Shown here: positions 1 through 64,000 of the stretch, piece by piece
Position numbering within the stretch: the stretch's first letter is position 1
How the letters are laid out: each line of letters begins with the position of its first letter
Origin: Rhizobiales bacterium GAS188
GTDB lineage: Bacteria; Pseudomonadota; Alphaproteobacteria; Rhizobiales; Beijerinckiaceae
Assembly: GCA_900104855.1 (NCBI GenBank)
Contig: FNSS01000001.1
Coordinates: forward strand, 2,852,001-2,916,000
DNA length: 64,000 nucleotides
Direction of reading: 5' to 3'
The notes under the pieces: generated by a model
What the model was told of the DNA's origin: nothing
Databases searched by the model: none
The model's input: only the letters and a program-made list of their open reading frames with translations
Program-made: the position numbers and the translations under genes

Positions 1-1305
1 ACCGAGGTGATTCTGCCGCGTGTCGACATGGACATGGCGGAGGGGCGGATTTCGCGCTGGTATGTCGAGAACGGCGCGAGCGTCGCCAAAGGCCAGCCGA
101 TCTTCGAGATCGAAACCGACAAGGCCGCGATGGAGGTCGAGGCGCCGGCTTCCGGCATCATCCGCGATCTCGCCACCACGCTCGACACGCCGCTACCGGT
201 CGGCAGCACGGTGGCCTGGATCGATGCGGAGGGCGAGGCCGCAAGGACAGCGCCCAGCCTCGACTCGCAAACCGCAACGAAGCCGGCCGCGCCGGCCCGC
301 GCACCCGCGACCAAGCCGAAAGACGGGGCTGGAATTTCGCATGGACCTCACGCGGATACGGTTGCGGGTGAGGCCTGGCCGCGCGCCACACCGATGGCGC
401 GCCGCTTGGCGCGCGACAACGGCATCGACCTTGCGAGCGTCGCGGGCTCGGGGCCGAAAGGACGCGTGCAAGCAGCCGACATCACGGCCGCGGCGCCAAG
501 CCGAGCCGAGACCAAGTCTACGCCGGCCGCCGCGCCGGCGTCAGGCGGCGAGCTGCACCGTCAATGGCTGCGCCAGGGCGAAGGCACGCCGCTGGTGCTG
601 CTGCACGGCTTCGGCGGCGATCTCAATGCCTGGCGCCTGTTCCTGGCTACGGTCCGGCCGCAATGCCCGGTACTCGGCATCGACCTGCCAGGCCATGGTG
701 GCTCCGCTGCTCGGCCCATGATCGGCTTCGACGATACGGTTTCCGCGGTCGCCGAGACGCTGCGGGCCGAGAAGCTCGATGCCGTGCATCTCGCCGGGCA
801 TTCGCTCGGCGGCGCGGTGGCGACGGCGCTCGCCGGACGCGAAGGCAGCGCGGCGCGCTCGCTCTTCCTCGTCGCGCCTGCGGGGCTCGGACCGGACATC
901 AACGGCGCCTTCATCTCGGGCTTCCTGCGGGCGCGTAGTGCCGCGAGCCTCGCGCCCTGGATGCGGCTGCTGGCCTCCGATCCCACGGCGCTCGGATCGG
1001 CCTTCGTCGAGGCGACCTTGCGCCAACGCCAAGCCGAGTCGGCGCAGGAAGGGCTTGAGCAGATCTCGGCCCGCCTGTTTCCCGACGGCACACAGGCCTT
1101 CGATGTGCGGCCGATTCTCGAGCACCTCGCCATTCCGGTGAAACTCGTGTTCGGCTCGGATGACCGCATCATCCCGGCCCGCCACTCGCAGGGGCTACCG
1201 GGCCAGGTGGCCGTGCATCTCTTCGCCGGCATCGGCCATATGCCGCATTTCGAAGCGCGCGATCAGGTCGCGCGGCTGGCCCGTGAGCTGATGCGATCGG
1301 CATGA
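1..1305 (+). CDS. acoC: Acetoin dehydrogenase-type E2 subunit (lipoyl domain plus alpha/beta hydrolase), 5' partial
   Basis: The frame is open from base 1 (Thr-Glu-Val before the Ile-Leu-Pro-Arg-Val-Asp stretch), so the start lies just outside the window. Domains in order are an N-terminal biotinyl/lipoyl domain with the lipoylation motif ETDKAAMEVEAP (residues about 36-50), an E3/E1-binding domain around residues 120-155 (TPMARRLARDNGIDL), and a C-terminal alpha/beta-hydrolase domain with nucleophile elbow GHSLGG and a late His in GIGHMPHF. This lipoyl-E3BD-hydrolase order is typical of AcoC, the E2 of the acetoin cleavage complex, rather than pyruvate or 2-oxoglutarate E2 proteins, which carry a chloramphenicol-acetyltransferase-like catalytic domain. 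The E1 genes (acoA/acoB) are presumably upstream. The exact 2-oxo substrate is inferred from domain type. Confidence 0.82.
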   Translation, partial: TEVILPRVDMDMAEGRISRWYVENGASVAKGQPIFEIETDKAAMEVEAPASGIIRDLATTLDTPLPVGSTVAWIDAEGEAARTAPSLDSQTATKPAAPARAPATKPKDGAGISHGPHADTVAGEAWPRATPMARRLARDNGIDLASVAGSGPKGRVQAADITAAAPSRAETKSTPAAAPASGGELHRQWLRQGEGTPLVLLHGFGGDLNAWRLFLATVRPQCPVLGIDLPGHGGSAARPMIGFDDTVSAVAETLRAEKLDAVHLAGHSLGGAVATALAGREGSAARSLFLVAPAGLGPDINGAFISGFLRARSAASLAPWMRLLASDPTALGSAFVEATLRQRQAESAQEGLEQISARLFPDGTQAFDVRPILEHLAIPVKLVFGSDDRIIPARHSQGLPGQVAVHLFAGIGHMPHFEARDQVARLARELMRSA

Positions 1306-1469
1306 GACCCGGCCGAGGCACGGCGAGACCGGCCTCGATTGCGGTTGAAGGCGCCAGGCGCAACATTGCCGGATATGGTCCCGACGGTTAGCGTGCGCTC
1401 TCATGGAAGATGCGGATGCTGACAGGCGAATTGCGCAACCAGACCACCTTCCGAGGCGAGCTCTAAGCG

Positions 1470-1766
1470 ATGCAGATCGACTTCGACTGGGACCCGGCGA
1501 AGGCGAAACGCAATGCTGCAAAGCATCGGGCGACCTTCGAGGAGGCCATGACGGTGTTTCGCGACCCGCACGCGCTCTCCATGTTAGACACGGACCACAG
1601 TATCGGGGAGGAGCGCTGGATCACCTTAGGGGCAACAACCAGTGGAAATCTTCTCTTGGTTGTGCACAGTTGGCGGGAGACCGCGGCCGGTCGGGTCGGG
1701 GTGCGGATCATATCGGCGAGACGGCCGACGAAAAGCGAGGCGCGCCAATATCGCGAGGGCTCATGA
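1470..1766 (+). CDS. brnT: BrnT family type II toxin
   Basis: This 98-residue protein has the BrnT signature: an N-terminal FDWDPAKAKRNAAKH segment, a central F(R)DP element (TVFRDPHALS), GEERWITLGAT, and a C-terminal IISARRPTKSEARQY. BrnT proteins are RelE-like ribonucleases that stop translation when not bound by BrnA. The stop codon overlaps the next start (ATGA), so toxin and antitoxin are translationally coupled in the usual brnT-brnA order. The gene is visibly lower in GC than its neighbours: bases 1621-1680 contain 31 G/C of 60. That fits horizontal transfer of the module. Confidence 0.88.
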   Translation: MQIDFDWDPAKAKRNAAKHRATFEEAMTVFRDPHALSMLDTDHSIGEERWITLGATTSGNLLLVVHSWRETAAGRVGVRIISARRPTKSEARQYREGS

Positions 1767-1963
1767 AGGACCAGTATGATTTTTCAAAAGCAGAGCGTGG
1801 CCGGTTCCACCGCCCAGGTGCGACGCTGGTGCCGCCGGTTCACCTCGATCCCGAGGTGCTGGCCTTCCTCGCGGCACGCGCCGAGGCACGCGGTGTGCCG
1901 CTGAGCGAGCTTGTCAACACCTTGCTGAAGAAAGACATTGAGCTGATCGAGGCAGCCGAATAA
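1763..1963 (+). CDS. brnA: BrnA family antitoxin
   Basis: This 66-residue protein overlaps brnT by four bases. The C-terminal half (VHLDPEVLAFLAARAEARG, then SELVNTLLKKDIELIE) has the form of a ribbon-helix-helix DNA-binding fold, as in BrnA antitoxins, which neutralise BrnT and autorepress the operon. The N-terminus (MKDQYDFSKAERGRFH) matches the toxin-binding part of the family. The ATG at 1763 is chosen because it gives the standard overlap. An upstream in-frame extension would run through all of brnT and is not credible. Confidence 0.85.
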   Translation: MKDQYDFSKAERGRFHRPGATLVPPVHLDPEVLAFLAARAEARGVPLSELVNTLLKKDIELIEAAE

Positions 1964-2041
1964 CGCAACGCGCCATCAGGGACACCGGCAACATCACGTT
2001 GCGCAACAAGCCGGCTCATTCGGGAGCTTCAGTCGGAGGCC

Positions 2042-3124
2042 TCACTCGCTCCGCGACCAGGCCCTGAGCGAGCCGACGATCCCCGATGGGAAGAAATAGA
2101 CCGAGGCGACGAACAGCACGCCGAGCCAGAACAGCCAGCGATCCGGGCTCAGGAGATCTGAGAGGAGCGGCACCGGGAGTTGCGTCGTTGACACCATCTT
2201 CATCAGATCCTGCAGGTAGTTCTGCATCAAGGTGAAGACCGTCACGCCGATGACGGCGCCGTACATGGTGCCCATGCCGCCGACCACCACCATCAACAGC
2301 ACGTCGGTCATGATCTCGAGCGAGAGCGTGGTGGCGGGCCCGGTATATTTCAGCCACACCGCCAAAAGCCCTCCCGACAGGGCCGCAAACACGGCAGCCA
2401 GGATATTGGCGAGCATGCGGTAGCGCCCGACCTCATAGCCAATGGCTTCGGCTCTAAAACCGTTCTCCCGGATCGCCTTCAGCACGCGCCCGAACGGTGA
2501 ATTGACGATGCGCAGCATCATCAGGAACAGCACGAGCGAAATGGCGAAGACCGCGTAATAGGCGATCAGCCGCCCGTCGATGCGCGCTCCGAGCACCGTG
2601 CCGTCGACGAGGCGGAACGCCGGCGTGAGCGAGCGCGGCACCGCATAGCTCAAGCCGTCCTCGCCGCCGGTCAGGAAGGAGAGCTGCGACACCAGTACCG
2701 CGAAGGCGGCGGCGACGGCGAGCGTCACCATCGAGAAGAAGATCGCCCTGACGCGCAGCAGGAAGAGGCTGAGCAGGACGCCGATGAGCGCTGCCGCCAG
2801 CGCTCCCGCCAGCATGCCGAGGCCGATCGCCGCGAAGCCCGGGCCAAGGCCGGTGAGCGCCAGCGCCACCCCATAGGCGCCGAGCGCGAAGAACATCGTA
2901 TGGGCGAAGGAGACGATACCGGTGTAGCCGATCAAGAGATCATAGCTCGCGACGAGCACGATGAAGATGCAGATGCGGGAAGCGGTCTCGAGCGGGCGGG
3001 CGCCGGGAAACAGGAAGGGCGTGAAGGCAAGGCCGAGCAGCACCAGGACGAGCAGCGCCGACAGCACCGCATTGCCCGGCCGGTCGCCCGAGATCAGCCG
3101 CTGCGGCAGGCTCAAGGACGTCAT
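2042..3124 (-). CDS. livM: Branched-chain amino acid-type ABC transporter permease LivM
   Basis: This 360-residue polytopic protein has many hydrophobic helices and the permease hallmark GYTGIVSFAHTMFFALGAY near residue 65, plus the cytoplasmic coupling segment RVLKAIRENGFRAEAIGYEV. These are diagnostic of LivM/BraE permeases of the hydrophobic amino acid transporter family. The ATG at 3124 overlaps the end of livH by four bases. The longer open frame running back to 4057 is livH read in another frame. It is the last gene of the livG-livF-livH-livM operon and works in the inner membrane with LivH as the translocation pore. The substrate could be branched-chain amino acids or related compounds and cannot be decided from sequence. 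Confidence 0.92.
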   Translation of the reverse strand: MTSLSLPQRLISGDRPGNAVLSALLVLVLLGLAFTPFLFPGARPLETASRICIFIVLVASYDLLIGYTGIVSFAHTMFFALGAYGVALALTGLGPGFAAIGLGMLAGALAAALIGVLLSLFLLRVRAIFFSMVTLAVAAAFAVLVSQLSFLTGGEDGLSYAVPRSLTPAFRLVDGTVLGARIDGRLIAYYAVFAISLVLFLMMLRIVNSPFGRVLKAIRENGFRAEAIGYEVGRYRMLANILAAVFAALSGGLLAVWLKYTGPATTLSLEIMTDVLLMVVVGGMGTMYGAVIGVTVFTLMQNYLQDLMKMVSTTQLPVPLLSDLLSPDRWLFWLGVLFVASVYFFPSGIVGSLRAWSRSE

Positions 3125-4161
3125 CGCGTCTTCCCCGCCCCGTAGAGGCCTTGCGGGCGCCACATCAGGATCGCCAGCATCAGCGCGATATTGGAGACGA
3201 GGGCGAGCTTCGGCACGAGATACGCCGTGTAGCTCGCCACCAGCCCGACCAGCAGGGCGCCGACGAAGCAGCCCTCGATGGAACCTAAGCCGCCGATGAT
3301 CACCACGATGAAGGCGAGGATCAGCGTCTCGGAACCCAGCCCCACATCGACCGTCTCCTGATAGAGGCCCCACATCAACCCGCCGAGCCCGGCGAAGGCC
3401 GAGCCCAGCGCGAACACGCCGACGAACAGCCGCCTGATGCGATAGCCGAGCGCCTCGACCATCTCCTTGTCCTCGACGCCAGCCCGCACCAGGAGGCCGA
3501 TCTTGGTGCGCGACAGGAGCAGTTTGAGCCCGACCAGCAAGGCGACGCCGACGATGACGGCGACGATGCGGTAGCTCTCGACGATGGTCTGGCCGAACAC
3601 CAATGCGCCCTTGAGCAGCGGCGGCCGGTCGAGATGGATGGCGACCGGGCCGAAGACCACGATCGTCAATTGCTGCAGGATGATCAGGCCGCCGGTGGTC
3701 ACCAGGATCTGCTTGAGATGCGAGCCATAGACCGGGCGCAAGATGACTCGCTCGAAGGCAAGCCCGAGCAAGCCGGTCGCCAGCATGGCGGCGAAGGCCG
3801 CGGCGAGAATGGCGGCGAGATTGGGCAAGGCCCCGTCGGCGCCAGATAGCCCGGGCAGCTTCGTAAGGGCCGTATAGCCCATATAGGCGCCGATGGTGAC
3901 GAAGGCGCCATGCCCGAAATTGATCACGTCCATCAGGCCGAACACGATGGTGAGGCCAGACGCGATGATGAAGATCAAGGTCCCCATGGCGAGCCCGGCG
4001 ATCGTCAAGGTGAGCCAGGTGGAAGGGGCACCGATGGCCATGAGGCCGATGAGGCACAGGAGAGCGCAGAGGAGGATCGGCGCCTGGCGGCCGAGCGCCG
4101 CCGACAGCAGCGCGGATAGCGCCCCTTGGGCGGGCTTCGCCGTGGCCGTGACCTCGCTCAT
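3121..4161 (-). CDS. livH: Branched-chain amino acid-type ABC transporter permease LivH
   Basis: This 346-residue membrane protein has the LivH signature SGLTIVFGLMDVINFGHGAF (residues about 68-87), which is the N-terminal permease core, and the loop segment LVRAGVEDKEMVEALGYRIR that contacts the ATPase. Eight or more hydrophobic helices are visible. The length is about 40 residues above the typical LivH because of an extended N-terminus (MSEVTATAKPAQGAL...). It overlaps livF and livM by four bases each, so all four transporter genes are tightly coupled. It partners LivM in the inner membrane. Confidence 0.92.
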   Translation of the reverse strand: MSEVTATAKPAQGALSALLSAALGRQAPILLCALLCLIGLMAIGAPSTWLTLTIAGLAMGTLIFIIASGLTIVFGLMDVINFGHGAFVTIGAYMGYTALTKLPGLSGADGALPNLAAILAAAFAAMLATGLLGLAFERVILRPVYGSHLKQILVTTGGLIILQQLTIVVFGPVAIHLDRPPLLKGALVFGQTIVESYRIVAVIVGVALLVGLKLLLSRTKIGLLVRAGVEDKEMVEALGYRIRRLFVGVFALGSAFAGLGGLMWGLYQETVDVGLGSETLILAFIVVIIGGLGSIEGCFVGALLVGLVASYTAYLVPKLALVSNIALMLAILMWRPQGLYGAGKTR

Positions 4162-4883
4162 TGATGGGCCTCGAGCGACAGGCCCATCAGCTTCTCCTGC
4201 AGGCCGCGATCGGCCACGAGCTCGGCCATCGAGCCGCGATGCACGATGCGGCCGTCATCCATGATGGCGACCTTGTCGCCGACCGCTTCGGCAGTGGCGA
4301 AATTCTGCTCGACCAGCAGGATGGTCGTGCCCGAGCGTTTCAATTCGGCGAGCGCCTCGGTCATCGTCTTGACCATCGAGGGCGAAAGCCCCTTGGAGGG
4401 CTCGTCGATCAGCACCAGCCGACGCTTCTCGATCATGGCTCTCGCGATCGACAGCATCTGCTTCTGCCCGCCCGAGAGATTGCCGGCCGGCAGCTCGTAG
4501 AAGGTTTTCAGCGGCGGAAACAAAGTCAGGACCCGCTCCAGTCGGTCCGGATCGATGGGGCCGCTGGCGGCCGCGAGCACCAGGTTCTCGCGCACCGACA
4601 AGGTGCCGAAAATGCCCATATTCTCGGGCACGTAGCCGATGCCGCGCCGCGCGATCACCGGCGTCGCCTCCTTCTCGATGGCGGCCCCGCCGAACAGGAT
4701 CGTGCCGGCTGAGGCGCGCCACAGGCCCATGATGGTGCGCATGGTGGTGGTCTTGCCGGCGCCGTTGCGGCCGAGCAGCACCGTCATCTCGCCCTCCGGC
4801 ACCTCGAGATCGACGCCCTGCAGGATATGGTAGCGGCCGATATGTGTGTGCACGCCGCCGAGCTGCAGGAGAGGGCGCGTCAC
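4158..4883 (-). CDS. livF: Branched-chain amino acid-type ABC transporter ATPase LivF
   Basis: This 241-residue ABC ATPase has Walker A GRNGAGKTTTMRTIMG, signature LSGGQKQMLSIARAM and Walker B LVLIDEPSKGLSP followed by the His-switch region LLVEQN. The short form without the C-terminal helical extension is typical of LivF/BraG, as opposed to LivG. It sits between livG and livH with four-base overlaps on both sides. Together with LivG it forms the heterodimeric cytoplasmic ATPase of the importer. Confidence 0.92.
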   Translation of the reverse strand: MTRPLLQLGGVHTHIGRYHILQGVDLEVPEGEMTVLLGRNGAGKTTTMRTIMGLWRASAGTILFGGAAIEKEATPVIARRGIGYVPENMGIFGTLSVRENLVLAAASGPIDPDRLERVLTLFPPLKTFYELPAGNLSGGQKQMLSIARAMIEKRRLVLIDEPSKGLSPSMVKTMTEALAELKRSGTTILLVEQNFATAEAVGDKVAIMDDGRIVHRGSMAELVADRGLQEKLMGLSLEAHQ

Positions 4884-5653
4884 CTCGTTCCTCCCGCCGC
4901 AACGGCCGCGACGCCGAGATAGGCTTCCTGGACTACGGCCGAGGCAATCACCTCCTTCGGCTCGCCATCGGCGACGAGGCGGCCCTGATGCAGCACGATG
5001 ATGCGGTCGGCGAGCGCCCGGATCACATCCATCTTGTGCTCGACCAGGAGGATGGTCTTCGTCGTATCGATCTTGAGGCTGGCGATCAGGTCGAGCACGG
5101 TCGGCACCTCATCGACGCTCATGCCGGCCGTGGGCTCGTCGAACATGAAGACGTCAGGCTCGAGCGCCACCAGCAGCGCCACCTCCAATTTGCGCTGGTC
5201 GCCATGCGACAGCACCGAGGCCGGCCGCTCGGCGAGGGCGCCGAGCTGCATGCGCGTCAGCACCGCATCGGCCGCATCGATCAGATCGCGTTGGGTCTCG
5301 GCGAGCGACAGGATATCGAAGCCGCGCCGCGCGCGTGCCTGCAGCACCATCCGCACATTCTCGCGCACCGTCAGGCTCGGGAACAGGTTGGTGAGCTGGA
5401 AGGCGCGGCCAAGCCCGCGTTTCGCGCGCTCGGCCGGCGGCAGATAGGAGATGTCCTCGCCCTTCAGGCTCACCGAGCCGGCGCTCAATCTGAGCTGTCC
5501 CGAGATCAGGTTGAAATAGGTGGTCTTGCCAGCCCCGTTCGGGCCGACGATAGCGGTCAGCGTGCCGCGCTCGAAGCCGCAGGAGACGCCGTCGACGGCG
5601 ACATGGCCGCCGAAGCGGATGGTCGCATCCCTGGTCTCGAGCACGGTCGACAT
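4880..5653 (-). CDS. livG: Branched-chain amino acid-type ABC transporter ATPase LivG
   Basis: This 257-residue ATPase has Walker A GPNGAGKTTYFNLISGQ, the LivG-specific SLKGEDISYLPPAERAKRGL and RAFQLTNLFPSLTVRENVRM segments, signature LSHGDQRKLEVALLVAL and Walker B DVFMFDEPTAGM. It is the first gene of the four-gene operon. No periplasmic binding protein gene lies upstream: the next 250 bases hold only a palindromic repeat, and then a DUF429 gene. The binding protein must therefore be encoded elsewhere or be shared with another system. Confidence 0.92.
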   Translation of the reverse strand: MSTVLETRDATIRFGGHVAVDGVSCGFERGTLTAIVGPNGAGKTTYFNLISGQLRLSAGSVSLKGEDISYLPPAERAKRGLGRAFQLTNLFPSLTVRENVRMVLQARARRGFDILSLAETQRDLIDAADAVLTRMQLGALAERPASVLSHGDQRKLEVALLVALEPDVFMFDEPTAGMSVDEVPTVLDLIASLKIDTTKTILLVEHKMDVIRALADRIIVLHQGRLVADGEPKEVIASAVVQEAYLGVAAVAAGGTR

Positions 5654-5813
5654 CGCGGTCGGGCGTTCCCTCTCATGGTGGCTACGTTATTCAACTATCT
5701 TCGAGGTTCATGACGGATCGCGCAACGACGATCACGCAAAATCCTTCGGAAGTTCGGCCCGTCGTCTTGGCCGTCAGGCGCGCTCTTCACCTCTCCCCGC
5801 CTGCGGGCTTCCT

Positions 5814-5901
5814 TGGGACCGCCGGCGTCTCGCCGGCCCTCGAGACCCGCGAGGCTGGCGCGCCGCTGGGAAGAAGGGCGACCGGGACGGTCGCGGTCCC
5901 A
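5814..5901. repeat. Dispersed palindrome-ended repeat, copy 1
   Basis: This is an 88-bp element beginning TGGGACCGCC and ending CGCGGTCCCA, with an internal GGCGTCTCGCC hairpin and a GGGCGACCGGGACGGTCGC segment. The same element recurs twice in tandem at 50721-50897, and a diverged form lies near 29061-29123. All copies are intergenic. This copy sits between livG and the DUF429 gene. Confidence 0.7.
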
Positions 5902-5910
5902 GGGAGCCGC

Positions 5911-6660
5911 TCACCCCCAGATCGCAACCGGCAAGCCATGTGCGTCGCGGCCGGGCGGCTCCGGATGGGGTTGCGCCCCGCCGTCGAGGATGCGCCGCGC
6001 GATGGCGAGCAGCGCCAGCGCATCGAGCAGGTCGTCGGTCGCGGCGCCGCGCGGAGGCTTGCCTTCCAGGATGCCGCCAGGCAGGCCGGCGGCGCGCAGG
6101 ATGTTCCGGCGTTCGCTCATGCCGTCCGGATTGGGGCGGCCCTTGAGCTTCTTCGGGTGCAGCAAGGGGCGCTCACCATTGAGCCGCCAGAAGGCGAGCT
6201 CCGGATGCGCCTCGAAGACACGCCCCGACCAGGGCGGATCGATGCCCTGTGAGTCGGAGCGCAGCAGCACGTCGATTTCCCGGATCTTGCGAAACAGCAT
6301 GAAGGCCTGTTTCGACACTTTGCGCGATGGCTCGGAGGTCGCGGCCGCGATGGCGCAGGCCGTGGCGTAATCTTGCGCCTCGACGGCACCGCGCGACGGG
6401 ATGGCGAAGACCGAGGAACGCCTGGCGCCGATCAGGCGGCGCACTGCCGCTTCCGGCCCGCGCCCGCCCTCGCCGATGCGGGCCGGCAGGCCGATCGGCA
6501 TGTCGACCGCGACCGCTGCGGGAGGATCGTGCCGGTCGAGGATGGTCGCAAACCCCGGATGGATGGCGATCTCGATCCGGCCCGGCGAGGCAAGCTGCTC
6601 TCTGGCCATGATCCAGCCGCCGCGGCAGCCATCGACGCCGGCGATCCAGCCGCTGCTCAT
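5911..6660 (-). CDS. DUF429 domain protein
   Basis: This 249-residue protein matches the DUF429 pattern: IAGVDGCRGGWIMA at the N-terminus, VAVDMPIGLP in the middle, RSSVFAIPSR, a FEAHPELAFWRLNG segment, and an ending rich in DDLLDALALLAIAR. The conserved Asp residues and general layout resemble an RNase H-like nuclease fold, but the biochemical role of the family is not established. The ATG at 6660 has a GAGGA element just upstream (about eight bases). The open frame continues farther back but overlaps ispA. It probably follows ispA in the same transcription unit, with a 16-base gap. Confidence 0.8.
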   Translation of the reverse strand: MSSGWIAGVDGCRGGWIMAREQLASPGRIEIAIHPGFATILDRHDPPAAVAVDMPIGLPARIGEGGRGPEAAVRRLIGARRSSVFAIPSRGAVEAQDYATACAIAAATSEPSRKVSKQAFMLFRKIREIDVLLRSDSQGIDPPWSGRVFEAHPELAFWRLNGERPLLHPKKLKGRPNPDGMSERRNILRAAGLPGGILEGKPPRGAATDDLLDALALLAIARRILDGGAQPHPEPPGRDAHGLPVAIWG

Positions 6661-6676
6661 CTGTTCCTCGGGTCCC

Positions 6677-7618
6677 TTAGCTGCGCCGCTCGACCGTGAA
6701 GCGGGCAGCCTCGCGCAACAACTCGGCCTCTGCGCCATAAGCGGACAGCGCCTCGATCGCCAGGCCGGCGAGCCGATCACGCTCGGCCTTGGCCCGCGCG
6801 ATGCCGAGGGCCGCGACCAGCGTCGCCTTGCCCTTGGCGGCGTCCTTGCCGGTCGCCTTGCCGAGCGCCTCGGCGGTCGCCTCGACATCGAGGATGTCGT
6901 CGCCGATCTGGAAGGCGGCACCGAGAGCCTGCCCATAAGCGATGAGCCGACGATGTGCCTGCGCGTCCGCCCTCCCGAGCAAGGCGCCCGCCTCGACCGC
7001 GAAGGCGAGGAGGGCGCCGGTCTTCATCGCCTGCAGGCGCCGGATCTCGGCTTCGGCGTAAGGGGGCAGGCCTTGCGCCACGAGGCTCTCGGCCGCGAGA
7101 TCGAGCATCTGGCCGCCGACCATGCCTGCGGCGCCCGCGGCCCGCGCCAGGGCGGCCGTGAGGGCGAGGCGGGTCCCGGTGCCGGCATCCACTTCCTCGC
7201 CGGCCATGACCTCGAAGGCGAGCGTCAGCAAGGCATCGCCCGCCAGGATCGCGGTCGCCTCGTCGAAAGCCTTGTGCACCGTCGGCCGGCCGCGGCGCAG
7301 ATCATCATCATCCATTGCCGGCAAATCGTCATGCACCAGCGAATAGCAATGCACGAGCTCGAGCGCGCAGCCGGCGATGAGCGGGCCGTGATCGGCGCGC
7401 CCGAGGAGGCGCGCGGTCTCGATCACCAGGAAGGGTCTCAGCCTCTTGCCGCCGCCCAGCACCGCATGACGCATGGCGGCGCGCAGCCGGTCGGGCCAAT
7501 CATGCTGGCTGGTGGGATCGGCGGACTTGCACGACAAGATGGAATCGAGGCGCTGCTCGACCTCGCCTGCGACTTGCGCCAGGTGCGTCTCGAAACTAGC
7601 CGTGCCCGGACGGGTCAT
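6677..7618 (-). CDS. ispA: Polyprenyl synthetase (farnesyl/geranylgeranyl diphosphate synthase)
   Basis: This 313-residue prenyltransferase has the first aspartate-rich motif [14 protein letters not shown] at residues 97-110, [10 protein letters not shown] at 55-64 and a second aspartate-rich motif GDDILDVEA near residue 240. It condenses isopentenyl diphosphate with allylic diphosphates in the cytosol, feeding ubiquinone, undecaprenyl and hopanoid pathways. The small residues before the first motif do not by themselves decide between C15 and C20 product length. It overlaps rnhA by four bases and is in the same operon as ispH, an upstream isoprenoid gene. Confidence 0.9.
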
Positions 7619-8058
7619 GCGGCTCGCGCCTCATTCAGACCTTCGCGCGCCAGCTCGTCGGCGCGCTCATTCTCGTCATGGCCGGCATGGCCCTTCACCC
7701 AGTGCCAGTCGATGCGGTGGCGCTGCGCCGCCTGGTCGAGGCGCCGCCACAGATCCTCGTTCTTGACGGGCTGCCGCGCGGCCGTGCGCCAGCCATTCTT
7801 CTTCCAGCCTGCGAGCCATTGGGTGATGCCGAGCCGCAGATATTGCGAATCGGTGTTGAGCTCGACCGCGCAAGGGCGGGTGAGGGCCTCGAGCGCCGCG
7901 ATCGCCGCCATCAGCTCCATGCGGTTATTGGTCGTATCGGCCTCGCCGCCCTTGAGCTCCTTGCGGTGGCTGCCGGCGATCAGGATGGCGCCGTAGCCGC
8001 CAGGGCCTGGATTGCCCGAGCAGGCTCCGTCCGTGAAGATGACGACCTTGCCGCTCAT
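7615..8058 (-). CDS. rnhA: Ribonuclease HI
   Basis: This 147-residue protein has the complete RNase HI catalytic set: Asp10 in [16 protein letters not shown], Glu48 in [10 protein letters not shown], Asp70 in NTDSQYL, and the final acidic site in [14 protein letters not shown]. It cleaves RNA in RNA-DNA hybrids, removing primers and R-loops. It overlaps the end of thrB and the start of ispA by four bases each. The thrB-rnhA pairing is common in alphaproteobacteria, so the linkage is ordinary. Confidence 0.95.
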
Positions 8059-9020
8059 GCGACGAGGCCGTATTCGGCGGCGCCGGCGACACGCGCGTGG
8101 AAGCGCAGCTTGCGCAGATATTCGATCGGATCCTTAGGCCTGACCAAGGCGCCCGGCGGCACGTTGAGCCAATCGACCAGGCGGGTGAGCAGGAAGCGCA
8201 GGGCCGCACCGCGAGCGAGCAGCGGCAAGGCCTCGAGCTCAGCCGCCGCGAGGGGGCGCAGGCTGCGATAGCCCGCGAGCAGCGCCTGGCCCTTGGTGCG
8301 GTTGAAGGAGCAATCCGGTTCGAAGCACCAGGCATTGAGGCAGACCGCGAGGTCATAGGCGAACGCATCGGTGCAGGCGAAGTAGAAATCGATCACCCCC
8401 GACAGCTCCTTGCCGATGAAGAGGACATTGTCGGGAAAGAGATCGGCATGGATATTGCCGACCGGCAGATCGCGCGGCCAATCGCGTTCGAGCTCCGTCA
8501 ACGCTGCCTCGATCTCGCCGGCGAGGCCTTGCATCACGCCGTTGGCGCGCGGCGCCGCCGCCTCGAAGAGCGGACGCCAGCCCTCGACGGAAAGCGCATT
8601 CTTGCGGCCGATCGTGAAATCGGCGCCCTCTTGATGCAGGCGGGCCAGAGCCTCCCCCAGCGCCCGGCAATGGGCGACCGTCGGACGCCTGACCGAGATG
8701 CCGTCGAGGAAGGTCACGATCGCGGCCGGGCGTCCCGCGAGCCGGCCGAGCGCCTCGCCACGCACATCGCGCACGGGGCGCGGACAGACGAGGCCTTTTC
8801 CCGACAGATACTCCATGAGGCCGAGGAAATAGGGCAGGTCGGCCTCGTGCACCCGCTTCTCGTAGAGCGTCAGGAAGAAAAAGCCGGTGCTCGTATGGAT
8901 GAAGTAATTGGAATTCTCGACGCCTTCGGCGATACCCTTGGCGGCCAAGAGGTCGCCGATGCCGAAACGGGCGACGAACGCACTGAGCTCCTCATCGGGG
9001 ACCTCGGTATAGACGGCCAT
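8055..9020 (-). CDS. thrB: Homoserine kinase (choline kinase-like ThrB2 type)
   Basis: This 321-residue protein of the APH/choline-kinase fold has the ThrB hallmarks [23 protein letters not shown] cut here to its core GVENSNYF (about residues 33-40), the catalytic loop [14 protein letters not shown] and the metal motif [17 protein letters not shown]. It phosphorylates homoserine for threonine synthesis. This is the alphaproteobacterial kinase, unrelated to the GHMP-family ThrB of enterobacteria. It starts ten bases after the ispH stop and overlaps rnhA. Confidence 0.92.
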
Positions 9021-9029
9021 GCGGAACGC

Positions 9030-9998
9030 TCAGGCGGCCGCGTCGTCCCGCAGCGCTCTCGGCAGCGGGAAGAACACGCTTTCATCGACCGCCGACAGCG
9101 TCTCGACCTTGACGTCGTGGCGTTCCGCGAAGGCCTGGATGATCTCATCGACGAGGATCTCGGGCGCCGAGGCACCGGCCGTGATGCCGAGCCTCTTGAC
9201 GTCGGCGAATTCGCGCCAGTCGATATCGTCGGCGCGCAGCACCAGCCTCGCGATCTTGCACCCGGCGCGCTCGGCGACTTCGCGCAGCCGCTGCGAATTC
9301 GAGGAATTGGACGAGCCGACCACGAGGAGTGCATCCACCATCGGGGCGACGCGCTTCACGGCTTCCTGGCGATTGGTGGTGGCGTAGCAGATATCTTCCT
9401 TATGCGGGCCGGCGATCCCGGGAAAGCGACGCTTGAGGGCCGCGACGATCTCTGCCGTATCGTCGACCGAGAGCGTCGTCTGCGTCACATAAGCGAGGTT
9501 CTGCGGGTCGGCGGGGGCGACGCGCTCGACATCGGCCAGGGTCTCGACCAGCGTGATGGCGCCTTTCGGCAATTGCCCCATCGTGCCGACCACTTCCGGA
9601 TGCCCCGCATGACCGATCAGGACGATGCCGCGGCCGCGCTTGTGATGAACCTCGGCTTCGCGATGCACCTTGGTGACCAGGGGGCAGGTGGCATCGATGG
9701 CGAACAGGGCCCGACCCGCGGCCTCCTCCGGCACGGATTTCGGCACGCCATGCGCCGAGAAGATCACCGGCGCCGAGGTCGGCGGGATCTCGGAGAGATC
9801 GTCGACGAAGATCGCCCCTTTGCGCTTCAAGCTCTCGACCACGAAGCGATTATGCACGATCTCATGGCGCACATAGACCGGCGGTCCATAAAGCGACAGC
9901 GCCTGCTCGACGGCATCGATCGCCCGCACCACGCCGGCGCAGAAGCCGCGGGGCGCGCAAAGCAGGATATCAAGGCGGGGCCGTTCGGCGGCAGTCAT
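9030..9998 (-). CDS. ispH: 4-hydroxy-3-methylbut-2-enyl diphosphate reductase
   Basis: IspH catalyses the last step of the MEP isoprenoid pathway using a [4Fe-4S] cluster. The three cluster cysteines are visible: in [14 protein letters not shown] near the N-terminus, in [14 protein letters not shown], and in the C-terminal third ([13 protein letters not shown]). The [10 protein letters not shown] substrate loop is also present. The ATG at 9998 is chosen because the protein then starts just before [13 protein letters not shown] and is 322 residues, the usual family length. The frame stays open to a TTG at 10055, which has no better support. It is the first gene of the ispH-thrB-rnhA-ispA run. 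Confidence 0.93.
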
Positions 9999-10264
9999 AG
10001 CGAGGGTTCCGGCAATGGCCGGCCGACTGGTGATGAGCTGCGCAGCGCCTGTCAAGGGCCGTGGCGTCGCATGAGCGACGGCAATTGCTGTCGAAGCCGT
10101 GATCTCGCGCCCGATCGGGAGCTCGGCGACGGATCGACTCCCCGGGCACGATGATGCGGCTTCACGCTGGCCCGGCTCTCGGCTAAAGAGGCGCGACCCA
10201 GACCAACCAACCGGATCCGACCCTCTGCAGCATGCCGCATGCGAGGATGATCGAGGACGCCCGC

Positions 10265-11698
10265 ATGACCGGCGCTGACGCAGACGCCATCGAAGCCGAA
10301 GGAAACAGCGCCGTGGCCGGAGCTGCGGTCAAATACGCGCCGTCGCCTGCCGCAGAGCCCGGCCGCTCGCAAGCGCGTTTCACGCAAGGCTCGACGATGC
10401 GCCATGTGCTGGCCATGTCGCTCGCGAGCGGTGTCGGGCTCATCGCCATCTTCCTCGTCGATTTCCTGTCGCTGATGTATGTGTCCTGGCTCGGCTCGAC
10501 CGAGAAGACCGCGGCGGTCAATTTCGCGAGCGTCGTGCTGTTCTTCCTGATGTCGTTCAACATCGCGCTGATGATCGCCATCTCGGCGCTGGCGTCGCGG
10601 GCGCTCGGGGCCGGAGACCGGGCGCAGGCGCGCCATTTCGCAGGATCGGGCGTGGTGCTCGGGGCGCTGATCGGCCTCGCGCTCACCATTGCCATCATGC
10701 CGTTCACCGACCTGATCCTCGCCGTCCTCGGCGCCAAGGGGGAGACGGCGAATATCGCGCATGGCTATCTGCTGATCGTGCTCGCCAGCAATCCGCTGCT
10801 TGCCGTCGGCATGGCCTATTCGGCGGTGCTGCGCGCTTCGGGCGATGCGCGGCGCGCCATGTGGGTGACCTTGTCGGGGGGCATCGCCACCGCCATCCTC
10901 GACCCGATCCTGATCTTCGGCTTCGGTCTCGACGTGACGGGGGCGGCGATCTCCGTTGTGTTGTCGCGGGTGATCTACGTCGCGGTCGGCTATCAGGGAG
11001 CGGTGGCCAGGCATGGCCTCGTGGCGCGCCCGAACCTCGCCGCGCTCATGCGCGATGCCGGCCCGCTCGCCCGCGTCACCCTGCCCGCCATGCTGACCAA
11101 TCTCGCGACGCCGGCCACCAATGCGGTGCTGACGCATTTCATGGCCAATTACGGGGTCGCGGCCGTGGCGGCGAGCGGCGTGATCGACCGCGTCGTGCCT
11201 CTCGCCTTCGGCGGGCTGTTCGCGCTCTCCAGCTCGATCGGCCCGGTGCTGGGGCAGAATTGGGGAGCGCGCCTGTTCCCGCGAATGCATCGCGTGCTGA
11301 ACGACGCGCTCATCTGCACGCTCGTCTATGTGGCGGCCATGTGGGTGCTGCTCGTGCTGATGCGCGAGGGCATCGTGGCGACCTTTCATTTCAGCGGGCA
11401 GGCCGCCGAGCTCACGCGCTTCTTCTGCCTGGTGAGCGGCCCGGGCTGGGCCGGGATCGGCCTGTTGTTTTGCGCCAACGCCGCCTTCAACAATCTCGGC
11501 TTTCCGCTGCGCGCCACCGCGATCAATTGGGGTCGCGCCACGCTCGGCACCGTGCCCTTCGCGCTGATCGGGGCCCACTATGCGGGGCCGCTCGGCGTGA
11601 TCGCCGCAACTTTGGCGGCGGGCTCGCTGTTCGGCATCGGCGCCTTCATCATGGCGCATGGCGCGGTGCGGACGCTGGCGAAGCGCGACGCGGGCTGA
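10265..11698 (+). CDS. MATE family efflux transporter
   Basis: This 477-residue protein has about twelve hydrophobic helices in two similar halves, typical of the MatE (NorM/DinF) sodium- or proton-coupled multidrug exporters. Examples are the first helix [19 protein letters not shown] and the paired segments [19 protein letters not shown] and [17 protein letters not shown]. The ATG at 10265 has GAGGA about nine bases upstream. An ATG at 10232 in the same frame lacks such a site. The roughly 45-residue N-terminal tail is hydrophilic. The substrate is unknown. Confidence 0.88.
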
Positions 11699-11711
11699 GG
11701 CCGGCGCAGCT

Positions 11712-11739
11712 CCTTCTCCCGCTCTTGGGCGGGAGAAGG
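11712..11739. terminator. Perfect hairpin between convergent genes
   Basis: CCTTCTCCCGC and GCGGGAGAAGG form an 11-bp perfect stem with a six-base loop. It lies in the 53-bp space between the MATE gene and the convergent FeeM-like gene, so it could end transcription from both sides. The same stem sequence recurs at 55.0-55.2 kb and, shortened, at 18.4 kb, so it is also a dispersed repeat. A T-run typical of intrinsic terminators is not obvious. Confidence 0.5.
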
Positions 11740-11751
11740 TGAGCGCTCGCT

Positions 11752-12474
11752 TCAGGCGCTCACTTCCATATGCGGCTCGAGCACGCCGCGACGCGACGGC
11801 TCGCCACGCTCGAACAGCATCCGGCGCTCGAAATAGGTGGAGCGGAAGAACGGGTAGCGCTGATGCACCTTCTCCTTGGCGGCGACGTATTCGAGGCCCA
11901 TCAGCGAGATCGGCTTCTTCAGGCTCGGATAGTCGCGAGCTTCCGACATCGCCTTGTGGCCGAACATGCGCTTGTAGAAGGCCTGATGCTCCACCCTGAC
12001 GGTCGCCAGCACCCAGTCGGTGTTGAAATATTCGCAGGCCATCCAGCCCAGCCGTACCGTCGCATAGGAGATCTTGGGGACGGTGCGGGCAATCACCGGC
12101 TCGACCACGAAACGGGTCGGATCGATGATCGTCTTGCCGGCTTCGATCTCGGGGAGGAGGATATCGCTGAACACGCCAAGAGCGGGCATCTCAGGCGAGT
12201 CGGGCCTGGAGATATTGAGCCGGATCGAGCTCGCGAGCTCCCCCTCGTAATAGACGCCGAATACATAGGCGTTGTCGACGGTGTCGAAATGGTCGGAGAA
12301 GCTGCGCGAGAGGCTAGGCTCGATGGCGCCCTCCTGCCGATAGGCGTCGTAGCGCAGCCGGTAGATCTCTTCTCTCTCTTCGGGAGTGTCGGCGCGCCGG
12401 TAATCGACCTTTTCGACGAGCTCGAGCACGCTATCGGCAAAACTCGGAGTGGGCATGACAGCCAACGCACCCAT
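11752..12474 (-). CDS. FeeM/LuxI-like N-acyltransferase (N-acyl amino acid synthase domain)
   Basis: The 240-residue protein shows the GNAT-type autoinducer-synthase/FeeM layout: a YRLRYDAYRQEGAIE segment near residue 40, a DTVDNAYVFGVYYEGELASS strand pair, an SSIRLNI strand, and TRFVVEP in the position of the conserved catalytic region. FeeM proteins join long-chain acyl groups from acyl-ACP to amino acids, and LuxI enzymes make acyl-homoserine lactones. Which product this enzyme makes is not decidable here. The ATG at 12474 has GGAG seven bases upstream, whereas a GTG at 12480 is too close to it. No luxR-like or acyl-carrier gene is adjacent. It stands alone beside the flagellar locus, with CtrA-like half sites in front of it. 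Confidence 0.65.
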   Translation of the reverse strand: MGALAVMPTPSFADSVLELVEKVDYRRADTPEEREEIYRLRYDAYRQEGAIEPSLSRSFSDHFDTVDNAYVFGVYYEGELASSIRLNISRPDSPEMPALGVFSDILLPEIEAGKTIIDPTRFVVEPVIARTVPKISYATVRLGWMACEYFNTDWVLATVRVEHQAFYKRMFGHKAMSEARDYPSLKKPISLMGLEYVAAKEKVHQRYPFFRSTYFERRMLFERGEPSRRGVLEPHMEVSA

Positions 12475-12517
12475 CGACACTCTCCAGTCGCGACCCGCCC
12501 CCCGGGCGGCTCGAAAG

Positions 12518-12562
12518 TTAACATTTTGTTACATGAAGTAAAGAGTTTTAACCTCATTTTAG
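12518..12562 (-). promoter_or_regulatory. Two near-consensus CtrA boxes upstream of the FeeM-like gene
   Basis: TTAA-N7-TTAC lies at 12518-12532 and TTAA-N7-TTAG at 12548-12562, each one base short of the CtrA consensus TTAA-N7-TTAA. They lie about 45-90 bp before the ATG at 12474 in an AT-rich stretch that contrasts with the surrounding GC-rich DNA. A further pair of TTAA tetramers at 12573 and 12586 has nine-base spacing and does not fit. CtrA control is an inference from motif and position only. Confidence 0.35.
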
Positions 12563-12695
12563 CGGTGATTGGTTAATACGCATGGTTAAGGCGGGAGGGT
12601 GGTCTTGTGGGGGCTTCACAGTGGCCGCGACGCTCCAATTGTGTATAGCCGGCTCGAGGGAGAGGCGGCGCTCGAGGCCTGCGACACTACGCCGC

Positions 12696-13145
12696 TCATG
12701 AGCCGACGAAACCTTCCGCATCGGCGAAGGAACCGAAGCGGCGCACGCCGAGCAGGGTCTCGACCTCGACGCTGCCATCGGCGTAGCGCACGAAGGGCCG
12801 GTCCCTGATCCAGCCGCGCTCGACGACGGCATCGGGATCGACGCGGGCGGAGCTCGGTGGTGCAGGCGCCGGCTGCGCCTTGGCGGCGGCGGCACGTTGC
12901 AGCACCGCCTCGAAGAATTGCCGCAAGGTGCCCACGCCTGCCCGCAGAGCTCCGAGGATCGCGAAGCCGAAGCCGCTCATGATCAGGCTTTGCGCCACGT
13001 CGATCCTGCCGGGGTCCACCTCGATGGGCAGAGGCCGCCCCATGGCGCTCGAGGCGACGAGCGAGAGCTGGCCGCCGAACAGCAGGAGGATCCAGCCGAG
13101 CAGCACCAGCAGGAGGCCGACGAAGGTCATGCGGTTGGTCGCCAC
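12696..13145 (-). CDS. Conserved hypothetical membrane protein
   Basis: This protein of up to 149 residues has two predicted membrane helices (residues about 6-31, GLLLVLLGWILLLFGG, and about 50-73, LIMSGFGFAILGALRAGV), a proline/alanine linker and a small soluble C-terminal domain (VRYADGSVEVETLLGVRRFG). The start is uncertain: GTG at 13145 or ATG at 13130, neither with a strong ribosome site. No family is recognised with confidence. It follows the flagellar run on the same strand after a 104-bp gap and may or may not be part of it. Confidence 0.65.
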   Translation of the reverse strand: MATNRMTFVGLLLVLLGWILLLFGGQLSLVASSAMGRPLPIEVDPGRIDVAQSLIMSGFGFAILGALRAGVGTLRQFFEAVLQRAAAAKAQPAPAPPSSARVDPDAVVERGWIRDRPFVRYADGSVEVETLLGVRRFGSFADAEGFVGS

Positions 13146-13249
13146 AGCCGGCGCGCCCTATAGGCGGGCTGTCGCGGGTCCGCCGGGGAAACCGGCATCG
13201 CCTGCGCAATGAGAATGCGGAGAATGCGGAAAGGGCATGATGGGGACGA

Positions 13250-13702
13250 TCATCTCTTCATGTCGTCCTTGGACACATAGTTGAATTCCTGCACCAGCAC
13301 GTCCTTGACGAGATCCAGTTTCAGCCGGTCATTCGTCTTCTGGACGAGCGTCTTCGTCAGTTTCGTGATGTCATACCTTTCGAGATGCCTGAAATCCAGC
13401 TTGTCATCCGAGTAAAGCTGGCGAAACGCCTCGTCGAGGAGGAAGATCTCGGGCGGAATGGGCAGCCTCTTCAAGGTCGAGGATTGAGCCGTGAAGTTGA
13501 ATTGCGCCACGATATAGCCTTGGACCACGCCCTCGGCGATCATCGGCACGTTGATGGGCTTGGTCTTCTTGAATTCGAGGCCGGAGAAACTCTCCTCATG
13601 GGCCAGCGCAGTGCCCTGGCCGGCCCGCCAGTAGGTGGTGACGTAACTGGCGAGCAGAGTGATGGCGCAGGCCCATAATCCGCTCAGGACGAGCTTCAGC
13701 AC
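13250..13702 (-). CDS. Flagellar-locus hypothetical protein with N-terminal membrane anchor
   Basis: This 150-residue protein has one N-terminal hydrophobic helix (LVLSGLWACAITLLASYV) and a soluble, probably periplasmic, remainder (KPINVPMIAEGVVQGYIVAQFNF... is the central part, quoted here only in name; key residues lie between 46 and 70). The topology and small size resemble FliL, but sequence similarity to FliL is not clear to me. It begins with GTG two bases after the stop of the FlgN-like gene, so it is the likely last gene of the ftcR-to-fliR flagellar transcription unit. Confidence 0.7.
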   Translation of the reverse strand: MLKLVLSGLWACAITLLASYVTTYWRAGQGTALAHEESFSGLEFKKTKPINVPMIAEGVVQGYIVAQFNFTAQSSTLKRLPIPPEIFLLDEAFRQLYSDDKLDFRHLERYDITKLTKTLVQKTNDRLKLDLVKDVLVQEFNYVSKDDMKR

Positions 13703-13704
13703 GA

Positions 13705-14193
13705 TTACCGGCTTTTGGTGCTGACGGAGGCCGAGTAAGTGCCGTCGGACTCGGCGTCCTGGATGGCGCGGGCGATGATCGAGGTGACTTCCTGGGCAGC
13801 GCGAAGATGCATGCGCAGCATCGAGAGGTTGTTGTCGAGCTTGGCGCGCAGCTCGGTGAGTCGCTCCGGCACCCTATCGTCCCGCACCCTCTCGCCGAGG
13901 CCGCGCATGGCGCGCGACAATTCGAGCAGGCCCTGGCTCTTGCGACGATTGAACTCGCGCAGATCCATCGGCTTGAGGCTGCGCAGCTCCAGCGTCTCCT
14001 GGTCGATCAACTGCTCGAGCCGATCGATGGTGACGAGGAAGGCCGACAGCGCCGGCGCCGGCGGTTCGGAGGAAGGCTGCCGCGCGCCGACGAGCGACAA
14101 GGCCACGGGATAGGGCGGCGAGGCGCCCGGAAAGCCGTCCTCGATTGTCATCATTGGCGGTTCGGCGGTCGTTATAGCGGGCTCACGCAGCAT
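13705..14193 (-). CDS. FlgN-like flagellar chaperone candidate
   Basis: This 162-residue, mostly helical protein has heptad-like stretches (FLVTIDRLEQLIDQETLEL, then LLELSRAMRGLGER and LRAKLDNNLSMLRMHLRAAQ), as in FlgN, the cytoplasmic export chaperone for hook-filament junction proteins FlgK and FlgL. The motif LKPMDLREFNRRKSQGLLEL is the type found in alphaproteobacterial FlgN-like proteins. It starts three bases after the cheL stop. The flgK/flgL genes in the same unit support the call. Sequence similarity alone is weak, so the function is an inference. Confidence 0.5.
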   Translation of the reverse strand: MLREPAITTAEPPMMTIEDGFPGASPPYPVALSLVGARQPSSEPPAPALSAFLVTIDRLEQLIDQETLELRSLKPMDLREFNRRKSQGLLELSRAMRGLGERVRDDRVPERLTELRAKLDNNLSMLRMHLRAAQEVTSIIARAIQDAESDGTYSASVSTKSR

Positions 14194-14196
14194 GGC

Positions 14197-14892
14197 TCAA
14201 GGTATCTGTGTTGCGGGTGCGGAGACATCACCCTTGGGGTTGATATTTTTGGGGTTGAGATTTCTGGGGCTGATATCGAGAGGCGCGATCTCGGCCGTGC
14301 GGGGTGCGACCGAGGGCGGCGGCTGGTCGGAATGGGCCGCCAAGGGCGCCATGAGGGCGAGATTGCTCTGCAGGCCCAGATTGCTCTTGAGACCCAAGGG
14401 GGCGCGATCGAGGCCGGCCGAAGCAGCAGCCCCGGGATGCGCCTTGGACACCTGGGCCGCGATGCCGATGCCGCCGGCCCTGGCGATCTGCTTGCCGAGC
14501 TGCTCGGCGAGGATCGACTTCCACATCTCGCCGGCCGTCCCATGGCCGAAAATGCCCTCGGCATCCTTGGGCAGCATGTTCTGGACGAAGGTCTGCAGCA
14601 CCAGGGCCTCGAAATCCCGATAGGGCTTCATCTCCGGGCCGGAAAGTGCGGGCGACCTCTCCATTTGCGCCCCCTTCGGCCCGAAATCCGACTGCAGGCC
14701 GATGAGGCCGGGCGTCGAGATCACGGCCGGGCGCGACGCCAGGGAGGGATCGAGGCCGTCGACGAGGCTCGTGAAGTTGTTGCCGTCATCGTCGACGGCG
14801 CCCGTCAGCTTCAGCGCTGCCGCCTGCAGCTTGAGGGGGTCTGCGGCCCTGGCCACGTCGAGCACGATATCTGAGGGTGGGTTGATGGCCAA
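14197..14892 (-). CDS. cheL: Rod-binding protein, FlgJ N-terminal type (CheL)
   Basis: This 231-residue protein contains the FlgJ-N rod-binding region at about residues 88-145: DFEALVLQTFVQNMLPKDA followed by GHGTAGEMWKSILAEQLGKQ. It lacks the C-terminal muramidase domain of enterobacterial FlgJ, as in rhizobial CheL proteins. It would cap or guide rod assembly in the periplasm. The start is TTG at 14892 with a GGGAT element eight bases before it. The C-terminal 90 residues are proline-, serine- and alanine-rich and look disordered. Confidence 0.68.
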   Translation of the reverse strand: MAINPPSDIVLDVARAADPLKLQAAALKLTGAVDDDGNNFTSLVDGLDPSLASRPAVISTPGLIGLQSDFGPKGAQMERSPALSGPEMKPYRDFEALVLQTFVQNMLPKDAEGIFGHGTAGEMWKSILAEQLGKQIARAGGIGIAAQVSKAHPGAAASAGLDRAPLGLKSNLGLQSNLALMAPLAAHSDQPPPSVAPRTAEIAPLDISPRNLNPKNINPKGDVSAPATQIP

Positions 14893-14954
14893 ATGACGGA
14901 TCCCATTGGCACAAGCTGCCGATCAGAATGTGCGGCCACTGTGGAAGATTAAGC

Positions 14955-15446
14955 TTACCGGAGGCTTGCGCGCCGACTTTGCGGCGCACCGTCACCTGCA
15001 TCTTCCGGCGTGGGCCCGTCGTCTCGAACGGGGCCGACCGCAAGCGATCGCCCGCTTTCCGGCGTCCCTTGCGACACGAGGTGGTCGATCAACTCGGCGA
15101 GCTCCTTCTTGTCGAGCGCTGCCTGGTATTCGCGATCGAGCGAGCCGGCGATTCGCTCGGCACGCTTCAGGCGGCCCGTCTCCTCGCGCAGATGCTTGGC
15201 CTGCACCTCCTTGGCCCGCTCGACCTTGGCGAGGTCCTTGGAGAGGGAAGTGACGCGGCGCGCCATCGCCTCGATGAACAGGCCATGCAGCGCCTGGTCT
15301 TCATTGAGGGCGCCGACGAGCTCGCGCCGCGAGGTGTGCAGGCCCGCCTCGCGACGCGCGAGGTCGGCGAGCTTGCCCTCGGCCAGGCGCCGCAATTGCT
15401 CCTGGACAGCGATGACGCGCTTGATCGATTGCAGTCGCTTTTGCAT
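14955..15446 (-). CDS. FliJ-like coiled-coil flagellar export protein
   Basis: This 163-residue, strongly charged protein is predicted to be almost all coiled coil (RLQSIKRVIAVQEQLRRLAE at residues 3-22, later LREETGRLKRAERIAGSLDR). Size, coiled-coil content and position just after fliR fit FliJ, the stalk protein that activates the FliI export ATPase ring. The FliJ family diverges strongly in alphaproteobacteria, so the assignment rests mainly on architecture and neighbourhood. The ATG at 15446 begins nine bases beyond the fliR stop and is the only sensible start. The longer frame upstream is fliR in another phase. Confidence 0.6.
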   Translation of the reverse strand: MQKRLQSIKRVIAVQEQLRRLAEGKLADLARREAGLHTSRRELVGALNEDQALHGLFIEAMARRVTSLSKDLAKVERAKEVQAKHLREETGRLKRAERIAGSLDREYQAALDKKELAELIDHLVSQGTPESGRSLAVGPVRDDGPTPEDAGDGAPQSRRASLR

Positions 15447-15454
15447 CGCCGCCG

Positions 15455-16210
15455 CTAACCCGTCGCCAGCCAGGCGGCGAAGCCCGCCATGAACAATTGG
15501 AAGAATTGCTTGCTGACGAAATAGAACAGGAAGAGACCGCCCGCGACGACAAACGGCATCGAGATGAAATAGACGGGGATTTGCGGCGTCAGCTTGTTGG
15601 CGAGGCCGATCGCCAGGTTGATGACGATGCCGAAAATGATGAAGGGGCTCGAGATCCGCAAGGTCAGGTTGAAGGTCTTCGCCACGATATCGGCAAGCTG
15701 GATGAGACCTGATTGCGCGGTAAAGCCGTCGGCGACCGGCAAGGCCGTATAGGAATCGGCGAGCCCGCGCAGCACTTCCCAATGCTGGTCGGTGGCGAAG
15801 AACAGCATGGTGGCGGCGAGCGTGATGAAGGAGACGAGCGGCGGCGTGAAGTCCGAGTTCTCGATCCCGGCGGCGAGCGCATTGCCGAGCCCGATCGCCA
15901 TCGCGCTCGCGGTCCCCATGGTCTCGAGCGCCAGGAAGAAGAAGCGGCCGAGGAGGCCGATCACGACCCCGATCAAGCTCTCGGAGAGCACGACGCGCGC
16001 GATGGTGACCGGCGAGTCGTCGGGCAGGCTGGGCTCGACCTTGGCGAGGAGGATCGGCGCCAACGTCAAGGTCACGGCAAACGCCAGGAACAGCCGGGCC
16101 TGCACGGGCACGCGGTCGCTGGAGAAGCCCGGCATCAGCATCAGGCAACCGCCGATGCGGCAGAACAGCACGAAGGTCGTCAGGATGGTGGTCGACCCGA
16201 TCGACGTCAC
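15455..16210 (-). CDS. fliR: Flagellar export gate protein FliR
   Basis: This 251-residue membrane protein has the FliR N-terminus ([19 protein letters not shown] followed by [19 protein letters not shown]) and about six hydrophobic segments including the conserved [19 protein letters not shown] region. FliR forms the export gate with FliP and FliQ. It begins with GTG and overlaps the flhA stop by four bases, so the two are coupled. fliP is not in the window. Confidence 0.93.
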
Positions 16211-18300
16211 GAAATCGTGCCCAGGGGCTTGATCTCGACGCCGCGCGCGATCTCGAGATGCGACAGAACCGGCAAGGTGGTGAACAGGCGCTCGATGATC
16301 ATGCGCACATAGGCGCGCGAATCCGGTGCCGCGACGAGCACGAAGGCATGGCCCTGATCCATGCGCTCGCGCACGGCGGCCGAGGCCTCGGCGCCGAATT
16401 GCTCCACCTGGCGCGGGTCGATGTCGAACTCGACATCGCCCTTGGCGTCGCGCTTGATCGCCTGATGGAAGGCGAGGTCCCAGCGATTGCCGAGGCGCAG
16501 CACCTTGAGCACACCGTTATCGGCGAGATCGCCGCAGATCTGGGGGGCGATGCGCATGCGCACATGCTCGGCCACCTGCTCGGCGCGTCGCACATGCGGC
16601 GCGATCTCGGCGATCGCCTCCAGGATCAGATGCAGATTGCGGATCGAGACGCGCTCGGCGAGCAGGAGCTTGAGCACGGCCTGCAGGCCCGAATAGGAAA
16701 TCTGCGAGGGGCACATATCGTCGATGAGGCGCTTATATTCGGGCTCGAGCCGGTCGAGCAGGGCGCGCATATCCTTGTAGGAGAGGAGCTGGGCGAGGTT
16801 CGAGCGGATGACCTCGGAGAGATGGGTGAGCAAGGCCGACATGTTGTCGACGACGTTGAAGCCGTCACGCTTCACTTCGTTGGCGAAGGTCTCGGCGATC
16901 CACATCGCTTTCATCCCGAAAGCGGGCTCGCGCACCTCGTCGCCCGGCACGTCGGGCTTGCGCCCGTCGCCAGTGATGACCAGGAGCTGGCCGAGGCGGA
17001 TCTCCTGGGCGGCGACGATCGTGCCGTGGATCTTCACCTGGTAACTCTTCGGCGGGACCGAGAGGCTGTCGGAGAGCTTGATCTCGGGGACCACGAAGCC
17101 GTATTGGCGCGCGAATTTGCGCCGCATCTTGGCGACGCGGTGGGCGAGCTCGCCATGCGAGGCGAGCACCCTGGTGGCGAGCTGCTTGCCGAGGACGAGC
17201 TCGACCTCGATCGTGCGCAACTGCTCCTTGAGCGATTCCCTTTGCTCCTTCTGCGCCTTCTGCTCGGCATCCGCCACCTTGACGGCCTCGGCGGCGCGCT
17301 GGTCGGCGAGGCGCTTGGGAATGGCGTAGCCGATGAAGGCCATCAGGCCGCCGAGGAGCGCGAAAGGCACGAGCGGCAGGCCAGGCACGAGCGCCAGGAG
17401 GAACATCAGGAAGGCGGCCACGAACAGGGCGCGCGGATAGTTGCCGAGCTGGCCCAGCACCGCTTCGTTGGCCGAGCCGCGCGTGCCGCCCTTGGACACC
17501 AGGAGGCCCGCGGCGAGCGAGACGATCAGCGCCGGCACTTGCGAGACGAGGCCGTCGCCGACCGACAATTTGGTGAAGACATCGGCCGCGCTGGAAAGCA
17601 GCATGCCGTGGCGCGTGACGCCGATGATGATGCCGCCGAAGATATTGACCGCTAGGATGATGATGCCGGCGATGGCGTCGCCGCGCACGAATTTCGAGGC
17701 GCCGTCCATCGAGCCGAAGAAGGCGCTTTCCTCCTCGAGCTCGCGGCGGCGGCGCTGCGCCTCCTTGTCGTTGATCAGGCCGGCATTGAGATCGGCATCG
17801 ATGGCCATCTGCTTGCCCGGTATGGCGTCGAGGGTGAAGCGGGCGCCGACCTCGGCGATACGGGTCGCGCCTTTGGTGATCACCAGGAAGTTGACGGTGA
17901 TCAGGATCATGAAGACGATGATGCCGATCACGAAATCGCCGCTCATGACGAGCTTCGAGAAACCGCCGATGATGTAGCCGGCGGCCGTCACCCCCTCGGC
18001 CCCGTTCGACAAGATCACCCGCGTGGTCGCGATGTTGAGCGCCAGCCGCAGCATGGTGGCGACCAGCAGCACGGTCGGAAAGGCGGAGAAGTCGAGCGGC
18101 TTCTCGATCCACAGCGACACCATCAGGATCAGCACCGACAAGGCGATCGACAGCGCCAGGCCGATGTCGATCATGAAGGCCGGTATCGGCAGGAAGAAGA
18201 TGGAGAGGATGAAGACGATGCCGACCGCGAAGGCGATGTCGCGCGAGCTCTTCGCTTCGACGGGGGCGAGAACGCCGCCCGATACGAGTGTTTGCGCCAT
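16207..18300 (-). CDS. flhA: Flagellar export gate protein FlhA
   Basis: This 697-residue FlhA has an N-terminal half with about eight helices and the highly conserved FHIPEP-region residues ([20 protein letters not shown] cut to its core, then [21 protein letters not shown]), followed by the soluble ring-forming C-terminal domain ([39 protein letters not shown]). It forms the nonameric ring that receives export substrates. The ATG at 18300 has GGGGAT six bases upstream and is preferred over a TTG one codon earlier. Confidence 0.97.
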
Positions 18301-18377
18301 CAATGATCCCCGGCTCGACTCTGCGGACGACCTTGACGGGCGAAGCTTGTGTCAGGATGTCGGGGCGGAGTGCCTCT

Positions 18378-18397
18378 TTCTCCCGCTTGCGGGAGAA
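18378..18397. repeat. Short hairpin between fliQ and flhA
   Basis: TTCTCCCG and CGGGAGAA form a perfect 8-bp stem with a CTTG loop. It is a shortened member of the same hairpin family seen at 11.7 kb and 55.0 kb. It lies in the 113-bp gap inside the flagellar run and could attenuate or stabilise the message between fliQ and flhA. Confidence 0.5.
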
Positions 18398-18416
18398 GGG
18401 AAGCGATCGAGGCCCC

Positions 18417-18683
18417 TCAGAAGCTCTTCTCGATGCGCGAATAGACGCGCTCGGTGAAGGAGTAGATCTGCGCCCCAATGAAGGTCGCCGACAGGCTGAG
18501 CACGACGAAGATCGCGATGATCTTCGGCACGAAGGTGAGGGTCATCTCCTGGATCTGCGTCAGGGCCTGGAGCAGCGCGATGATGATGCCGACCACCATC
18601 GCGGCGCCGACCGCGGGGCCCGAGGCGATGATGATGGTCCAGATCGCCCCGTGGATGATGTCGAGGGCGTCGGCCTCGTTCAT
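18417..18683 (-). CDS. fliQ: Flagellar export gate protein FliQ
   Basis: This 88-residue protein has two hydrophobic helices separated by a short loop (VGAAMVVGIIIALLQALTQI then QEMTLTFVPKIIAIFVVLSL), the FliQ pattern, including the conserved ALTQIQEMTLTFVPK turn. It is a small subunit of the FliPQR export gate. It starts two bases after the flgD stop on the same strand. Confidence 0.95.
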   Translation of the reverse strand: MNEADALDIIHGAIWTIIIASGPAVGAAMVVGIIIALLQALTQIQEMTLTFVPKIIAIFVVLSLSATFIGAQIYSFTERVYSRIEKSF

Positions 18684-18685
18684 CG

Positions 18686-19084
18686 TCAGCTGATCGTCAC
18701 GCCGCTGTCGAGCGCAATGGTCTTGCCGCCGACGAGCGAGGCCGTGCTGCCGCTGGAGGTGACCGTCACCGAAGTGACCTTTCCGGTCACGCTGCCGTCC
18801 GCCGAGGTCAGCGTATGGCCGATGATCGAATCCGCCTGCGAGAGCGCGCTCGAGGTCAGCATGGCGCTGAGCTTCGAATTGGTCTGCACCTGCTGCTCGA
18901 CCTGCGAGAACGAGGCGAGCTGCGAGATCGACTGCGTCGGGTCCATCGGCGAGGTCGGATCCTGGTGCTTCATCTCGGCGATCAAGAGCTGCAGGAACTG
19001 GTTGTAGTTGACCGTCGGGGAGGAAGCCGGGGAGGAGGACGGGGTTCCTGCGCCGGTCGCCGGAGGCGTGGATGTCACTTGCAT
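18686..19084 (-). CDS. flgD: Hook-cap protein FlgD (short alphaproteobacterial form)
   Basis: This 132-residue protein carries the FlgD N-terminal motif VNYNQFLQLLIAEMKHQDPT with SPMDPTQSISQLASFSQVEQ (residues about 25-65), which scaffolds hook assembly. It lacks the long C-terminal Tudor/Ig-like domains of enterobacterial FlgD, as is normal in rhizobia. The ATG at 19084 is chosen. Upstream in-frame codons extend to 19138 but give an unlikely basic leader. Confidence 0.92.
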   Translation of the reverse strand: MQVTSTPPATGAGTPSSSPASSPTVNYNQFLQLLIAEMKHQDPTSPMDPTQSISQLASFSQVEQQVQTNSKLSAMLTSSALSQADSIIGHTLTSADGSVTGKVTSVTVTSSGSTASLVGGKTIALDSGVTIS

Positions 19085-19220
19085 GGGCTTGTCCTTTCTA
19101 GATCCGCTCGAGCTCGCGGGTGATGCGTCGCCACCCAACTCCCGGCTCTCTCACCTCGCCGGCAGGCAAACCGTTTTCCACCCCGGTCTCGGCATTGTCT
19201 TCGATCACGCGGGCCACGCC

Positions 19221-19643
19221 TTAGGCCGCCTGCTCGCGCGCCACGGCCGTGCTCTTGGCCGTGCTCTCGGCCAGGATGGCAGCCTCTGCCGGGAACAGGG
19301 AGCGGATGGCTTTGAGCGCCTCGAAGCGGCGATCCTGCTCGACGAAAATCTCGACGGCCTTGAGTCCGGCGACGATCTCCGGGCTGTCATAGGCCTCGAT
19401 CATCAGCCCGATCGAATTCTTGAACATCTCGCGGGCCCGCTCGAGGCCCGAGGGATCGATCAGCATCGTCTGCACGACGAAATAGAGTTGCCGCAGCGGC
19501 GTGTTGGTATCCTGAGGCTGCATCACATGGGCTTCGAGGAGGAAGGTCACGTCGTTGAGAAGCTCGATGGAGACCTTCCGGTCGACGCGGACCACGGCGC
19601 CGTTCAGATAGATCTTCTCGCCGGAGCGCAGGGAGATATGCAT
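19221..19643 (-). CDS. flbT: Flagellar biosynthesis repressor FlbT
   Basis: This 140-residue protein has the FlbT pattern: MHISLRSGEKIYLNGAVVRV at the N-terminus and TFLLEAHVMQPQDTNTPLRQ in the middle. In Caulobacter and relatives FlbT binds flagellin mRNA and lowers its stability or translation until the hook is complete. It lies next to flaF, its usual partner. The ATG at 19643 is used. An earlier in-frame start would overlap flaF. Confidence 0.95.
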   Translation of the reverse strand: MHISLRSGEKIYLNGAVVRVDRKVSIELLNDVTFLLEAHVMQPQDTNTPLRQLYFVVQTMLIDPSGLERAREMFKNSIGLMIEAYDSPEIVAGLKAVEIFVEQDRRFEALKAIRSLFPAEAAILAESTAKSTAVAREQAA

Positions 19644-19651
19644 AGCGGACC

Positions 19652-19999
19652 TCAGTTCAAGCCGTCGCGCAAGATCTGGTTGATTTCGATGAGCCCATCG
19701 AAGTTCTCGGATTGCTCCAGCCGGATCTGATCCGCCTCCTTCATGACCCACAGCCCGATCGAGATCAGGCTGGCGCGCAGGGCTTGCGGCAGCCCGTTTT
19801 CGGGGCTCACGAGATCATCCATCAGCGCGCCCCATAGCCGCCTCAGGAACAGCAGGGCCTCCGCGGCCTCGCGCGAACGGACTCCCTTTTCCTTCCCGAG
19901 CTTGAGCAGCGAAATGGCGCGCTCAAAGGCGCGCCGCTCCCGGTCGCGACAGTCTTGAGCCGTATCCTCGACAATTTCTGCGTATGAGAACTGGTACAT
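19652..19999 (-). CDS. flaF: Flagellar biosynthesis regulator FlaF
   Basis: This 115-residue, mostly helical protein has the FlaF features MYQFSYAEIVEDTAQDCRDR and ALRASLISIGLWVMKEADQI. FlaF promotes flagellin translation or secretion and opposes FlbT. It is found only in alphaproteobacteria, so it also helps place the organism. It sits between flgL and flbT, and flbT starts eight bases after its stop. Confidence 0.95.
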   Translation of the reverse strand: MYQFSYAEIVEDTAQDCRDRERRAFERAISLLKLGKEKGVRSREAAEALLFLRRLWGALMDDLVSPENGLPQALRASLISIGLWVMKEADQIRLEQSENFDGLIEINQILRDGLN

Positions 20000-20014
20000 G
20001 ATGCACCCGATACC

Positions 20015-21097
20015 TTACAAACCCGACAGATACTTCGCGAGGCTCATCCTTTGCAGTTGAGCCGTCAGTTGGTAGGCAGTCTCGATCTGCGTCGTCAGAT
20101 TGTTGACGCGGGTCGCCGTCTGGTAGGGATCGACATTCTCCAAATTGCCGTCCTGCGTCGTCAAGATGTTCATCTGCACCGACATCTGGCTGTTGGCGTT
20201 GCTGATGCGTTGCTGCGTCGTGCCGATATTGGCCTGGATGTTGGTCAGGTCCTGGACCGCCACGCCGGTGGCGTTGGCGGCGGCCTGCAGCACCACCTGC
20301 TGGGTGCTGGAACTCATGTTCTGGATGCCGAGATCGGTCACCATGGTATAGGCCATGGCGAGCTGCTGCATTCCCGGCTGGTTGGCGCTCACCGAAGTGT
20401 CGACCAGCTCGGAAGAGGAGATGCGGCTCGAGATCGCCTTGGTCGAGGCCGAGGACCAATCGCTCCAATTGGAGCTCGGCGGAGTGGCGGAGGCCGGCCC
20501 CGACTGGAACAGCTGGGCGAAGGGGCCGCTGAGGAAGGCCTGCATCTGGGCGGGCGTGATGTTGCCGACACTGGGGCTCGTCTGCGAGAAGCCGAAGGCG
20601 GTCGAGAAGGCCTGGTCCACGGCCTGCTTGTTGGCCGAGGGCGGCGTCGCGAAGTAGTCGGCGATCGGCTTCACGTCGGTGTTGACGCCGGAGAAGACGT
20701 ATTGGCCCCCGAGCGTCGTGTTCAGGCCGGCGATCAGCGCCTGCAGGCCGTTCTGCGCCTGCTGCTGGATGACGGCCGCGCTGGTCTGGCCGGTCTGGTC
20801 CGTGGTCAGGTTGTTGAGGAAGGTTTGCGCCGTCTGCTGGATGCCGGTCAATGCCTGGACGGTGGTGCTGAGGCGCGTCGACACCAGCGCGTTGGTGTCC
20901 GTGATGGTCTGCAGCTGCGCCTGCTCGCCGCGCAGCGAAACCGTCTGGCCGGCCTGGGCGCCGAGGCTGAGGCCGACATCCGCCACTCTCCCGGTCGCCT
21001 GCTCCTTCTGTGCCTGAGCAAGGTCCGATTGCATGCTCAGGATGGATTGGCGCATCGCGCTGGTGATGGCTTGCGTCGAGATGAAGGACGTCTGCAT
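20015..21097 (-). CDS. flgL: Hook-filament junction protein FlgL
   Basis: This 360-residue flagellin-like protein has an N-terminal coiled region (AITSAMRQSILSMQSDLAQA, about residues 9-28, then LRGEQAQLQTITDTNALVS) and a matching C-terminal helix (LTTQIETAYQLTAQLQRMSL), the D0/D1 pair of FlgL/FlaA-type junction proteins. It connects the hook to the filament together with FlgK. It starts four bases from the flgK stop. Confidence 0.92.
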   Translation of the reverse strand: MQTSFISTQAITSAMRQSILSMQSDLAQAQKEQATGRVADVGLSLGAQAGQTVSLRGEQAQLQTITDTNALVSTRLSTTVQALTGIQQTAQTFLNNLTTDQTGQTSAAVIQQQAQNGLQALIAGLNTTLGGQYVFSGVNTDVKPIADYFATPPSANKQAVDQAFSTAFGFSQTSPSVGNITPAQMQAFLSGPFAQLFQSGPASATPPSSNWSDWSSASTKAISSRISSSELVDTSVSANQPGMQQLAMAYTMVTDLGIQNMSSSTQQVVLQAAANATGVAVQDLTNIQANIGTTQQRISNANSQMSVQMNILTTQDGNLENVDPYQTATRVNNLTTQIETAYQLTAQLQRMSLAKYLSGL

Positions 21098-21101
21098 GGG
21101 G

Positions 21102-22571
21102 CTAGGTCATCGCGTTGAAGAGGGAGGTGAACATGCTGCTGATCGTCGAAATCAGCTTCGAGGACGCGTCGTAGGAATGCTCGAGATCGAGCATCTTGGA
21201 CATCTCGGTGTCGAGATTGACGCCCGTCGCGTTCGACAGCGCGGTCGAGGAGTTGCTCACCAGCGTATTCTGATAAGTGGAATTGTTGGTCGCCTTCTGG
21301 CGCGCCGCCTCGACCCAGCTGACCGAGGCGGCCGAGAAGCTGGTCAGGCTCGAATTGGTGTTGAGCCCGGTCGCGGAGCTGAAGGTTTGCGGAGCCGAGA
21401 TGGCGCTGATCAACTGCTGGATGCGGCCCGTGAAGCTCGCATTGGGTGGGTTGGTGTTGTAGCTGTAATTGGCGTTGCCCGAGATGGCACCGTCCCGCAG
21501 CAGGTTGACGTTGCCGCCTTGGCTCGGATCGACGCTGGGATTGACGATGATCTGGCCGGCAAGACCCTGATTGAGGCCGGCTGCCGGCAGGGATGTGGCG
21601 CCCGCCGTGGTGAACAGGCCGGGCAGCGGCGTCGTCGAGGCTCCGGTCTGGTCCGTCTCCGCAAAGGCGTCGATCAGGCCGCGCGCGGTCTCGTCGAGCT
21701 GGTTCTGGTAGGTGACCGCGACGTTGTCACGCAGATTGGCGAGCCCGGCGAGCGTGCCGGATTGGATCGGCATCGGCGAGGTGCTGCCCGTGATCGGCAC
21801 CCCGTCCACGAACACGGAGTTGCCGGTCGTGCCCGCCGAGTAGGTGCTGGTGACCTGGAAAGTCACCGAGCGGGCTGTGCCCTGGAAGAGCGTGACGCCG
21901 CTGTCGGTGTAGATCGACATGCCGCCATTGGGGCCGGTCGTGGTGGCGATGCCGACCTGCTGGGACAATTGCGACAAGATGGCGTCGCGCGAGTCCTGCG
22001 CGTCGGTGACGTCGGCACCCGACGCCGTGCCGTTGACGATGGTCGCGTTGAGGCTTTGGAATTGCGACAGCAGCGAGTTGATCTTCTGCACCGACGTCGC
22101 GATATCGGCATCGGCCTGCGAGCGAACCCCCTGCACGGTCGTGGTCGCGGTGTTGAGCGCGTTCGACAAGGCGGAGGCTGCCGCGACGGCGGTCTGGGCG
22201 ACCGTCGTATCGTTGGGCGAGGCGCCATAGGTCTGCAGCGCGTTGCCGAAGCTTCCGATGAGGGCCGCGATCGACTTGCCGTTCGCCGGGTCCCCGACGG
22301 TCTGGTCGAGCTTGTTGAGGCCGCTCGCCACGGCGGCCTCGGAGGCCGCGCCCGACTGCGCGACCAGCATATTGTCAAACAGGGCCTGGCTCGCCGCGCG
22401 CGTGACCGACACCAGCTCGCCGCCGCCGGTCGACGAGGTGGTCAGATTGGCGATCTTGCGCGAATAGTTCGGATTGTTCGTGCCGTCGATATTGCGCGAC
22501 ACGATTGCGGTTTGCGCCGCGGTCGATGCGAGCGAAGATTGAGCGATGCTCGAGGCGAGGGACAGGCTCAT
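21102..22571 (-). CDS. flgK: Hook-associated protein FlgK
   Basis: This 489-residue hook-filament junction protein has the N-terminal axial motif AQTAIVSRNIDGTNNPNYSR, the DSRDAILSQLSQQVGIATTT region (about residues 183-202) and a C-terminal axial helix (VNLDTEMSKMLDLEHSYDAS), all typical of FlgK. The central part is Thr/Ser/Asn-rich as in many alphaproteobacterial hook-associated proteins. It lies between flgE and flgL, 34 bases after the flgE stop. Confidence 0.93.
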   Translation of the reverse strand: MSLSLASSIAQSSLASTAAQTAIVSRNIDGTNNPNYSRKIANLTTSSTGGGELVSVTRAASQALFDNMLVAQSGAASEAAVASGLNKLDQTVGDPANGKSIAALIGSFGNALQTYGASPNDTTVAQTAVAAASALSNALNTATTTVQGVRSQADADIATSVQKINSLLSQFQSLNATIVNGTASGADVTDAQDSRDAILSQLSQQVGIATTTGPNGGMSIYTDSGVTLFQGTARSVTFQVTSTYSAGTTGNSVFVDGVPITGSTSPMPIQSGTLAGLANLRDNVAVTYQNQLDETARGLIDAFAETDQTGASTTPLPGLFTTAGATSLPAAGLNQGLAGQIIVNPSVDPSQGGNVNLLRDGAISGNANYSYNTNPPNASFTGRIQQLISAISAPQTFSSATGLNTNSSLTSFSAASVSWVEAARQKATNNSTYQNTLVSNSSTALSNATGVNLDTEMSKMLDLEHSYDASSKLISTISSMFTSLFNAMT

Positions 22572-22605
22572 GCGGCTGCGTTCACGTTAGAGGGATGTGG
22601 TGCCG

Positions 22606-23928
22606 TCACTGGACCTGCAGATTGACGATGACGTTCATCAATTCGGCGCCGGTCTGGAACACCTTGGAATTGGCCGAGTAGGCGCGCTGCGCCTCGACCA
22701 TCTTGGTGAGCTCGGTGGCAAGATCGACAGTCGATTGCTCGAGCGACTTCGAATCGATGGCGCCGAGACCGCCGGCGCCCGCCGTGCCGACAGTGACCTC
22801 GCCGGAGGTGACGCTCGGCGAGTAGACATTGCCCGATTGCGGCGTCAGATTGTCGGGGCTCGCAACGGTCGCGAGCGGGATCTTGTAGCTCGGGATGCGG
22901 GTGCCGTTCTGATAGATCGAGAACAGCGTCCCGTCATTGGCGATGTCGACGCCGGTCAGCGGGCTCGGCGCATTGCCGTTGGCCTGGGCATTGATCGAGG
23001 TGAAGCCCGTGCCGAGCTGGGTCACCTTGGAAAAGTCGAGCGAGAAGTTCTGTCCATTCGGAATCGCGACGTTGATTCCATTGACCGGGGCAGTGCCGCC
23101 AACGCTCTGGGTGGTCGAGGCGAGGGCGCCTGTCGCCGGATCGAAGGCCAGGCTCGCGACCGACAGAGGCTCTGCACCACCCGCCGGGACAGTATATGGG
23201 AAGCCGCCGGAGGTGGCATTCGCGTCCGCATGGTTGAAGACCGAGACCTCCCAGGTCGGGGGGCCGGCGGCGGGTGACGTATTGGTGAAATAGACGTCGA
23301 GCGTCACCGGGTTGCCGAGATTGTCATAGGTCACCATCGAGGTCTTGTCGGTAAACTTGGCGCCGGCCGTATTGTTGGATGGCAGGGTCGGGTCGCCGGC
23401 GGGGACCGCAGTCGATCCTGACGGCAGGTTGGCCGAGAAGGAGCCTGCGGTCGAAGCCGTTGCCCGCAGCGCGCTCTGCGCGACATTGACCTTCTGCAGG
23501 CCGGTGAGGCCGTTCGCCACCCCGGTCGAGCCGCCATTCGTCAGGTTGTAGCCCATCAGGAAGAAGCCGGCCGCGTTGACGAGATTGCCCGAGGAATCGG
23601 GCACGAAGGAGCCGGCCCGCGTCAGATAGGGAGTGCCGGAGGAGCTGTTGACGACGAAGAAGCCGTTGCCGTTGATGGCGAGATCGGTCGGCGACGTCGT
23701 GCCCTGCATGTTGCCCTGATCGGAGACGCCGTAACGGACATCGGTGTTGACGCCACCCGAGGTGTAGCTGTTGGTATTCGTGCCTTGCAGCAGCGTCGAG
23801 AATTCCGCCGTCGCGCGCTTATAGCCCGTGGTGTCCGAATTCGAGATGTTGTCGGATACGGTACCGAGCGCGTTGGCCTGCGCGTTCATTCCGGACACGC
23901 CCGTCCGCATCATTCCAAAAAGGCTCAT
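22606..23928 (-). CDS. flgE: Flagellar hook protein FlgE
   Basis: This 440-residue protein has the axial N-terminal motif MSLFGMMRTGVSGMNAQANA followed by NISNSDTTGYKRATAEFSTL, an NGNGFFVVNSSSGTPYLTRA segment, and the C-terminal axial motif ELTKMVEAQRAYSANSKVFQ, diagnostic of FlgE. It polymerises into the universal joint. It is the first structural gene after ftcR, with about 320 bp of non-coding DNA before it that contains a 15-bp tandem repeat. Confidence 0.95.
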   Translation of the reverse strand: MSLFGMMRTGVSGMNAQANALGTVSDNISNSDTTGYKRATAEFSTLLQGTNTNSYTSGGVNTDVRYGVSDQGNMQGTTSPTDLAINGNGFFVVNSSSGTPYLTRAGSFVPDSSGNLVNAAGFFLMGYNLTNGGSTGVANGLTGLQKVNVAQSALRATASTAGSFSANLPSGSTAVPAGDPTLPSNNTAGAKFTDKTSMVTYDNLGNPVTLDVYFTNTSPAAGPPTWEVSVFNHADANATSGGFPYTVPAGGAEPLSVASLAFDPATGALASTTQSVGGTAPVNGINVAIPNGQNFSLDFSKVTQLGTGFTSINAQANGNAPSPLTGVDIANDGTLFSIYQNGTRIPSYKIPLATVASPDNLTPQSGNVYSPSVTSGEVTVGTAGAGGLGAIDSKSLEQSTVDLATELTKMVEAQRAYSANSKVFQTGAELMNVIVNLQVQ

Positions 23929-24247
23929 CGCTCATTCTCCGGTCTGTGGGGTCGCCCACCGAAACCCATGCTGGAAACTTAACCGAGGTAAACTTAACCG
24001 AGCTAGCCTGCACGAAGCTTGCCTCGAGGAGCCGACCGGCAGCGGCGGAGGCTTCCTGCCGCCGCCCTCGACGCCGGTCAGCGTCTTCACCAAATCCGGC
24101 GGTGCTTGCTGCCGGATGGGCCTGGCCATCGTCTGGCCCTGCCGCAGGTCGCGGCCGTCGCGGTGCCGCGCCGGGCCCGAACGCGACATGTCCATCCGCA
24201 TCGGCGAAATTCCCCGCATGAGCCGCACCCCGCAGGAGAGCCGACGC
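23929..24247. other. 319-bp intergenic region upstream of flgE
   Basis: No credible gene is present. The notable content is the 15-bp tandem repeat at 23975-24004, about 50-75 bp before the flgE start. The rest is GC-rich with no recognised element. Confidence 0.6.
23975..24004 (-). promoter_or_regulatory. 15-bp tandem direct repeat, candidate FtcR operator for flgE
   Basis: AAACTTAACCGAGGT at 23975-23989 is followed directly by AAACTTAACCGAGCT at 23990-24004, with 13 of 15 positions identical. On the flgE strand the core reads GGTTAAGTTT. OmpR-family regulators usually bind direct repeats, and the gene just upstream is the OmpR-type flagellar activator ftcR. Binding is inferred from position and structure, not shown. 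Confidence 0.4.
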
Positions 24248-24940
24248 TCAGGGCTCGAGCCGATAGCCGAGATAACGTTTGGAATCGATTGGATCGTAGC
24301 CCAGAAGATGTCGCAATTTCTTGCGCAGCTTGCTGATATGGCTTTCGACGACGTTCTCTTCGACATTCTCGTCGAAGATCCCATAGATCGAGTTGAAGAT
24401 CTGGGATTTGCTGACGCGCCGGCCCTGATTATTGACGAGATATTCGAGAATTCTGCGTTCTCGCCGGGGCAAGGGCAGGACCTGCCCCCGGATCTCCGGA
24501 TCGCGCCCGTCAAAATAGACGCGCATCTCGCCGACGATCGCATGGTCGGCTTTGGTCTCGACGCGGCGGCGGATGGCGCCGACGCGGGCCAGGATTTCGC
24601 GCACATGGATCGGCTTGCGGACCACGTCGTCCACGCCGGCCGCGAACAGGTCGAGCGTCTGCTCGAGGCACTGGCTCTCATTCATGGCGATCACCGGGGC
24701 GCGAGAGCGTTCCCGGATCATCTTCGGATAGACCTCACGGTTCCTGCAATCGCCGAGCAGGAAAGCTTCGACCGCAACCAGATCGGGCGCCGCCGCCGAT
24801 CCGACCCATTCGCGGAACTCCTCCGGGCAGAAGCCCGTCGAGGAGATCCCCTCGCTCCCGAAACGGCTTGCATAGCCGCTCGTGACCATCTCGCGTTCGT
24901 CGACAATGATGAACAAGCGAAAACCCTCCGAACCCATCAT
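24248..24940 (-). CDS. ftcR: OmpR-family flagellar transcriptional regulator FtcR/Rem
   Basis: This 230-residue protein has a degenerate receiver domain (residues 8-120) and an OmpR-type winged-helix domain (about 135-228, [20 protein letters not shown], then [20 protein letters not shown], ending in RYLGYRLEP). The acidic pocket is Asp14-Glu15 and the Lys switch residue is Lys109, but the expected phospho-acceptor position in [10 protein letters not shown] is Glu58. FtcR of Brucella and Rem of Sinorhizobium are master activators of flagellar operons. Position directly upstream of flgE-flgK-flgL-flaF-flbT-flgD supports orthology. A CtrA-type box lies about 100 bp before the start. Confidence 0.85.
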
Positions 24941-25040
24941 GGTTTCGGCTGAACTACTTTGATTTTCTAGGTAGTGCTGTCGATCTGAAGATGATCGCCA
25001 ACTCGCCCCTCAGCCTCACTAAAACTTTATTTTGTAATGG

Positions 25041-25055
25041 TTAACGGCGAGTTAA
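25041..25055 (-). promoter_or_regulatory. CtrA box upstream of ftcR
   Basis: TTAA-CGGCGAG-TTAA is an exact TTAA-N7-TTAA match, the binding sequence of the cell-cycle regulator CtrA. A third TTAA at 25064-25067 follows after eight bases, and GGTTAACG/CGTTAACC forms an inverted pair around it (25039-25070). The site lies in an AT-rich stretch about 100 bp before the ftcR start and after the fliI stop on the same strand. CtrA control of flagellar top-level regulators is well known in alphaproteobacteria. Use of this site is inferred. Confidence 0.6.
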
Positions 25056-25180
25056 ATCATTCGTTAACCGTAAAGAAAGTTTCCGCGAGCACGGATCGCC
25101 AAGCGCCGGCGGCAAGCCCGGCGGCTCGAGCGCCGCGACGGCAATACGGGATGTCGAAAGGGCGCCGAGCGAGCGCAGCT

Positions 25181-26509
25181 TCATTTGCGGGGCTGCAAGG
25201 CCTCGGCGAGCTCGCGGAAGGCATCATCGCTGCGCGAGGATTGCGGCGATTGCACCATCGCCTTGTAGATCTTCGGCACGAGCGTCACGGCCTGATCGAG
25301 CTCGGGATCGTTGCCGGCTTGGTAACCCCCCATCAGCCGCAGATCGCGCGTCTCCTCGAAGCGGGCGATCATGGCGCGCAGCTTGGAAACCAGGGTGCTC
25401 TGCTCGGCCGTCCAGACATGATGGGCGAGGCGCGACACCGAGGACAGGACGTTCATGGCGGGGAACCGGCCTTGATCGGCGATGGCGCGGTCGAGGACGA
25501 TATGACCGTCGAGCGTGCCGCGAATCGAATCGGCGACCGGATCGTTGTGATCATCGCCATCGACCAGCACCGAGAACACGCCGGTGATCGACCCCGAGCC
25601 GTCTTCGCCGGGGCCGGCCCGCTCGAGCAGCTTCGGCAGGTCGCTGAAGACGCTCGGCGTATAGCCGCGCGCCACGGCGGGCTCACCCGCCGCGAGCGCG
25701 GCATCGCGCGCCGCATGCGCGAAGCGCGTGACCGAATCGAGGATGAGCAGCACCGAATCACCGAGGTCGCGGAAATATTCGGCGATGTTCATGGCCGTCT
25801 TCGGTGCCATGCGGCGCATCATCGGGCTCTCATCGCCGGTCGCGACCACGGTGACCGCGCGCTGACGGTTGGCGGCGAGCGCCTCCTCCAGGAATTCACG
25901 CACCTCGCGACCGCGCTCGCCGACAAGCGCGATCACCACGGTGTCGAAGCCCTGGCAGCCGGCCAGCATCGACAGAAGAGTCGACTTGCCGACGCCCGAG
26001 CCGGAGAAGATGCCGATGCGCTGGCCGGCGCAGAGCGGGCTGAAGAGGTCGATGATGCGCACTCCGGTGCGCAAGGGCGTCTTGACGCGCGAACGGCGCA
26101 TGGCGGTCGGGGGCGGCGCGTCGGTCGAGAGGCGGCGCTCGCCGCTCGGCAGCGGACCTGCCTCGTCGATGGGGGCGCCGAGCGCGTTGACGACCCTGCC
26201 CTTCCAGGCCGGATGCGGCGAAATGGTGAGCCGTCCCAAGCGGTAGGCGACGCTGCCGAGGCCGGTGTCGAGCGTCGCTGCGTAAGGCTTGACGATGGCG
26301 CGCGAGGCATCCAGGCGCACCACCTCGGCGATCTCGGCGCGGCCATCGACCGTGAAGCTCACGCATTCGCCGAGCTTGAGGAAGCGCGACAGGCCGGACA
26401 CGCAATAATGGCTCGGCGTCACCTCGGTGATGCGGCCGCCGATCCGCACCGACTGCAAGTCCTGGACGGCGGCATCGACTTCCGCCTCGAGACGTTGGAG
26501 GGCATGCAT
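25181..26509 (-). CDS. fliI: Flagellum-specific export ATPase FliI
   Basis: This 442-residue F1-beta-like ATPase has Walker A GIFSGSGVGKSTLLSML, VIALVGERGREVREFLEEAL, Walker B VLLILDSVTRFAHAARDAAL and the catalytic-Glu/arginine-finger regions. FliI powers substrate delivery to the export gate. The ATG at 26509 (MHALQRLEAEV...) gives the usual family start. The frame continues 24 codons upstream with an arginine-rich leader that is unlikely to be translated. It follows flgF after about 95 bp. fliH is not seen in the window. Confidence 0.95.
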   Translation of the reverse strand: MHALQRLEAEVDAAVQDLQSVRIGGRITEVTPSHYCVSGLSRFLKLGECVSFTVDGRAEIAEVVRLDASRAIVKPYAATLDTGLGSVAYRLGRLTISPHPAWKGRVVNALGAPIDEAGPLPSGERRLSTDAPPPTAMRRSRVKTPLRTGVRIIDLFSPLCAGQRIGIFSGSGVGKSTLLSMLAGCQGFDTVVIALVGERGREVREFLEEALAANRQRAVTVVATGDESPMMRRMAPKTAMNIAEYFRDLGDSVLLILDSVTRFAHAARDAALAAGEPAVARGYTPSVFSDLPKLLERAGPGEDGSGSITGVFSVLVDGDDHNDPVADSIRGTLDGHIVLDRAIADQGRFPAMNVLSSVSRLAHHVWTAEQSTLVSKLRAMIARFEETRDLRLMGGYQAGNDPELDQAVTLVPKIYKAMVQSPQSSRSDDAFRELAEALQPRK

Positions 26510-26604
26510 GGAGCGGTTCTTGTCCTTCAGGGTCGCGAGGATGCAGGGTCGCGGGAATGCGCCGCGGCGCCATCGCCGCAAGGCTAGGCTCGGATCGGCC
26601 GCGC

Positions 26605-27330
26605 TCAGGTCTGGCTGCCGAGCGTCTTGATGGCCTCAGTGAGCGAGGATTCGGAGCTCTGGATCATGCTGCTCACGCCGTCGAAATCATGCGACACCAT
26701 GATCAGCTTCGTCATCTCCATGACCGGATTGACATTGGCGTTCTCGACGAAGCCCTGCACCACGCCGTTCTGCGCGAAGTCGAGTACGGCGGTCGCCGGC
26801 TTGTCGGGAACGACCCCGCCGAAATTGGAGCGCGAGAGCTTCGCCTGGTCGTCGATCTTGAACAGGCCGATGGCGCCGACCTGGTTGCCGTTCTGGGAGA
26901 TCATGCCGTCGCTGGCGATCGTCGGAGGGCCGGCCGCGGGATCGATCACCAAAGGCGTGCCGCCTGCGTCGAGCATCTGGTAGCCCTGCACGTTCTGGAG
27001 CGTGCCGGTCTCGCTCAATTGCATGCGTCCGTCGCGCGTATAGGTGGTGCCGCCCGGCGTCTTGACGGCGAACCAGCCATCGCCCTGCACGGCGACATCC
27101 AAGGGATTGTTGGTGCGCGTCATGCCGCCGATACGGCGCGAGATGTATTCGCTGCCCGTCGAGGCGAAGGCGACGCTGTCGGAGCCGGCCTTCTCGACGA
27201 GCGCCTGGAATCTCACCTCGTCGGCGCGGAAGCCCGCCGTATTCATGTTGGCGACATTGTTGGCGATGGTGTCGACACGCTTCCTCAGGGCAAGCTGGGC
27301 GGAGAGCGAAACGTAGAGGCCTGATTGCAT
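26605..27330 (-). CDS. flgF: Flagellar proximal rod protein FlgF
   Basis: This 241-residue rod protein has MQSGLYVSLSAQLALRKRVD and TIANNVANMNTAGFRADEVR at the N-terminus, VAVQGDGWFAVKTPGGTTYT in the middle and NVNPVMEMTKLIMVSHDFDG at the C-terminus, the axial motifs of FlgF/FlgG. The YTRDGRMQLSETGTLQN segment and length favour FlgF over FlgG. It sits between the DUF1217 pair and fliI, starting six bases after a DUF1217 stop. Confidence 0.93.
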   Translation of the reverse strand: MQSGLYVSLSAQLALRKRVDTIANNVANMNTAGFRADEVRFQALVEKAGSDSVAFASTGSEYISRRIGGMTRTNNPLDVAVQGDGWFAVKTPGGTTYTRDGRMQLSETGTLQNVQGYQMLDAGGTPLVIDPAAGPPTIASDGMISQNGNQVGAIGLFKIDDQAKLSRSNFGGVVPDKPATAVLDFAQNGVVQGFVENANVNPVMEMTKLIMVSHDFDGVSSMIQSSESSLTEAIKTLGSQT

Positions 27331-27336
27331 GGCTCA

Positions 27337-28113
27337 CTAACCCCCGAGCTTGATGTTTTGCAGGCTGAACAGCAGGTCGGCGTTCAGCCCGAAGCCGCCC
27401 GAGCCGCCGAACAGGGTCGACACGGTCGTCTCGGCGGGCGAGTTCTGGGAATCGTAGACGGCCGTGAAGCGCTCGATGAATTTCTGCAGCTTCGCCGGAT
27501 CCTGGAAATCCTTGACGTTCAACTTGCTCGATATGTTGGTGGCCTGCAGGTCGATGTTCTGCGCAGAGCTTGCGGCCGGAATGCCGAGCGTCGTCTGGAC
27601 CACGCTGAGCAGCGCCTTGTCGGCGAGGATGCCGTAGGCGCTCTTCAAGGTCGGGGCCATGCGCTCGAAGTAAAGGGCGAGGCGGACGCCAGGCTGCTGC
27701 GCTCCGGCCTCGTCCTCCAGCGTCTGCTGGGTGAATTTGCTGACCGTGACCGATGTCGCCTGCGCCAGCTTGGTGGTTTCGGCGCCGTGGATGGCGAAAT
27801 TGAAGGCGGTCACGAAGGCCAGGTAGCGCGGATCGGTCAGCTTGTTGGCGAGGCTCTTCGGGTCGGTGATGCCGCCTTGGAGAACCTTGCGCATGAGGCC
27901 CTTGGCATAGGTCATGTCGCCCAGGCCGTAGGCCTTCATCGCATAATTGAACAGGCGATCATTCTTGATGAAATCGTCGATCGACTTCACCTTGCCGATA
28001 TTGGCGAGATAATATTTCGTCTGCACGGCGACAGCCGGCTCGGCCGCTGTGCTGGCGAGCGATTTGGTGAGGTTCCGGTTGATGGCCTGGAAACCCAGAA
28101 AGGTGGTCAGCAC
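27337..28113 (-). CDS. DUF1217 flagellar-locus protein, copy 1
   Basis: This 258-residue protein of family DUF1217 is found in flagellar gene clusters of Hyphomicrobiales and has no established biochemical role. It is largely helical and soluble with no signal peptide. Its sequence closely parallels the neighbouring gene at 28201-28980: shared blocks include KYYLANIGKVKSIDDF, YAMKAYGL-DMTYAKGLM, LTDPRY-AF-TAFNF, GVRLALYFERMAPT and IPAASSAQ. The start is GTG with GGAG ten bases upstream. It begins the pair that continues into flgF. Confidence 0.8.
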   Translation of the reverse strand: MLTTFLGFQAINRNLTKSLASTAAEPAVAVQTKYYLANIGKVKSIDDFIKNDRLFNYAMKAYGLGDMTYAKGLMRKVLQGGITDPKSLANKLTDPRYLAFVTAFNFAIHGAETTKLAQATSVTVSKFTQQTLEDEAGAQQPGVRLALYFERMAPTLKSAYGILADKALLSVVQTTLGIPAASSAQNIDLQATNISSKLNVKDFQDPAKLQKFIERFTAVYDSQNSPAETTVSTLFGGSGGFGLNADLLFSLQNIKLGG

Positions 28114-28200
28114 GTCGGCAGGACTCCAAGGGCGGCGAGAAGTGCAGCGAGTGTCATCGTTAGGCGAGCATGGTCATGGCCGGGTTGACGGGCAGGCGGC

Positions 28201-28980
28201 TCAGCTGCCGCCGAGCTTGAGGCCCTGCAGGCTTTCGAGCAGCGAAGGACTGATGCCCGTCATTTCCTGCCCGACAAGGAGCGCGTTGGCAGGCGCCGAC
28301 GAAGAAGAATTATTGGCGTCATAGACCGCCGTGAAACGCCCGATGAAGGCCTGTAGCTTCGCCGGGTTCTGCAGGTCGGCGATGTTCATCTTGCCGGTGA
28401 TGGTCTGCGCCTGCAGCGCGAGATCCTGCGCCGAGCTCGCCGCCGGGATGTCGAGCGTCGTCTGCACCACGGCGAGGAGGGCGGGATCGGCAAGGATGTT
28501 GTAGGCAGTCTTGATGGTGGGTGCCATGCGCTCGAAATAGAGCGCCAGGCGCACCCCCTGGTTCTGGTTGCCGGCATTGTCCTCGAGCGTCTGCTGCACA
28601 TAGGCGCTGACGGTCGAGGTGGTCGCGGCGGCGGTCGAGGTGGTCGCGGCGCCGTTCGCCAGGAAGTTGAAGGCCGTGGCGAAGGCCTTGTAGCGCGGAT
28701 CCGTCAAGGTGTTGGCGAGGCTCTTCTGGTCCGAGACGCCGCCCTCGAGCACCTTGGTCATCAGGCCCTTGGCATAGGTCATGTCCTCGAGCCCATAGGC
28801 CTTCATGGCGAAAGAGAACAAATTGTAGTTGTTCACGAAATCGCCGATCGTCTTCACCTCGCCGATATTCGCCAGATAATATTGCGTCTGGTTGGCGACG
28901 GCGGGCTGAGCCGCGGTGCTGGCCAGCGAGCTCGCCTTGTTCCTGACGATCGCCTCATAGCTCACATAGGTGCTCAGCAT
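28201..28980 (-). CDS. DUF1217 flagellar-locus protein, copy 2
   Basis: This 259-residue tandem paralogue of the gene at 27337-28113 carries the same block order and the same ending style (LQGLKLGG versus LQNIKLGG). It differs most in a Thr/Ala-rich insert near residue 125 (TTSTAAATTSTVSAY). It is the first gene of the minus-strand unit that continues with copy 1, flgF and fliI, and it is divergent from motA across about 240 bp. The ATG at 28980 (MLSTYVSYEAIVRN) aligns with the start of copy 1 and is preferred over an earlier in-frame start at 29010. Confidence 0.8.
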   Translation of the reverse strand: MLSTYVSYEAIVRNKASSLASTAAQPAVANQTQYYLANIGEVKTIGDFVNNYNLFSFAMKAYGLEDMTYAKGLMTKVLEGGVSDQKSLANTLTDPRYKAFATAFNFLANGAATTSTAAATTSTVSAYVQQTLEDNAGNQNQGVRLALYFERMAPTIKTAYNILADPALLAVVQTTLDIPAASSAQDLALQAQTITGKMNIADLQNPAKLQAFIGRFTAVYDANNSSSSAPANALLVGQEMTGISPSLLESLQGLKLGGS

Positions 28981-29060
28981 GGCTCGGACCTCTCCATCAG
29001 GCGCCGCCAAACTCCGCCAAAGAACTTGCCCCAGGCTGACCTCGCGGCCGGCCCACTTTT

Positions 29061-29123
29061 TGGGGACGGTGCGCGTCCCCCCGCTCTTGAGACGGCGAGG
29101 CCGCCGCGAGGGTCGCGGTCCCG
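29061..29123. repeat. Diverged copy of the TGGGACCG-type repeat
   Basis: The segment starts TGGGGACGGTGCGCGTCCCC, a small palindrome, and ends GGGTCGCGGTCCCGGG. It resembles the right part of the repeat at 5.8 kb and 50.7 kb but is shorter and less regular. It lies in the divergent gap between the DUF1217 gene and motA. Confidence 0.4.
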
Positions 29124-29217
29124 GGCCGCTTCAGCCCCACACAAGGCTCGGCACCTACCCATGACGAAGGCGGGTTGAGGGACCGGTTTTCTCACCCGGC
29201 CTTCTTGGAGGTTGGCC

Positions 29218-30108
29218 TTGGGTTTCGTGATCGGTCTCGTCGTCGCCCTCGGCTGCATGTTCGGAGGCTTCGCGGCCCTCGGCGGCCATCTCGCGGTCAT
29301 CTGGCAGCCCTGGGAGCTCGTCATCATCGGCGGCTCGGCGCTCGGCACCTTCATCATCGCCAATCCGACCTCGACCATCGTGGATGCCGGACGCGCCTCG
29401 GTGGAGGCGATCGTGGGCTCCAGCCTGAAGCAGCGCGATTACCTCGATGTCCTCGGCGTCTTGCATTCCCTGATGCGCGAGCTGCGCGGCAAGTCGCGCA
29501 ACGAGGCGGAGGGCCATGTCGACAATCCCGAGGAATCGGAGATCTTCAAGAGCTTCCCCAAAGTGCTGGCCAACAAGGAATTGCTGCATTTCATCTGCGA
29601 TTATTGCCGCCTGATCATCATCGGCAATGCCCGCACCCATGAGATCGAGTCGCTCATGGACGAAGAGATCCACACCATCACCAAGGACAAGCTGAAATCC
29701 TACAGCGCCCTGCAGACGGTCGCCGACGGGCTGCCCGCTCTCGGCATCGTGGCCGCGGTGCTCGGCGTGATCCACGCCATGGGGGCGCTCGATCAATCTC
29801 CCGAGCTGCTCGGCGGCCTGATCGGTGCAGCGCTGGTCGGCACTTTCGCGGGCATCTTCATGTCCTACGGCCTCGTCGGCCCGCTCGCCCATAAGATCAA
29901 GATCACGCGCGAGAAGAAGTGCCGCGTCTTCCTCATCGTCAAGCAGACGCTGCTCGCCTTCATGAACGGGGCGATGCCGCAGATCGCGCTCGAGCATGGA
30001 CGCAAGACCATCCCGGCGGCCGAGCGCCCGACCATCGACGAGGTCGAGAACGAGACCATCTCGGTCGGCGGCTCGAAAGGCGCCGACCCCATGCCCCAAG
30101 CCGCGTAA
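29218..30108 (+). CDS. motA: Flagellar motor stator protein MotA
   Basis: This 296-residue protein has four membrane segments ([74 protein letters not shown]) and the conserved cytoplasmic loop with charged residues and the pore prolines, as in alphaproteobacterial MotA. The TTG at 29218 has GGAGG six bases upstream and gives the usual M-x-x-x-IGL start. A TTG at 29212 is too close to that site. It is the first gene of the plus-strand motor/switch unit. motB is not in the window. Confidence 0.93.
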
Positions 30109-30117
30109 AGAGACCGC

Positions 30118-31065
30118 GTGACCGCCATGCAGCCCATCTCGCCCACCGCCGTCATTTCCCGCGACATCGACCGGCTGCTGAATGCCGCCGGCATCTCCCT
30201 CGAGCGGCTGCCCATGCTGCGGCTCGCCATCGACCGCATGGCGACCTTGTGCTCGGACAGCTTCAGGCCGATGACGAGCTCGCCGGCGCTGTTCACGCCG
30301 ACCAAGATCGCCACGGGGCGCATCGGCGACATTCTCGAATCCTATGCGGGCAATGTGGTGGCGGCCGTCTATTATGCGGCCGAATGGGATTCGCGCATCC
30401 TGCTCGGCTTCGATCGCAAGTTCCTGTTCACCGTGGCCGAGGCCGTGTTCGGCGGCGACGGCAACGAGCCGGAGATGCTCGAGGAGCGGCCCTTCTCCAA
30501 CCTCGAGCTGCGTCTCGCGCAGACGATCTTCGACCAGGCCGCCAATGCCTTGAAATCCTCCTTCGCCTCGGTTGCCGAGACGCCCTTCAAATTCGAGCGC
30601 ATCGAGACGCGCATGGATTTCGTGACCATCGGGCGGCCGAAGAATCTCGCAGTGGTCGCAAAGATCGCCCTGAAGGCGCTCAATCGCGGCGGCGAGATGT
30701 TTGTCGTCATTCCGCAGGCGGCTCTCAACCTGATGCGCCAGAATCTCGGGCAGGACCTGGTCGATGACGGCCGGACGCGCGACCCGCGCTGGACCAAGCA
30801 GTTCGAGAATGAGATCCGGCGCACCGAGGTCACCTTGAAGGCGATGATCGAGGAGCGCCAATTCACGTTGGGCGATATCGCCGACCTGCATGTCGGCCAG
30901 GTGCTGAAGCTGCAGGCGACCCCGAAGAGCCGCATCAAGGTCGAATGCAATGACGAGGCTCTGTTCTGGTGCCAGCTGGGCCAGGGAGAAGGCTCCTACA
31001 CGGTCCGCATCGAGGACTTCGTCGACCAAGAGCAGGAGTTCCTGGATGACATCCTGTCGCGGTGA
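30118..31065 (+). CDS. fliM: Flagellar motor switch protein FliM
   Basis: This 315-residue protein has a FliM middle domain (PMLRLAIDRMATLCSDSFRP at about residues 33-52) and a C-terminal SpoA/FliN-like surface-presentation domain (EERQFTLGDIADLHVGQVLK, then CQLGQGEGSYTVRIEDF). It forms the C-ring with FliN and FliG and binds phosphorylated CheY. A GTG at 30118 or ATG at 30127 are both possible starts. It begins ten bases after motA. Confidence 0.9.
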   Translation: MTAMQPISPTAVISRDIDRLLNAAGISLERLPMLRLAIDRMATLCSDSFRPMTSSPALFTPTKIATGRIGDILESYAGNVVAAVYYAAEWDSRILLGFDRKFLFTVAEAVFGGDGNEPEMLEERPFSNLELRLAQTIFDQAANALKSSFASVAETPFKFERIETRMDFVTIGRPKNLAVVAKIALKALNRGGEMFVVIPQAALNLMRQNLGQDLVDDGRTRDPRWTKQFENEIRRTEVTLKAMIEERQFTLGDIADLHVGQVLKLQATPKSRIKVECNDEALFWCQLGQGEGSYTVRIEDFVDQEQEFLDDILSR

Positions 31066-31082
31066 TCGTCCCGGCATCGTTG

Positions 31083-31106
31083 CGAAAGGCGGCCTTCCGC
31101 CTTTCG
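31083..31106. repeat. Perfect 10-bp hairpin between fliM and fliN
   Basis: CGAAAGGCGG and CCGCCTTTCG form a perfect stem with a CCTT loop. A related hairpin with the same right arm lies at 39146-39171. It sits just after the fliM stop in an unusually long 199-bp gap and could attenuate or process the motor-switch message. Confidence 0.55.
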
Positions 31107-31264
31107 GGACAAATGATGCGATCTCGAAGATCATTCCTAAAGTAGCCCATGATCTCGTCGGCCGAAGGGTCTCGCTCGGCCGGATCGCCCCCTAGCTCGC
31201 CTCTCGACCAAGCCCGTCGCGCCATTCGCCCCAGCCTCTCCCTCGATCGAAGAAAGCATCCGCC

Positions 31265-31627
31265 ATGTCGTCCGAGCAGCCTTCCTTCGCCCAAGCCATC
31301 GCCGATATCGCCGAGGAGACCGAGATGCCGGGCGCGATCCGCAAGGACCCGCCTGGAGCGCTGCGCAACATCGACGCCATCATGCGCATCCCGGTCGACG
31401 TGCAGGTGGTGCTGGGCTCGGCCACCATGCCGGTCGCCAATCTGATCAAGCTCGGGCGCGGCGCCGTCATCCCGCTCGATCACCGGGTGGGCGAGCCGGT
31501 CGACGTGGTGGTCAACGGGCGCATCGTGGCGCGCGGCGAGGTCGTGGTGGTCGAGGACGACAATTCCCGCTTCGGCGTCTCGCTGACGGAGATCGTCGGG
31601 CCGACCGGCTCGGACCAGAATATGTGA
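31265..31627 (+). CDS. fliN: Flagellar motor switch protein FliN
   Basis: This 120-residue protein has a short N-terminal extension followed by the SpoA domain (IPVDVQVVLGSATMPVANLI, GRGAVIPLDHRVGEPVDVVV, GRIVARGEVVVVEDDNSRFG), which is the conserved FliN core. It builds the lower C-ring and docks FliH/FliI. A 199-bp gap with a perfect hairpin separates it from fliM, longer than other spacings in this unit. Confidence 0.95.
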   Translation: MSSEQPSFAQAIADIAEETEMPGAIRKDPPGALRNIDAIMRIPVDVQVVLGSATMPVANLIKLGRGAVIPLDHRVGEPVDVVVNGRIVARGEVVVVEDDNSRFGVSLTEIVGPTGSDQNM

Positions 31628-31643
31628 GCGGGACGACGCAGGC

Positions 31644-32675
31644 ATGGCACAAAGCAATTCGCTGAGAGGCGGCTCGCGCCCGAAGCAGCTCAAGGGGGCC
31701 GACAAGGTCGCGGCGCTTCTGCTCACTCTCGACAAGAACATCGCGACGCGGCTGCTTTCGAAATTCGAGCCCGCCGAGCTGCGCGAAGTGACGCGCGCCG
31801 CCGCCGATCTCGGCTCTGTCCCGGCGTCGACGCTCGAAGCCCTTATCGAGGAGTTCGCCGGCCATTTCTCGACGGGCGTCGACCTGATCGGCTCGGCCGG
31901 ACAGGCCCAGAAGCTGCTTTCGGGCGTGGTGCCGCCCGAGCAGGTCGCAGACATCATGTCGGATGTGCTCGGCAACTCCAATCATTCGCTGTGGGAACGC
32001 CTGTCGGCGGTGTCCGACGCAGTCTTCGCGTCCTATCTGACGAAGGAGCATCCCCAGGCCGCGGCCCTCATCCTGTCGAAGGTCAATCCGAGCTGCGCCG
32101 CCAAGGTGATGAGCCATTTGCCGCGCGAGCTGCGCAACGGCCTGATGCGCCGCATGCTCAGCTTCAAGCCGGTGATGGAGCCGACGGTGCGCATCCTCGA
32201 AGGCGCGCTGCACGAGGATCTCCTGGCCAACATGGCCCGCAACACCAACCATGACAGCCATTCGCGCATGGCCGACATCATCAACAAGATGGAGCGCAAG
32301 CAGATGGAGGATGTCCTCCAGAGCCTCGCCGAAGTGCGCCCCAAGGAGGCCGAGGTCCTCAAGGGCCTGCTGTTCACCTTCGACGACATCATCAATCTCT
32401 CGGCCAAGGCCCGCATGACCTTGTTCGACCAGGTGCCGACCGAGCGCGTCGTGCTGGCGCTGAAGGGCACCGACCCGATCTTCCGCGATATGGTCTTGTC
32501 GTCGCTCGCTTCGCGCGCCAAGCGCATGGTCGAGGCGGAGCTGACCAACAGCGAGCCGGCCCAGCATCGCGACGTCGTGAAGGCGCGCCGCGCCATCGCC
32601 GACCTGGTGCTGGAGATGGCGGAAAAGGGCCTCATCGAGCTCAACGGCGCCGATGAGGAGAACGAGCTCGTCTGA
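31644..32675 (+). CDS. fliG: Flagellar motor switch protein FliG
   Basis: This 343-residue FliG has N-, middle and C-terminal armadillo domains. The middle-domain motif KEHPQAAALILSKVNPSCAA near residue 134 is the EHPQ region, and the C-terminal torque helix carries DQVPTERVVLALKGTDPIFR. It couples stator and rotor. It starts 16 bases after fliN and is followed by flhB after about 100 bp. Confidence 0.95.
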   Translation: MAQSNSLRGGSRPKQLKGADKVAALLLTLDKNIATRLLSKFEPAELREVTRAAADLGSVPASTLEALIEEFAGHFSTGVDLIGSAGQAQKLLSGVVPPEQVADIMSDVLGNSNHSLWERLSAVSDAVFASYLTKEHPQAAALILSKVNPSCAAKVMSHLPRELRNGLMRRMLSFKPVMEPTVRILEGALHEDLLANMARNTNHDSHSRMADIINKMERKQMEDVLQSLAEVRPKEAEVLKGLLFTFDDIINLSAKARMTLFDQVPTERVVLALKGTDPIFRDMVLSSLASRAKRMVEAELTNSEPAQHRDVVKARRAIADLVLEMAEKGLIELNGADEENELV

Positions 32676-32773
32676 CGCAGGCGGCGCCAGGCTGAACGGA
32701 GCGGGCGGCCGCAAGGCCTTTCGCTCGAGAGCATCGGCCGGACCGCTCGGCCCGGCGGGAACAGGTCCAGGCA

Positions 32774-33901
32774 ATGGCGGCGCACGACGACAAGACCGAA
32801 GAGGCGACCGAGAAGAAACTGCGCGACGCGATCGAGAAGGGCAACATCCCCGTCTCGCGCGAAGCCACGACCTTCGCCTCGATCATCGGCATCCTGATCG
32901 TCATGGCCTTCCTGGTGAAGGAAGGCGCCATGCAGCTCTCGGTGGCGCTGCAGCGGCTGATGGACGATCCGGGCGGCTGGTCGCTGCAGAACAGCGCCGA
33001 TGCCGGGGCCTTGTTCGGCACCATAGCGGCGGAGGCCTTCAAATTCCTGGTGCCCATCTTCGCGACGCTGTGCCTCTTCGGCCTGATCGCCTCCTTTTCG
33101 CAAAATGTGCCGAATTTCGCTTTCGACCGCATCCAGCCCGACGCCTCGCGGCTGTCGCCCGCGCAAGGCTGGAGCCGCATCTTCGGCCAGCAGGGCCAGA
33201 TCGAATTCCTCAAGAGCGCGCTCAAATTCGGAGGCATCAGCGCCGTCATCTTCGTGCTCTTGAACTCCGAGCAATCGAGCTTCATGAACGCCATGTTCAC
33301 GCAGCCCAATGCGCTGCCGGACGTGATCTTGTCGATGACCACGCGGCTGCTCGCCGCGATCGCCATCGCGACCGTGCTTCTGGTCACAGCCGACATGCTG
33401 TGGGCGAGGATCAAATGGCGGCGCGATCTGCGCATGACGCGCCAGGAACTCAAGGACGAGTTCAAGCAATCCGAGGGCGACCCGCTGATGCGCTCGAAGC
33501 TGCGGTCGCTGGCGCTCGATCGCTCGCGCAAGCGCATGATCGGCGCCGTGCCGCGCGCCACCTTGGTGATCGCCAATCCGACCCATTACGCCATCGCCCT
33601 GCGCTATGTGCGGGAGGAGGGCGGCGCACCGCTCGTGGTCGCCAAAGGCAAGGATCTGATCGCGCTGAAGATCCGCGAGATTGCCGAGCAACATCAGATT
33701 CCGGTCGTGGAAGACAAGGCTCTGGCAAGGTCCATGTACGACAGTGTCGAGGTGGACCGGATGATTCCACCGGAGCTGTATCGGGCGGTCGCGGAGGTGG
33801 TTCACTTCCTCTACGCCAAGAAGACCGGTGGGACGACTGCAGGATGGAAACCATCGAACCATGTTGATCAAGCGGCGCGAAGACCATCTCCTGGCGCGTG
33901 A
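32774..33901 (+). CDS. flhB: Flagellar export switch protein FlhB
   Basis: This 375-residue FlhB has four membrane helices and the autocleavage motif Asn-Pro-Thr-His at residues 268-271 inside LVIANPTHYAIALRY. Cleavage there switches export specificity from hook to filament proteins. The N-terminus DDKTEEATEKKLRDAIEKGN is typical. The C-terminal tail (after KKTGGTTAGWKPS) is extended and overlaps the next gene by 41 bases. Confidence 0.95.
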   Translation: MAAHDDKTEEATEKKLRDAIEKGNIPVSREATTFASIIGILIVMAFLVKEGAMQLSVALQRLMDDPGGWSLQNSADAGALFGTIAAEAFKFLVPIFATLCLFGLIASFSQNVPNFAFDRIQPDASRLSPAQGWSRIFGQQGQIEFLKSALKFGGISAVIFVLLNSEQSSFMNAMFTQPNALPDVILSMTTRLLAAIAIATVLLVTADMLWARIKWRRDLRMTRQELKDEFKQSEGDPLMRSKLRSLALDRSRKRMIGAVPRATLVIANPTHYAIALRYVREEGGAPLVVAKGKDLIALKIREIAEQHQIPVVEDKALARSMYDSVEVDRMIPPELYRAVAEVVHFLYAKKTGGTTAGWKPSNHVDQAARRPSPGA

Positions 33902-34307
33902 AAAGGCGTTGGCCGAGGGCGTGAAGAAGGTTGCGGCCGAGCTGCGGCTCGTCGACCTCGTCGACTTCATCACCTATATCCGGACCGAGCAGTTCGCGAA
34001 TATCGAGGACATCGTCAATTCCTCGGTCGAGCTTCTGTTCAAGCCTGGCACGCTGACTTTCGGCTGGGGCGCCGATCTCCGCGTCGACTGGGGCGAGCCC
34101 CCGCAGATCATGCTGGACATGGAATTCCGGCACATGTCGGTAACGGTGTTCTTCGGCCTGGCGCTCGAGGCGCATCACGCGAGTGTCGAGATCCGCTACG
34201 TCTCCTTCGAGGACGCCGCTGACGATCCTGAAGTGAATACCAGGCGGCTTGCCGAAGCGATCGCCGATGCGCGCTTGTCGGTGCCGGTGGTCGGTAGCCG
34301 GCTGTGA
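33861..34307 (+). CDS. Conserved hypothetical protein overlapping flhB
   Basis: This 148-residue soluble protein starts MLIKRREDHLLAREKALAEG and has a DLVDFITYIRTEQFANIEDI helix and an FGWGADLRVDWGEPP strand region. I recognise no family. It overlaps the last 41 bases of flhB in another frame, so translation of the two is probably coupled, and it ends the plus-strand flagellar unit. The open frame continues farther into flhB, but the ATG at 33861 is the first sensible start. A flagellar role is inferred from position only. Confidence 0.7.
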   Translation: MLIKRREDHLLAREKALAEGVKKVAAELRLVDLVDFITYIRTEQFANIEDIVNSSVELLFKPGTLTFGWGADLRVDWGEPPQIMLDMEFRHMSVTVFFGLALEAHHASVEIRYVSFEDAADDPEVNTRRLAEAIADARLSVPVVGSRL

Positions 34308-34321
34308 GCGATTAGCCTCAC

Positions 34322-34340
34322 CTCTCCCGCAAGGGGAGGG
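34322..34340. terminator. Hairpin between convergent genes after the flagellar unit
   Basis: CTCTCCC and GGGAGGG pair around GCAAG (seven pairs, one wobble). It lies in the 45-bp space between the flhB-downstream gene and the convergent accC. Position suggests a bidirectional terminator. No clear T-run is seen. Confidence 0.35.
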
Positions 34341-34352
34341 TGGGCGGCGGCG

Positions 34353-35714
34353 CTACCCTGCAGTATCGGTGATTTCGGCCGTCGCCAGGAAATTCTCGAG
34401 CCAGTGGATGTCGTAATCGCCGTTCTGGATATCGGCATTGCGCACCAGCGCGCGGAAGAGCGGCAAGGTGGTGTCGATGCCGGCGACCACGAACTCGTCA
34501 AGGGCGCGGCGCAGCCGCATCAGGCATTCGTTGCGGGTGCGCCCATGCACGATCAGCTTGCCGATCAGGGAATCATAATTGGGCGGGATGGTGTAGCCCT
34601 GATACACGGCCGAATCGACCCGCACTCCGAGACCGCCCGGCGGATGGTAGTAATCGATGCGGCCGGGCGAGGGGCGGAAGGTTCGCGCGTTCTCGGCATT
34701 GACGCGGCATTCGATGGCATGGCCCATGAGCCGCACCTCGTCCTGCCCGATCGGCAGATCGCCGCCCGCCGCCACCCGGATCTGCTCGTTGACGAGATCG
34801 ATGCCGGTGATCATCTCGGTCACCGGGTGCTCGACCTGGATGCGGGTGTTCATCTCGATGAAGTAGAATTCGCCGTTCTCGTAGAGGAACTCGACGGTGC
34901 CGGCTCCGAGATATTGCAGCTCGCACATGGCCTGGCGCACCGTGTCCATGATCTGGGCCCGCTGCGTGCCGTTGAGCGCGGGCGAGGGACCCTCTTCCCA
35001 GACCTTCTGATGGCGGCGCTGCAATGAGCAATCCCGTTCGCCAAGGCAGATGGCGCCGCCGCGCCCGTCGCCGAGCACCTGGATCTCGATATGGCGCGGC
35101 TTTTCGAGATATTTCTCGAGATAGACCGCATCATCGCCAAAGGCGGCCTTGGCCTCGCTGCGCGCCGTCTGCACGGCGTTCGTCAGCTCTTCCTCGCTGC
35201 GCGCCACCTTCATGCCGCGTCCGCCGCCGCCGGCCGCCGCCTTGACCAGGACCGGGTAGCCGATCGCGGCAGCGATGCGCTTCGCCTCATCCTCATCGGT
35301 GATGCCGCCATCCGACCCGGGCACTACCGGAATGCCGAGCCTCACCGCGGTGCGCTTCGCCTCGATCTTGTCGCCCATCAGGCGGATATGATCGGGCTTG
35401 GGGCCGATGAAGCCGATATTATGGTCGACCAGGATATCGGCGAAGCGGGCATTCTCGGACAGGAAGCCATAGCCTGGATGCACCGCATCCGCCCCGGTGA
35501 TCTCGCAGGCCGCGAGCAAGGAGGGGATGTTCAGATAGCTGTCGCGGGCCGGCGGGGGACCGATGCAGACGCTCTCATCGGCGAGGCGCACATGCATGGC
35601 GTCTGCGTCCGCGGTCGAATGCACCGCGACCGTCGCGATGCCGAGCTCCTTGCAGGCGCGCAGCACCCGCAGCGCGATCTCGCCGCGATTGGCGATGAGG
35701 ATCTTGTCGAACAT
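34353..35714 (-). CDS. accC: Acetyl-CoA carboxylase biotin carboxylase subunit
   Basis: This 453-residue protein has [20 protein letters not shown] at the N-terminus, the ATP-grasp loop [15 protein letters not shown] and the catalytic [15 protein letters not shown] motif. It carboxylates biotin on AccB with ATP and bicarbonate, the first half-reaction of malonyl-CoA synthesis. The ATG at 35714 matches the family start. A TTG three codons earlier is not needed. It is transcribed after accB with a 37-bp gap. Confidence 0.97.
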
Positions 35715-35751
35715 GCGTCTCAAGCCTGTGCCGGCGGACGCAGCCCGCTTC

Positions 35752-36222
35752 TCATTCGATCACCATCAGCGGCTCGCCGAATTCGACCGGCTGACCGTCC
35801 TCGACCAGGATTTCGCTGACCGTGCCCGAGCGCGGCGCGGTGATCTCGTTGAAGGTCTTCATGGCCTCGATCAACAAGATGCGCTCGCCTTCCTTCACGG
35901 TGGCGCCGATCTCGACGAAGGGCTTCGCTTCGGGCGAAGGGCGCCGAAAGGCGGTGCCGACCATCGGCGAGGTGACGGTGTTCTCCTTGCGGGCCGCGTC
36001 GGTCGCGGCCGCGATGGCGGGCGCCGGCGCCGCGGCCGCTGACGGCTGAGCGGACGGCGCCATGGCGACGCCCGGAGCGGCCGCGACCGTCAAGGTCACG
36101 TTACGCGCCACCCGGATGCGCAGATCGCCCTTCTGGACCTCGATCTCGGTCAGATCGGTCTCGGCGAGCAGTTTCGCGAGTTCGCGAACGTTATCGGCGT
36201 CGAAGGGATTCTGTTTGCGCAT
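35752..36222 (-). CDS. accB: Biotin carboxyl carrier protein AccB
   Basis: This 156-residue BCCP has an N-terminal helical region, a mobile Ala/Pro linker (residues about 45-75) and a C-terminal biotinyl domain. The biotinylation site is the Lys in [15 protein letters not shown]. It carries carboxybiotin between AccC and the carboxyltransferase. It starts after aroQ on the same strand, with 24 bp between them. Confidence 0.96.
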
Positions 36223-36246
36223 ACTCTCTCACATCTTTTTCAGGCG

Positions 36247-36690
36247 CTAGCCTCGCTGCCGCAGCAGATCCGCCAGCGCCTCGATCGCAGCCTCATAGCC
36301 GAAAGGTCCGAGCCCGGCGATCACGCCCTTGGCGACGGGCGAGATGTAGGAATGGTGCCGGAAGCTCTCGCGCGCATGCACATTGGTCAGATGCACCTCG
36401 ATGACGAGCGCATCGACGCCCCTGATGGCATCATGCAGGGCGACGGAGGTGTGTGTATAGGCGCCGGCATTGAGCACGATGCCGGCCTTCGCCCGGCCCG
36501 CCGCCTGGATCTGGCTGACGAGCTCGCCCTCGTGATTGGTCTGGGCAAACAGGATATCCAGCGACAAGGCCTTGGCCTTGGCCCGGCACCGCGCTTCGAT
36601 ATCGGCAAGCGTCAGCGAGCCGTAGATCGCGGGCTCGCGCGTGCCGATCAGATTGAGGTTCGGCCCGTTGAGGACGTGGACGGCAGGCAT
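36247..36690 (-). CDS. aroQ: Type II 3-dehydroquinate dehydratase
   Basis: This 147-residue protein has the type II signature [20 protein letters not shown] at the N-terminus, the catalytic-loop Tyr/Arg region and [16 protein letters not shown], plus [20 protein letters not shown]. It dehydrates 3-dehydroquinate in the shikimate pathway, acting as a dodecamer. The ATG at 36690 ([13 protein letters not shown]) fits the family. The in-frame leader to 36732 is not conserved in character. The aroQ-accB-accC order is common in alphaproteobacteria. Confidence 0.95.
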
Positions 36691-36825
36691 GCGTGCGGAA
36701 ATACCCTCTTTGGCGCGCGGAACATGCGGCAACAGGCCGCTTCTAGCGTCCCGCGGCTGAGAGGGGAAGGGCCAGCAAGAGCTTAGCCATCGAAACGTCG
36801 TGGCCGGTCAGCAAGTCGCCGTCGT

Positions 36826-37641
36826 TTAGCAAGTCGTCCTGCCGCATTGGCGCACGGCCGCGATCTGCGCCTTCATCTCGTCATCCTCGAGGGCGCCGAA
36901 CACCACATCCTCGCCGAGCACGAACGCCGGCGTGCCGCGCAGATTGAGGATCTGGCTGAGCCGGTCCGAATCGACGAGCGCCGCCTTGACGGCATCGCTT
37001 TCGGCATCCTTGTCGAGGCGCGCCATATCGAGCCCGGCCTCCTTGGCGACTTGCAGGGCCTGGGGCTTGGCGATGATGCGCGAGGCGGAAAACAGCTTCT
37101 TGTGGAAGTCCCAGAACTTGTCTGATGACAGCTGGTTCTTGGCCGCCATCGCGATCTTGGCGACTTCGATCGATTCGGGCGGATGCACGATCGGCAGATC
37201 GCGCAGCACGATCCTGAGCTTCGGATCGGATTTGAGGAGCGCGTCGAGCGTCGTCATCGATTTGCGGCAATAGGGGCAGTTGTAGTCGAAGAATTCGACC
37301 AAGGTCACATCGCCCTTGGGATTGCCGACGACCGTGCCGGCGTTGGTATCGTAGATGGCCTTCGCTTCCGTCTTGACGGCGGTCTTGACGGCCGCGTTCT
37401 CGGTCTCCTTCTGGCGCTTGTCGAGCTCGAGGAGCGCATCCTGCACAACCTCGGGATGAGCCATGATGTAGTCCTTGACCATCTGCTCGATCGCGATCTT
37501 CTGCTCCGGCGTGAAGGTCGGCGCCGTCTCGGCGCGCGCCGGCAGCGTCACGGCGCCGAGCGCAAGGACGGCGGCGAGCGCAGCGAGAACGCCTCTCAAT
37601 CGTATCATCAGCATCGCAATCATCATCGTCCGATTCATCAT
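36826..37641 (-). CDS. Periplasmic DsbA-family thiol oxidoreductase
   Basis: This 271-residue protein has a signal peptide (LRGVLAALAAVLALGAVTLPARA, residues about 16-37 in outline), an N-terminal helical dimerisation-like segment (EQKIAIEQMVKDYIMAHPEV) and a thioredoxin-fold domain with active site Cys-Pro-Tyr-Cys in FFDYNCPYCRKS. A cis-Pro loop is present in LRGTPAFVLGEDVVFG. The layout resembles the ScsC/BdbD-like branch of DsbA proteins rather than enterobacterial DsbA. The C-terminus has two more cysteines (QCGRTTC). ATG-ATG start codons follow an AGGAG element. It probably oxidises or isomerises periplasmic disulfides. Confidence 0.88.
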   Translation of the reverse strand: MMNRTMMIAMLMIRLRGVLAALAAVLALGAVTLPARAETAPTFTPEQKIAIEQMVKDYIMAHPEVVQDALLELDKRQKETENAAVKTAVKTEAKAIYDTNAGTVVGNPKGDVTLVEFFDYNCPYCRKSMTTLDALLKSDPKLRIVLRDLPIVHPPESIEVAKIAMAAKNQLSSDKFWDFHKKLFSASRIIAKPQALQVAKEAGLDMARLDKDAESDAVKAALVDSDRLSQILNLRGTPAFVLGEDVVFGALEDDEMKAQIAAVRQCGRTTC

Positions 37642-37880
37642 GGTCTCCTGGCGCGCGGCGCCATCGGGCGTCCGGATATCGCGTGAACATCAAGGCGACA
37701 AACAAGCGGATTTCGTTGAAATTGCAACCATTCCGACGCAGCTTGGCCCAAGCCCCTCTTTCCCGCTCTTGTTCCGAGATCACCCGGGGTCAGGTTTGGA
37801 AAGCGTCGGCGCAGGTCTTAAGAAGGCAGCGCCGACCATCCGGGCCGGCGCTGCCATAGCGGATCGACAGGGAACCGGGA

Positions 37881-39143
37881 ATGCGGCACGGCCAAGGCAA
37901 AACGGATGTGAAGCTGGAGCGGCCGGCGCCGAGCCTGGCTTTGGCGGCTCACGATGCTGCGACCTCGGCCGCGACCACGCTCTCGCCAGCTCGCCGGGCG
38001 GCGGTCGCGCCCTTCATCGCCATGGAGGTGCTGTCGCAAGCTGGCGCCATCGAGGCCAAGGGCGGCAGCGTCGTGCATATGGAGCTCGGCGAGCCGGGCG
38101 CGCCGGCGCCGCGCCTGGCGCGTGAGGCGGCCAAGCGCGCCATCGACCAGGGGCGCATCGGCTATACGCCGGCGCTCGGCCTGCCGCCGCTGCGCGAACG
38201 CATCGCGCGCCATTACCACGATCTCTACGGCCTGCGGCTCGACCCGACACGCATCGCGGTGACCACCGGTTCCTCGGCCGGCTTCATCCTCGCATTCCTC
38301 GCATGTTTCGATGCCGGCGACCGTGTGGCCATCGCCTCACCCGGCTATCCGGCCTATCGCAATATCCTCGAAGCCCTCGGCATCGAGCCCGTCATCATCG
38401 AGACCGGACCGGCCGATCGCTGGGCGATCACGCCGCAGGCGATCCTCGCGGCACATGCACAGAAGCCGCTGAAGGGGGTGCTGGTCATGAGCCCGGCCAA
38501 CCCGACCGGCGTGATGATGGGCGCCACGGCGCTCGCCGCCCTCGCGGAGACCTGCAACGCCCAAGGGCTCTGGTTCGTGTCCGACGAGATCTATCACGGC
38601 CTCACCTATGAGGGGCCGGCGACGAGCGCGCTCACATCGGCGCCCCAAGCGATCGTGGTCAACAGCTTCTCGAAATATTTCTGCATGACGGGCTGGCGCA
38701 TCGGTTGGCTGGTGCTGCCGGAGCATCTGGTGCGCCCGGTCGAGCGCCTCGCCCAGAACCTGTTCATCTCGCCGCCCTACATCTCGCAAGTCGCGGCCGA
38801 GGCTGCCTTCGAGGCGACGGCCGAGCTCGAAGCCGTGAAGGCCGGCTATGCGCAAAGCCGCGCCCTGCTGCTCGAGGCCTTGCCGCGCCTCGGCTTCACC
38901 GAGCTCCTGCCGGTCGACGGCGCCTTCTACGCCTATGGCAATGTGTCGCGCCTTAGCAATGATTCGGTCGAGTTCTGCCGGCGCGCTCTGGTCGAGGCCG
39001 GAGTGGCGATCACGCCCGGCCTCGATTTCGACCGGGAGCGCGGCGGCAATTATGTGCGCCTCTCCTTTGCGGGCTCGCCCGAAAATGTGCGCGACGGGGT
39101 GAAGCGGCTCGAATCATGGCTGAAGCACAAGGGCCGAGCATAG
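37881..39143 (+). CDS. PLP-dependent class I/II aminotransferase
   Basis: This 420-residue fold-type I aminotransferase has MSPANPTGVMM, SDEIYHGLTYEG and the Schiff-base Lys in VNSFSKYFCMTGWRIGWLV, with a C-terminal Arg in GGNYVRLSFAGS that binds the substrate carboxylate. The first 40 residues (Ala/Thr-rich) are a non-conserved extension. An internal start near 38030 is possible. The substrate is unknown; aspartate/aromatic-type aminotransferases are the nearest pattern. It is divergent from the DsbA-like gene. Confidence 0.85.
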   Translation: MRHGQGKTDVKLERPAPSLALAAHDAATSAATTLSPARRAAVAPFIAMEVLSQAGAIEAKGGSVVHMELGEPGAPAPRLAREAAKRAIDQGRIGYTPALGLPPLRERIARHYHDLYGLRLDPTRIAVTTGSSAGFILAFLACFDAGDRVAIASPGYPAYRNILEALGIEPVIIETGPADRWAITPQAILAAHAQKPLKGVLVMSPANPTGVMMGATALAALAETCNAQGLWFVSDEIYHGLTYEGPATSALTSAPQAIVVNSFSKYFCMTGWRIGWLVLPEHLVRPVERLAQNLFISPPYISQVAAEAAFEATAELEAVKAGYAQSRALLLEALPRLGFTELLPVDGAFYAYGNVSRLSNDSVEFCRRALVEAGVAITPGLDFDRERGGNYVRLSFAGSPENVRDGVKRLESWLKHKGRA

Positions 39144-39145
39144 AC

Positions 39146-39171
39146 CCGGAAAGTGGCATTCCGCCTTTCGG
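39146..39171. repeat. Hairpin between convergent genes, related to 31083-31106
   Basis: CCGGAAAGTGG and CCGCCTTTCGG pair around CATT with one mismatch and two wobbles. The right arm CCGCCTTTCG is identical to that of the hairpin at 31083-31106. It lies between the aminotransferase and the convergent polysaccharide deacetylase, so it could act as a terminator. Confidence 0.5.
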
Positions 39172-39192
39172 AGGAGATGATCAAAAATCGCC

Positions 39193-40095
39193 TCAATTGC
39201 GCCGGGTGCGGCCGCGCCCGAATATGCCGGCGATGACGCGCTCCGTCTCGCTCGACCAGCCGGGTCCGGCCTCGCGCGTCTCGGCATGGCCGGGACCCGG
39301 CACGATATGGACGATGCGGAAGCCGCGTGTCTTTAGCTGACGAAGGAGTTCCGGCATCATCGCCACCGTCTGGGCGCGGGTGTCGTGGAACAGGATGATG
39401 CCGCGCTTTTCCCGCTCGAGCCTCGCGAGCGTCGCGGCTGCCTCGGCCTGGGGCGTCATCGGCCACCAGTCGCCGGCCCACAGATCGGCGCCGAAAATGC
39501 CGATATTGCGTGAGGCGAGCCAGGCGTTCAGCGCCGGCGCATCGGCGAATCCCGGATAGCGGAAGAAGGGGGTGCGCGGCGCGGCGCCGGCGGCGCCATA
39601 GACCGCCTCGTCGACCGCCTTGAAGCCGCGATCGATGTCCTCCCGCGCCCTGCCGTCCGCGATCATGCCCATCAGCGGGTGCGAGAAGCTGTGATAGGCG
39701 ACCGTGTGGCCCTCTTCGGCAACCCGCCTGGCCAGCGCCGGGGCGGAAGCGGCCATGCGGCCCACCATGAAGAAGGTGGCGCGCACGCATTGCGCCTTCA
39801 GCGTCTCGAGAAGCCTCGTCGTGGTGCCCGGCAGCGGGCCATCATCGAAGGTCAACACCACCTCATGATCGGCGAGAGCGAGGCTGCGCGGATAGGTCTT
39901 GAGCCCGACTTCGAGGCCGCCCTGCGTGCCGACCTGCAGCACCCGCGAGGTCCCGAGCGCCTCCGGCCCGCAATCGGGCGCGGCCGAGGCGGACAGAGCG
40001 CACACACATGCCGCCAAGAATGCGAAGAAGGATGCGGCCAGGGCCGCGGCGAACATGCGGCCGATCGCAGACGCGCCCAAAACGGCGTCGAACAT
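39193..40095 (-). CDS. Secreted polysaccharide deacetylase (NodB-like)
   Basis: This 300-residue carbohydrate esterase family 4 protein has the first catalytic motif VLTFDDGPLPG, the metal motif HSFSHPLMGM, RYPGFADAP and a late IILFHDTRAQT. An N-terminal hydrophobic segment (FAAALAASFFAFLAACVCAL) looks like a signal peptide or anchor. It would remove acetyl groups from an exported glycan or peptidoglycan. The ATG at 40095 has GAGGTGAGC directly upstream. In-frame starts at 40134 or 40194 give a longer leader and remain possible. Confidence 0.88.
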   Translation of the reverse strand: MFDAVLGASAIGRMFAAALAASFFAFLAACVCALSASAAPDCGPEALGTSRVLQVGTQGGLEVGLKTYPRSLALADHEVVLTFDDGPLPGTTTRLLETLKAQCVRATFFMVGRMAASAPALARRVAEEGHTVAYHSFSHPLMGMIADGRAREDIDRGFKAVDEAVYGAAGAAPRTPFFRYPGFADAPALNAWLASRNIGIFGADLWAGDWWPMTPQAEAAATLARLEREKRGIILFHDTRAQTVAMMPELLRQLKTRGFRIVHIVPGPGHAETREAGPGWSSETERVIAGIFGRGRTRRN

Positions 40096-40245
40096 GCTCA
40101 CCTCACCCATCCCGGCGCGATCTGACGCGGCCATCGTGAACCCTTCATTAAGACGATGGCGCAAATTGTGGTGGCGGCGCGGTGAAGATTTCACGTTCCC
40201 TTTGGGATTTCACTGCGCCGGAATTTCGGTTATGGGTGTTGCGTC

Positions 40246-41031
40246 ATGAGGTTCCAAACTGAGCGCCGCGGCGTTCCGTTGTCTGGGTTGCGCCTGATGA
40301 GCGCTCTCGTCGGCACGATGTGCGTGCTGGCGCTCACGGCTTGCTCGATGACGATGGGCGACCTGGCCGATCCGACACCTTCGAACTATCCGATTCACGG
40401 CATCGACGTCTCCTACTACCAGGGCACGATCGACTGGCCCTCGGTGAGCGCCAACGGCACCACCTTCGCCTATATCAAGGCGACCGAAGGCGGCGACCGA
40501 GCGGATCAGAGATTCGCCGAGAACTGGGAAGGCGCGCGCCAGGCCGGGTTGCAGCGCGGCGCCTATCATTTCTACTATTTCTGCCGGCCGGTCGAAGAGC
40601 AGATCTCCTGGTTCGAGGAGCATGTGCCGGTCGATCCCAACGCACTGCCCCCCGCCCTCGACATGGAGTGGAATCCGCAGTCGAAGACCTGCCGCATCCG
40701 CCCGCCGCGCGAGAAGGTGCTGGCCGACATGCAGACCTTCCTCAACGAGCTCGAGCGCCATTACGGCAAGCGCCCGGTGATCTATTCGAGCATCGATTTT
40801 CATCGCGACGTGCTCGAAGGTGCTTTCGTCGAATACCCCTTCTGGCTGCGCAGCGTGAAGGCGTTCCCGTCCAAGCGCTATGGCGAGCGCCGCTGGCATT
40901 TCTGGCAATACACCGAGAAGGGCTCGCTGCCGGGCGTTTCGGGCAATATCGACAAGAATGCCTTTGCGGGAACGCACGCCGATTGGGCGAAATTCGTCGA
41001 GGGCAAGCTCGATCCGCGCGAATGGCCGTAA
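40246..41031 (+). CDS. Glycoside hydrolase family 25 lysozyme-like lipoprotein
   Basis: This 261-residue GH25 protein has HGIDVSYYQGTIDWPSV near residue 50, YIKATEGGDRAD, the acidic catalytic strand PPALDMEWNP and a C-terminal HFWQYTEKGSLPGV. The N-terminus has a lipobox (LALTACSM, Cys at about residue 33), so it is likely an outer-membrane or periplasmic lipoprotein that cleaves peptidoglycan glycan strands. It is divergent from the deacetylase across 150 bp. The two could act on the same cell-wall polymer, which is an inference. Confidence 0.9.
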   Translation: MRFQTERRGVPLSGLRLMSALVGTMCVLALTACSMTMGDLADPTPSNYPIHGIDVSYYQGTIDWPSVSANGTTFAYIKATEGGDRADQRFAENWEGARQAGLQRGAYHFYYFCRPVEEQISWFEEHVPVDPNALPPALDMEWNPQSKTCRIRPPREKVLADMQTFLNELERHYGKRPVIYSSIDFHRDVLEGAFVEYPFWLRSVKAFPSKRYGERRWHFWQYTEKGSLPGVSGNIDKNAFAGTHADWAKFVEGKLDPREWP

Positions 41032-41181
41032 GCGTCTATCTGGGATGCCGAGCGGAGATGCGGCCGACACGGCTCGCGCCTTCGTGATTTTCGCCGGGCG
41101 CTGACCGAGTGTTCTCGGCCGATATATGATGGGCCGGGAAGTTTCTCAGCCGGGGGCGGCCCTAAAGGAAAAGACAACGCC

Positions 41182-42888
41182 ATGAACGTGCTGTGGCGCG
41201 GCTCCTCGGTGCAGCGGCTGCGGCTCGTCTCAGGCCTGGTGCTGTTCAGCTTCGCGCTCACGCATTTCCTGAACCATGCGGTGGGCCTCGTCAGCCTCGA
41301 TGCGATGATCGCGGTCGACCATTGGCGGGTCGCGATCATCCGCTCGGCGCCCGGCACCGCGGTCCTGCTCGCGGCGCTCCTCATCCATGTCGGGCTCGCC
41401 ATTTGGAAGCTCGCCTCGATCCGCAGCTGGCGGATGCCGCGCTGGCAGATCGTCCAGATCCTGTTCGGCTTCGCCATTCCGTTCCTGCTGGCGCCGCATC
41501 TGATCGGCACCCGTATCGCGGCCGCAGTCTTCGGCATCGACACCAGCTATCCCTATGTCCTGGCGCGCATCTGGCCAGCCATGATGCTTGATCAGACGGT
41601 CCTGCTCCTGATCGTCTGGGTGCATGGCTGCATCGGCCTGCATTTCTGGCTGCGGCTTGCTCCCGCCTATGACCGCCTGCGGCCGATCCTGCTCTGCATC
41701 GCCGTGCTGCTGCCGGCCGCGGCGCTGGCGGGCGCCATGATGCAGGCGCGCGCCCTCGCCGGCGATCTCACCGGCACGGCGGAGTTCGAGGCCCTTCGAT
41801 CGTCATTGCGCGGGCCGGGGCCGGAGGTCAACGCCCAGCTGCTCGACTGGCGCGAGCTCGCCCGGCTTGCTTTCTACCTGCCGCTCCTGGCCCTGCTGCT
41901 TGCCCTTCTGGCGGTGCCCTGGTGGCGCCGCCGCTCGGGCGGCGTCACCGTCGCCTATGTGGAAGGGCCGACGCTGCGCGCGCCTGGCGGCATGACGCTC
42001 CTCGAGATCAGCCGCAGCTTCGGCGTGCCGCATGTCTCGGTCTGCGGCGGCAGGGCGCGCTGCTCCACTTGCCGGGTGCGGGTGCTCGCCCATTCGACCG
42101 AGCTGCCCGCGCCGAACGAGGCCGAGGCGCGCACCTTGCGGGCCATCGGGGCGGGGCCGGATACGCGCCTTGCCTGCCAATGGCGTCCAGGCGGCGAGGT
42201 CCTCGTGCTGCGGCTGGTGCAGCCGCTCGCCGGCGCACAGGCCTCCTCCGAGCGCGCCGCCGAGGACCAGGGAGTGGACAGCGACGCCGCCGTGCTGTTC
42301 GTCGACATTCGCGGCTTCACGGCCTTGAGCGAGACGAAGCTCGCCTATGACGTCGTGCATATCCTGAACCGCTTCTTCGCGGCCGCCAACGGCGCCATTC
42401 AGGGGGCGGGAGGCCGGGTCGACAAGTTCATCGGGGACGGCTTGATGGCGCTGTTCGTCGATCCGCGCGGCATCGCCTTTGCCTGCCGCGCCGCAGTCGC
42501 TGCTGCCACGGCCATCCGGCACGAGCTCGCCAGGGTCAATCGCGACCTCGCGGCCGAGCTGAAGGAACCCTTGCGGATCGCCATGGGCCTGCATGCCGGC
42601 CGCCTCGTCGTCGGGCGGATCGGCGCGGGGCTCGCCGCCGCGAGGACGGTGATCGGACCCGTCGTCAATGTGGCGAGCCGGCTCGAGACGCTGGCCAAAC
42701 AGCATGATGCCGAGCTCGCGCTGTCGCGGGCAACCGCGGACTGGGCCGCCCTCGACATCTCGCAATTGCAGGTGACGCGCGAAGATGTGCGCGGCCTCGA
42801 CCGCGCCATCGAGGTGGTGCTGATCTTCCGGCTGGAGGTCCTCGATGCCGCGGTCGGCGCCGCTCCAGCCGAACCTCAGCCGCTATAG
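41182..42888 (+). CDS. Membrane / [2Fe-2S] ferredoxin / class III nucleotidyl cyclase fusion
   Basis: This 568-residue protein has three parts. Residues 1-255 hold about six hydrophobic helices with intramembrane histidines (FALTHFLNHAVGL, LLIHVGLAIWKL, HGCIGLHFWL), a pattern like the haem-b anchor of fumarate reductase/succinate dehydrogenase. Residues about 260-345 form a plant-type [2Fe-2S] domain with Cys288, Cys294, Cys297 and Cys332 (C-x5-C-x2-C-x34-C). Residues about 368-550 form a class III cyclase with metal residues Asp375 and Asp419 and Lys415. The site that normally reads Gly-Asp-x-Val-Asn reads Gly-Pro-Val-Val-Asn (Pro493). It is likely a redox-responsive cyclase. The 3' end overlaps the convergent FAH gene by 13 bases. 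Confidence 0.85.
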   Translation: MNVLWRGSSVQRLRLVSGLVLFSFALTHFLNHAVGLVSLDAMIAVDHWRVAIIRSAPGTAVLLAALLIHVGLAIWKLASIRSWRMPRWQIVQILFGFAIPFLLAPHLIGTRIAAAVFGIDTSYPYVLARIWPAMMLDQTVLLLIVWVHGCIGLHFWLRLAPAYDRLRPILLCIAVLLPAAALAGAMMQARALAGDLTGTAEFEALRSSLRGPGPEVNAQLLDWRELARLAFYLPLLALLLALLAVPWWRRRSGGVTVAYVEGPTLRAPGGMTLLEISRSFGVPHVSVCGGRARCSTCRVRVLAHSTELPAPNEAEARTLRAIGAGPDTRLACQWRPGGEVLVLRLVQPLAGAQASSERAAEDQGVDSDAAVLFVDIRGFTALSETKLAYDVVHILNRFFAAANGAIQGAGGRVDKFIGDGLMALFVDPRGIAFACRAAVAAATAIRHELARVNRDLAAELKEPLRIAMGLHAGRLVVGRIGAGLAAARTVIGPVVNVASRLETLAKQHDAELALSRATADWAALDISQLQVTREDVRGLDRAIEVVLIFRLEVLDAAVGAAPAEPQPL

Positions 42889-43724
42889 GCCACGCACTGC
42901 TGGGTCTGCTCGCCCAGGTTCTCGATGCCCAGATGCATCACATCGCCGGCCTTCAGGAAGAGAGGCGGCTTCATGCCGAGGCCGACGCCGGGCGGCGTTC
43001 CCGTGGTGATCACATCGCCAGGCTCGAGCACCATGAATTTGCTGATGAAGGCGACGAGGTGCTTGACGCCGAAGATCATCGTCTTGGTCGAGCCGGTCTG
43101 CCGGCGCTTGCCGTTCACGTCGAGGAACATTGCGAGGTTTTGCGGATCCGGCACCTCGTCGGGCGTGACGAGCCATGGCCCGATCGGCCCGAAGGTCGGG
43201 GCGCTCTTGCCCTTGGTCCACTGGCCCGTGCCCTCCGATTGCCAGGCGCGCTCCGACACGTCGTTGCAGATGCAATAGCCCGCCACATGGGCGATCGATT
43301 GCGCCTCGGTGATGTTGTGCGCCCGGCTGCCGATGACGATGGCGAGCTCGACCTCCCAATCGGTCTTCTTCGAGCCCTTGGGAATGACGACCTGGTCATT
43401 GGGCCCCATGATCGAGGAGGGAGATTTGTTGAACAGGATGGGCTCGGAGGGGATCTTGGCGCCGGTCTCGGCGGCGTGATCGGCGAAGTTGAGGCCGACC
43501 GCGATGAAGTTGCCGACCTTGGCGACGCAAGGCCCGATGCGGGAGCGGGAATTGGCCAGCGGCAAGCTGTGCGGCTTGATCTTGCGCAGCTTGGCGAGCG
43601 TCTTGGGGCCGAGCGTCTCGCCGGTGATGTCCGGCACGATATCCGTCAGGTCTCTGAGCTTGCCATCGCCATCGATGAGACCCGGTCTTTCCTTGCCGGG
43701 CTTGCCAAATCGGACGAGTTTCAT
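42876..43724 (-). CDS. Fumarylacetoacetate hydrolase family protein
   Basis: This 282-residue FAH-fold protein has VGNFIAVGLNFADHAAETGA, the metal-binding DWEVELAIVIGSRAHNI (Glu residues) and the C-terminal LEPGDVITTGTPPGVGLGMK motif. Relatives are hydratases, isomerases or acylpyruvases in aromatic or sugar-acid breakdown, and the exact substrate is not determined. It is convergent with the cyclase gene and overlaps its last 13 bases. Confidence 0.9.
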   Translation of the reverse strand: MKLVRFGKPGKERPGLIDGDGKLRDLTDIVPDITGETLGPKTLAKLRKIKPHSLPLANSRSRIGPCVAKVGNFIAVGLNFADHAAETGAKIPSEPILFNKSPSSIMGPNDQVVIPKGSKKTDWEVELAIVIGSRAHNITEAQSIAHVAGYCICNDVSERAWQSEGTGQWTKGKSAPTFGPIGPWLVTPDEVPDPQNLAMFLDVNGKRRQTGSTKTMIFGVKHLVAFISKFMVLEPGDVITTGTPPGVGLGMKPPLFLKAGDVMHLGIENLGEQTQQCVAYSG

Positions 43725-44208
43725 GCGCGTTTCCTCTGACTGGAATGGAGATGGCTAATCGAGCCCACATTGCGTCGAAGCCCAGGCGATGACAAGCGCG
43801 GCAGGCGCAACCCCGAATTGATGTTTCGCTGCCGGACAGGCTGCTCCGCCAAGGCCGAAATGGGCAGGCCCAGTGTTACCGAAACGCCACATGCGGCGGA
43901 ATTCGACGTCTGGGCGCTTGTCATCGCCTCCCTGTGCCCACAAGCCAGCGAGCAAGAGGCGTGAAAAACGACTGTCAAAATCCGGTATTCGGCTGCGCCT
44001 CGCCATCGAATTCAGGTATTCGCGTCGGCGGTGTGCTGCGGGCAGCTTCGAACCTGCAGGTCGCATTGCTTGGCGTGCCCTGCCGGCGCGACACATTCGT
44101 GAGTTGCGTCACGCCCATGGATTTGTCACAAATCAGCAAAGCGGGGGGCCGGCCGATTCTCGGCCCTTGCAACGAAACTCTGGAAACGACGCCAGCTGGG
44201 GCCTTCAC
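43725..44208. other. 484-bp intergenic region before the FadL-type porin
   Basis: I see no credible gene here. Several short open frames have no ribosome site or recognisable protein. The DNA is less GC-rich than the neighbouring genes. The one clear structure is the perfect 7-bp inverted repeat at 44120-44134 near the porin start. Confidence 0.6.
44120..44134. promoter_or_regulatory. Perfect inverted repeat upstream of the FadL-type porin
   Basis: GATTTGT-C-ACAAATC is a perfect palindrome with one central base, about 75 bp before the ATG at 44209. Its size fits an operator for a dimeric regulator. The regulator is unknown. Confidence 0.4.
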
Positions 44209-45504
44209 ATGATCGCGACAAGACGGGCTCTGGCATCACTGGCGGTATCGGCCGGGCTGTTGAGTTGCACGGCTATTCCGGCCTTCGCGGGCGCCTTCGG
44301 CCTGCGCGAGCAGAGCGCGGAAGGCCAGGGCATGTCCTTCGCCGGCATGGCGGCGGGCGCCGGCGGCCTATCCTCGATGTTCTGGAACCCGGCGACAATG
44401 ACCGACTCGCCAGGCATCACCAGCTCGATCGTCGGCAGCGGCATTTTCCCTGGCGGCTCGATCAATCCGAGCCCGGGCTCGCCGACGGCCATTTTTGGCG
44501 GCTCCAAGGGCGACATCCTCGAGGGCTTCGTTCCGGCCGGCTACGGCGCCTATCAGTTCAACGACAAGCTCTGGCTCGGCTATGCGATCAATGGGCCCTT
44601 CGGCCTCCAGAGCAAGCCGGGGTACAGCTGGGCGGGCCAGGTCTATGGCCGCTCCGCAAGGGTGTTCTCCTTCGACTTCAATCCGACGGTCGCCTACAAG
44701 ATCAATGACTGGATCAGCGTCGGCGTCGGCCTGCAGGTCATGTATTTCAAGGCGAGGCTGACCCAGGCGCTCGGCATCCTGCCGAACGCACCGGGCGCCC
44801 TGCTCGAAGGCGACGATACCGGCGTCGGCTACACGCTCGGCGTGACCTTGAAGCCCACGGCCTGGACCGAGATCGGCCTCGGCTTCCGCTCGACCGTGCA
44901 TGAAACGGTCAGCGGCACGCTGACGACGCCTTTCGGCGCGATGCCCGCCAAGGTCAATTTCAACATGCCCGAGAAGCTCTCGGCAGGCATCCGTCAGAAG
45001 ATCAACGATCAATGGACGGTGCTCGGCGGCCTCGAATGGGACAATTGGAGTCGCGTCAACGTTTTGCCGATCACGTCGAACGGCTCGCTGGTCACCTTTT
45101 TGCCGTTCAAATACAAGGACGGCTACTTCGCCTCGCTCGGCGTCGAATATGCCTGGAACGAGGCGCTGACCCTGCGCACCGGCGTCGCCTATGAGCGCTC
45201 GCCGATCGATCTGGGCAATCGCCAAGTGCTGCTGCCCGACGCCAATCGCATCTGGGCCTCGCTCGGGGCGACCTATCACTACTCGAAGAAGCTGTCCTTC
45301 GATGTCGGCTACAGCCATGGCTTCCTCGCCAAGGGCAATATCGCCATCATCCCGGGCCATCCGCAGTTCCAGACAGTCGGGGTGCCCTTGGTGGCCAATG
45401 TGAAAGACGCGCATTTCGACATCATCTCGGCGGCCGTCACCTATCGCTGGGACGACACGACCCAGCCGATCCCGGTCAGCCAGCCCATCATCCGGAAATA
45501 TTGA
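44209..45504 (+). CDS. FadL/TodX-type outer-membrane porin
   Basis: This 431-residue protein has a signal peptide (residues 1-25, ending IPAFAG) followed by the FadL N-terminal motif AFGLREQSAEGQGMSFAGMA with SSMFWNPATM, typical of OMPP1/FadL/TodX channels. The remainder is rich in alternating beta-strands and aromatic residues and ends with the outer-membrane-type VTYRWDD region. These 14-strand barrels admit long-chain fatty acids or hydrophobic aromatics. The ATG at 44209 directly precedes the signal peptide. The open frame upstream has no protein-like character. Confidence 0.9.
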   Translation: MIATRRALASLAVSAGLLSCTAIPAFAGAFGLREQSAEGQGMSFAGMAAGAGGLSSMFWNPATMTDSPGITSSIVGSGIFPGGSINPSPGSPTAIFGGSKGDILEGFVPAGYGAYQFNDKLWLGYAINGPFGLQSKPGYSWAGQVYGRSARVFSFDFNPTVAYKINDWISVGVGLQVMYFKARLTQALGILPNAPGALLEGDDTGVGYTLGVTLKPTAWTEIGLGFRSTVHETVSGTLTTPFGAMPAKVNFNMPEKLSAGIRQKINDQWTVLGGLEWDNWSRVNVLPITSNGSLVTFLPFKYKDGYFASLGVEYAWNEALTLRTGVAYERSPIDLGNRQVLLPDANRIWASLGATYHYSKKLSFDVGYSHGFLAKGNIAIIPGHPQFQTVGVPLVANVKDAHFDIISAAVTYRWDDTTQPIPVSQPIIRKY

Positions 45505-45520
45505 GCGGCGCACGCACTTC

Positions 45521-45722
45521 ACCTCTCCCCTTGCGGGAGAGGTCGGATCACGAGCGCAGCGAGTGATCCGGGTGAGGGGGGCAGCAGCCGCCTTCGTCAG
45601 CCGGATCAGCGGCAGCCATTTGGGCCCAAAGCAAGCGGGTCTTCGGAGCAGGCGCTGCCCCCCTCACCCGGCTTCTCATCGCTTCGCTCATAGAAGCCGA
45701 CCTCTCCCGCCAGGGGAGAGGT
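45521..45722. repeat. Composite inverted repeat between the porin and phaC
   Basis: Two arms of roughly 60 bp (45521-45580 and 45659-45722) are imperfect inverted copies. Each contains a small hairpin with CCTCTCCC/GGGAGAGG sequence and a conserved GGTGAGGGG end. The 78-bp centre has no recognised feature. It lies between convergent genes and looks like a mosaic intergenic element of the kind scattered in Hyphomicrobiales genomes. Confidence 0.6.
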
Positions 45723-45735
45723 GCGCCGGCCCCGC

Positions 45736-48171
45736 TCAGGCCCTGACCTTCACATAAGTCCCCGGCGCATCGGCGAGCGCTGCGAGCTTGCCGCCGCCGG
45801 GCTCGCGGGCCTTGACGCGTTCGGGGGCCTGCTGCTCGATCCAGGCAGCCCAGTCCGGCCACCATGAGCCCTTATGCTCGGTGGCGCTCTGCAGCCAGTC
45901 CTGGAAGGCTCCGGCTACCGGGCCACCCGTCCAATATTGATATTTCTGCTTGGCCGGCGGGTTGACGACGCCCGCGATATGCCCCGAGCCCGCCATCACG
46001 TAGCGCACTTCGCCGCCGAAGCAGCGCGAACCCTCGAAGGCCGAGATCGCCGGCGCGATATGGTCCTCCTTGGCGGCAAGGTTGTAGATCGGGATGGTGA
46101 CCTTGCGGAGATCGATCGAGACGCCGTCGATCCGCATGCGGCCTTGCGAGAGATTGTTCTCGAGGTAGCAATTGCGCAGGTAGAACGAGTGATTCGCGGC
46201 CGGCATCCGGGTCGAATCCGAATTCCAGTACAAGAGGTCGAAGGGCAAGGGAGCCCGGCCCTTGAGATAGACGTCGACGACATAACGCCAGATGAGATCG
46301 TTGGGGCGCAGCATGTTGAAGGCGGTCGCCATCAGCCTGCCGTCGAGGTAACCGCGCGTCTTCATCTCCTCTTCGACGGCACGCACCTGCGCCTCGTCGA
46401 CGAAAACCTGCAGGTCGCCCGCATGCTTGAAGTCGACCTGGGTGGTGAACAGCGTGGCGCTGGCGATCCGGTGGTCGCGCTTCGTCGCCATATAGCCCAA
46501 CGCCGTCGAGAGCAGGGTGCCGCCGACGCAATAGCCGATGGCGGTCACTTCGGTCTCGCCGGTCGCGGCTCGCATCGCCTCGAGGGCCGCGAAGATGCCG
46601 TCCTTCATATAGGCGTCGAAGCCCTTATCGGCGTGACGCCCATCCGGATTGACCCAGGAAACGACGAACACCGTCAATCCTTGCGCCACGGCCCAGCGGA
46701 TGAAGGATTTCTCGGGGTTCAGGTCGAGGATATAGAATTTGTTGATCCAGGGCGGCACGATCAGCAAGGGCCGGCGCAACACGGTCTCGGTCGTCGGCGC
46801 ATATTGGATGAGCTCGATGAGCTCGTTGCGAAACACCACCTTGCCGGGCGTCGTGGCGAGATTGACGCCGACCTCGAAGGTCGTGACGTCGGTCTGGCGC
46901 AGCCTCAGCTCGCCGCCGCCCGCTTCGACATCCTCGGCGAACATCTGCGCGCCGCGCGCCAGATTGGCGCCGTTCTGCTTGATCGTGGCACGGATGATCT
47001 CGGGGTTCAGCACCGGGAAGTTGGAGGGCGCGAGCGCACCTGCCAATTGGCGCACGTAGAATTCGGCCTTGTGGCGCGTATGGTCGTCGAGCCCGTCGGC
47101 CTCCTTCACCATGTCCTGCGCCCATTTGGCAGCGTGCACATAGGATTGGCGCAGGAAATCGAAGAAGGGATTCTCGGTCCAGGCCGGATCCCTGAAGCGC
47201 TGATCGCGCTGGTCGGGCGGCTGGGTCGGCGGCACGTCCTCGCCCTTGAAGCGACGCAGCGCATCGGCCCATAGATCGATGAGGCCGCCTGTCAGGCGCG
47301 CCTGCGCCTGCACGGCACGCTGCGGCTCCGCCAGCCAGCGCTCGGCGACCAGCCCGAGAGTGCGCGCGGCCTCGGCGATTTCGGCGCTCGCGAGGCTCGA
47401 TTGGCCGCCCGCGAGCTGCGGCGTCAGATAAGCGTTGGAGGCGCGCGTCGCTTCATCGGCGAAACGGCCGAGATTGGCGGCAAGCTCTTCGAAATCAGGC
47501 GCCGACGGCCATTGATCCGCCTTGCCCGTGCCTTCGGCGGCCGGTTGTGGCGCAGGGTCGGGAGGCGCGCCGGCCGCTGCAGTCGTTTTGGCCCTGAGCT
47601 TGGCGGCTGGCTCGGCGGCGCCCGGCGCCGGCGTCGGCGAAACCTGGTCGGTTCGGCGAGGCATCTCGCCGTCGCGCCGGGACGCCGCCGCAGGCTTGGC
47701 ATTGGCATGTTTCGCCTTGGCCGGCGCTTGCTTTGCTATGTTCTTGGCCGAGGCTTTGACCGGAGCCCTGACGGCCGTGGTTTCGGCGGTCGAAGCTTTG
47801 GCAACCGAAGTCTTGGTACCAACCGAAGTCTTGCTGGCAACCGAAGTCTTGCTGGCAACCGAAGTCTTGCTGGCAACCGAAGTCTTGCTGGCAACCGAAG
47901 TCTTGCTGGCAACCGAAGTCTTGCTGGCAACGGAAGCCTTGCTACCTGGTGTCTTGATGATAGCGCTCTTCGTGATAGCGCTTTTGGCGGTCACGGGCGT
48001 GGCCTTCGCGGCGGCTTGCGGCAAAGGCTTGGCCGGTTTCGCCGTATCGGGCGCGAGAGCCGCGGCCTTCATCTTGGGCAGGCCGGCCGCGAAGGCGGAA
48101 CGGATCGCCTGGTCCGCCCGGGATGTCAGCCGGGAGGTGTCCCGGCCGCTTTGTCCTGCTCTCTTGCCCAT
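45736..48171 (-). CDS. phaC: Class I poly(3-hydroxyalkanoate) synthase with histone-like N-terminal extension
   Basis: This 811-residue protein has a PhaC catalytic domain from about residue 220 (DPAWTENPFFDFLRQSY) with lipase-like box Gly-Tyr-Cys-Val-Gly-Gly (Cys548), Asp in YNLAAKEDHIAP and His in AGSGHIAGVVN. Usual class I synthases are about 590 residues. The extra 215 N-terminal residues are Lys/Ala/Pro/Ser/Thr-rich, basic and low-complexity, and contain six exact SVASKT hexapeptides plus degenerate units (residues about 76-123). The tail resembles histone-H1-like or PhaF-type DNA-binding tails. It polymerises hydroxyacyl-CoA into storage granules. The ATG at 48171 is used; a TTG at 48195 is an alternative. 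Confidence 0.93.
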   Translation of the reverse strand: MGKRAGQSGRDTSRLTSRADQAIRSAFAAGLPKMKAAALAPDTAKPAKPLPQAAAKATPVTAKSAITKSAIIKTPGSKASVASKTSVASKTSVASKTSVASKTSVASKTSVASKTSVGTKTSVAKASTAETTAVRAPVKASAKNIAKQAPAKAKHANAKPAAASRRDGEMPRRTDQVSPTPAPGAAEPAAKLRAKTTAAAGAPPDPAPQPAAEGTGKADQWPSAPDFEELAANLGRFADEATRASNAYLTPQLAGGQSSLASAEIAEAARTLGLVAERWLAEPQRAVQAQARLTGGLIDLWADALRRFKGEDVPPTQPPDQRDQRFRDPAWTENPFFDFLRQSYVHAAKWAQDMVKEADGLDDHTRHKAEFYVRQLAGALAPSNFPVLNPEIIRATIKQNGANLARGAQMFAEDVEAGGGELRLRQTDVTTFEVGVNLATTPGKVVFRNELIELIQYAPTTETVLRRPLLIVPPWINKFYILDLNPEKSFIRWAVAQGLTVFVVSWVNPDGRHADKGFDAYMKDGIFAALEAMRAATGETEVTAIGYCVGGTLLSTALGYMATKRDHRIASATLFTTQVDFKHAGDLQVFVDEAQVRAVEEEMKTRGYLDGRLMATAFNMLRPNDLIWRYVVDVYLKGRAPLPFDLLYWNSDSTRMPAANHSFYLRNCYLENNLSQGRMRIDGVSIDLRKVTIPIYNLAAKEDHIAPAISAFEGSRCFGGEVRYVMAGSGHIAGVVNPPAKQKYQYWTGGPVAGAFQDWLQSATEHKGSWWPDWAAWIEQQAPERVKAREPGGGKLAALADAPGTYVKVRA
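47803..47946 (-). repeat. 18-bp tandem repeat inside phaC
   Basis: Six identical copies of AACCGAAGTCTTGCTGGC run from 47821 to 47928, flanked by degenerate units at 47803-47820 and 47929-47946. Each unit is in frame and encodes one hexapeptide SVASKT. Exact identity at DNA level, including third positions, indicates recent expansion by slippage or unequal crossing-over. Confidence 0.95.
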
Positions 48172-48323
48172 GATGCGCTCGGCACCCTCCCCCAACCTGC
48201 CGGGCCGCGCGGCCCTGTTTGGGTCACATTAACCCCTCATGCACGATAACGAAACCATCGCGGACGAAACCCATCGCAGAAGCCATGGCGACTTGCCGCA
48301 ACCCAAAACGCTGAGGCAGTTTG

Positions 48324-48785
48324 ATGAAACGCGTGGCCGCAAACGGCCAAAAGCACCGTGCAGTCCTGACCAAGCACGCCAAACTTGGCGTCGTGATGAC
48401 GTCGATCGCACTTCTGGCCGCCGGGTGTGCCGACATGCCCATCTTCCACGGGCCGGCCGAGGCGACGGGATTTGCCACCAAGCCGGCCGAAGGGGCCGAT
48501 TTCGTCAAGACCTCACGCCCCGAGGAGATGGATTACACCTCGGTCGGCATCGAGCCCGGACACCCGCCGGACAAGCCCAGAGATGCAGTGGGCGTCAAGA
48601 AGCTGCAGGCCGAGCTCGAGGCGCAGCGCGACGCCGGACATGCCATCTTGCAGAAGCTGTCGCCAGGGGCGGCGGCGGCGCAGGACGCAAAGGCAAAATC
48701 CAAGGTGGTCGCCACCAAGCGCAAGACGCAGAGCGGAGCCGCCGAGAAACAAAAGGACGAGGGGCAGGCGCCGGCATCGCAGTGA
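48324..48785 (+). CDS. Small hypothetical lipoprotein
   Basis: This 153-residue protein has a basic leader, a hydrophobic segment (LGVVMTSIALLAAGCADMP) with lipobox LLAAGC (Cys at about residue 35), and a hydrophilic remainder with a Lys/Ala-rich tail. I recognise no family. GAGG lies upstream of the ATG at 48324. It is divergent from phaC across about 150 bp, which may hold both promoters. The basic tail (AKSKVVATKRKTQSGAAEK) could bind acidic cell-wall or nucleic polymers, but this is speculation. Confidence 0.75.
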   Translation: MKRVAANGQKHRAVLTKHAKLGVVMTSIALLAAGCADMPIFHGPAEATGFATKPAEGADFVKTSRPEEMDYTSVGIEPGHPPDKPRDAVGVKKLQAELEAQRDAGHAILQKLSPGAAAAQDAKAKSKVVATKRKTQSGAAEKQKDEGQAPASQ

Positions 48786-48924
48786 CCAGGGAGCGTGACC
48801 GACCGGTTCGGTGACCACTGCTCAAAGCGCAATGCTCGTGCTAGACGACGACAATCAGGATGCTCCGGCCGCCATTCTCAGGCCGAGAGCCCCAAGAGAT
48901 GTGACGGCCAAGAGGTAGGCTGCG

Positions 48925-50145
48925 ATGAATGATTTCCACCGGATCAGGCGCCTGCCTCCTTATGTCTTCGAGGAGGTCAACCGCTTCAAGGCCGCGGCGC
49001 GCGCCAAGGGTGCCGACATCATCGATCTCGGCATGGGCAATCCGGATCTGCCCGCGCCTCGCCATGTGGTCGAGAAGCTCGTCGAGACGGCCGGCCGGCC
49101 GCGCACCGATCGCTATTCGGCCTCGAAGGGCATCCCCGGCCTGCGCCGGGCTCAGGCCGGCTATTATGAGCGTCGCTTCGGTGTGAAGCTCAACCCCGAC
49201 ACGCAGGTCGTGGCGACTCTCGGCTCGAAGGAGGGCTTCGCCAATATGGCGCAGGCCATCACCGGCCCGGGCGATGTCGTGCTCGTGCCCAATCCGAGCT
49301 ATCCGATCCATGCCTTCGGCTTCCTGATGGCTGGCGGAGCGATCCGTTCGGTGCCGGCGGCGCCGGGTGAGGCTTATTTCGCGGCGCTCGAGCGCGCCGT
49401 GGCGCATTCGATCCCGAAACCCATCGCGGTCGTGACCTGCTACCCCTCGAACCCCACGGCCGATATCGCGTCGCTGGATTTCTACAAGGACCTCGTGGCC
49501 TTCGCGCGCAAGCACGAATTGATCGTGCTCTCCGATCTCGCCTATGCCGAAGTCTATTTCGACGATGCCGAGCCGCCGCCTTCGGTGCTGCAGGTGCCGG
49601 GTGCGGTCGATGTCGCGGTCGAATTCACCTCCATGTCCAAGACCTTCTCGATGGCGGGCTGGCGCATGGGCTTCGCGGTCGGCAATGAACGCCTGCTCGC
49701 GGCGCTGGCCAGGGTGAAATCCTATCTCGATTACGGCGCCTTCACGCCGATCCAGGTCGCGGCTTCGGCGGCGCTGAACGGCCCGGAGGATTGCATCCGC
49801 GAGATGCGCGCGACCTATAGGAAGCGCCGCGACGTGCTGGTCGATTCCTTCGGCAAGGCCGGATGGACGGTGCCGGCCCCCAAGGCCTCGATGTTCGCCT
49901 GGGTGCCGATCCCGGACAAGTTCAAGGCGCTGGGCTCGCTCGGCTTCGCCAAGCTGCTGGTGGAACATGCCGATGTGGCGGTCGCTCCCGGCATCGGTTT
50001 CGGCGAGCACGGCGATGATTTCGTCCGCATCGCCATGGTCGAGAACGAGCAGCGCATCCGCCAGGCGGCGCGCAATCTGCGGCGTTTCTTCGACAACGCC
50101 GATCGCAGCCTGCACAATGTCGTGCCGATGGCGGCGCGCGGCTGA
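48925..50145 (+). CDS. AlaC/DapL-like PLP-dependent aminotransferase
   Basis: This 406-residue fold-type I aminotransferase has IDLGMGNPDLPAPRHVVEKL near residue 33, RYSASKGIPGLRRA, CYPSNPTADIASLDFY and the PLP lysine in EFTSMSKTFSMAGWRMGF. This sequence type is annotated as alanine (glutamate-pyruvate) aminotransferase AlaC or as LL-diaminopimelate aminotransferase, and motif reading alone does not choose. It probably links pyruvate and alanine pools. It is followed 69 bp later by a DUF2937 gene on the same strand. Confidence 0.9.
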   Translation: MNDFHRIRRLPPYVFEEVNRFKAAARAKGADIIDLGMGNPDLPAPRHVVEKLVETAGRPRTDRYSASKGIPGLRRAQAGYYERRFGVKLNPDTQVVATLGSKEGFANMAQAITGPGDVVLVPNPSYPIHAFGFLMAGGAIRSVPAAPGEAYFAALERAVAHSIPKPIAVVTCYPSNPTADIASLDFYKDLVAFARKHELIVLSDLAYAEVYFDDAEPPPSVLQVPGAVDVAVEFTSMSKTFSMAGWRMGFAVGNERLLAALARVKSYLDYGAFTPIQVAASAALNGPEDCIREMRATYRKRRDVLVDSFGKAGWTVPAPKASMFAWVPIPDKFKALGSLGFAKLLVEHADVAVAPGIGFGEHGDDFVRIAMVENEQRIRQAARNLRRFFDNADRSLHNVVPMAARG

Positions 50146-50214
50146 GGCGCTGTCGTCGGGCGGTCAAAGACATCGGATAACCGCCAGGGATCATGCGCTA
50201 GCTCGGGGTTGTCG

Positions 50215-50715
50215 ATGTTTCGTCGCACGCTCTTCCTCGTCATTGCGCTCTCCGGGGCGATCGCCGCCTCGCAGCTTCCCGAATTCACTCAGCAATATGC
50301 GCAGCGCCTGGGCGGGGCGGTCGACGAGCTGAAGCGGGTGGTGCAGCGTTTCGACGCCGATTCGGTGGCGGTCGGCGAGGATCGCAAGAGCGCGCTGACG
50401 CGCCTGGCGCGCTCCTCCGACGAGCTCGCCCGGCGCCAGAGCAGCGCAATGCTCCTCAATATCGCGCGGCTCGACGCGCTGCAGGCGCAGCAGGCCGAGA
50501 TGGCCACGACCGGGCCCTTCGGACGCATCCAGGCTTTCCTGTCCGATCTGGACCCCGATGTCGCCGAGGCGACCTGGAATGCCTTTCAGCCCGGCGTCCC
50601 GGCGACCGGCGAGGGCGCAGCGACCGGCGGGGCCGGATTCCTGGTCGGCGGAGGCCTGATGGCTGGGATCGGGCGGTTGTTCCGGCGCCGGCCCGGCCTG
50701 GTGGCGGCGAGATAG
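50215..50715 (+). CDS. DUF2937 family membrane-associated protein
   Basis: This 166-residue protein has an N-terminal hydrophobic segment (LFLVIALSGAIAASQLPEF), an EFTQQYAQRLGGAVDELKRV motif typical of DUF2937, a helical middle part and a C-terminal glycine-rich stretch (GGAGFLVGGGLMAGIGRLF) that may be a second membrane segment. Function is unknown. The ATG at 50215 is chosen over a TTG two codons earlier. Confidence 0.72.
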   Translation: MFRRTLFLVIALSGAIAASQLPEFTQQYAQRLGGAVDELKRVVQRFDADSVAVGEDRKSALTRLARSSDELARRQSSAMLLNIARLDALQAQQAEMATTGPFGRIQAFLSDLDPDVAEATWNAFQPGVPATGEGAATGGAGFLVGGGLMAGIGRLFRRRPGLVAAR

Positions 50716-50720
50716 CTCTT

Positions 50721-50806
50721 TGGGACCGCGGGCGTCTCGCCCGCCCTTACGAACGGCGACGCCTCCGCGCCGATAAGGAAGGGCGACCGGGACGGTCGCG
50801 GTCCCA
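50721..50806. repeat. Dispersed palindrome-ended repeat, copy 2
   Basis: The 86-bp unit begins TGGGACCGCGGGCG and ends CGCGGTCCCA. It is followed after six bases by copy 3. It belongs to the same family as the element at 5814-5901. Confidence 0.8.
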
Positions 50807-50812
50807 GGGCGG

Positions 50813-50897
50813 TGGGACCGCGGGCGACTCGCCCGCTCTTGCGAATCGCGACGCCTCCACGCCGGTAAGAAGGGCGACCGAGACGGTCGCGGTCCCA
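50813..50897. repeat. Dispersed palindrome-ended repeat, copy 3
   Basis: The 85-bp unit is in direct tandem with copy 2 (period 92 bp) and shares most positions, for example GGCGAC...CGCCCGC, CGACGCCTCC and GGGCGACCG...GACGGTCGCGG. It lies just after the stop end of the convergent methyltransferase gene. Confidence 0.8.
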
Positions 50898-50907
50898 GGG
50901 CTTGGCC

Positions 50908-51858
50908 TCAGGACAACTTGCCCAGCACCGCGACCCAGCCGGCGACGTCGCGGCCGGCATCCTGGCGGGTGACCACCGGTTCGAGATGCAGGACGGAGAG
51001 CGAAGCGGCCATGGCGGCGCTGCGAATGTGATCTGCCGAATGCGCAAAGCGATTATCGGGGCCGAGCACATAGCCCGCGCTCGCCGCCTCGTCGGCCCAG
51101 GACTGCAGCGTGAAGGCAAAGAGGCCATGCCGGTCCAGCGCCGCGGCGGCCGCGGCGAATACGGGCGCGAGATCCGCCATATAGACGAGCACGTCGGCGG
51201 CGACGACGAGGTCGAGGCCGGCGGCAGGCTCCGCGCCCAAGGTCTCGACGAGGCCGCCGAGAATCAGTCGGTCATATGTGAGCCTGGCGCGCGCCTTGGC
51301 GATCATGCCGGCCGAGATGTCGACGCCCGCCAAGGCGCCGGCGAATGGCCGAATGGCCTCGCCCATCAATCCGGTGCCGCAGCCGAGATCGAGCACGTTC
51401 CCGAAGCGCAGCTCACGCCCGGTCGCTGCGCAGGTTTGGCGCAAGGCCGCGAGGATGGCCTGCGGGCCGCGATAATGCAGGACCTGCGTCAGATGCGCAT
51501 CGAAGCGGTCCGCATAATCGTCGAACAGGGCGGCCACATAGCCGGGCGACATGGCCTCGTCGAGCGCCCGCGCCCCCAGACGGGCGAGATCGAGGCCGGC
51601 GCCGAGCGTGCCCGCGGGATCGAGCCGCGCCGCTTCCTCATAGGCAAGGCGCGCCGCCTCGCTCTCGCCGCAGCGCTGCAGCGCATCCGCATAGAGCTTC
51701 CAGGCCGGCGCCCAGAAAGGCGCTTCCTTAAGCGTCTGTTCCAGGATCTCGCGGGCTTCTTGCGCTTCGCCGGCTTCGAGCGAGGCCTGCGCCCAGCGAT
51801 AACGCCGGTCGATCCTGACCTCGCCCGAGGACGAGAAGCCGGCAGGAAGCGCCGTCAT
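50908..51858 (-). CDS. TPR-containing SAM-dependent methyltransferase
   Basis: This 316-residue protein has an N-terminal tetratricopeptide-like part (residues about 12-90, with RYRWAQASLEAGEAQEAREI and AWKLYADALQRCGESEAARL) and a class I methyltransferase domain with motif I VLDLGCGTGLMGEAIRPF and an acidic motif II AGVDISAGM. The substrate is unknown. The ATG at 51858 overlaps the preceding regulator stop by one base (TGATG), so it is probably cotranscribed with the ScfR-type regulator. Confidence 0.85.
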   Translation of the reverse strand: MTALPAGFSSSGEVRIDRRYRWAQASLEAGEAQEAREILEQTLKEAPFWAPAWKLYADALQRCGESEAARLAYEEAARLDPAGTLGAGLDLARLGARALDEAMSPGYVAALFDDYADRFDAHLTQVLHYRGPQAILAALRQTCAATGRELRFGNVLDLGCGTGLMGEAIRPFAGALAGVDISAGMIAKARARLTYDRLILGGLVETLGAEPAAGLDLVVAADVLVYMADLAPVFAAAAAALDRHGLFAFTLQSWADEAASAGYVLGPDNRFAHSADHIRSAAMAASLSVLHLEPVVTRQDAGRDVAGWVAVLGKLS

Positions 51859-53309
51859 CAGCGCGCCGGCCGCACATAGGTGGACAGGCCGCGCCGGTTC
51901 TCGTCGATCTCGAGCCGCTGGTTCAGCGACGGCATGGCGCGATCCGAGCAATCATCGCGCGGGCAGGTGCGGCAGGAGACGCCGATCGGCGTGACGATCT
52001 GAGGATCCTCGAGGTTGAGCCCGTCCGAATAGATGAGCTCGCGCGCATGCTGGATGGCGCAGCCGAGCCCGATCGAGAGCTGCCCGACCCGGTGCGGCAG
52101 GCCGCCGCGATGGGTCATGCGTCCCGCAGGCTCGATGGTGCGTGCCACGCAGAAGAAGGCCTGGCCGTCCGGCATCTTCGAGACCTGCACGCGCAGCATG
52201 CCGGGCGTCGCGAAGGCGTCATAGACGTTCCAGCGCGGGCAGGCGGCGCCGAAGCGGGCGATATGGATCCCCGATGCGGAAAAGCGCTTGGAGATGTTGC
52301 CCGCAATGTCGACCCGGATGAGATGGAACGGCACCCCCTCCTCGCCCTGGCGGCGCAAGGTCGTCAAGCGATGGCAGACCTGCTCGAAGGAGACGCCGAA
52401 GCGGTGCTGCAGCACGTTGATGTCGTAGCGCGTGGAGCGGGCCGCCGACAGAAAGCGCCCATAGGGCATGAGCAGCGCCGCCGCGAAATAATTGGCGAGC
52501 GCCGAGCGGGCCAACGCATCGGCCTCGGGCGTCAGGAACTTGCCGGACGAGACCACCGCCTCGATCTCCTTGCGCAGCGCCAGGAAGGCCAGCTGGTGGG
52601 CGAGCTGGAAGGTCCGGCTCGGCAGAGGCAGCATCTCGGACAATTCGAGGCGCCGGTTGAGCGGGTTGTAGCGGCGAAGCTCACCGTGCATGACGTCGGA
52701 TGAGACGATCTCGACATCGACGGCGAAGCGCTGCGACAACAGGTTGATCAGGTCCTGTTGCAGCGTGTGTAGTGCGAGGCCATGCTCCAGCCAGAAGGCT
52801 TCGGCCGCTTCCTCGAGCTGCGGGAAATGATTGGCGCGCCGCTGCAGGAATTCGGTGATCTCTTCCGACGGGATGCCGGCCGCGGCGCTTTCGCTCGTGT
52901 CTTCGCCGGCCGCATTCGATCCCAGCACCGAGGCGCGGCGCCGATAGGCTTCGTAAAGATCGGCGATCGCATGGGCGACGGAAGGTAGGCTGGAGACGAG
53001 ATCGCGCACATCCGAGGTCTTGACGTCCGCCCCGTCGAAGAGCGGATCGCCGAAGACCTCGAGCAGATTGGAGGCCAGGCGCTCGTCATCCTCGGGCGCC
53101 AAGGTCGACAGCTCGACCTGGAACCGCTCGGCGAGCTTGAGCAGGACGCGCACCGTCACCGGCCGCTGATTGCTCTCGATGAGGTTGAGATAGCTCGGCG
53201 AGAGGCCGAGCTCGGTCGCCATCTGCAATTGCGTCATGTGCCGCTCCTGGCGCATGCGTCGCAGCTTGCCCCCGATGCGGACGGCTTTCATGTCGGGCGC
53301 CTCATTCAC
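51858..53309 (-). CDS. XRE-family short-chain acyl-type regulator (ScfR/RamB/MccR-like)
   Basis: This 483-residue protein has an N-terminal helix-turn-helix (GGKLRRMRQERHMTQLQMAT, LGLSPSYLNLIESNQRPVTV, residues about 12-60), a central ImmA/IrrE-like domain lacking a clear metal HExxH (FQLAHQLAFLALRKEIEAV), and a C-terminal domain with the cysteine cluster VSCRTCPRDDCSDRA. This architecture marks ScfR-type regulators such as RamB and MccR, which bind acyl-CoA or related metabolites and control acetate and propionate genes. It is divergent from aceA across 137 bp, fitting control of the glyoxylate shunt. Confidence 0.88.
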   Translation of the reverse strand: MNEAPDMKAVRIGGKLRRMRQERHMTQLQMATELGLSPSYLNLIESNQRPVTVRVLLKLAERFQVELSTLAPEDDERLASNLLEVFGDPLFDGADVKTSDVRDLVSSLPSVAHAIADLYEAYRRRASVLGSNAAGEDTSESAAAGIPSEEITEFLQRRANHFPQLEEAAEAFWLEHGLALHTLQQDLINLLSQRFAVDVEIVSSDVMHGELRRYNPLNRRLELSEMLPLPSRTFQLAHQLAFLALRKEIEAVVSSGKFLTPEADALARSALANYFAAALLMPYGRFLSAARSTRYDINVLQHRFGVSFEQVCHRLTTLRRQGEEGVPFHLIRVDIAGNISKRFSASGIHIARFGAACPRWNVYDAFATPGMLRVQVSKMPDGQAFFCVARTIEPAGRMTHRGGLPHRVGQLSIGLGCAIQHARELIYSDGLNLEDPQIVTPIGVSCRTCPRDDCSDRAMPSLNQRLEIDENRRGLSTYVRPAR

Positions 53310-53332
53310 AATAATTTACAAGTTACAATATC

Positions 53333-53400
53333 ACAATTGTCCCATCATCGTCAATTTGCAGCAATTCTCCCAGAATGGGCGTGTTTCATTGACTTGCAAG
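53333..53400. promoter_or_regulatory. Candidate operators between the ScfR-type regulator and aceA
   Basis: The AT-rich gap contains the palindrome ACAATTGT (53333-53340), TTTGCAGCAA (53355-53364) and CTTGCAAG (53393-53400). TTTGCAAA-like cores are the known RamB-type binding elements, so TTGCA-bearing sites here are reasonable operators. The assignment is motif-based only. Confidence 0.4.
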
Positions 53401-53446
53401 GGTAGGTGCTCAATGTCTTCACAAGAATTTTCGAAAGGACCGACTG

Positions 53447-54742
53447 ATGACCCCCACTGCGCATTCCAATCGCTTCGACGGCATCCGGCGCGATTACAGC
53501 GAAGCCGATGTCGAGCGGCTCTCCGGCAGCCTGCGCATCGAGCACAGCCTGGCACGGCTCGGAGCGGAGCGCCTGTGGGCGCTGCTGCATGACCGCCCCT
53601 TCGTGCGCACCTTGGGCGCGCTCACCGGCAATCAGGCAATGCAGCAGGTGAAGGCCGGCCTCGAGGCCGTCTATCTCTCAGGCTGGCAGGTGGCGGCCGA
53701 CGCCAATAATTCCGGCCAGATGTATCCGGACCAGTCGCTCTATCCGGCTTCCTCGGTGCCCGAGGTCGTCAAGCGCATCAACAACACCTTCCGGCGCGCC
53801 GACGAGATCGCCAAGGTCGAGGGCGACAGCTCCACCTACTGGTATGCGCCGATCGTGGCGGACGCAGAAGCTGGCTTCGGCGGGCCGCTCAATGCCTTCG
53901 AGCTGATGAAGGCGATGATCGAGGCAGGCGCCGCGGGCGTGCATTTCGAGGACCAGCTGGCCTCCGAGAAGAAATGCGGCCATCTCGGCGGCAAGGTGCT
54001 GGTGCCGACCCAGGCCTTCATCCGCACCTTGAACGCCGCGAGGCTCGCGGCCGATGTCTGCGGCGTGCCGACCATCCTCTTGGCGCGCACCGACGCCCAT
54101 TCGGCGACCTTGATCACGAGCGACATCGATGAGCGCGACCATCGCTTCATCGACCGGGCGAACCGCACCGCCGAAGGCTTCTTCCGCCTGAAGCAGGGCA
54201 ACAGCCATTCGGTCGAGCACGCCATCGCGCGGGGCCTGAGCTACGCGCCCTATGCGGACCTCATCTGGTGGGAGACCTCGGAGCCCGATCTCGGCGAGGC
54301 GCGCGAGTTCGCCGAGGAGATGCACCGGCAATTCCCGGGGAAGCTCCTCGCCTATAACTGCTCGCCTTCCTTCAACTGGCGCGCCAAGCTCGACGGCAAG
54401 ACCATCGAGGGCTTCCAGGAGGAGATCGCCGCGATGGGCTATCGCTTCCAGTTCGTGACGCTCGCGGGCTTCCACTCGCTCAACCTGTCGATGTTCGAGC
54501 TCGCCAATGGCTATTCGCGGCGCGGCATGGGCGCGTATTCGGAGATGCAGGAGCGCGAATTCGCGGCCCAATCGCAGGGGTTCACGGCGGTGCGCCATCA
54601 GCGCGAGGTCGGGACCGGCTATTTCGACGCGGTCGCCCTCGCCGTGTCGGGCGGCAAGTCGTCGACGACCGCGATGTCGGGATCGACCGAGACCGCGCAA
54701 TTCGACGACCGCAAGGCCGGGCTCGCGGTCGCGGCCGAATGA
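53447..54742 (+). CDS. aceA: Isocitrate lyase
   Basis: This 431-residue protein has the catalytic motif [20 protein letters not shown] (catalytic Cys within KKCGH), [20 protein letters not shown] for metal binding and the conserved [20 protein letters not shown]. It splits isocitrate to glyoxylate and succinate, the committed step of the glyoxylate shunt used on acetate, fatty acids or PHA breakdown. Length equals that of typical proteobacterial enzymes. It is divergent from the ScfR-type regulator, and the DUF4170 gene follows. Confidence 0.98.
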
Positions 54743-54783
54743 GATGATCGAAGGCTTTCGCCACAACCTTGAAGGAGGCTCAC

Positions 54784-55005
54784 ATGCCTAAGCAATTCTG
54801 GGTGATCGGCGGCGAATATCGCGATGCCGACTTCCACGACATGGACCCCTCGACCTCGTCCGTGCATGGCCCGTTCCGCGATTACGACGAGGCCAACTCG
54901 GTCTGGCGCGAGCGCTCCATGCAGACCCGCTCGCAGCACCATATGCGCTATGCGATCGTGGTGTCGGCGCCCAATCCGCGCAGCCAGATGAGTGCGTCGG
55001 GCTGA
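54784..55005 (+). CDS. DUF4170 small protein
   Basis: This 73-residue protein begins MPKQFWVIGGEYRDADFHDM and matches the DUF4170 pattern, common in alphaproteobacteria and often next to unrelated metabolic genes. It has a central FRDYDEANSVWRERSMQTRS. Function is unknown. The ATG at 54784 has GGAGG about eight bases upstream. It lies 41 bp after aceA and may be cotranscribed. Confidence 0.8.
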   Translation: MPKQFWVIGGEYRDADFHDMDPSTSSVHGPFRDYDEANSVWRERSMQTRSQHHMRYAIVVSAPNPRSQMSASG

Positions 55006-55025
55006 CGCGACAGGAGTGCGCGCTT

Positions 55026-55163
55026 ACCTTCTCCCGCTCTTTCGCGGGAGAAGGTGCCGAGGCGAAGCCGAGGCGGATGAGGGGCGCCGGTGAAGCGCTC
55101 CACCGTCCCTCATCCGCCCTCACTACGTTCGGGCACCTTCTCCCGCGGAAGAGCGGGAGAAGG
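55026..55163. repeat. Composite inverted repeat between DUF4170 and RND genes
   Basis: Hairpin 1 (55026-55055) has a 12-bp perfect stem ACCTTCTCCCGC/GCGGGAGAAGGT. Hairpin 2 (55136-55163) has an 11-bp stem CCTTCTCCCGC/GCGGGAGAAGG. The segments between them form a further imperfect inverted pair (for example GGCGGATGAGGG against CCCTCATCCGCC). It lies between convergent genes and is a mosaic intergenic repeat related to the hairpin at 11.7 kb. Confidence 0.7.
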
Positions 55164-55175
55164 AGAGGCGCCGGC

Positions 55176-58100
55176 TCACTCCGCCGCCACGGGCTCCGGC
55201 AGACCGTCCTCGTCGTCGCCCAAGGCATCCCGGCGCTTCGCGACCGATCCTTTGTTCAGCCATTGCGACAGCCGGTCGAGATAGAGATATACCACGGGCG
55301 TGGTGAACAAGGTCAGCGCCTGGCTCACCAGCAACCCGCCCACCATCGCATAGCCGAGGGGCTGGCGGATTTCGGCGCCGGTGCCCTGGCCGAGCATCAG
55401 GGGGACGCCGCCGAGCATCGCCGCCATGGTGGTCATCATGATGGGGCGGAAGCGCAGCAGCGCGGCGCGGCGGATGGCCTCGAGCGGCGGCAGGTGGTCA
55501 TCGCGCTCGGCGACGATCGCAAAATCGACCATCATGATGCCGTTCTTCTTGACGATGCCGATCAGCAAGATGACGCCGATCAGCGCGATCAGGCTGAAGT
55601 CGAAATGGAAGAGCATCAGCATCGCCAGCGCGCCGACGCCCGCCGAGGGCAGGGTCGAGAGGATGGTGAGCGGGTGGATGTAGCTCTCATAGAGGATGCC
55701 GAGGATCAGGTAGACGACGATCAGCGCCGCGAGGATCAGCATCGGCACCGTCGACAGCGAGTCCTGGAACGCCTGGGCATTGCCCTGGAATGTCGTGTTG
55801 ATGGTGGCCGGCACGTTCAATTGCGTCATGGCGCGATCGATGGCCGCGGTCGCCTGGCCGAGCGCTGCCCCCTGGGCGAGGTTGAAGCTGATGGTGATCG
55901 CCGGGAACTGGCCCTGATGGCTGATCGACAGAGGCTGGATCGGCACCGTCGTCCATTTGGCGAAGGCCGAGAGCGGCACCTGGCCGCCAGTCGTCGGTGA
56001 ACGCAGGAAGATCGTGTCGAGCGTGGTCGGGCTGCCCTGCAGCGAGGGCAGCACCTCCATGATCACGTAATAGCTCGAGAGCTGCGTGAAGATCTGGGCG
56101 ATCTGGCGCTGGCCGAAAGCGTCGTAAAGCGTGTCGTCGATGAGCTGCGGCGTCAGCCCGTAGCGCGAGGCCTGGTCGCGGTCGATCGTCAAGGTGAGCG
56201 TGTTGCCTTCGGTCTGCTGGTCGGTCGCGACGTCGCGCAGCTCGGGCAGGCCCTTGAGCGTGTCGAGGATCTTCGGCGCCCATTCGTTGAGCTGCGCGAT
56301 GTCGGCGCCTTGCAGCGTGTATTGGAACTGGGTGCGCGAGGGGCGTCCGCCGACCCGCACATCCTGGGCGGCCTGCAGGAACAGCTTCGCGCCTTCGACC
56401 TTGTCGAGCTGGCGTCTGAGGCGCGCGATGATCTGGTCGGCGCTGGCCTTGCGCTGGTCGCGCGGCTTCAAGGTGATGAACATGCGCCCGTTATTCGAGG
56501 CGTTGCCGGCGCCGCCGATGAACATCGCCAGATGGTCGACGTCGGGATCCTGCAACACCACCTGGCCCAGCGCCTCCTGGTGGCGGGCCATGTCGGCGGG
56601 GGAGACGTTCTGGGCCGCCTCCGAGATGCCGGTGATCAGGCCGATATCCTGCTGCGGAAAGAAGCCTTTCGGGATGATCACGAACAGGTAGCCCGAGAGC
56701 GCCACGGTGGCGAAGAACACGCAGAGCGTGATGAAGCGGAATTTGAGCACGAGATCGAGGCCGCGCTCATAGCCGCGCAGCAAGGCGTCGAAGGCGCGCT
56801 CGCTCAGCGCGTAGATGCGCCCGTGATGGGCTTCCTTGGGCGGCTTCAGGAAGCGCGAGGCCATCATCGGCGTCAAGGTCAGCGACACCGCGGCCGAGAC
56901 CACGATGGTCATCGCCAAGGTGACAGCGAATTCGCGGAACAGGCGCCCGATGATGCCGCCCATCAGGAGGAGCGGGATCAAGACCGCGATCAGCGAGATG
57001 CTGATCGAGCAGATGGTGAAGGCGATCTCGCGCGAGCCCTTGAGCGCCGCCGCGAACGGCTCCTCGCCCTCCTCGACATAGCGGGTGATGTTCTCGAGCA
57101 TCACGATGGCATCGTCGACCACGAAGCCGACCGCGATGGTGAGCGCCATCAGCGACAGGTTGTCGATGCTGTAGCCCGCAAACCACATCAGCGCGCAGGC
57201 GCCGAGAAGCGCGAGCGGCACCGTGACGCTCGGGATGATGGTCGCCCACAGGCTGCGCAGGAAGATGAAGATCACCATCACCACGAGCGCGATGGTGAGC
57301 AGCAGCGTGAACTGCACGTCCTTGACCGAGGCCCGGATGGTCTGGGTGCGGTCGCTCAAGGTGAAGATCTTGATCGCCGGCGGCATGGTCGCCTGCAGGC
57401 GGGGCAGCTGCTCCATGATCTTGTCGACGGTGTCGATGACATTAGCGCCGGGCTGCTTGAAGATGACCAGGATGAGCCCGCGCTTGCCGTCGGCCCAAGC
57501 GGCCTGCGTCGTGTCCTGCGGGCCGGTCACCGCCTGGCCGATATCGCGCACCCTGAGCGGCGCGCCGTTGCGGAAGGCGACGATGACGTCGTTCCAGTCC
57601 TTCGCCGCCGTCAGCTGGTCATTGGTGTAGATGGTGAAGGAGCGCGTCGGGCCCATGATGGTGCCCTTGGGATTGTCCACCGTCGTGACCGCGAGCGGCG
57701 TGCGCACATCCTCGAGCGACAATCCCTTGGCGACGAGCTTCGCGGGGTCGAGCTGGATGCGGATCGCCGGCTTCTGCTGACCGCCGATCGCGACCTGCGC
57801 GACGCCGGAGATCTGGCTGATCTGCTGGGCGAGCTTGGTCTCGACATTGTCGTCGACCTCGGTCAGCGGCAAGGTGTCGGAGGTGGCGCCGAGCAGCAGG
57901 ATCGGCGAATCGGCCGGGTTCACCTTGCGATAGGTCGGCGGGTTCGGCAGGTTCTTCGGCAGCTGCCCGCCCGCCGCATTGATCGCCGCCTGCACGTCGT
58001 TTGCGGCCGCATCGATACTGCGTTCGAGATCGAACTGGATGGTGATCGATGTCGAGCCGAGCGCGCTCGTCGAGGTCATCTGCGAGACGCCGGGGATCTG

Positions 58101-58340
58101 CGCGAACTGGGTCTCGAGCGGCTGGGCGACAGCGGACGCCATGGTGTCCGGGCTGGCGCCGGGCAAGCTCGCCGAGACCTGGATGGTCGGGAAGTCGACT
58201 TGCGGCAGCGGCGCCACGGGCAGCCTCGGATAGGCGACGAGGCCGACGAACAGCACCCCGATCATCAACAACGATGTTGCGATCGGATGCCGGACGAACG
58301 GCGCGGAGATGCCGCCGTCTTCCGAGGTGCCTCCTGCCAT
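55176..58340 (-). CDS. RND efflux inner-membrane transporter (MdtB/MdtC/AcrB-like)
   Basis: This 1054-residue protein has twelve membrane helices in two halves separated by large periplasmic loops. Motifs include FVRHPIATSLLMIGVLFVGL at the N-terminus and the proton-relay helix TIAVGFVVDDAIVMLENITR with adjacent aspartates. The sequence pattern is closer to MdtB/MdtC than AcrB (PLPQVDFPTIQVSASLPGAS). It exports hydrophobic or amphipathic compounds using proton force. It follows the membrane-fusion gene with a one-base gap. No outer-membrane TolC-like gene is adjacent. Confidence 0.95.
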   Translation of the reverse strand: MAGGTSEDGGISAPFVRHPIATSLLMIGVLFVGLVAYPRLPVAPLPQVDFPTIQVSASLPGASPDTMASAVAQPLETQFAQIPGVSQMTSTSALGSTSITIQFDLERSIDAAANDVQAAINAAGGQLPKNLPNPPTYRKVNPADSPILLLGATSDTLPLTEVDDNVETKLAQQISQISGVAQVAIGGQQKPAIRIQLDPAKLVAKGLSLEDVRTPLAVTTVDNPKGTIMGPTRSFTIYTNDQLTAAKDWNDVIVAFRNGAPLRVRDIGQAVTGPQDTTQAAWADGKRGLILVIFKQPGANVIDTVDKIMEQLPRLQATMPPAIKIFTLSDRTQTIRASVKDVQFTLLLTIALVVMVIFIFLRSLWATIIPSVTVPLALLGACALMWFAGYSIDNLSLMALTIAVGFVVDDAIVMLENITRYVEEGEEPFAAALKGSREIAFTICSISISLIAVLIPLLLMGGIIGRLFREFAVTLAMTIVVSAAVSLTLTPMMASRFLKPPKEAHHGRIYALSERAFDALLRGYERGLDLVLKFRFITLCVFFATVALSGYLFVIIPKGFFPQQDIGLITGISEAAQNVSPADMARHQEALGQVVLQDPDVDHLAMFIGGAGNASNNGRMFITLKPRDQRKASADQIIARLRRQLDKVEGAKLFLQAAQDVRVGGRPSRTQFQYTLQGADIAQLNEWAPKILDTLKGLPELRDVATDQQTEGNTLTLTIDRDQASRYGLTPQLIDDTLYDAFGQRQIAQIFTQLSSYYVIMEVLPSLQGSPTTLDTIFLRSPTTGGQVPLSAFAKWTTVPIQPLSISHQGQFPAITISFNLAQGAALGQATAAIDRAMTQLNVPATINTTFQGNAQAFQDSLSTVPMLILAALIVVYLILGILYESYIHPLTILSTLPSAGVGALAMLMLFHFDFSLIALIGVILLIGIVKKNGIMMVDFAIVAERDDHLPPLEAIRRAALLRFRPIMMTTMAAMLGGVPLMLGQGTGAEIRQPLGYAMVGGLLVSQALTLFTTPVVYLYLDRLSQWLNKGSVAKRRDALGDDEDGLPEPVAAE

Positions 58341-58341
58341 G

Positions 58342-59613
58342 TCAGGGCACCTTCACGGGCGCGCTCTGCGCCGTGCTTTGCGCCTCTTGAATCGGCGCAC
58401 CCGCAACCTGACCGTCCCTCGCCTGAACCAGCGCACCCGCCTGGAGCCGGTATTGCCCTGCGACCACCACCTTGTCGCCGGGCGAAAGGCCATCGAGGAC
58501 GATCGAGCGATCGGCGCCCTGGTCGCCGACCTTGATGGCGCGCACCGAGACTTTGTTGGCGTCATCGACGACGAAGGCGTAGAGCCCGTTGGGCCCGCGC
58601 TCGATGGCATCATTGGGAACGATGACGGCCTGCTTCACCGTGTCGATCAGCAGCCGCGTCCTGACCGAAAGGCCCGGCCACAATACATTGTCCTTGTTCT
58701 CGAAGGTCGCCTTCATGCGGATGGTGCCGCTCGCCTGGTCGACTGCGTTGTCGACGAGGGCGAGCCTGCCTTGCGACAGCGTCTTGGTGCCGTCCGAGCT
58801 CATCGCCGTGACTGGCACGGCGCCGTCCGCGAGCGCCTTGTTGATATCCGGTACTTGCTCCTCGGGGGCCGTGAACACCACGGAGATCGGCTGCAGCTTG
58901 ACGATCGACACGATGCCGGTGGTGTCGGAAGCGTGCACGATATTGCCGGGATCGACGAGGCGGAAGCCGGTCTTGCCGGTGAGGGGAGAACGGATGGTGG
59001 TGTAGCCGAGCTGCGTCTGGGCGTTGTCGATGACGGCCTGATCGCCCTTGATCTGGGCCGTCAGCTGATCGACCGTCGCTTGTTGCGTATCGAGCTGCTG
59101 GCGGGACGCGAAGTCTTGTCGCGCGAGGCTGTTATAGCGCTGCAGATTGAGCTGCGCGTCCTTGAGGGTTGCCTCATCCTGCGCCTTCTTGGCCTGCGCC
59201 TGCTCGAGGGCCGCCTGATAGGGGCGCGGATCGATCTGCACCAGCAGATCGCCCTCCTTGACCATCTGGCCCTGCTTGAAGCCGACCTTGAGCACCTCGC
59301 CGTCGACGCGGCTGCGCACCGTGACGGTGGTATAGGGCTGCACCGTCCCGAGCCCGGTCAGATAGACCGGAAAATCGGCCGAGGCGACCGAAGCGATGGT
59401 GACCGGAATTGGAGCCGGACCGGCCGCCGGGCGCGTGCTGCTCTGCTGCTCGACCGCCGCATCCGCGGCGCGGTTCGCGAGATAACGCCAGCCGACATAG
59501 CCGCAGGCCGCGCAGGTCAACAGCACGGCGATGCTCCGCCATGGGCCGCGACGACGTGTAGGGGGAGGTGGGGCCACCAGCTCGCTCCAATGCCTATTCT
59601 TCGGGCCCAGCAT
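58342..59613 (-). CDS. RND efflux periplasmic adaptor (MdtA-like)
   Basis: This 423-residue membrane-fusion protein has one N-terminal helix (SIAVLLTCAACGYVGWRYL), a split lipoyl domain (VTVRSRVDGEVLKVGFKQGQ and YTTIRSPLTGKTGFRLVDPG), a coiled-coil hairpin between them and a beta-barrel region with NVLWPGLSVRTRLLIDTV. It links the RND pump to an outer-membrane channel. The ATG at 59613 is preferred over in-frame upstream codons. The gene precedes the RND gene on the same strand and is divergent from glgP. Confidence 0.93.
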   Translation of the reverse strand: MLGPKNRHWSELVAPPPPTRRRGPWRSIAVLLTCAACGYVGWRYLANRAADAAVEQQSSTRPAAGPAPIPVTIASVASADFPVYLTGLGTVQPYTTVTVRSRVDGEVLKVGFKQGQMVKEGDLLVQIDPRPYQAALEQAQAKKAQDEATLKDAQLNLQRYNSLARQDFASRQQLDTQQATVDQLTAQIKGDQAVIDNAQTQLGYTTIRSPLTGKTGFRLVDPGNIVHASDTTGIVSIVKLQPISVVFTAPEEQVPDINKALADGAVPVTAMSSDGTKTLSQGRLALVDNAVDQASGTIRMKATFENKDNVLWPGLSVRTRLLIDTVKQAVIVPNDAIERGPNGLYAFVVDDANKVSVRAIKVGDQGADRSIVLDGLSPGDKVVVAGQYRLQAGALVQARDGQVAGAPIQEAQSTAQSAPVKVP

Positions 59614-59952
59614 TTTCCGGGCCAGTGATAAGGTGAGGTTGCAGCGCAATATAAGGCGGCCACACGGCCAAACCATTACGGGATCATTAAATTACGAAAA
59701 CGGCTGTCGACGGCAGGAGTTTTGCTTGTCCGAATGTCGGATACGCCCGGAACTGCGAGGGCCCAGGGAGCGTTAAGCCACGGGCACGTTCATGCGCAGG
59801 CATAGTGATGCACGGGCGCAGGCACATTGATGTACAGGCTCACACAGGCTCCTGGCGCCAGGCGCTCAAGCTTCTATGCTCAGGCTTCTATTCTGGGCTT
59901 GAACCGATGTGACAGCGCACGGGCGCGGGGCCCGTTCGGAGGAGGAATGCGT
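59614..59952. other. 339-bp divergent region between the RND adaptor and glgP
   Basis: No gene is supported. The open frame into glgP continues upstream to 59827, but the good ribosome site is at 59941-59946. The region should hold the promoters for both operons. It contains an imperfect 21-bp direct repeat (59796-59838). Confidence 0.55.
59796..59838. repeat. Imperfect 21-bp direct repeat upstream of glgP
   Basis: GCAGGCATAGTGATGCACGGG (59796-59816) and GCAGGCACATTGATGTACAGG (59818-59838) match at 17 of 21 positions with a 22-bp period. It lies in the divergent promoter region and could be an operator. Confidence 0.35.
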
Positions 59953-62493
<2,541 letters not shown>

Positions 62494-62622
62494 GTCGATA
62501 CATAGCTGATACGTGGATCGTGGGGCGCCCATCCAGGATGACGATCGTCACTGGCCCGCCGATTGTGGCGTGATATCATTTTCATATTGCACTTGGCCTG
62601 GCCTCCCTCAGGAAGGAGTCAA

Positions 62623-63630
62623 ATGGCGATCGACATCGGGAGACGGGAATTCATACTCGCGTTCGGCGGTGCTGCAGTTGTCTGGCCGCTCGCCGCACGC
62701 GCGCAGCAGTCCAACCGGATGCGGCGGATGGGCGTGCTTGTGGGATATGCCGAGAGCGACTCCGATGCGCAGGCTCACATCGCGGCGTTGCGCGAGACGC
62801 TCCAGAAACTGGGGTGGACGGCGGACCATAACATCCAGATCAACGAGAGGTGGGCTTCTGGGGATGTCGTCAAGATGCACGGTTACGCAGCGGAACTCGT
62901 GCGCCTCAATCCGGATGTCATTGTCGGCGTCTCCGTTTCCGCCATTGTGGCGCTCCTCCATGAAACCCGAACAATTCCGATTGTGTTCACGCGAGTATCC
63001 GATCCGATCGGAAGCGGCCTGATCGAGACCCTGTCCCACCCTAACGGAAACGCGACAGGCTTCACCAATTTTGAAGCCTCGATGGGAGGCAAGTGGCTCG
63101 AATTGCTAAAAGAGATCGCCCCGGGCGTCAGGCGCGCAGCCATCGTTTTCAATCCCGAGACTGCGGCACGCGGTGGATCCTTTTATCTCGGCTCGTTCGA
63201 GGCTGCGGCGGCGTCGTTTGCAGTAACGCCGCTCGAGGCTCCTGTGCACCAGGTGGGCGAGATCGAAAGCGCCCTCAATGCATTGGCGTCCGAGCCGAAC
63301 GGCGGCGTTGTCGTGATGCCGGACGCCTTCACGCCGGTTCATCGCGAGTTGATCGTCGCATTGACGGCGCGCTATCGGCTTCCTGCCGTCTACCCATTCC
63401 GATACTTCGCAACAATCGGTGGGTTGATGTCCTATGGTGTCATTCTGATGGAGCAATTTCCACGCGCAGCCGCCTATGTCGACCGCATCCTCAGGGGCGA
63501 GAAGCCCGCCGATTTGCCGGTCCAGCAGCCGACCAAATTCGAGCTCGTCATCAATCTCAAAACGGCTAAAGCGCTCGGCCTGACCGTCCCCGAGTCACTC
63601 CTGCAGCGCTCGGACGAACTGATCGAATAA
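62623..63630 (+). CDS. ABC transporter substrate-binding protein (TrpX/PF04392-like)
   Basis: This 335-residue protein has a Tat-like signal (GRREFILAFGGAAVVWPLAA) and then the ABC-sub-bind pattern (MRRMGVLVGYAESDSDAQAH, RTIPIVFTRVSDPIGSGLI, FPRAAAYVDRILRGEKPADL). Such proteins are abundant in Bradyrhizobium and relatives, often without permease genes nearby, and their ligands are mostly unknown. GGAAGGAG precedes the ATG at 62623. No permease or ATPase gene follows here; glgX does. GC content is visibly lower than that of glgP (62941-63000 has 32 G/C of 60; 61441-61500 has 43 of 60), suggesting acquisition. Confidence 0.85.
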   Translation: MAIDIGRREFILAFGGAAVVWPLAARAQQSNRMRRMGVLVGYAESDSDAQAHIAALRETLQKLGWTADHNIQINERWASGDVVKMHGYAAELVRLNPDVIVGVSVSAIVALLHETRTIPIVFTRVSDPIGSGLIETLSHPNGNATGFTNFEASMGGKWLELLKEIAPGVRRAAIVFNPETAARGGSFYLGSFEAAAASFAVTPLEAPVHQVGEIESALNALASEPNGGVVVMPDAFTPVHRELIVALTARYRLPAVYPFRYFATIGGLMSYGVILMEQFPRAAAYVDRILRGEKPADLPVQQPTKFELVINLKTAKALGLTVPESLLQRSDELIE

Positions 63631-63831
63631 GAGGCCGCTGCGTGTCGGCTTGGGGTCAACTGGCGTCATTGGGTTCTGGGCGACGAATGCCCGGAATGGG
63701 TCGATCGTGGCCATTCGAGCGGGAACGCGCCCCGCCTCGCAACCCAGTTTCGTCGAGCCGCGAATGGCCTTAGGGTGCCGAGATGAGCAAGCTTCGAGGG
63801 CGGCCGGCAGCGGCCCGTGCCGAATGACACC

Positions 63832-64000
63832 ATGACTGCCCTCACTACGACCGCGGGCTCTCCCGAGCCCTCCTCACCCGAACCCTTGGGCGTCACGCTG
63901 GTCGAGGGCGGCGTCAATGTCGCGGTGTTCGCGCGCCATGCGTCCCACATCATCTTTTGCCTGTTCGACGAGAAGGGCGAGCGCGAGACGGCGCGGCTCA
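63832..64000 (+). CDS. glgX: Glycogen debranching enzyme GlgX, 3' truncated by the window
   Basis: Fifty-six codons are visible. They begin with a Thr/Ser/Pro-rich leader and reach PLGVTLVEGGVNVAVFARHA, then HIIFCLFDEKGERETARL, which is the N-terminal CBM48-like domain of GlgX/isoamylase enzymes. With glgP it would complete glycogen breakdown. The start at 63832 is the only ATG fitting the frame. The remaining protein lies beyond base 64000, so the call rests on a short piece and on glgP nearby. Confidence 0.75.
   Translation, partial: MTALTTTAGSPEPSSPEPLGVTLVEGGVNVAVFARHASHIIFCLFDEKGERETARL

Follow-up and report, generated by a model that had tools for sequence, protein, structure and literature searches.

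We found that the PHA synthase gene phaC of the window (the whole stretch of 64,000 nucleotides analysed here) encodes a class I enzyme preceded by a long, basic N-terminal tail. The comparisons below indicate that the tailed PhaC is a real, fast-evolving and lineage-restricted variant of a known enzyme. It is plausible that the synthase itself would tether its granule to the nucleoid. The features to which we refer are the following:

45736..48171, minus strand: phaC, class I PHA synthase with N-terminal tail, 811 aa (ORF, Pfam and NCBIfam matches)
45739..47496, minus strand: PhaC proper, residues 226-811 (domain models and Cys548, Asp703, His731)
47497..48171, minus strand: basic low-complexity N-terminal tail, residues 1-225, net charge +27 (composition)
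47827..47934, minus strand: six exact SVASKT units, 18-bp tandem repeat (Tandem Repeats Finder array 47799-47943)
48207..48255, minus strand: 49-bp leader block before the start codon (47 of 49 bases identical in congener locus L013 and 46 of 49 in L016)

Catalytic core and make-up of the tail

The 811-residue frame (window:48171-45739, minus strand) was free of stop codons on translation, with an ATG at 48171 and the stop codon at 45736-45738. The class I synthase model TIGR01838 matched residues 281-809 in the NCBIfam scan with 760.9 bits (cut-off 622.65), and the PhaC_N Pfam match covered residues 322-494. With this score and with Cys548 in the lipase-like box GYCVGG, the complete PhaC described in the earlier note is confirmed. 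We found Cys548, Asp703 and His731, which we take to be the catalytic Cys, Asp and His of PhaC, to be nearly invariant (at least 90%) in an alignment of 41 sequences. Both the curated-model score and these three residues assign the protein to class I, and the intact catalytic residues suggest a working enzyme. Elsewhere in the window (41182-42888), a single ORF combined 2Fe-2S ferredoxin and adenylate/guanylate cyclase domains after a hydrophobic N-terminal part.

The tail spans about 225 residues up to the conserved block. Ala, Lys, Pro, Ser and Thr are abundant in it and hydrophobic residues scarce, and 27 Lys and 11 Arg face 11 acidic residues (net +27). Residues 1-215 contain 26 Lys, 11 Arg, 6 Asp, 4 Glu, 55 Ala and 20 Pro (pI 11.2); the pI of residues 226-811 is 6.0. 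The extra stretch reported in the earlier note is real, basic and Lys/Ala/Pro-rich as described there, but its length is nearer 225 than the 215 residues proposed. Its likening to histone H1 is weak on several points: residues 1-225 contained AKP three times and AAKP not once, no histone-like model was found among the four Pfam matches of the protein up to E 1, and no phasin model (PF05597 included) matched it up to E 1 in Pfam or NCBIfam. The label "histone H1-like" is thus loose for this sequence. The NCBIfam scan up to E 1 also listed no PhaM family model for the protein. By its composition, the tail would be disordered.

Start codon, leader and congeneric orthologues

We searched three congeneric genomes (G001, G002 and G003) and recovered an orthologue in two of them. 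The orthologue of G001 (L013) is a fragment that reaches query residue 614 and stops at a contig edge, and that of G002 is apparently split across two contigs (L016, query residues 203-545; L014, query residues 505-811), while G003 gave no PhaC match at E 1e-100. In the three species, including that of the window, the same ATG follows the 49-bp leader block and the frame is open into the core. The flanks of the block diverge among them, and the block is a probable promoter or leader, with no motif assigned to it. Translation of the tail is thus very probable, given that all three species have retained the start codon, the leader block and the open frame. The conserved start also speaks against an internal start near residue 215, which the earlier note had named as a possible refutation. 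A frameshift or an assembly artefact as its origin was rejected, since both congeners have the same start and an open frame.

The tail up to the conserved block measured 225 aa in the window, 136 aa in L013 and 127 aa in L016, with net charges of +27, +22 and +12, respectively. The window tail aligned poorly with those of the congeners (21–27% identity). The tails of G001 and G002 were 49% identical to each other, with dN 0.45, dS 1.45 and a dN/dS of about 0.3 (Nei-Gojobori; the tail alignment is uncertain), and their core residues 321-545 were 87% identical, with dN 0.07. This pattern indicates a loose constraint on the tail at the protein level, which argues against an internal start. It is indeed very improbable that the tail is largely untranslated, with a fortuitous upstream frame and a true start further inside (e.g. 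at Met170): the first ATG of the window has no SD-like match under our simple test, as such a start would allow, but Met34 and Met170 have none either, the start codons of the congeners have a 4-base one, and all three species share the place of the ATG, the leader sequence and an uninterrupted frame. The third-position GC also speaks for translation, with 0.78 in residues 1-76 and 0.74 in residues 126-215, compared with 0.63 in the repeat and 0.85 in the core.

The SVASKT repeat

The six exact SVASKT repeats of the earlier note were present in tandem, exactly six copies at residues 80-115, followed by SVGTKT. Tandem Repeats Finder reported an 18-bp period with 8.1 copies at 47799-47943. When the tail was shuffled 20,000 times, none of the shuffles had any hexapeptide three times in tandem, so the array is not a product of chance. 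At the DNA level, 5 out of the 6 units were identical and the sixth differed by one silent base, and the repeat was absent from both congeners that carry the orthologue (L013 and L016), being seen only in the species of the window; this points to a recent local expansion of the DNA. We therefore rejected the repeats as a conserved functional motif, given their absence from both congeners, and the array is best read as a recent tandem expansion that lengthened the tail, as mutation rather than conserved function. The tail is basic with or without the array.

Distribution of basic tails among related synthases

A scan of GTDB genome contigs yielded 158 stretches with a relative. Among the best 80 of these 158 (L018-L097), the nearest named relatives by PhaC belonged to Methylocapsa and to Beijerinckiaceae MAGs, and a Rhodoplanes MAG was also close. 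Other genomes of the family contained an orthologue in 11 out of 12 cases, and G009 (78% complete) was without a match. We compared 42 rows, comprising 26 of the best 80 loci, the window, two congeners, two paralogues of the own genome and the 11 orthologues that represent other genera in the family. Not included were the fragments L014 and L112, the divergent sequences L110 and L111, and the remaining 54 public loci, most of them from sphingomonads and Betaproteobacteria. Start codons in this set were picked by SD-like match or by eye, and a later ATG than the first was taken for L022, L027, L033, L103 and L108. We called a tail long when at least 60 residues preceded the conserved block, and basic when it carried at least +0.08 charge per residue, a cut-off that was chosen after seeing the data.

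Long tails were present in 14 of the 42 rows, and 10 of these 14 were basic: the window, L013, L016, L018 (Methylocapsa), L020-L022 (Beijerinckiaceae MAGs), L105, L106 and L036 (Euryhalocaulis). Two tails fell just under the charge cut-off (L103, +5 over 63 aa; L109, +11 over 161 aa), and the long tails of Lichenibacterium (L023 and L025) had net charges of -1 and 0. In 7 out of the 11 other genera sampled here (L099-L102, L104, L107 and L108), fewer than 60 residues preceded the block, which shows that members of this family can have a PhaC without the tail. For example, the tail-less orthologues L099 and L100 were 65% and 64% identical to the PhaC of the window (over query residues 220-811 and 214-811, respectively), but had only 27 and 15 residues before the block. 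The earlier note had left it to be checked whether the tail is conserved or random, and would have counted its absence or frameshifting in close relatives against it. Like-charged tails were kept on the orthologues of two of the three congeners searched and on some Beijerinckiaceae relatives, so a frameshift does not account for the tail. The hexapeptide repeat was found only in this species, and the stretch before the block was short in those seven genera.

With a plain first-ATG rule applied to 98 rows, 26 had at least 60 residues before the block and 11 exceeded the charge cut-off, namely the same ten and L031. The extension of L031 (226 aa, 46 Arg, 2 Lys) is Arg-rich and was taken by eye as an overread, as were the Arg-rich extensions that this rule gave for Sphingomonas (L055, L058, L065, L076 and L087) and Roseomonas (L083), six rows that are not part of the tree. 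In L102, L104 and L106, the similarity to the tailed PhaC extended beyond the open frame on its upstream side, across one, four and one stop codons, respectively, which may represent decayed tails or low-complexity similarity.

The genus of the window formed one clade in the core tree (support 100/100). The remaining long tails of this tree region, both basic and neutral, fell in another clade, which comprises 11 rows and has a support of 100/99. At least three changes on the tree are needed for long tails and four for basic tails. Euryhalocaulis L036 was placed far from the clade of the window; its PhaC (Maricaulaceae; 4506-6626) has an AKKPAKKP-type N-terminal tail with +19 over 119 aa, which is nearer to the PhaF/H1 pattern than the tail of the window. 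The simplest reading would be that a tail was gained once in the family and shortened once, and that Euryhalocaulis gained its own independently, with repeated loss as the alternative. As 10 out of the 42 rows combined at least 60 residues with at least +0.08 charge per residue, it seems to be charge, not sequence, that is kept among the tails.

Basic tracts elsewhere in the genome

We scanned 4,745 stop-to-stop ORFs (minimum length 120 aa, with those in wrong frames counted) for Lys-rich basic stretches of 100 residues. The sample of 1.264 Mb consisted of the window and 60 other stretches of its own genome, about 14% of 9.09 Mb. Five of the 4,745 ORFs contained such a stretch and the PhaC tail was the strongest, with +19 per 100 aa (next +11). 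An IalB-like protein (L162:18754-19431; match below the curated cut-off) carried a similar SKTKPAAASSAKASAAKTTPAK Lys/Ala/Pro tract after an apparent signal peptide; thus, make-up alone does not show DNA binding. We also observed a stretch of about 50 Lys/Arg/Ala-rich residues at the N-terminus of a TacA1-like antitoxin (L121, 8830-9228; domain at residues 53-126). A search of the own genome with tail residues 1-220 (E <=0.01) recovered only the tail itself, with 150 of the 430 first-look candidates scored. A crude gene-based background scan, which flagged 93 out of 1,118 called genes, many of them apparently Arg-rich wrong-frame ORFs, was non-discriminating and was replaced by the Lys-rich scan.

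Other granule machinery

The genome encodes three PhaC proteins, and the two others are tail-less, with 10 and 17 residues before the block. A second, tail-less PhaC lies within about 1 kb of a phasin gene (L001/L005; 550-kb contig C2, approximately 473–476 kb). We identified eight Phasin_2 proteins, six of them near-alike, spread over two contigs; all eight stop shortly after the domain, and by eye none has a basic tail or an added domain. The suggestion of the earlier note that the tail may remove the need for a separate phasin was not borne out by these eight proteins, even though none resembles a tailed phasin, and we rejected the strong form of it, in which the tail replaces phasins. The PF05597 phasin had no match in the own genome (2 of the 14 control genomes matched, one of them over the cut-off). 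PhaM had no match in the own genome, but none of the 14 control genomes matched either, so this absence carries no weight. A separate tether was not found among the Phasin_2 proteins or in the PF05597 search of the own genome.

Possible roles of the tail

Our best explanation, which we favour tentatively, is a disordered basic tail on the granule-surface synthase whose loose electrostatic contact with nucleic acid keeps the synthase and the nascent granule on the nucleoid. The fast-evolving, positively charged tail, disordered by its make-up, would extend the N-terminus of the PHA synthase and project from the granule surface, where the synthase is seated. There it would make non-specific contacts with nucleic acid, and the synthase and nascent granule would thereby start and stay on the nucleoid. 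The sequences show the gene, the charge, the conserved start and the recurrence of basic tails of unlike sequence, from which we infer enzyme activity, disorder, exposure at the surface, contact with DNA and any influence on where granules lie or how they segregate. Nucleoid contact is favoured by the intact catalytic residues, the conserved start, the charge kept across unlike tails, the outlier tract in the sampled genome, the lack of a separate tether among the proteins searched and the analogy with PhaF and PhaM, and is weakened by the tail-less state of 7 out of 11 genera, the neutral Lichenibacterium tails, the lack of a histone or phasin match, the IalB-like tract and the tail-less own paralogues. 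We also consider it possible, if rather doubtful, that in the Beijerinckiaceae clade and separately in Euryhalocaulis the synthase acts as its own nucleoid tether. It would then be a granule factory that positions itself, a single protein making the polymer and keeping it on the chromosome, with selection on charge and not on sequence.

The tail might instead be a neutral or near-neutral disordered extension that serves as a spacer or aids solubility and has no specific ligand. Its length and sequence would then drift, and in this species it would have undergone a minisatellite-like expansion. We regard this reading as a serious rival, as the SVASKT array is nearly pure DNA repetition, the window tail aligns poorly with its congeners, and tails in the family are long but neutral in Lichenibacterium and short in most other genera. 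Against simple drift, positive charge was kept in all three congeneric rows and in 10 of the 14 long tails despite the change in sequence, the congener tails showed a dN/dS of about 0.3 (with the uncertain alignment), and the tail is an outlier in the sampled part of the genome. A less likely but still serious rival is that the ligand of the tail is a different polyanion or an acidic protein (polyphosphate, RNA or ribosomes, acidic phasins), or that the tail promotes condensation of synthase molecules as granules begin to form. The recurring traits, charge and low hydrophobicity, would suit any polyanion, and the H1-like protein AlgP is described as spacing polyphosphate granules (PMC13052382), but the PHB tethers reviewed in the same source, PhaM, PhaF and PhaH, bind DNA.

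If the tail binds DNA, as in the nucleoid reading that we favour, the synthase could position the granules that it makes with no need of PhaM, PhaF or PhaH. This would account for granule inheritance in lineages without a recognised tether and would offer a one-gene handle on granule number and position for making bioplastics. Because close relatives differ in whether they carry the tail, the tethering question lends itself to a direct test.

Comparison with known systems

The granule tethers named in the cited passages are PhaM, PhaF and PhaH (PMC13052382; for PhaM also PMC3556143), and the non-specific DNA binding of PhaF and PhaM is attributed there to histone-like domains (PMC13052382, PMC5658603). 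PhaF of Pseudomonas putida has, like the PhaC of the window, a basic repeat-bearing tail on a granule-surface protein, and it binds DNA non-specifically through this histone-like AAKP-repeat tail; its DNA binding and disorder are experimentally shown (PMC5658603, PMC3574117). PhaF is, however, a phasin whose tail is C-terminal and consists of eight AAKP-like repeats (PMC5658603, PMC3574117), whereas the window encodes a synthase with an N-terminal tail bearing SVASKT, with neither a PF05597 match up to E 1 nor AAKP in residues 1-225. PhaM of Ralstonia eutropha is shown to link the synthase and the granule to the nucleoid (PMC3556143), a role only proposed for the PhaC of the window; it is a separate protein that binds PhaC1 (PMC3556143), and the window PhaC matched no PhaM model. 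PhaH of Caulobacter crescentus is a granule-DNA tether in an alphaproteobacterium, as proposed for the window PhaC, but it is a phasin with a helix-hairpin-helix domain rather than a synthase with a basic tail (PMC13052382). PHB inclusions also display foreign proteins fused to PhaC, the cited passage not giving the fusion end (PMC5700737).

We found no paper on an N-terminal PhaC tail of this kind in the literature searched, which leaves most subscription journals outside it and is no proof of absence. The closest system is PhaC2 of Cobetia, which like the window PhaC is a class I synthase with a long, basic and mostly unordered extension (pI 10.34 in MC34; PMC8686332, 2021). The window protein likewise combines a class I PhaC with a basic extension of more than 100 aa (225 aa, +27, pI about 11). 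The Cobetia extension is C-terminal (380 aa in MC34; PMC8686332), while in the window it is N-terminal and the class I model reaches residue 809 of 811, leaving no C-terminal extension. The Cobetia proteins have one to five AAKP motifs in four sequences and HC2-domain hits (PMC8686332), neither of which is found in the window tail. The authors propose DNA binding by the extension and, more speculatively, an anchor to the nucleoid that would stand in for PhaM (PMC8686332); the idea of nucleoid tethering borne by the synthase was thus already published in 2021 for the oppositely placed, C-terminal tail of Cobetia PhaC2.
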